A DNA stretch of 20,518 nucleotides from a virus: the IMG/VR virus record IMGVR_UViG_3300031951_016635, positions 1 to 20,518 of that record. One strand, written 5' to 3'. Below the pieces are notes generated by a model that made no database searches, was not told the origin of the DNA, and saw nothing but the letters and a program-made list of their open reading frames with translations. Both the position numbers and the translations under genes were made by a program. Positions 1-20,518 of this stretch are shown one piece after another. Position 1 is the stretch's first letter. Each line of letters begins with the position of its first letter.

Positions 1-2
1 CA

Positions 3-2420
3 GATTGGGGTATAAAATTTATACACGGGTCTATTTTAGATGAAGAGCTAATGAAAACAGTACTTGTTGATGCTGATGTTGTTCATCATTTGGCAGGAAT
101 TACTGATGTTGCATATGTTAAAACTGAAGCAAATAGTGAACAAGATAAAAAAATTAACGAAACTGCCGTCATTGGTACAAATAACATTCTAAAATACACT
201 TCTGAACATTGTAAAATAATATTCCCATCAACTCATGTTGTGTTTGAGGGATTTACAGAAACTAAAATGAATATTTCTGAAAATGAAGAAGTATGTCCTG
301 TATTAACGTATTCAACAGGAAAAGTACAGAATGAAAAAGACATACGATTGTCAGGGAAAAAACACATTATTTTAAGATTGGGTTCAGTATATGGGTATTC
401 TACCGACACAATGAGAATTAATATAATGCCAAATTTGTTTTCAAAAATGGCATCACAAAACTCAAATATTAAATTGTTTTCAGGTGGTGTTCAATATAAA
501 AGTTTGGTAAACCTTATTGACACTGCACGTTGTTTTAAATTCATGGAAAAAGATTCCATTGTCAATGAAACGTTCCATTTAGTTAATGAACAAAAAACGG
601 TTAAAGAAGTTGCTGAAATTTGTAAAAAGTATAAACCAAATATTGAATTGATATCAACCAAAGATGAAGTTCCAAATTTAGGTTATACTCTATCTAACAA
701 AAAGTTATTATCGACAGGATTTAATTTCTTATATAATTTAGAAGAAAGTATCAAAGAAATGATTGATAATTGGTCTGAAAAAGAAATTAGACAAGAATTA
801 GAATATACCGTACAAGGTGGAAAAGAGTACATTGACAATAGAGGTAAAATTTCAAATTATGAATTAACTGAATCAATTAATTTGATTGGTTATATTGAAT
901 CTAAAAAAGGTACTGTTAGAGCAAATCATTATCACCCTATTCAAGAACAAAAATGTTTATTAATTACAGGGAAATATGTTAGTGTAATTCAAGATTTATC
1001 TTACGAAAACGCTCCAATAGAAACAAGAATTATTTCACCGGGTGATATTGCGATAATAAAACCAAATGTTGCCCACACTATGGTTTTTTTAGAAGATTCT
1101 GTATTTTTAAATTTGGTTAGAGGTGAAAGGGAACATGAAAATTATGGAATAACACATACTATTCCTTATATTTTAGTTGATGAAAAAATGAGACAAAACA
1201 TTATGTTGAATTACACAACAAAATGTCGTTCTTGTGGTGATTCAAAACTTGAAGACGTAATTAGTTTAGGTTTATCACCATTAGCTAATAATTTATTAGA
1301 CAATATAAATGATACTGTTGAACAATTTCCATTAGAAGTAAAATACTGTTCTAATTGTCATAATTGTCAACTATCATATGTTGTTGAACCTGAAAAAATG
1401 TTTGACAACTATTTCTATGTGTCTTCGACCGCACAAACTTTTAGAAAACATTTTATTGATGCTTCTTTGAAATACATTAAATTATTCAATTTAACATCTG
1501 AAAGTTTAGTTGTTGATATTGGAAGTAATGATGGGGTTTTTCTTAAACCATTAAAAGAAAACGGTGTTCGTGTTTTAGGTGTCGAACCAGCAAAAAATAT
1601 ATCAAAATTGGCAAATGAAAATGGTGTTGAAACTATCAACAGTTATTTTGATAAAAATGTGGTAGATATCATTTTGAGTGAAAAAGGAAAGGCCGACTTG
1701 GTAACCGCATCTAATGTTTTCGCACATTCTGATGAATTAGTTAATATTACAAATGAAACTTTTAGATTACTTAAAGATGATGGAACTTTTGTTGTTGAAG
1801 TACAGTATTTGTATGATACTATTAAAGATTTAACATTTGATAACATTTATCACGAACACGTAAACTACTGGTCAGTTACATCTATAAATAATTTTTTTAA
1901 AAATTTAGGTTTTACAGTTTATGATGTTGAACATATTGAAACTCATGGAGGTTCTATAAGAGTTTATGTGTCTAAAAATATTTCAAAAATTTCAAAAAAT
2001 GTTGGTGAATTTTTGGACAATGAAATAAAATTTGGAATTACTGATTTAGATATGTATAAAAAATTTGGTAAAAAAGTAGAAAACCTAAAAAATAATGTAA
2101 AAAATAATTTTACAAAACTTAAATCAAAGTATTCTAAAATTTCAGCTTACGGTTCACCAGCTAAAGCAACCACTTTTTTGAATTATTTTGGTATAGATAG
2201 TTCTTTTATAGATTACACTATTGAGGATAACAAATTAAAACATGGTAAAATAATACCAGGAGTTAATATTCCAATTAAAAGTAAGGAGTTTTGTTTAGAA
2301 AATTTACCTGAAGTAATTGTTGTTTTAGCTTGGAACTTTTTTGACGATATAGTCAAAAATAATCAAGAACTTGTTGAAAAAGGAGTTCAATTTATTAATA
2401 TAAAAGATTTACAAAATTAA
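3..2420 (+). CDS. SDR epimerase/reductase - cupin - C-methyltransferase fusion (5' partial)
   Basis: The reading frame is open to the window edge, so the N-terminus, including the Rossmann GxxGxxG loop, is missing. The codons before the ATG at 51 still read as SDR sequence, so that ATG is internal. Numbered from it: an extended SDR domain at about 1-245, with HHLAGITDV, FPSTHVVFEG and the Y87-S-T-G-K91 catalytic pair; a cupin at about 250-372, with RANHYHP near 290-296; then a TylCIII/NovU-type sugar C-methyltransferase at about 386-789. The methyltransferase has CxxC pairs (C392/C395 and C433/C436) for zinc, the SAM loop VVDIGSNDG at 487-495, the IYHEHVNYWS motif and a C-terminal GSPAKATTFLNYFGI segment. 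Such domains epimerise or reduce and C-methylate 4-keto-6-deoxy nucleotide sugars in the cytoplasm. SDR-cupin fusions of CapF type are known; adding the methyltransferase is less usual. The next gene starts 4 bases downstream. Confidence 0.88.
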   Translation, partial: DWGIKFIHGSILDEELMKTVLVDADVVHHLAGITDVAYVKTEANSEQDKKINETAVIGTNNILKYTSEHCKIIFPSTHVVFEGFTETKMNISENEEVCPVLTYSTGKVQNEKDIRLSGKKHIILRLGSVYGYSTDTMRINIMPNLFSKMASQNSNIKLFSGGVQYKSLVNLIDTARCFKFMEKDSIVNETFHLVNEQKTVKEVAEICKKYKPNIELISTKDEVPNLGYTLSNKKLLSTGFNFLYNLEESIKEMIDNWSEKEIRQELEYTVQGGKEYIDNRGKISNYELTESINLIGYIESKKGTVRANHYHPIQEQKCLLITGKYVSVIQDLSYENAPIETRIISPGDIAIIKPNVAHTMVFLEDSVFLNLVRGEREHENYGITHTIPYILVDEKMRQNIMLNYTTKCRSCGDSKLEDVISLGLSPLANNLLDNINDTVEQFPLEVKYCSNCHNCQLSYVVEPEKMFDNYFYVSSTAQTFRKHFIDASLKYIKLFNLTSESLVVDIGSNDGVFLKPLKENGVRVLGVEPAKNISKLANENGVETINSYFDKNVVDIILSEKGKADLVTASNVFAHSDELVNITNETFRLLKDDGTFVVEVQYLYDTIKDLTFDNIYHEHVNYWSVTSINNFFKNLGFTVYDVEHIETHGGSIRVYVSKNISKISKNVGEFLDNEIKFGITDLDMYKKFGKKVENLKNNVKNNFTKLKSKYSKISAYGSPAKATTFLNYFGIDSSFIDYTIEDNKLKHGKIIPGVNIPIKSKEFCLENLPEVIVVLAWNFFDDIVKNNQELVEKGVQFINIKDLQN

Positions 2421-2424
2421 TATT

Positions 2425-3084
2425 ATGAAAATAAAAAAACATTTAGAAGAAAATAAAGACACGTACAAACCTTGGATTGTAGATAAAAATCAAGGTATGG
2501 TTGAGTGGAAAATTTTACCTTATTTACAAAATATCGAAAATGGTGTCTTTGTCGAAGCGGGTGCACATGACGGTTTATTCCAATCAAATACAAAAATTTT
2601 AGAAGATTTGGGTTGGTCAGGAGTTCTTGTCGAACCATCTGAAAACGCATTTAAATCTTGTAAACAAAATAGGTCTTGTATTGTAGAAAATTGCGCATTA
2701 GTTTCTTTTGACTATAAAGATGAATTCATTTACGGAGAATTCAATGACCACCCAAGAGCGTCAATTATGGGTCCTAAAGTTTATTCTGCAAAAGCGAAAA
2801 CATTAACATCTATTTTAGATGAACATAATATAAAACATGTAGATTTTTTAAGTTTAGATGTTGAGGGTTATGAAATGGAAGTACTTAAAGGGATTGATTT
2901 TGACAGAATTAATTTCAAATTTTTACTGATTGAGGTGAATTCAAGCTTTTACACATTAGATAATTTGGAAGCCTTTTTAAAAACTAAAAGTTTTAATTTG
3001 GTAACAAATATTTCAAATTTCACAAGAGACAACGCTCCGGGTTGGCCGGGAAATCACCAAGATTATTTATTTGAAAAAAAATGA
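2425..3084 (+). CDS. FkbM-family SAM-dependent methyltransferase
   Basis: A 219-residue protein matching the FkbM methyltransferase family. The SAM-binding loop is VFVEAGAHDG at 41-50, followed by the acidic strand end LVEP at 68-71. The family's second signature, DFLSLDVEGYE, lies at 140-150. FkbM proteins are mostly O-methyltransferases acting on sugars, polyketides or glycan ends; the substrate cannot be read from the sequence. It starts 4 bases after the SDR-cupin-methyltransferase stop, and its last codons overlap the next start by ATGA, indicating translational coupling. Its place among sugar-nucleotide and glycosyltransferase genes suggests methylation of a glycan or activated sugar (inference). 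No signal peptide or membrane segment is visible. Confidence 0.86.
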   Translation: MKIKKHLEENKDTYKPWIVDKNQGMVEWKILPYLQNIENGVFVEAGAHDGLFQSNTKILEDLGWSGVLVEPSENAFKSCKQNRSCIVENCALVSFDYKDEFIYGEFNDHPRASIMGPKVYSAKAKTLTSILDEHNIKHVDFLSLDVEGYEMEVLKGIDFDRINFKFLLIEVNSSFYTLDNLEAFLKTKSFNLVTNISNFTRDNAPGWPGNHQDYLFEKK

Positions 3085-4049
3085 AATTATTAGACCCAAC
3101 AATATTAGTTAAAAAAGTTGATTACTCATTTGGTGACCAATCAAGTGACGTACACAATCTTTGGGATAAATCTGTCAAAGAAGCAAACATCAATAATTCT
3201 GAATTCATTGAGTTATACAATTCTAAAAAGAATGAAAAAAACGTATTAACACTTTTTATTGATAACATCAGGTTATACCAAAGAAAAAATGTGAAATACA
3301 CAAATATTGAATTACGAAATGAAGTATCCAAAAATTATAAAGATGAAAGAGTTAAACAATTATCTAACAACGACTTGTTAGATTTATGTTCAAAACTTAC
3401 TGATATGAAATTTATCATCTTTACAGGATTTGAAGACACTCCTACTGATGAAGAAATTTTTGATAAGATTCCTGATAATGTAATTGCAATTTACGCATCA
3501 AATGCAACAACTTTTGGAGGTAAGGTAATTCCAATTCCTTACGGAGTTCAAAGAAAATTGAACCCTTTTGATTCCCGTCATGAAATATTGTTAGATTTAA
3601 TTAATAATAACTTTTTACCGAATAAATTACTTTATATAAATCACAATGTTTCGTCAAATATAGAAAGACAAAAAATTAATGATAAATTTCAAAATGAGAA
3701 TTGGGTCACAATAGATAGACCAAAATCAATTAATTCTGACGATTATAAAAATTATTTATTATCAATTAAGAATCATAAATTTATGATTTGTCCCGATGGA
3801 AATGCAATTGGTTGTGAATGTCATAGGGATTGGGAAGTAATTTACATGAGAAGAGTACCAATTGTAATCGATAGTCCATATTTAAGAAAAATATTCGAAG
3901 GTGTTCCTGTACTATTTGTCAAATCTTTTTTAGATATCAACCAAGATTTATTAATTGAAAACGATTTTTTATTTCAGGAAATGCAAAATTTTGATTTAAG
4001 AAAATTAGATTTTGAAAAAATTTATGATTCAATTATAACCAATCTTTAA
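3081..4049 (+). CDS. exostosin-like glycosyltransferase
   Basis: A 322-residue protein. The C-terminal half carries the segment at 233-264 that resembles exostosin/GT47-type GT-B glycosyltransferases: KFMICPDGNAIG, then CHRDWEVIYMRRVPIV, equivalent to the usual 'F.LCP.G.g....R.wEal..G.IPVI' pattern that binds the sugar nucleotide. The N-terminal half is not recognisable by family and probably holds the acceptor-binding Rossmann domain. No transmembrane segment is seen, so the enzyme should be cytoplasmic. It overlaps the FkbM gene by 4 bases and is followed 3 bases later by GDP-mannose dehydratase. The donor sugar may be the product of the neighbouring enzymes (inference). The fold is fairly sure; the precise substrate is unknown. 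Confidence 0.68.
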   Translation: MKLLDPTILVKKVDYSFGDQSSDVHNLWDKSVKEANINNSEFIELYNSKKNEKNVLTLFIDNIRLYQRKNVKYTNIELRNEVSKNYKDERVKQLSNNDLLDLCSKLTDMKFIIFTGFEDTPTDEEIFDKIPDNVIAIYASNATTFGGKVIPIPYGVQRKLNPFDSRHEILLDLINNNFLPNKLLYINHNVSSNIERQKINDKFQNENWVTIDRPKSINSDDYKNYLLSIKNHKFMICPDGNAIGCECHRDWEVIYMRRVPIVIDSPYLRKIFEGVPVLFVKSFLDINQDLLIENDFLFQEMQNFDLRKLDFEKIYDSIITNL

Positions 4050-4052
4050 AAA

Positions 4053-5027
4053 ATGAAGAAATCTTTAATTACAGGAATTAATGGACAAGACGGTTCATAT
4101 TTATCAGAATTTTTAATTGGTAAAGGTTACGAAGTTCATGGGACATTAAAAAGAAATTCAGTTGCTGAAAATCAAACTGCGAGGTTAAATAATGTTTATG
4201 AAAAGGTAAAACTACATTATGCAGATTTAACTGACATATCATCTTTAATATCAGTAATTCAAAAAGTAATGCCTGATGAGATATATAATTTGGCAGCCCA
4301 ATCACATGTTAGAATTTCTTTTGACCAACCAATATACACATCCCAAGTTACCGGAATTGGTACTCTTAATCTATTAGAAGCCGTAAAACTCATAAAACCT
4401 GATACTAAAATTTATCAAGCTTCGTCATCTGAAATGTTTGGTAATTCAATTGATTCTGACGGATACCAAAGAGAAACAACATCTATGAATCCTGTATCAC
4501 CTTATGGTTGTGCAAAAGTTTTTAGTTACAATATTTGTCGTAACTACAGGAATTCTTACAATATGTTCATTTCAAATGGTATTTTATTTAACCACGAATC
4601 ACCAAGAAGAGGAACTAATTTTGTAACCAATAAAGTATGTAAAGAAGCGGTTAAAATTAAATTAGGGCTATCTAATGAACTTAAATTAGGTAATCTTGAT
4701 GCAACTCGCGATTGGGGTCATGCTAAAGATTACGTTAGAGCCATGTGGGAAATATTACAATTAGATAAATCTGATGATTTTGTATGTGCAACAGGAATAT
4801 CCCATTCGGTTAGGGAACTTTGTAATTATGTGTTTTCTTCTTTAGGATTAGATTATACAAAATATGTCACACAGGATGAAAAATTTTTAAGACCTGAAGA
4901 ATTACATGATTTGAAGGGTGATTCTACTAAACTAATACAATCAACAGGGTGGAGTCATGAATATACCTTTGAAACAATGCTAAATGAAATGATTGACTAC
5001 TGGTTAGATTATTATACAATTAAATAA
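4053..5027 (+). CDS. gmd: GDP-mannose 4,6-dehydratase
   Basis: A 324-residue extended SDR enzyme that converts GDP-D-mannose to GDP-4-keto-6-deoxy-D-mannose, the precursor of GDP-fucose, rhamnose, perosamine and related sugars. NAD(P)-binding GINGQDGSYL lies at 8-17 and NLAAQSHVRISF at 79-90. The active site has SSSEMFG at 124-130 (Ser125/Glu127) and the Y151-x3-K155 pair. Family-specific stretches include CRNYR, NHESPRRGTNFVT near 180-192 and GNLDATRDWGHAKDYV. The length is close to, if slightly shorter than, cellular Gmd. Its stop codon shares a base with the next start (TAATG). The product would be a suitable substrate for the fused epimerase/C-methyltransferase upstream. Gmd genes are known in other T4-like phages such as cyanophages. 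Confidence 0.95.
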   Translation: MKKSLITGINGQDGSYLSEFLIGKGYEVHGTLKRNSVAENQTARLNNVYEKVKLHYADLTDISSLISVIQKVMPDEIYNLAAQSHVRISFDQPIYTSQVTGIGTLNLLEAVKLIKPDTKIYQASSSEMFGNSIDSDGYQRETTSMNPVSPYGCAKVFSYNICRNYRNSYNMFISNGILFNHESPRRGTNFVTNKVCKEAVKIKLGLSNELKLGNLDATRDWGHAKDYVRAMWEILQLDKSDDFVCATGISHSVRELCNYVFSSLGLDYTKYVTQDEKFLRPEELHDLKGDSTKLIQSTGWSHEYTFETMLNEMIDYWLDYYTIK

Positions 5028-5767
5028 TGACAAGAAAAAAAACAATTACAAAAGACAGTCAGTATATTACTACTGATATCAAACCAAAAATGTCTAAAAA
5101 AGACCAAATTAGTGGTATGATTAAAAAGAGTAAAGATAAATTTCTTACTCAAAGTCAAAGAGAGTATTACGATAAACTAAAGAAAAATCAAATTACAATT
5201 TGCTCAGGCCCTGCAGGGGTTGGTAAAAGTTTCATAGCAATGAAAGCTGCAGTAGATTTAATTGCCGACCACACTTCCCCTTATGAAAAAATAATAATTG
5301 TAAGACCGGCAGTTGAAGCTGAAGAAAAATTGGGTTCTTTACCAGGTAACGTTGAAGAAAAATTAGACCCATATATTTTCCCATCTTACTACCTATTGAA
5401 TAAAATTATAGGTAAAGAGGCAAGAGAAAAATTAAAACAAATGGAAGTAATTGAAGTTTTTGCTTTAGCATACATGAGAGGTATGAATATAGATAACTCA
5501 ATCTTGATATTTGAAGAAGCTCAAAATGCCACCCCTAAACAAATGAAACTCTTACTAACTCGTATTGGTACTGATAGTAAGTTTTTTATATCAGGTGACT
5601 TGGAACAAACAGATAGATATAAAGATAAAAAACATTCAGGTTTATGGGACGCAATCGAAAAATTCAAAAATATTTCTGAAATTGGTGTTCACGAGTTTGG
5701 TGATGATGACGTGGTAAGAAACCCACTAATAACTGAAATATTAAAAAGATATGAAGATAGGAATTGA
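5027..5767 (+). CDS. phoH: PhoH-like ATPase
   Basis: A 246-residue P-loop protein of the PhoH family. After a basic N-terminal stretch of about 40 residues come the family's TQSQREYYDKLKKN entry helix, Walker A GPAGVGKS at 61-68, VRPAVEAEEKLGSLPG at 92-107, and a Walker B-like ILIFEEAQN at 159-167 followed by TPKQMKLLLTRIG. SGDLEQTD at 189-196 fits the sensor region. PhoH proteins are predicted ATPases linked to RNA metabolism or phosphate stress. They are very common in marine and T4-like phages, but the phage role is unsettled. The start is fixed by a one-base overlap with gmd (TAATG), and the C-terminus overlaps the next gene by 17 bases. Confidence 0.93.
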   Translation: MTRKKTITKDSQYITTDIKPKMSKKDQISGMIKKSKDKFLTQSQREYYDKLKKNQITICSGPAGVGKSFIAMKAAVDLIADHTSPYEKIIIVRPAVEAEEKLGSLPGNVEEKLDPYIFPSYYLLNKIIGKEAREKLKQMEVIEVFALAYMRGMNIDNSILIFEEAQNATPKQMKLLLTRIGTDSKFFISGDLEQTDRYKDKKHSGLWDAIEKFKNISEIGVHEFGDDDVVRNPLITEILKRYEDRN

Positions 5768-6338
5768 TATTAACGGTGTATTAAGAGACACTATTGGTAA
5801 ATTCAAATCTGTTTACGATAAATTCCTTATTCAACAAACAGATGGTATGGAAGAAGAGGAAGGATTTGAGTATAAAATCATTGAACCAATTGATAGTTTA
5901 GATTTGTTTAATCATTTTCTATTTCCATCAAAAGAAGATATGTTTTCATTTATGTACGAAGAGTGCCCTATGGAAATTTTTGGTCATGCTCCGTCATCAG
6001 AAATGAATACATTCAATGTGTTAAATGATTTATATATTAAACATCGTGATAAAATTGAGTTCACAATAATTTCAGATGAAATATCAAAATCAAAACCCGC
6101 AACATTATTTTTCTTATCAAAATTTGGTTGTTTGTTTGAAAGAATTTTGTTTTTTAATGAACTGACTAAAACTCAAGTTTTGAATGATTTTGATTTAATA
6201 GTTACTTCTAATCCTGATATTATTATTAATTACAATAACAATGTTGTAAAATATAAAACAGAGTACAACGAAAAAATAAACTCACCTATTTCTATTTCTA
6301 AATTAAATGAATTAGATGAGGTAATTTCAAAATATTAA
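5751..6338 (+). CDS. HAD-like protein with Asp-to-Asn change in motif I
   Basis: A 195-residue protein. It opens with KIGIDINGVLRDT, which looks like HAD motif I (DxDG[TV]) with the nucleophile D6 kept but the usual second Asp replaced by N8. Candidate motif II is FTIISDE near 105-111, and K113/K115 may stand in for the motif III lysine. The expected acidic motif IV is only weakly present at FDLIVTSNPDI. The second Asp acts as general acid/base in HAD phosphatases, so phosphatase activity is uncertain; it may be a specialised or non-catalytic member. It overlaps phoH by 17 bases in another frame, showing tight coupling. The start at 5751 puts motif I right at the N-terminus, as is usual for HAD proteins. 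Confidence 0.6.
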   Translation: MKIGIDINGVLRDTIGKFKSVYDKFLIQQTDGMEEEEGFEYKIIEPIDSLDLFNHFLFPSKEDMFSFMYEECPMEIFGHAPSSEMNTFNVLNDLYIKHRDKIEFTIISDEISKSKPATLFFLSKFGCLFERILFFNELTKTQVLNDFDLIVTSNPDIIINYNNNVVKYKTEYNEKINSPISISKLNELDEVISKY

Positions 6339-6340
6339 AA

Positions 6341-6604
6341 ATGTTAAAAGTTTTAGGGGAACATTATTATATTGACCTTGACAAAGTTCAGTCATACATC
6401 AATATAGACACACCGTCATTATCAGGTAGTACTGAACAACAAATTGGAGTTGTTCAATATGAATTTATAAAAATGTTAATGGAAGTAATTTTAAGTGAAC
6501 ATGAAGAAGTTGATGAAACTTTAGGTGAAAAAGCTTCATTATCTATACCTTTTAAATTATCCTTTAATACACTATTAAATAATAAAATAATTCAAAAATA
6601 TTAA
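6341..6604 (+). CDS. small conserved-type phage protein of unknown function
   Basis: An 87-residue protein not recognised by family. It begins MLKVLGEHYYIDLDKVQSYI, has an amphipathic middle helix (EFIKMLMEVILSE) with an acidic tail, and ends in a basic NNKIIQKY. It has no Cys, signal peptide or membrane segment. The gene is two bases after the HAD-like gene and three before the next glycosyltransferase, so it belongs to the same transcription unit. The tight packing and an uninterrupted frame with phage-like codon use support a real gene. No function is proposed. Confidence 0.6.
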   Translation: MLKVLGEHYYIDLDKVQSYINIDTPSLSGSTEQQIGVVQYEFIKMLMEVILSEHEEVDETLGEKASLSIPFKLSFNTLLNNKIIQKY

Positions 6605-6607
6605 TTT

Positions 6608-7666
6608 ATGGAAGATAAAATCACAAAGATTGAACAATCAATTAAAAACATTCTAAACAAAAGTGCAAGAATTTATTTTTTTGTACAAGATACGAAAGGT
6701 AACGCCAAAGCATCTATCAAATATATCTATGATATGGCGTTAACACTTAAAAATGACAATTACAATGTAATTATTTTACACGAAAAACCTGATTATTTTG
6801 GAGTTACAAATTGGTTAGGAAATAAGTACGATGGAATTCAACATCAATCAGTAGAAGGTCAAAATTTACAGATAGCTCCTGAAGATATTATGATTATCCC
6901 TGAAATTTTTGGCTATGTTATGTCACAATTAACAAATTTACCATGTACCAAAATAGTATTATCACAATCATATGATTATATTTTTGAAACACTTCAACCA
7001 GGTCAAACATGGCAACAATTTGGTTTTACAAAGTGTATTACAACAAGTGAAGAACAAAAAAGTTATGTTTCAAAAATGATGAGAATGAGCGCAATTGACA
7101 TTATTGAACCATTAATCGATGAAAGTTTTAGTAAGTCAAAATTACCTTCTAAGCCAATCATATCTGTAATGTTTAGAGAACAAAGAGACAGTGTTAATTT
7201 TATTAAAAGTTTTTATCAAAAATATCCTCAATTTAGATGGATTACATTTAGAGATATGAGAGGATTAAGTCAAGATGAATTTGCAAATACACTTAAAGAA
7301 TCTATGTTATCGGTGTGGAATGATAGAACAAGTTCATTTGGCACATTCCCTATTGAATCAATGAAATCAGGAGTTGCGGTTATGGGAGTTATCCCTAAAT
7401 TAATCCCAAGTTGGTTAAATGAAGATAATGGTATTTGGGTTCAAGACGAAATTCGTTTGGTTGATTTTGTTGCAGATTTTGTTCAAAACTGGCTTGAGGA
7501 TAACGTTTCAGAAAAGTTGTATGAAAACGGATTCAAAACCGCTGAAAAATATTCAGATACTAATAAGTTTAATGGTTTGATTCTACAGTCATTCCAAAGT
7601 TATTTTAACACAATAAGACAAAATTTTGAAACTGAATTAAATAAACTTCAATTAATAGAAAATTAA
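6608..7666 (+). CDS. GT-B glycosyltransferase (GT4-like)
   Basis: A 352-residue protein with two Rossmann-like halves. The N-terminal half has ARIYFFVQDTKGNAKASIKY and a strand-rich acceptor domain. The C-terminal half holds SSFGTFPIESMKSGVAVMGV at 242-261, equivalent to the GT4 'EGfGl..lEAMa.G.PVv' sugar-nucleotide loop, with the conserved Glu at 250. NEDNGIWVQD near 271-280 matches the usual following 'n.G..v'. There is no membrane segment. It lies 3 bases after the small unknown and 4 before a second glycosyltransferase. It probably transfers a sugar to a glycan or virion or host component (inference). The substrate is unknown. Confidence 0.72.
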   Translation: MEDKITKIEQSIKNILNKSARIYFFVQDTKGNAKASIKYIYDMALTLKNDNYNVIILHEKPDYFGVTNWLGNKYDGIQHQSVEGQNLQIAPEDIMIIPEIFGYVMSQLTNLPCTKIVLSQSYDYIFETLQPGQTWQQFGFTKCITTSEEQKSYVSKMMRMSAIDIIEPLIDESFSKSKLPSKPIISVMFREQRDSVNFIKSFYQKYPQFRWITFRDMRGLSQDEFANTLKESMLSVWNDRTSSFGTFPIESMKSGVAVMGVIPKLIPSWLNEDNGIWVQDEIRLVDFVADFVQNWLEDNVSEKLYENGFKTAEKYSDTNKFNGLILQSFQSYFNTIRQNFETELNKLQLIEN

Positions 7667-7670
7667 AAAT

Positions 7671-8477
7671 ATGGAAAATTTATTAGATATTAGTGTAATT
7701 CTACCAATTAAAAATATGAAAATGAAAGATTTCGAAGATTTCTTTCAAAAAGCAGTTGAGTCAGTAACAACTCAAGAATTTTTACCTAAAAATCTTATTA
7801 TTGTTTATGGTGAAGATAAAAATTTATCAGATTACCTTAAAAAATACGATTTTAAAGGATTAGAAACTACTTTTGTCGAATTCAAAGATGAACCTAATTT
7901 TGCAAATCAAGTAAATTTAGGTGTTTCTAAAGCAGAAACAAAATGGGTTAGTATTTTAGAAGTTGACGACGAGTACTCTAAAATATGGTTTAAAAATGTT
8001 AAAACTTATATGGAAGTATATAATACTGTTGATGCATTTTTACCATTAGTTGTTGATGTCGATAATAAATTAGTATTCCAAGGATTTACAAACGAAGCAA
8101 CCTTTGCCGCTAACTTCTCACAAGAGATGGGTTATTTAACCAACGAAACATTGTTACAATATCAAAATTTCCAAACATCAGGAATGGTATTTAAAAAATC
8201 TTTAGTTGATGATTTTGGTGGTTTCAAACCAAGTATTAAATTAACATTCGTTTATGAATTTTTACTAAGATTAACTTATAACTCAGCCAAAATTTTAACC
8301 ATCCCTAAAATTGGATACAAACACATTAATTTGAGGGAAGATTCTATTTTTTGGGAATACAAAAATGGTTCGTCAATTTTAAAAGAAGATGAAGTAAAGT
8401 TTTGGGTTTCTTCAGCAAAGAAAGAATATTTCTTTACGGATGACAGAAACATAAAATATGTATCTGAAAATGCTTAA
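7671..8477 (+). CDS. GT-A (family 2-like) glycosyltransferase
   Basis: A 268-residue protein with the start of a family 2 glycosyltransferase: ISVILPIKN at 7-15, VESVTTQEFLPKNLIIVYGE as the first helix and second strand, and NFANQVNLGVSKAETKWVSILEVDDEYS at 76-103. The acidic VDDE group takes the place of the metal-binding DxD. It lacks a membrane anchor. The C-terminal part (FVYEFLLRLTYNSAKILTIPKIGYKH) fits the acceptor side seen in this family. The stop codon overlaps the start of the late sigma factor gene (TAATG). Together with the GT-B and exostosin-like genes, this makes three different glycosyltransferase types in 5.5 kb. Confidence 0.74.
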   Translation: MENLLDISVILPIKNMKMKDFEDFFQKAVESVTTQEFLPKNLIIVYGEDKNLSDYLKKYDFKGLETTFVEFKDEPNFANQVNLGVSKAETKWVSILEVDDEYSKIWFKNVKTYMEVYNTVDAFLPLVVDVDNKLVFQGFTNEATFAANFSQEMGYLTNETLLQYQNFQTSGMVFKKSLVDDFGGFKPSIKLTFVYEFLLRLTYNSAKILTIPKIGYKHINLREDSIFWEYKNGSSILKEDEVKFWVSSAKKEYFFTDDRNIKYVSENA

Positions 8478-9214
8478 TGATTATAAGCGCAAGTTCAATA
8501 CAAGTTTCTGTTAAGAAAAAACAGAAGCAAAGTAGTGAAAATTATTTTGATATAAGAGAGGAAAATGCGGTTAGAATGTTTTTAACCGCATCTACTTTTG
8601 AGGAAAAAAATAAAATTTATAACGAATTTTTAAGATTTCCATTAGATAAAATGATATCTTCGATTATTAGAAGATATAAATTATATAGAAAAGATATGGA
8701 TTTTTATGAAATCCATACTGATACACATTCTTTTTTAATGACTAAAATCGATAAATTTAGTCCCTCGAAAGAAAAGAAAGCATATTCTTACTTTGGTACT
8801 ATTTGTAAGAATTATTTAATGGGTCAAATATTAAAAGACCAAAAAGAACAAAATCGTAAAATATCTTATGAAGATATTTCCGGTGATTTAGAAAACTCAC
8901 CGGAAATGATATATTATTTAGATATAGAACAACCTGAAGAAGTTAATTTGATTCCAATTTTAATTACCTATATTAAAGAGGTTCTTGAAGAAGGTGATTT
9001 GAATGAAAGTGAAATTAAATTAGGTTTATCTTTAGTTGAAATATTAGAAAATTACGAAACAATTTTTCCAGCAACTGATAATAATAAATTCAATAAAAAT
9101 GTGATATTATTATCTTTAAGGGAAATGACTAATATGTCAACAAAAGAAATTAGAGCGTCAATGAAAAAATACAAAAAAATCTATACCGCTTTAATACAAG
9201 TTACGCCAGATTAA
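8477..9214 (+). CDS. 55: T4 gp55-like RNA polymerase sigma factor for late genes
   Basis: A 245-residue protein resembling the gp55 family, the phage sigma factor that directs host RNA polymerase to late promoters with only a -10-like TATAAATA element. A sigma region 2-like segment spans about 45-125: FLRFPLDKMISSIIRRY, then FLMTKIDKFSPSKEKKAYSYFGTICKNYLMGQ, where 'F.p.kg.ka.sYfgtI.kNYl' is the most recognisable part. After an acidic linker, residues 205-240 (SLREMTNMSTKEIRASMKKYKKI) look like a helix-turn-helix. It is longer than T4 gp55 (185 residues). It is translationally coupled to the glycosyltransferase before it. It would serve the structural genes that follow and the capsid genes on the other strand. 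Confidence 0.78.
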   Translation: MIISASSIQVSVKKKQKQSSENYFDIREENAVRMFLTASTFEEKNKIYNEFLRFPLDKMISSIIRRYKLYRKDMDFYEIHTDTHSFLMTKIDKFSPSKEKKAYSYFGTICKNYLMGQILKDQKEQNRKISYEDISGDLENSPEMIYYLDIEQPEEVNLIPILITYIKEVLEEGDLNESEIKLGLSLVEILENYETIFPATDNNKFNKNVILLSLREMTNMSTKEIRASMKKYKKIYTALIQVTPD

Positions 9215-9221
9215 AAAATAA

Positions 9222-9242
9222 TACCAAAAATATTTATTGGTA
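9222..9242 (+). repeat. inverted repeat ending at a start codon
   Basis: TACCAA and TTGGTA form perfect 6-base arms around AAATATTTA, which is itself nearly palindromic. The last base of the right arm is the A of the ATG at 9242. The gap also holds TATTTATT at 9231-9238. This is the first real intergenic gap after the sugar and sigma unit, so it may carry a promoter or a translation-control hairpin; neither is shown. Confidence 0.45.
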
Positions 9243-9604
9243 TGACAAAACCAAAGAAAAAACAGATAAACTTCACACAAGAGTCAATTTTGGCACTTAT
9301 GCAAGAAATTTATAATGAACTTGTTGAACAGCGTTCGACCGCTATTCGTATTCAGAACAAGATGATTTCAATGATGAAGGAACCTGAAGATATGACATTA
9401 ATAGGTCCGGTAATTGAAAAACAACAAAAAATAATCAATGACTGTGTAGAGAAAAAATTAACTCTTTCTAAACTACAATCAAACATTTGGGAGAAAAGAA
9501 GTAATTCTGATGAAACTTTTGATATTACAACTATGGATGATGATATCTTACAAGGTTTAATTGATAAAGATATTGACTCGGATATTCAAAAATTTAAATT
9601 ATAA
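9242..9604 (+). CDS. small helical protein of unknown function
   Basis: A 120-residue protein not recognised by family. After a basic start (MTKPKKKQINF) comes a long predicted helix with heptad-like spacing (ESILALMQEIYNELVEQRSTAIRIQNKMISMMKE), then a second helix (PVIEKQQKIINDCVEKKLTLSKLQSNIWEKR). It ends in a very acidic tail, TTMDDDILQGLIDKDIDSDIQKFKL. It follows the late sigma gene by 27 bases, the first gap of that size in the plus-strand cluster. It overlaps the large structural-type gene downstream by one base (TAATG), suggesting late expression with it. It could be a chaperone, an assembly factor or a late-transcription partner; the sequence does not decide. Confidence 0.6.
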   Translation: MTKPKKKQINFTQESILALMQEIYNELVEQRSTAIRIQNKMISMMKEPEDMTLIGPVIEKQQKIINDCVEKKLTLSKLQSNIWEKRSNSDETFDITTMDDDILQGLIDKDIDSDIQKFKL

Positions 9605-11523
9605 TGGCTGAAGACATTAGAGAAGGTTTTAAAGAAAGTAAGGAAAGGACAAGAGCCATTAAAACTTTTACGCAAGTAAAAAGCGATTATGATAATTTTC
9701 TACAAAATCAAACTGATAGATTACAAAAAAAGGCGGACAGTATCCAAATTAATTTAGATTCGGCTGAAATATCAAGAAAAATTAAAGAAAAAGTTACAAA
9801 TTCTTTTGATGAATTAGTTGATTTAATTAGTCAAACAAATACTAACGCAACTTCAGATTATTTTATCCAAATATTAAAACAACAATTACAAAATTTACCA
9901 ACAATAATTACAAATATTTTACAAGAGTCAATGGAAAAAGCTCTTGGTTGTTCACAAGAACAAACTTATGAAACTAATCAAGAGCTTTTTATAAACGTTA
10001 GTGATATTGATTTATTTAAGCAGTTGGTAATTAGTCCTGACAGTTTTTTAGGTGCTTCAATATATGAAAAAAATCCTTATAATCCACTTACCACTCCAAG
10101 AAGTACAAATAGGTTTTTTTATGAATTAATTCAAACACCTTCAGTACAACAATCTTATTATGGATTATCGGGTCAGGAACTTTTTAAAATTTCTTATGAA
10201 ACTTTTGACGGGGTTAACCAAGGTGATTATTTCAAAATAATTTTAGTTGATAGAATTAATGCCCCAAACCGAGTTACAGATTTTATTATAGATTATCTTA
10301 AAACTTTAAAATTATTAGATTTTAATAACGCAATCACAAAAATTCTTGATTTAGTTTTGAGTATGTTTTCAGTACAATCAAATCCTGGTCCGTCAAAACT
10401 TAATGATTTAAAAAAGTTTACAAAATTAATTCAAAGAATATTAGGGATGTGTTTTGATTATAATCAAGAAATTGATGTAAGTGGTATTGCTAAATATCCC
10501 GAAAATGACGACACGTCTGATACATTTTTTGAATTTACCCCAAATGAAATATCACAAATAGAAAATGAAATTTCAATAATTCGAAATGGGTATGTGGAAT
10601 TCATAGATTGTAATAATTTACAATTACCTATAAATGATGTTCAATATGTCTTTGAAACAATCACAGAGGTTGATGATTCAGGAAGTAACATGAATAATAT
10701 ATTTGATGATGTTTATTTTAATCTATCAAATGATTCAAGATGGCAAATAAACGCTCTTCCAAAAGTTTCTTTTAATCAAGATATAATAAAAAACTTTGTG
10801 AATGGTGTTGTACAGTCAATTCTTTCACCAAAAGTCATTTTTCCTTTTGTTGTTATGACAAAAGCATTAACGTCTACCGCATCAAATTTGGGTGACTCAA
10901 TAGTTGAAAATTTAGAAGCTCAATCACCAGGATTAATGAGTTTTGCAAGAATTAATCGACGTTTTGTAATTGATGTAATTTCAAAAATAGGTGCTTTATT
11001 TGTAGAGGCGTTATTTGAACAATTAAAACAAGATATTTTAAAATTAGTCAGAAGTATTATTAAAGATTTGATTGCAAAAAAATTAAAAATGTCAAAATTA
11101 GCAATTCAATCTATTTTAGAAAATACTGAACAAATTATTAGAGGAACTATATCATTAGTTAATGATTTTAGAAGTTGTAAATCGTTACTAAATCAAATTT
11201 TATCGCTTCTAAAATTAATACCAACACCAAGAAAATATATTTTACAAACACCATTTTTATACTTAACTGAATATCTACCAGGTATTCTACCTGAAAAAGA
11301 AGTTATTGAATATATTGGTCAAATGCAAAAATTAGGAATACCTACGGGCCCGGGATTAAATGGTGAACCTGATATTGCAACAATTGAAAAATTAGCAATT
11401 TTCAATGCAACTTTCAACGAAAGAGCAAAAAATGGAAAAGTTGAAGGTGTTATAATTATGGAAACAATACCACCAACAGGATATCCAACAGGTAATATTA
11501 GAATCACAGGTAAACATTTTTAA
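9604..11523 (+). CDS. large helical protein, probable tail/baseplate structural component
   Basis: A 639-residue protein without a family I can name. The first 100 residues are charged helix (KESKERTRAIKTFTQVKSDYDN...). The middle has mixed structure with many Asn and Asp. Residues about 390-540 are hydrophobic helices (FVNGVVQSILSPKVIFPFVVMTKAL, KIGALFVEALFEQLKQDILKLV, IIKDLIAKKLKMSKL). The end is a Pro/Gly-rich extended tail, TIPPTGYPTGNIRITGKHF. There is no signal peptide, and the hydrophobic helices are broken by charges, so a soluble structural role seems likelier than a membrane one. It lies just before a gp5-like hub gene, which points to a tail tube, hub or baseplate part (inference from position). 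The neighbouring small gene starts one base after the stop. Confidence 0.6.
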   Translation: MAEDIREGFKESKERTRAIKTFTQVKSDYDNFLQNQTDRLQKKADSIQINLDSAEISRKIKEKVTNSFDELVDLISQTNTNATSDYFIQILKQQLQNLPTIITNILQESMEKALGCSQEQTYETNQELFINVSDIDLFKQLVISPDSFLGASIYEKNPYNPLTTPRSTNRFFYELIQTPSVQQSYYGLSGQELFKISYETFDGVNQGDYFKIILVDRINAPNRVTDFIIDYLKTLKLLDFNNAITKILDLVLSMFSVQSNPGPSKLNDLKKFTKLIQRILGMCFDYNQEIDVSGIAKYPENDDTSDTFFEFTPNEISQIENEISIIRNGYVEFIDCNNLQLPINDVQYVFETITEVDDSGSNMNNIFDDVYFNLSNDSRWQINALPKVSFNQDIIKNFVNGVVQSILSPKVIFPFVVMTKALTSTASNLGDSIVENLEAQSPGLMSFARINRRFVIDVISKIGALFVEALFEQLKQDILKLVRSIIKDLIAKKLKMSKLAIQSILENTEQIIRGTISLVNDFRSCKSLLNQILSLLKLIPTPRKYILQTPFLYLTEYLPGILPEKEVIEYIGQMQKLGIPTGPGLNGEPDIATIEKLAIFNATFNERAKNGKVEGVIIMETIPPTGYPTGNIRITGKHF

Positions 11524-11524
11524 T

Positions 11525-11722
11525 ATGTCAGAAAAAATAAAAGAAATATTAGTTGAATATAAATCCAAACCAAATAAAGATTTGGTTGTTGCATTAGATT
11601 TTTTATCAAAAGAATTTGACGAAACAAAAAAACTTGTTATTGAATTAACAAAAAAATTAGATAAAGTAGAATCAACATATAACAAAATTTTAAAAGAATA
11701 TGAGTCAAGACAGTCAATATGA
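11525..11722 (+). CDS. small coiled-coil protein
   Basis: A 65-residue, highly charged protein. Residues about 25-60 show heptad-like hydrophobic spacing (LDFLSKEFDETKKLVIELTKKLDKVESTYNKIL), typical of a single coiled coil. It starts one base after the preceding structural-type gene and overlaps the following baseplate-hub-like gene by 23 bases in another frame. That tight placement suggests a small partner or assembly protein of the tail region. No family is recognised. Confidence 0.6.
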   Translation: MSEKIKEILVEYKSKPNKDLVVALDFLSKEFDETKKLVIELTKKLDKVESTYNKILKEYESRQSI

Positions 11723-13319
11723 CCAACAAAAACATAGGATACTTTTTGGAGGAACTGTTATTGACAATTCTGACCCCGAGTTACGTGAAAGAATTAGAGT
11801 CAAACCGGACTGGGAAAAGTTTCAAGAAATAGTTTCATCATTAGAAGACGTTGTTATCAATGGAAAATCAGTTCTTAATGATGAAAAAACAGACATTAAA
11901 CAAGAGTTTTGGTATAAAGAATATCAAACACCAGCGTTTTCTGACCCATTTGTTTTTTTACCGTTTTTACCTGTTCAAGTAAACCTGACACCTGAAAACA
12001 ATGATTACGTCCATTTATTATATTATAACTGGGCGGAAAACCAAGGTAGAAAAAATCAATTTTACGTTAGAGGTCCAATATCTAACATAATGTCAATTCA
12101 AAAGGAAAATGCTAATCAAACAAGAAGTACTTTAGCAAGTGGACCTAATGTAAAAGGTGGTTTACCTTTAAAAAAAGTTGACGGAGAGTATTTCAATTCA
12201 CTTTCAAAAGGAGTGTTTGCAGAACCACAAGATTTTGCATTATATTCAAAAGGAAGGTCAGATATTATTTTAAAAGATAGTGAGGTTTTAATTAGGTCAA
12301 GAAAAACACCAATATTAAAGGCGAATGAATATCCAATAGTTAATACAAAAAGAACTTTTATTCAGTTATCCAACTTTGATACCCGAACAGTACCTGGAAC
12401 AAAAAAAACTATTACTCAAAATCAAGAAGTTTCTGAACAAATTAGAAAACTTGTTGAATATGAAATTTACTATGGTTTAGAAACACCTGAAGGTCCATTT
12501 TGGGGGAACGTTAACATTTATAATCTACCGGGTAGAGGTCCTGAAACTTTAACTACAAATTTTACACAACAATCAACTATAGAAGAAAATAACCTTTATA
12601 CTGATTTTTCTTATTCTTTTAGTGAAATTACAACCATGGCGGAAGTTGCTGAAATTATAAATAAAGTAATTTCAGGACTAAATGATGGTCAAATTAATTT
12701 GAATTATGGAGGTAACTCTAAAACGCTAAATGTTACAGATAGAAGATTTCCATTTTTTTATAGACCGTCATTGTCTTTCCAAAGAAAAAAAGTTAATGGT
12801 ACTGATATTGAAATAGATAATGTTAATACTCTAATTTCATTAATCCAATTCCCGAAGTCGCAAAAATTAACAACTCCTGGTGCGGGATTAATTTCTAAGA
12901 AAGGTAAATATGGTGTTGAAAAAACAACTAAAAGAATTTCTTACACTCCAAATAAAGTTGAAAATGGTGACTTTGGTTATGCGGTTTTAGGCTCTGAAAA
13001 AATATTCATAATATCAAATGAATCCCAAATATATAATGGAACAAAGGTAGAATTGAACAGTTCTGATGTATATGGTATAAATGAACCGACTTTATCAGGA
13101 AATTATTATAATTCAACAAATTCAATGGTAAGAGGTGAAGCACTTAAAGATTTGTTATCAAAAATGATTCGTTTTTTACTGAATCATAAACACTTATATC
13201 ATAGAGAACCACCATTCCGTTTGACACATGAAACAACCCCATTGAGTAAGGAAGAACTTAATCAAGAATGGAAACTTTTCGATACTAAAGTTTTAAATCA
13301 AAATATTCGTATAAATTGA
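11700..13319 (+). CDS. gp5-like baseplate hub protein with N-terminal OB-fold
   Basis: A 539-residue protein. Its N-terminus, ILFGGTVIDNSDPELRERIRVKPDW (about 14-38), matches the start of OB-fold domains in gp5/VgrG-type baseplate hub proteins ('f.G.V.dn.DP...GRvrV...'). It is followed by DPFVFLPFLPVQVNLTPENNDYVHLLYYN, where P-rich strands and 'dyV...f' fit the remainder of the barrel. No lysozyme domain is visible, unlike T4 gp5. The C-terminus (YGINEPTLSGNYYNSTNSMVRGEALKDLLSKMIRFLLNHKH) resembles the 'GE.L..Ll..i..fl..H.H' end seen in many phage baseplate OB proteins. It overlaps the coiled-coil gene by 23 bases. A central tail spike or hub role is likely; the long middle region is unassigned. 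Confidence 0.68.
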   Translation: MSQDSQYDQQKHRILFGGTVIDNSDPELRERIRVKPDWEKFQEIVSSLEDVVINGKSVLNDEKTDIKQEFWYKEYQTPAFSDPFVFLPFLPVQVNLTPENNDYVHLLYYNWAENQGRKNQFYVRGPISNIMSIQKENANQTRSTLASGPNVKGGLPLKKVDGEYFNSLSKGVFAEPQDFALYSKGRSDIILKDSEVLIRSRKTPILKANEYPIVNTKRTFIQLSNFDTRTVPGTKKTITQNQEVSEQIRKLVEYEIYYGLETPEGPFWGNVNIYNLPGRGPETLTTNFTQQSTIEENNLYTDFSYSFSEITTMAEVAEIINKVISGLNDGQINLNYGGNSKTLNVTDRRFPFFYRPSLSFQRKKVNGTDIEIDNVNTLISLIQFPKSQKLTTPGAGLISKKGKYGVEKTTKRISYTPNKVENGDFGYAVLGSEKIFIISNESQIYNGTKVELNSSDVYGINEPTLSGNYYNSTNSMVRGEALKDLLSKMIRFLLNHKHLYHREPPFRLTHETTPLSKEELNQEWKLFDTKVLNQNIRIN

Positions 13320-13320
13320 T

Positions 13321-13342
13321 ATTTATAAAAAAAAGTATAAAT
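13321..13342 (+). repeat. inverted repeat overlapping a start codon
   Basis: ATTTATA (13321-13327) and TATAAAT (13336-13342) are perfect 7-base arms around an A7G loop. The right arm covers the first two bases of the ATG at 13341. TATAAAT resembles the T4 late box but is too close to the start to act as a -10 element for this gene. It may act at the RNA level, or it may be an AT-rich coincidence. Confidence 0.4.
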
Positions 13343-14846
13343 GTCAATTCATCGTTCATATTTCAGTAGAAACAATACTATATTGTCTAACAGTTATGTT
13401 AATACAGGTAAATCACCTTATACACAACTATACTTTGGTTCCGCAGATAACGTAATTGCATCACCAGGATTTAGTCGTTTTATTTTTGATTTAGATTTAA
13501 GTTTACTTATTGAAAAAATTCAAAATAATACGATTTCAACAGGATGTACTGGTTTTTCAGGTATAACTCATACACTTAAAATGACAAATACATCATCTTT
13601 TGACAAAGAAGGATTGATGAATGAATTTACAAGTCAGGGTAGATTAAGAGCAACATCATTTGATTTAGTGTTGTTTAGAATACCTTTAACTTCAGGAAAT
13701 ACAGGTTCGGCTCAAAATTGGGATGAAGGTGTGGGATACGACTATTATGATGTACAAAGAACTTTAAATTCAAATAACGGTTTATTGTCACCAATCGCTT
13801 TACCACAAGATAAATCATATTCACAAAGACCATCAAATTGGTATCAAACAACAACATTAGATAATTGGTCTACAGAAGGGATTTATAATAATAGAAATAC
13901 AGGTTCTTCGGGTACTGTAAACTATTCGGCTTTAACAATAGTTGACACTCAACATTTTGAGTTTGGAAATGAGGATATTGAATTTGATATGACAAATGAA
14001 ATTAATCAAATCCTTACAGGTTCCACAACAGGATTTACAGGTTGGGGTGTTGCATTTTTACCTGAATTAGAAAATTTAACAGGTTTAACTGAAAACTATT
14101 CAGTTGGATTTTTCACAAGACATACACAGACATTTTATGAACCTTATTTAGAAACTACATATAATGATTTAGTTTTGGACGATAGAAATTCATTCTATTC
14201 AAATAATTCTAACAACTTATATCTTTATACGTATATTGATGGTAACCCAATTACTTTAGATGATTTACCTGTTGTAACAATAGAAAATAATATGGGAACA
14301 GTTGTGGGTACATATACTGCATGTACTACAACACAAGGGGTTTATGGTATAAATGTAAATTCATTAACTGCTACTACTCCTTGTATGTTTACAGATACTT
14401 GGTCAAATTTATCTTACAATAATATTGCGTTACCTGACGTGGTAAACGATTTAACTTTATTACCTTACAAGTTTGGGTTTTCGTTATCACCTAATAGTAA
14501 AGAACCTGACTTATATGGTTTTGATTTTTACGGTATCAAACAAGATGAAAAAGTTCTAAACACAGATATTCGTAGAGTCGGAGTTATAATCAAAAAGGCG
14601 TACACATCACAACAAATATTAACACCTGTAAGTTCATATTATAGAGTTTATGTGATGGAAGGGACAACTGAAGTAGAAGTCCAATCTTGGACACAAGTTA
14701 ACCGAAGCTCCAACGAATACTATTTCGTTTTTGATACAAGAGATAAAATCCCAAATGAATACAATGTCGACATAAAAGTATATTCTTCAGGTGAAGTTAA
14801 TACTTATAAAAAAACACTCACATTTCAAATAGTTAACAAAAAATGA
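13341..14846 (+). CDS. probable tail/baseplate beta-sandwich structural protein
   Basis: A 501-residue, Ser/Thr/Asn-rich, beta-strand-rich protein. Residues about 25-275 resemble the DNRLRE-type beta-sandwich seen in surface and carbohydrate-binding proteins: SRFIFDLDLSLL near the start, a repeated T-G-rich loop (STGCTGFSG and TGSTTGFTG), an internal 'FDMTNEINQIL' strand, and the closing YEPYLETTYND. The remainder, about 300-500, looks like further Ig-like strands (VTIENNMGTVVGTYTA, YVMEGTTEVEVQSW). There is no signal peptide. The gene follows the hub gene by 21 bases and overlaps the next start by ATGA. A fibre, adhesin or baseplate-appendage role is inferred from composition and position; the domain match is tentative. 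Confidence 0.58.
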   Translation: MSIHRSYFSRNNTILSNSYVNTGKSPYTQLYFGSADNVIASPGFSRFIFDLDLSLLIEKIQNNTISTGCTGFSGITHTLKMTNTSSFDKEGLMNEFTSQGRLRATSFDLVLFRIPLTSGNTGSAQNWDEGVGYDYYDVQRTLNSNNGLLSPIALPQDKSYSQRPSNWYQTTTLDNWSTEGIYNNRNTGSSGTVNYSALTIVDTQHFEFGNEDIEFDMTNEINQILTGSTTGFTGWGVAFLPELENLTGLTENYSVGFFTRHTQTFYEPYLETTYNDLVLDDRNSFYSNNSNNLYLYTYIDGNPITLDDLPVVTIENNMGTVVGTYTACTTTQGVYGINVNSLTATTPCMFTDTWSNLSYNNIALPDVVNDLTLLPYKFGFSLSPNSKEPDLYGFDFYGIKQDEKVLNTDIRRVGVIIKKAYTSQQILTPVSSYYRVYVMEGTTEVEVQSWTQVNRSSNEYYFVFDTRDKIPNEYNVDIKVYSSGEVNTYKKTLTFQIVNKK

Positions 14847-15358
14847 AAAAACTTATAATATCTGAAAATGAATATGTAAAACTTTTAAAGTTTTTACTGT
14901 CAGAAAACATGGAACCAGGTGAAGTTCAAATTGACAAAATTCTTGACAAAATAAGTGAATTCGGAATGGAATCAATTACACCTGAAGAAAGAAAAACATT
15001 AGAAGATTTTTCAAAGGGAATTGTCCCACAAGAACCTGAAGAAAAAGAAGATTTTATTGATAGAAGCAGTGACTTATGGGTTTTTGAATTTCCAGGTATG
15101 CCAACTTTCAGATTTAGGTATGAATCAACTATGAATGATGAGAATGAAATAATTCATACAGGTTATTTAACTGTAGATAATAATGATTACTACGGTGAAA
15201 TTTACTGTGACAAAGATGGGAATTTTAGTGTTGCAGATTTCGAAAATACCACTGAAGGAACCAACTTGTTTGAAGATTTTGAAGGATTGGAGCACGATAT
15301 AGAAGTGTTTTTAGATGTTGTCTGTAATGACCTAAAAGAAGATGATATGACCGTATAA
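14843..15358 (+). CDS. acidic protein with possible cleaved N-terminal head-targeting segment
   Basis: A 171-residue acidic protein of unknown family. It begins with an amphipathic helix, MKKLIISENEYVKLLKFLLSEN, in which L19-S20-E21 fits the (L/I)-x-E rule of T4-type prohead protease. A linker (ITPEERKTLEDFSKG, PQEPEEKED) leads to a compact C-terminal domain from about 75 (WVFEFPGMPTFRFRYES, TGYLTVDNNDYYGEIYCDKDGNFS), probably mostly beta. It is coupled to the preceding structural gene by an ATGA overlap, and the next gene starts one base after its stop. It may be an internal or minor virion protein (inference). Confidence 0.6.
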   Translation: MKKLIISENEYVKLLKFLLSENMEPGEVQIDKILDKISEFGMESITPEERKTLEDFSKGIVPQEPEEKEDFIDRSSDLWVFEFPGMPTFRFRYESTMNDENEIIHTGYLTVDNNDYYGEIYCDKDGNFSVADFENTTEGTNLFEDFEGLEHDIEVFLDVVCNDLKEDDMTV

Positions 15359-15359
15359 T

Positions 15360-15815
15360 ATGAAAAATTTAGACGCACAAATTAAGAAAATTTTAAAAGA
15401 ACAATCTGACAGATATATGTTCTTCAGTAATCTTGAACAAATGAGAAGACAATGTGACCTATTGTTAGATTTAGAAAGAGATATGGTTGATTCTATTTTA
15501 GATAATGGACACGATTGGGCACAAGACCATATTGCTGAAGCTAAAAACAATTTAGACCAAGTATTTGATTTTTTAATGAATGAAACAAAAAAAGATGGTA
15601 TGGAATTGTCTATGAATATAGATGATAAAGATATGGTAATGTCTGAAGGTCGTAAAAAAACGGGAACTAAATTATGTGCTCGAGGTAAAGCGGCAGCAAA
15701 GGCCAAATTTGATGTGTACCCAAGTGCTTATTCGAATGGGTTCGCCGTCCAAGTTTGTAAGGGAAGTAAAGCAGGTTTAGATGGTAAAAGAAGGTGCTCA
15801 CCGCCTTATTGTTAA
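15360..15815 (+). CDS. protein with C-terminal basic YPSAY phage domain
   Basis: A 151-residue protein. The N-terminus, MKNLDAQIKKILKEQ, is a short basic helix ending in L12-K13-E14. The middle (20-92) is helical and acidic. From about 97 the protein switches to a basic module, GRKKTGTKLCARGKAAAKAKFDVYPSAYSNGFAVQVCKG, of the 'aakakF.vyPSAYang.a..v.kg' type found at the ends of various phage proteins, with Cys at 106, 133, 146 and 151. The function of that module is not established; its basic, Cys-bearing nature would suit nucleic acid or metal binding (inference). It is the last gene of the tail unit, and a weak U-rich hairpin follows. Confidence 0.62.
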   Translation: MKNLDAQIKKILKEQSDRYMFFSNLEQMRRQCDLLLDLERDMVDSILDNGHDWAQDHIAEAKNNLDQVFDFLMNETKKDGMELSMNIDDKDMVMSEGRKKTGTKLCARGKAAAKAKFDVYPSAYSNGFAVQVCKGSKAGLDGKRRCSPPYC

Positions 15816-15837
15816 AAATAGTAATTTTACTTTTTTT
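15814..15837 (+). terminator. weak AT-rich terminator
   Basis: A short stem (AGTA/TACT, flanked across one mismatch by A5/T5) is followed by nine T residues right after the stop at 15815. It has very little GC, so it would be a weak intrinsic terminator. Its position at the end of the structural run supports the call. Confidence 0.4.
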
Positions 15838-15859
15838 TTAAAAAAATTTACGTGTGTAT

Positions 15860-15879
15860 CCATATATTTATAAATATGG
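15860..15879 (+). repeat. inverted repeat containing the HNH gene start codon
   Basis: CCATAT (15860-15865) and ATATGG (15874-15879) are perfect arms around ATTTATAA. The right arm contains the ATG at 15876. The centre is also the palindrome ATATTTATAAATAT (15864-15877), which includes an exact TATAAATA. Pairing would hide the start codon in mRNA that reads through from upstream. Confidence 0.42.
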
Positions 15880-16361
15880 AAACACATAAGACCTGTAAAA
15901 TTTGTAATACAACAAAACCAATAGAAGAGTTTTATCAATCTCAACGAACATTAAAGTGTAAAATATGTTCATTGGAAATTTCAAAAAAATACAAAAAAGA
16001 AAAAAGAAAAGATATTGAATTTCGAAAAATTGAAGCCGATAAACAAAAAGAAAGAAGAGTTAGGTTATGGCAAAATACTTTAATACACGATTCTAAAAAT
16101 AGAGGTGTTGAACACACCTTAACCATTGATGACATTAATCAATTATTTCAAAAACAAAATGGGTTATGTTATTGGTTCAAAATTCCTTTAATACCCTCAA
16201 ATGACTCTAAACATCCACAACAACCTTCATTAGATAGATTAGATAGAACCAAAGGTTATACACTCGATAATGTGGTATTGACTTGTTATTCCGCAAACAT
16301 TGGGAGGAACGAAACTTCTGTAGAAGATTGGGAAAAATTTTTAATTTTGTTGTTTAGTTGA
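15876..16361 (+). CDS. HNH-family homing-type endonuclease
   Basis: A 161-residue protein from the ATG at 15876. A GTG at 15852 would add eight residues but has no support and lies before the palindrome. The N-terminus carries a zinc-finger-like pair, C7-x2-C10 and C28-x2-C31, with KPIEEFY between them, as in many phage HNH proteins. A basic helical linker follows. The HNH-like core has FQKQNGLCYWFKIPL, then HPQQPSLDRLDRTKGYTLDNVVLTCYSANIGRN, matching 'psiDRidn.kGYt.dNv.lvc...N'. Family members nick or cut DNA and often spread as free-standing homing genes. It sits alone between two 40-60-base gaps in the plus-strand run, consistent with later insertion. Confidence 0.8.
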   Translation: METHKTCKICNTTKPIEEFYQSQRTLKCKICSLEISKKYKKEKRKDIEFRKIEADKQKERRVRLWQNTLIHDSKNRGVEHTLTIDDINQLFQKQNGLCYWFKIPLIPSNDSKHPQQPSLDRLDRTKGYTLDNVVLTCYSANIGRNETSVEDWEKFLILLFS

Positions 16362-16380
16362 TTTTTTAATTTTATATTTG
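16350..16380 (+). promoter_or_regulatory. Bacteroidetes-type promoter candidate
   Basis: TTG (16350-16352), a 20-base spacer and TATATTTG (16373-16380) match the TTG / TAnnTTTG pattern of primary-sigma promoters in Bacteroidetes. It lies 19 bases before the ATG at 16400 and overlaps the end of the HNH gene. Chance matches are common in DNA this AT-rich. Confidence 0.4.
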
Positions 16381-16399
16381 TAGTCAAATCATAAATGAC

Positions 16400-16804
16400 A
16401 TGAATATATTTAAGAAAGCTTGGGTTAAGTATCGTCTATACTTACGTAAATTAGACCGAAAGGACCTTGAATTTGACATTTATATGTCTAACGTGAGGAA
16501 ATGTTCCACCATATGTCGAAAACTCATCCATTCGGAAGATTCTGAACTTATTATTGCACCTATTTCAGATAAGAAATATATTCGTAACGATAAGTTAGGT
16601 ATATTCATAACTATGGATGGTGGTCAAGTTACATTAACAAACCACACTTACAGTTATTTCATAAAGTTAAACAAAACTCAATGGGATAAACTGATAAATT
16701 TCTTCAGAAAAGAAATGGAGTTTCGAGCAATGGAGATTGAAAAAGAATTAGAATCACAAATTAATCATTCACTTGATAATATTTATAGTAAAATAAATCT
16801 ATAG
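16400..16804 (+). CDS. unknown protein with own promoter candidate
   Basis: A 134-residue protein, not recognised. It opens with a basic helix (MNIFKKAWVKYRLYLRKLDRKD), has a beta-rich centre (SELIIAPISDKKYIRNDKLGIFITMDGGQVTLTNHTYSYFIKL) and ends in a long charged helix (FFRKEMEFRAMEIEKELESQINHSLDNI). It has two Cys (35 and 39), no signal peptide and no membrane segment. An ATG six bases upstream, at 16394, opens a frame that stops at once, so 16400 is the likely start. A host-type promoter candidate precedes it, so it may be expressed earlier than its structural neighbours. Confidence 0.58.
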   Translation: MNIFKKAWVKYRLYLRKLDRKDLEFDIYMSNVRKCSTICRKLIHSEDSELIIAPISDKKYIRNDKLGIFITMDGGQVTLTNHTYSYFIKLNKTQWDKLINFFRKEMEFRAMEIEKELESQINHSLDNIYSKINL

Positions 16805-16814
16805 AAAAATTATT

Positions 16815-17060
16815 ATGTCAAATTTAGATAACAAAATTAAGAAAGCATTAAGAGAAATGTCAGAAGAACCTGAATACGGAAGATTAGATAGAAGTTTAGT
16901 TCAAGATGTAATTGATAGATTACTTTCTGATGAAACAGGTGAATACAAAAGAGCGTTAGAAACTTTGAACTCTGAATATGGTACAGGTCAATATAACAGA
17001 CCAAAGAGAGAATATGAACCTTTAAGACCAGGTATTAGAGTTAGTAAAAGTATTTATTAA
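16815..17060 (+). CDS. small protein with L-R-E site and PLRPGIR motif
   Basis: An 81-residue charged protein. Its start, MSNLDNKIKKALREMSEE, closely parallels that of the 151-residue protein encoded at 15360 (NLD-x-x-IKK-x-L-[KR]-E); in both, L-x-E falls at residues 12-14. The C-terminus, EYGTGQYNRPKREYEPLRPGIRVSKSIY, contains PLRPGIR, which recurs as PLRPGLR in the converging minus-strand protein. No catalytic motif is visible. It may be a small internal head or virion protein (inference). Its TAA stop interlocks with that of the opposing gene in a shared TTAA. A strong terminator begins 28 bases later, inside the opposing gene. Confidence 0.6.
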   Translation: MSNLDNKIKKALREMSEEPEYGRLDRSLVQDVIDRLLSDETGEYKRALETLNSEYGTGQYNRPKREYEPLRPGIRVSKSIY

Positions 17061-18004
17061 TCTAAAGCCTTTCTAATTAAATTGATTAAGACCGATTCGT
17101 TGGTCTTTTTCTTTTTTGGTTTGTATGATGTCATAATTGGTTTTTGTCCCTTACCTGTTTGAGTGTCTTGTTTTTCAGCTTTTCTTTTCTGTTGACAAGC
17201 TGCACGTTTTGCCGAGTCAGACATTTTTCCAGCAACGCCTGCGGCACGACATTTAGGATACGCACCTTTAGAAGTGTCAGGTCTACCACAAGGCGGATGT
17301 TTACCATCAACTTTTTTACATATATTAACCCATGGTCCTTTTGGTTGTTTACTACCCTTTGGTTTTTTCTTTTTACCAAACCAAACCGCCAAATCTTCTT
17401 TGATTGTATCTACATCATGTGTTGGGATTTCATATCCACTATCTTTGTGTTTTTCCCAAACACCAACAACCTTTTTGATATTATTTTTTAGTTTCTTTTG
17501 TTTGGCTTTGTGGGTTGTATGATGGTCACTATCTTCAACAAATGGACCAAGTTCGGATTGTCTCCATTTTTTTAACCCTATTTCAATTGGACCCGAATAT
17601 TCACCCGCACTTAAAGTAGTATCAGTACCTTCTTTAATTTTTTTCTTTCCAAAAACTTTTTTAAATAATTTATCATTTGGTGGGTTTTCATTCAAACTAC
17701 CTCCATCATCATCATTTAATACAGGATGTTTTTTATCCGATTTGGAAATTGCATATGCCGTTTCTTCTTTTCTTTTAACGCCCCTTGTTTCAATATTACC
17801 ATCTAACGAATCAATATATATTTCAGCATTATGATAACCATTTAATGGTTCAGTAAATGGTTCCAAAATGTTTTTGTCCCATAATCTTAAACCAGGTCTT
17901 AATGGGACTCTATAACTACCAGCGTCACCTGTAGACGTTGATTCTAATAAATAATCATCATATTCTTTAACCTTTTTTAATATTTCTATTATACTACTTT
18001 TCAT
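17057..18004 (-). CDS. repeat-containing protein with YPKCR-type C-terminal module
   Basis: A 315-residue basic protein. Residues 1-21 form a helix ending in L19-L20-E21. Two related units follow: about 24-52 (GDAGSYRVPLRPGLRLWDKN..LEPF) and about 129-156 (SAGEYSGPIEIGLKKWRQS.LGPF), a duplication. Each unit is preceded by an (L/I)-x-E triplet, the second being I123-K124-E125. Residues 175-300 carry VVGVWEKHK, HDVDTIKEDLAVWFG, GPWVNICKK, PPCGRPD and YPKCRAAG, then a Lys-rich tail; this is the 'W.ni....pCGR..yPkCra' module known from phage proteins of unknown function. It lies next to the capsid gene region on the same strand. It may be an internal or minor head protein. Confidence 0.65.
   Translation of the reverse strand: MKSSIIEILKKVKEYDDYLLESTSTGDAGSYRVPLRPGLRLWDKNILEPFTEPLNGYHNAEIYIDSLDGNIETRGVKRKEETAYAISKSDKKHPVLNDDDGGSLNENPPNDKLFKKVFGKKKIKEGTDTTLSAGEYSGPIEIGLKKWRQSELGPFVEDSDHHTTHKAKQKKLKNNIKKVVGVWEKHKDSGYEIPTHDVDTIKEDLAVWFGKKKKPKGSKQPKGPWVNICKKVDGKHPPCGRPDTSKGAYPKCRAAGVAGKMSDSAKRAACQQKRKAEKQDTQTGKGQKPIMTSYKPKKKKTNESVLINLIRKALD
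17088..17117 (+). terminator. intrinsic terminator inside the opposing gene
   Basis: AAGACCGA (17088-17095) pairs with TTGGTCTT (17100-17107) through one G-T wobble around a TTCG loop. TTTTTCTTTTTT-type sequence follows. It fits termination of plus-strand transcripts from the 16815 gene. The same bases encode about residues 300-306 of the minus-strand protein. Confidence 0.72.
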
Positions 18005-18047
18005 AACGATTTTTATTTATTATCTTTATATATAAATATATCAAACT
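18005..18047. promoter_or_regulatory. divergent promoter region with TATAAATA-type boxes
   Basis: These 43 bases separate two diverging genes. The plus strand has an exact T4 late-type TATAAATA at 18031-18038, within the palindrome-rich TTTATATATAAA (18025-18036). The minus strand has ATAATAAATAAA (complement of 18012-18023), a 12-mer also found upstream of the capsid gene. The boxes sit only 7-9 bases from the starts, so transcripts would have very short leaders. Confidence 0.42.
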
Positions 18048-18290
18048 ATGGAACATTCAAATGAAGAAGAATTAAAAAATGAATTAGAAAATTTACAAAC
18101 CAAAGTTGTTTTGTTTGATTCTTTTCAATTTAACACAAATGAAGATGTTAATTATTTTATAAATAATTTAACAACTGAAGATTCAAATAATTGTATTATT
18201 CAGGCAATTGTATCGGCATACAAAAGAGGTGCTTTCACTATGATTGAATCTGAAGTAATTTCAAAATCTTTAAGAATTTTAAATAAATAA
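18048..18290 (+). CDS. small acidic protein of unknown function
   Basis: An 80-residue acidic protein, not recognised. The N-terminal charged helix (EEELKNELENLQTKVVLF) is coiled-coil-like. The remainder (DVNYFINNLTTEDSNNCIIQAIVSAYKRGAFTMIESEVISKSLRIL) looks like a small helical domain. It is the only plus-strand gene between two minus-strand genes, with its own AT-rich upstream region and a strong bidirectional terminator directly after its stop. This arrangement suggests an independently expressed single-gene unit. Confidence 0.58.
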   Translation: MEHSNEEELKNELENLQTKVVLFDSFQFNTNEDVNYFINNLTTEDSNNCIIQAIVSAYKRGAFTMIESEVISKSLRILNK

Positions 18291-18319
18291 AAAAGGTCAG
18301 ATTTCTCTGACCTTTTTTT
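18289..18319. terminator. bidirectional intrinsic terminator
   Basis: AAAAAAGGTCAGA (18289-18301) pairs perfectly with TCTGACCTTTTTT (18306-18318) around a TTTC loop, with T runs on both strands. It lies between converging genes (18048-18290 plus, and the capsid gene minus) and can serve both. Confidence 0.9.
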
Positions 18320-18326
18320 ATCTATC

Positions 18327-18348
18327 ATTAAGATAAGATTATCTTAAT
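18327..18348. repeat. 10-base inverted repeat over the capsid gene stop codon
   Basis: ATTAAGATAA and TTATCTTAAT are perfect arms around GA, covering the minus-strand stop codon (18339-18341) and the last codons of the capsid gene. In mRNA it would form a 9-base stem with a 4-base loop just before the main terminator. It could protect the 3' end or back up termination. Confidence 0.6.
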
Positions 18349-20219
18349 TCATTCAAATCGAATGTACGAACACCATCAACAATGATACGTCCATAGAAAC
18401 GGTTATTAACCATCTTCTTAGCGTAACGTGTCATAATACCCTTGATAGGAGTAAAGTTGAATGGGTTATACATTGTTGGAGTTAATTGAAGTGGTACGTA
18501 TGGAGCGTAGATGTATCCAGTATCCAACAAAGATGTACCTTTGTGACCAATCAACACAGTGTTTGGTGGGAAGTATGGGTCACGGTATACTTGGTAACGG
18601 CCACTTAAAGTACCAACTCTTTCAATACCCATGTTGAATTGGTCTTGCTCAGGAGCTGCGTTTGATACGTGGAAGTATTCCAAGTCATCAAAAATAGCAC
18701 TGATTTCAGAAGAAACAACAATCCAGTTTGCTCCACCTCTTAAAGTAGATTTGTGGATTTGAGCTGAAATTTGGTTGATTGCAGTAATCAACGTTTGGTT
18801 CCAGTCCTTTTGAGTATAAGGAGTTGATTGGTTATTCAGACGCTTCCATCCGTTGTAATCCCAACGTAATGTCCATGCCGCACCTTTACGTAAGTCACGT
18901 AAGATTTCACGGTCGATTTCAGCCGCAACTTGTTCTGATAATAATGCTGTTAATTCAGCTTCAGCGTCAATGTTGTGGAACGCTGCAACGTCTTGAGCAA
19001 GTTCTGGAGACCATTGTGCTCTTAACTTTCTTTCAGTTACAGAAACTGTTACTGATTGAAGGTCAAAAGAAACTTCACCAATTCTGTCTTCAAATTCTAA
19101 CTCTCTGTAACGCTTCCAAAATGCAAGAATTGCTTGGTTTGTTGAAGTTCCAGAAAGAGCAGTAGTTGACGCAAGAGTAGTACCAGTGTATCCGTCAGGA
19201 GTAGATGCTCCACAAGAAATACATGCTGGAACTTGTAAATCAACTTCTAAATAGATGATACCGTCTTGTGAACAGATGTTATTGTAAGTACCACCGTTAC
19301 CACCACCTGAGTTACTACCAGGCCAAGTAGTTTGAGCTGTTGAACCATACTGTACAATACTTTTACCATATTTCTGTGTAACAACACGGAATAAAAGTGG
19401 AGTTGAAGGAGTAGATGCTCCACCAGATGCGTTAATAGCGGTAATCAAACTTTGACTTCCAACAGTTGCTGCTGGTAACAAAGTTAAGTCAGATAAGAAA
19501 GTTTCAGAATCCATTTCTTGTCCATCAGGACCGATTAATTTACCTTCACCTGCATTAGTGAAACCAGTTAAAGCAATAAGAACTTTTCTATATTCACCAG
19601 CACCATAACCTGAAACAACCAAGTTACCATTAGACCAAACAACAGGAGTTGTAAAACCTGTCATCCAAGCCCAAGCACCTTTTGAATAATCAAAAAGACC
19701 TGCTGGGTTTAAACCTGGCTCAGTACCTTCATAGAATAAATCATAAAGATTCTTTGGATATGCTTGTGCGTCATTGTAACCTGCGTTAGGGTCACCAGGG
19801 TAGTTACCAGGTGAACCTACTGGTGCTCTGTGGTCTTGTTGTTGACCAGCAGTACCTAATGGGTTAACAGTTGAAGCTGTATATCCTTGGATTTGAGGTA
19901 CGAAGTAGAACAATTTACCGATTGGTAAGTTCATAGCTTGTACAGATACGATTTCGTTAGCTAATAATTTAGAGAACACACGTCTGATGATAGGGAATAC
20001 CACAGTTTCGAATGAACCTGAATCAGCAGTTGAAGCCGCTTCGTTGATTAAGAAAGATGCTTGGTTTTCATATAACTGAGCAACGTTTTCTTTTAGGTGG
20101 CCTCTAAGACCTTCAAGGAACCCTAATTTGTCCCATTTGTTTATAGTGTCTTCTTTGATAACTTTAAGGTGCTTAAGACCGATGTTACCAACTAAACCAC
20201 TTTCTAATAATGCTCCCAT
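18339..20219 (-). CDS. 23: major capsid protein, T4 gp23-like
   Basis: A 626-residue gp23-family major head protein that forms the hexamers of the icosahedral shell. Family stretches are FPIIRRVFSKLLANEIVSVQ (75-94) and MNLPIGKLFYF; LRAQWSPELAQDVAAFHNIDAEAELTALLSEQVAAEIDREIL (399-440), close to T4's LKAAYSIELAQDLRAVHGMDADAEL; then GRYQVYRDPYF, LIGHKGTSLLDTGYIYAPYVPL (556-577) and MTRYAKKMVN. The N-terminal FLINE/AAST at 56-64 aligns with T4's FLTE/AEIG cleavage site, so processing after Glu60 is likely. It is about 100 residues longer than T4 gp23. The extra length lies mainly in 115-365, with a Gly/Asn-rich loop (302-314) and Cys at 316, 333 and 336. GC is visibly higher than in neighbouring genes, fitting strong expression. 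Confidence 0.96.
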   Translation of the reverse strand: MGALLESGLVGNIGLKHLKVIKEDTINKWDKLGFLEGLRGHLKENVAQLYENQASFLINEAASTADSGSFETVVFPIIRRVFSKLLANEIVSVQAMNLPIGKLFYFVPQIQGYTASTVNPLGTAGQQQDHRAPVGSPGNYPGDPNAGYNDAQAYPKNLYDLFYEGTEPGLNPAGLFDYSKGAWAWMTGFTTPVVWSNGNLVVSGYGAGEYRKVLIALTGFTNAGEGKLIGPDGQEMDSETFLSDLTLLPAATVGSQSLITAINASGGASTPSTPLLFRVVTQKYGKSIVQYGSTAQTTWPGSNSGGGNGGTYNNICSQDGIIYLEVDLQVPACISCGASTPDGYTGTTLASTTALSGTSTNQAILAFWKRYRELEFEDRIGEVSFDLQSVTVSVTERKLRAQWSPELAQDVAAFHNIDAEAELTALLSEQVAAEIDREILRDLRKGAAWTLRWDYNGWKRLNNQSTPYTQKDWNQTLITAINQISAQIHKSTLRGGANWIVVSSEISAIFDDLEYFHVSNAAPEQDQFNMGIERVGTLSGRYQVYRDPYFPPNTVLIGHKGTSLLDTGYIYAPYVPLQLTPTMYNPFNFTPIKGIMTRYAKKMVNNRFYGRIIVDGVRTFDLNELR

Positions 20220-20247
20220 TTTTTATAGAGTTTTATTTGTTTTTTAG

Positions 20248-20259
20248 TTTATTTATTAT
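20248..20259 (-). promoter_or_regulatory. late-promoter-like box upstream of the capsid gene
   Basis: The minus strand reads ATAATAAATAAA, containing AATAAATA (one mismatch to the T4 late box TATAAATA). It lies 28 bases before the capsid start and overlaps the stop of the preceding gene. The same 12-mer precedes the minus-strand gene ending at 17057. Support is by position and repetition only. Confidence 0.4.
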
Positions 20260-20518
20260 TTAATTATTTTTGACATAATATCTTTCATACGAAGGAATTG
20301 AGGGTTCTCGTAAGTTTTAGATTCAATCAGATTAACTGCTGAACCTGACTGTGGAACTTTTTCAATTACTCTTTCGATAGATTCTGTCATTGGAGCTTTG
20401 GTTTGTGGACCGTGAAGCTCTTCTTTTATTGTCTTGTATAAAGCTTTAGATTCTTTAAGAGATTCTGCAGAATCAAATCTTCTTAAAATGTTAATCTTTT
20501 CTTGCTTAGATGTAGAAT
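20256..20518 (-). CDS. 3' end of a gp22-position scaffold-like protein (partial)
   Basis: An open minus-strand frame enters from the window edge and stops at 20256-20258. It gives the last 86 residues of a charged, helix-rich protein with pieces such as KQEKINILRRFDSAESLKES, LYKTIKEELHGPQTKAPM, ESIERVIEKVPQSGSAVNLI and the end NPQFLRMKDIMSKIIK. It lies 36 bases upstream of the gp23-like gene on the same strand. In T4 that place belongs to gene 22, the main prohead scaffold, whose product is also helical and highly charged. The assignment is by position and composition, not by a recognised motif. The start lies outside the window. Confidence 0.6.
   Translation of the reverse strand, partial: STSKQEKINILRRFDSAESLKESKALYKTIKEELHGPQTKAPMTESIERVIEKVPQSGSAVNLIESKTYENPQFLRMKDIMSKIIK

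Follow-up and report, generated by a model that had tools for sequence, protein, structure and literature searches.

Four small proteins encoded beside the major capsid gene gp23 of a T4-like phage begin with short leaders that are likely to be detachable head-targeting propeptides of the T4 kind, cut by a gp21-type protease. The data show that such leaders are shared and swappable, that the Glu at their boundary is constant despite variation of the leader, that the protease of relatives keeps its catalytic residues, and that gp23 and gp21 carry sites of like form. Docking, cleavage, location in the virion, and injection are inferred. The T4 protease gp21 reportedly cleaves behind L/I-X-E, and the capsid targeting sequences of T4 are propeptides of 10-20 residues at the N terminus (PMC9026906, PMC5694885). 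In T4 IPIII, an Asp at position 10 prevents processing while targeting still takes place (PMC9026906).

Four Leader Genes Adjoin gp23

The window analyzed here is the whole of a 20,518-nucleotide stretch of viral DNA (IMG/VR record IMGVR_UViG_3300031951_016635, a 20.5-kb virus record). It is a fragment of a T4-like phage in which gp23 is followed downstream by a series of small genes. A preliminary description, made from the sequence alone, had claimed four nearby open reading frames with short N-terminal helices ending in L-x-E. All four frames and their leader residues held exactly as described. The features are as follows.

14843-14905 (+), leader of the 14843 gene, residues 1-21 MKKLIISENEYVKLLKFLLSE, ending at Glu-21 before Asn; predicted cut after 14905; hydrophobic-x-E kept in 10/10 close orthologues
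14906-15355 (+), body of the 14843 protein with a DUF6576 domain (Pfam PF20216, E 1.9e-9)
15360-15401 (+), leader of the 15360 gene, residues 1-14 MKNLDAQIKKILKE, ending at Glu-14 before Gln; predicted cut after 15401; [ILV][ILV]xE in 29/29 relatives; separate helix 2-13 in the model
15402-15812 (+), body of the 15360 protein, composed of a helical bundle, a disordered linker, and a basic Cys-containing C-terminal module
15645-15647 (+), possible second cut in the 15360 protein after E96 (MSE^GRKK); E96 invariant in 29/29, P3 Met in 19/29
16815-16856 (+), leader of the 16815 gene, residues 1-14 MSNLDNKIKKALRE, ending at Glu-14 before Met; predicted cut after 16856; hydrophobic-x-E in 6/6 homologues
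16857-17057 (+), body of the 16815 protein (open reading frame)
17063-17101 (-), C-terminal helix of the 17057 protein, residues 302-314, short-leader-like; possible C-terminal propeptide (weak)
17396-17398 (-), predicted internal cut in the 17057 protein after E203 (TIKE^DLAVWFG); Glu before DLAVWFG in 33/33
17630-17632 (-), predicted internal cut in the 17057 protein after E125 (KIKE^GTDTTLSAGEYSGP), preceding a repeat of the N-terminal block
17942-18004 (-), leader of the 17057-18004 gene, residues 1-21 MKSSIIEILKKVKEYDDYLLE, ending at Glu-21 before Ser; predicted cut after E21; boundary Glu kept in relatives, whose leaders have ~7 to 22 residues
18339-20219 (-), gp23 major capsid protein (Pfam PF07068, Gp23, E 7e-72), with a LINE^A site after E60
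20256-20516 (-), C-terminal part of a scaffold (gp22-like) gene truncated by the window end; in relatives, the gene upstream of gp23 ends in the same C-terminus

The leaders are 14 or 21 residues long in the window and 11-25 in relatives. The reading of these proteins as internal head proteins, offered by the preliminary description, would have been refuted by homologues lacking L-x-E at the boundary. Such homologues were looked for and mostly not found, so that the reading passed: the site is retained in 29/29 (15360), 6/6 (16815), and 10/10 (14843, close orthologues) cases, and the Glu before the DLAVWFG block in 33/33 members of the 17057 family. The one exception is a distant 14843 homologue (L174), in which the Glu is absent at the leader end. 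The reading is thus supported; presence in the virion, cleavage, and injection are inferred.

An AlphaFold2 model of the 15360 protein, of moderate confidence, has the leader as a separate helix (residues 2-13), a break at residues 14-16, a bundle, and a disordered stretch containing E96. A Foldseek search with this model returned nothing at E <= 0.001. Residues 102-137 of the protein match phrog_27331 (E 8.5e-14).

Eighty gp23 relatives were collected, with 73-86% identity over the best segment. Large contigs were read as 20-kb pieces and joined before gene calling; the ORF caller was a simple one, and some starts may have been missed or misplaced. In two of the relatives (G001 and G003) a reverse-strand ORF resembling bS21 lies between the portal and protease genes, a layout matching that of the bS21-encoding Bacteroidetes myoviruses, in which bS21 and the core structural genes are co-transcribed late (PMC9723584). 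In the bearing sections of that paper the leader is undescribed and the neighboring hypothetical proteins are unexplained.

The Shared Leaders Are Beyond Chance

The preliminary description had cautioned that L-x-E is common, and this caveat held. The motif [ILV]xE is found near residues 9-26 in 44% of all proteins of these phages, and [ILV][ILV]xE in 24%. Because of this background, L-x-E alone is weak evidence, and it was dropped as proof. What does exceed chance is the conservation of the boundary in relatives, the occurrence of common leaders on non-homologous proteins, and the swapping of leader types on a single body.

Viral contigs were scanned with a DNA pattern fixing residues 1-12 (MKK[IV]xxLTESDL), and proteins of >= 60 aa were kept. 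Of the 96 proteins recovered, 93 have Glu at residue 22, a position that the pattern leaves unfixed; the remaining three carry a 3-residue insert followed by [IL]xE (position 25). Residues 13-22, likewise outside the pattern, read xRIVKRVIxE. Conservation ends after the Glu, and the bodies fall into 67 clusters. P3 is Ile in 73 proteins, Leu in 18, and Val in 5, and P1' is varied. The concern in the preliminary description that Gln, Met, or Asn is not typical after the cut is weakened, because Gln is the commonest P1' residue (36/96) in this wider leader set.

In 257 Gb of genome sequence from bacteria and archaea the same pattern turned up only three times, twice on contigs of one bin that also contains an S77 gene. 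The third occurrence is a 53-aa truncated ORF (L453:2169-2330 (+), SYAL01000047.1, Bacteroidota bin) whose class B leader is perfect and ends in VISE; it is apparently a phage relic. A tblastn search of phage records with a 23-aa consensus leader gave no match, a null result attributed to a query too short for the method.

N-terminal and internal segments were also compared among proteins with non-homologous bodies within one genome. Similar pairs numbered 34 at the N terminus versus 0 internally in G001, 140 (from 50 proteins) versus 1 in the 296-kb relative G021, and 96 (from 21/59 proteins) versus 0 in a 50-kb piece of the huge phage LR756508. Control contigs G037 and G041 gave 1 and 0 N-terminal pairs, respectively. 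No N-terminal sharing was detected in G002 (99 kb) at the cut-off used, and no N-terminal linkage was seen within the 50 kb examined of the huge phage LR756502.

Leader Types Interchange on the Same Body

The body of the 15360 protein (YMFFSNLEQ...) carries short leaders (e.g. MEKLIKKILKE) in 13 of 29 relatives and long LTES-type leaders in the other 16, and every one of these leaders, short or long, ends in [ILV][ILV]xE. The leader of the 16815 body is short in the window but of the long LTE type in the G001 homologue. Among 17057 homologues, some leaders are as short as MEQQLNE and MKKNRISE and others reach 20 or more residues, and one homologue (in L015) has a leader of the ISESEK type. Leaders and bodies are therefore separable, and leader types are interchangeable.

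Predicted Internal Sites and Modules of the 17057 Protein

Sites of the same form lie inside the 17057 protein. Its N-terminal block is repeated (E21^STSTGDAGSYRVP versus E125^GTDTTLSAGEYSGP), and each copy directly follows a Glu. The DLAVWFG block is immediately preceded by Glu in all 33 proteins, with Ile, Leu, or Val at P3 in 31 and Thr or Phe at a few sites. The position of the block varies from residue 7 (MEQQLNE^DLAVWFG) to after residue 226 in a fusion, and in stand-alone proteins such as L070:2529 and L041:8248 the Glu-DLAVWFG boundary is the leader end. In the 15360 family, the invariant E96 stands ahead of the basic C-terminal module. The 17057 protein, and perhaps the 15360 protein, may be chains of modules separable by the head protease, a possibility in which cleavage is itself inferred. 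The structure model of the 17057 protein had a mean pLDDT of 49, and only its terminal helices were usable.

C-terminal helices in this family (NEGLRSIIKNILNE, ENQLESLVKSIVKE) look like N-terminal leaders; examples are L046:8484-9176, L030:10412, L013:5375, and L213:3499. T4 Alt has a reported C-terminal propeptide, with which the C-terminal helix of the 17057 family is possibly comparable.

The residues that would follow the cut are AASTADSGSFET in gp23 and STSTGDAGSYRV in the 17057 protein, and across relatives both families read A-T/S-S-x-x-S-G-S-F/Y. In the 17057 protein, this start may be a copy of the N-terminal arm of the capsid protein.

Protease and Sites in gp23 and gp21

No protease gene lies in the window, which does not reach that place. 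Looked for elsewhere, as the preliminary description had suggested, a gp21-type (Peptidase_S77) gene was found in 16/16 large gp23 relatives examined. The catalytic His and Ser of T4 gp21 (H85 and S140) are invariant in 12 aligned relatives, T4, and the Flavobacterium phage immuto. The N termini of the gp21 relatives themselves keep GKGIL[IV]E or close variants, consistent with an LIE site that has been noted for T4 gp21 (PMC9026906). The (I/L)-x-E site that the preliminary description placed after residue 60 of gp23 also held; it is LINE60^A, and its P4-P1 residues are identical in 78/78 distinct relatives.

Among 20 large contigs picked solely by the presence of the leader, 15 contain both the S77 protease and gp23 and 5 contain neither. 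The protease was found in 2 of 20 control contigs picked by an unrelated 14-mer (p 7e-5 versus 15/20). The control contigs were shorter on average than the leader contigs, and so the size of this enrichment is uncertain. The G001 contig has a gene for a small protein with a class B leader at 61583-61879, between the protease and scaffold genes.

What the Leader-bearing Bodies Are

Comparison of 114 leader proteins with Pfam, PHROGs, and NCBIfam matched few families. The Pfam domains found included peptidoglycan-binding, VanY, OmpA, DHH, SET, and DUF6576. Class C leader proteins with VanY, PG_binding_1, or OmpA domains are encoded at L100:16907-18487 (-), L098:12107-13216, and L170:10657-11727 (-). 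Cell-wall domains are unexpected for cargo inside the head and count against the explanation preferred below. Possibly these proteins work in the periplasm as the phage enters, or the class C leader has a different meaning.

Proposed Mechanism and Alternatives

In the explanation that we favor, the short amphipathic leader helix would dock the newly made protein on the prohead core, as inferred by analogy with T4, and the protein would be enclosed while the shell forms. The gp21-type serine protease would then cut after the Glu of [ILV]-x-E and the helix would leave, with the body staying in the head with the DNA and possibly entering the cell at infection. The system would be an expanded one, in which interchangeable leader types serve dozens of unrelated bodies, some with further [ILV]-x-E sites. 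Against this explanation stand the absence of proteomics and the lack of any likeness between the leaders and T4 MKTYQEFIAE beyond the site.

The leader could instead be a helix that docks on the head or core and is never removed, the Glu being merely the helix end. No cleavage data exclude this, and the helix in the 15360 model does end at residue 13. We nevertheless consider it unlikely, because the Glu and the P3 hydrophobic residue persist through changes in the sequence, type, and length of the leader, which can be as short as MEQQLNE, and because gp23, gp21, and the internal boundaries have the same site. It is similarly unlikely that the leader targets the proteins elsewhere (tail, periplasm, or replication site), with another protease or none. 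Such a destination is favored by the peptidoglycan-binding, VanY, and OmpA domains that occur in proteins with class C leaders; against it, the site equals those of gp23 and gp21, gp21 and gp23 occur together on leader contigs, and leader genes adjoin and lie within the head operon.

The shared N termini might also be recombination scars, gene starts copied together with upstream DNA and encoding a functionless peptide. In favor of this, identical residues of paired leaders in G021 share a codon at a frequency of 0.659 versus 0.503 expected, and some copying there is therefore recent. In G001, however, codon sharing is at background (0.547 versus 0.529 expected from genome codon usage), which argues that selection acts on the peptide. 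Moreover, similarity ends exactly after the Glu across 67 body clusters and leader types interchange, making scars very improbable. Chance, for which the background frequencies given above (44% and 24%) would speak, is all but ruled out by the conservation of the boundary in 29/29, 33/33, and 96/96 proteins.

Relation to Known Systems

Cleaved propeptides are thus our preferred reading, and the principle of a capsid targeting sequence removed by gp21 is already known from T4. T4 IPI-III and Alt (PMC9026906, PMC5694885) resemble the present proteins in having a ~10-20-residue propeptide with an L/I-x-E end on unrelated small proteins and a gp21-type protease. The T4 system differs in having about four cargo proteins rather than tens, and it differs from the several swapping leader types and the internal sites in fused modules seen here. 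By inspection, the leaders have no sequence kinship with T4 MKTYQEFIAE beyond the site. Since sequence kinship was not met, they are analogous to the T4 sequences and not shown to be homologous. In phiKZ and SPN3US (PMC10052503, PMC5694885, PMC9026906), many head proteins are cut after Glu by a gp21-related protease, and many are ejected. However, the phiKZ motif is S/A-X-E, whereas P3 here is Ile, Leu, or Val, and S/A was not met; the SPN3US propeptides are mostly 111-254 residues long, unlike the short leaders here. P1 DarB (PMC9024508) also has an N-terminal signal that loads an antirestriction protein into the head, but it is one large protein. A search of the open-access literature found no paper on this leader set and no phage paper with the leader strings (LTESDL etc.). 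New elements are the scale of the system, leader types that can replace one another, sites inside the proteins, and prediction from the leader.

Capsid targeting sequences have been suggested as a possible general route of cargo uptake for T4-like phages (PMC9026906). A bolder reading, to which we incline by a narrow margin, is that T4-like and huge phages possessing a gp21-type protease have a general packaging code. It would be written in lineage-specific leader dialects ending in hydrophobic-x-E, each common to tens of unrelated proteins, and packaged cargo, including polyproteins split in the head, could be listed from sequence. The dialects named so far are LTESDLxRIVKRVIxE, ISEEEKxRILxLH...LxE, LxERKLRxIVKEEIxxVLxE, and FKQFLSE.

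Phage proteins that are injected along with the DNA are the first to act during infection and are able to counteract host defences. Such proteins have been identified in few phages, and recognizable folds among them are rare. If the reading is correct, packaged proteins would be predictable from sequence alone, and the leader mark would make many proteins of abundant Bacteroidota phages that are now only hypothetical into virion-cargo candidates open to testing. It would also reveal recruitment of cargo by addition of a leader and provide delivery tags for this Bacteroidota phage group.

Leaders in Other Phages

In the examined piece of the huge phage LR756508.1 (L394, positions 150001-200000), the 21/59 proteins carry a related leader, MRLSERKLRRIVKEEISRVLRE; the S77 match of this phage is split in two by an insert. 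In the control contig G038, where an S77 protease is present, neighboring proteins (165879-169510) start MISFKQFLSE, which is very close to T4 MKTYQEFIAE.

Immuto (NC_055915.1; L135, L391) is a cultured relative. The Flavobacterium phage paper of Nilsson et al. (2020) does not name immuto-type (FspM) phages and contains no mass spectrometry. Three immuto proteins share MENFDLKKFLVENKLTxNSKxLxE, and two share MKKQILSEQFxRMQxLAGIITE. Possible mature starts, which are predicted only, lie directly after MENFDLKKFLVENKLTTNSKILKE, MKKQILSEQFKRMQFLAGIITE, and MGKVNKAYIENIIKEILSE.
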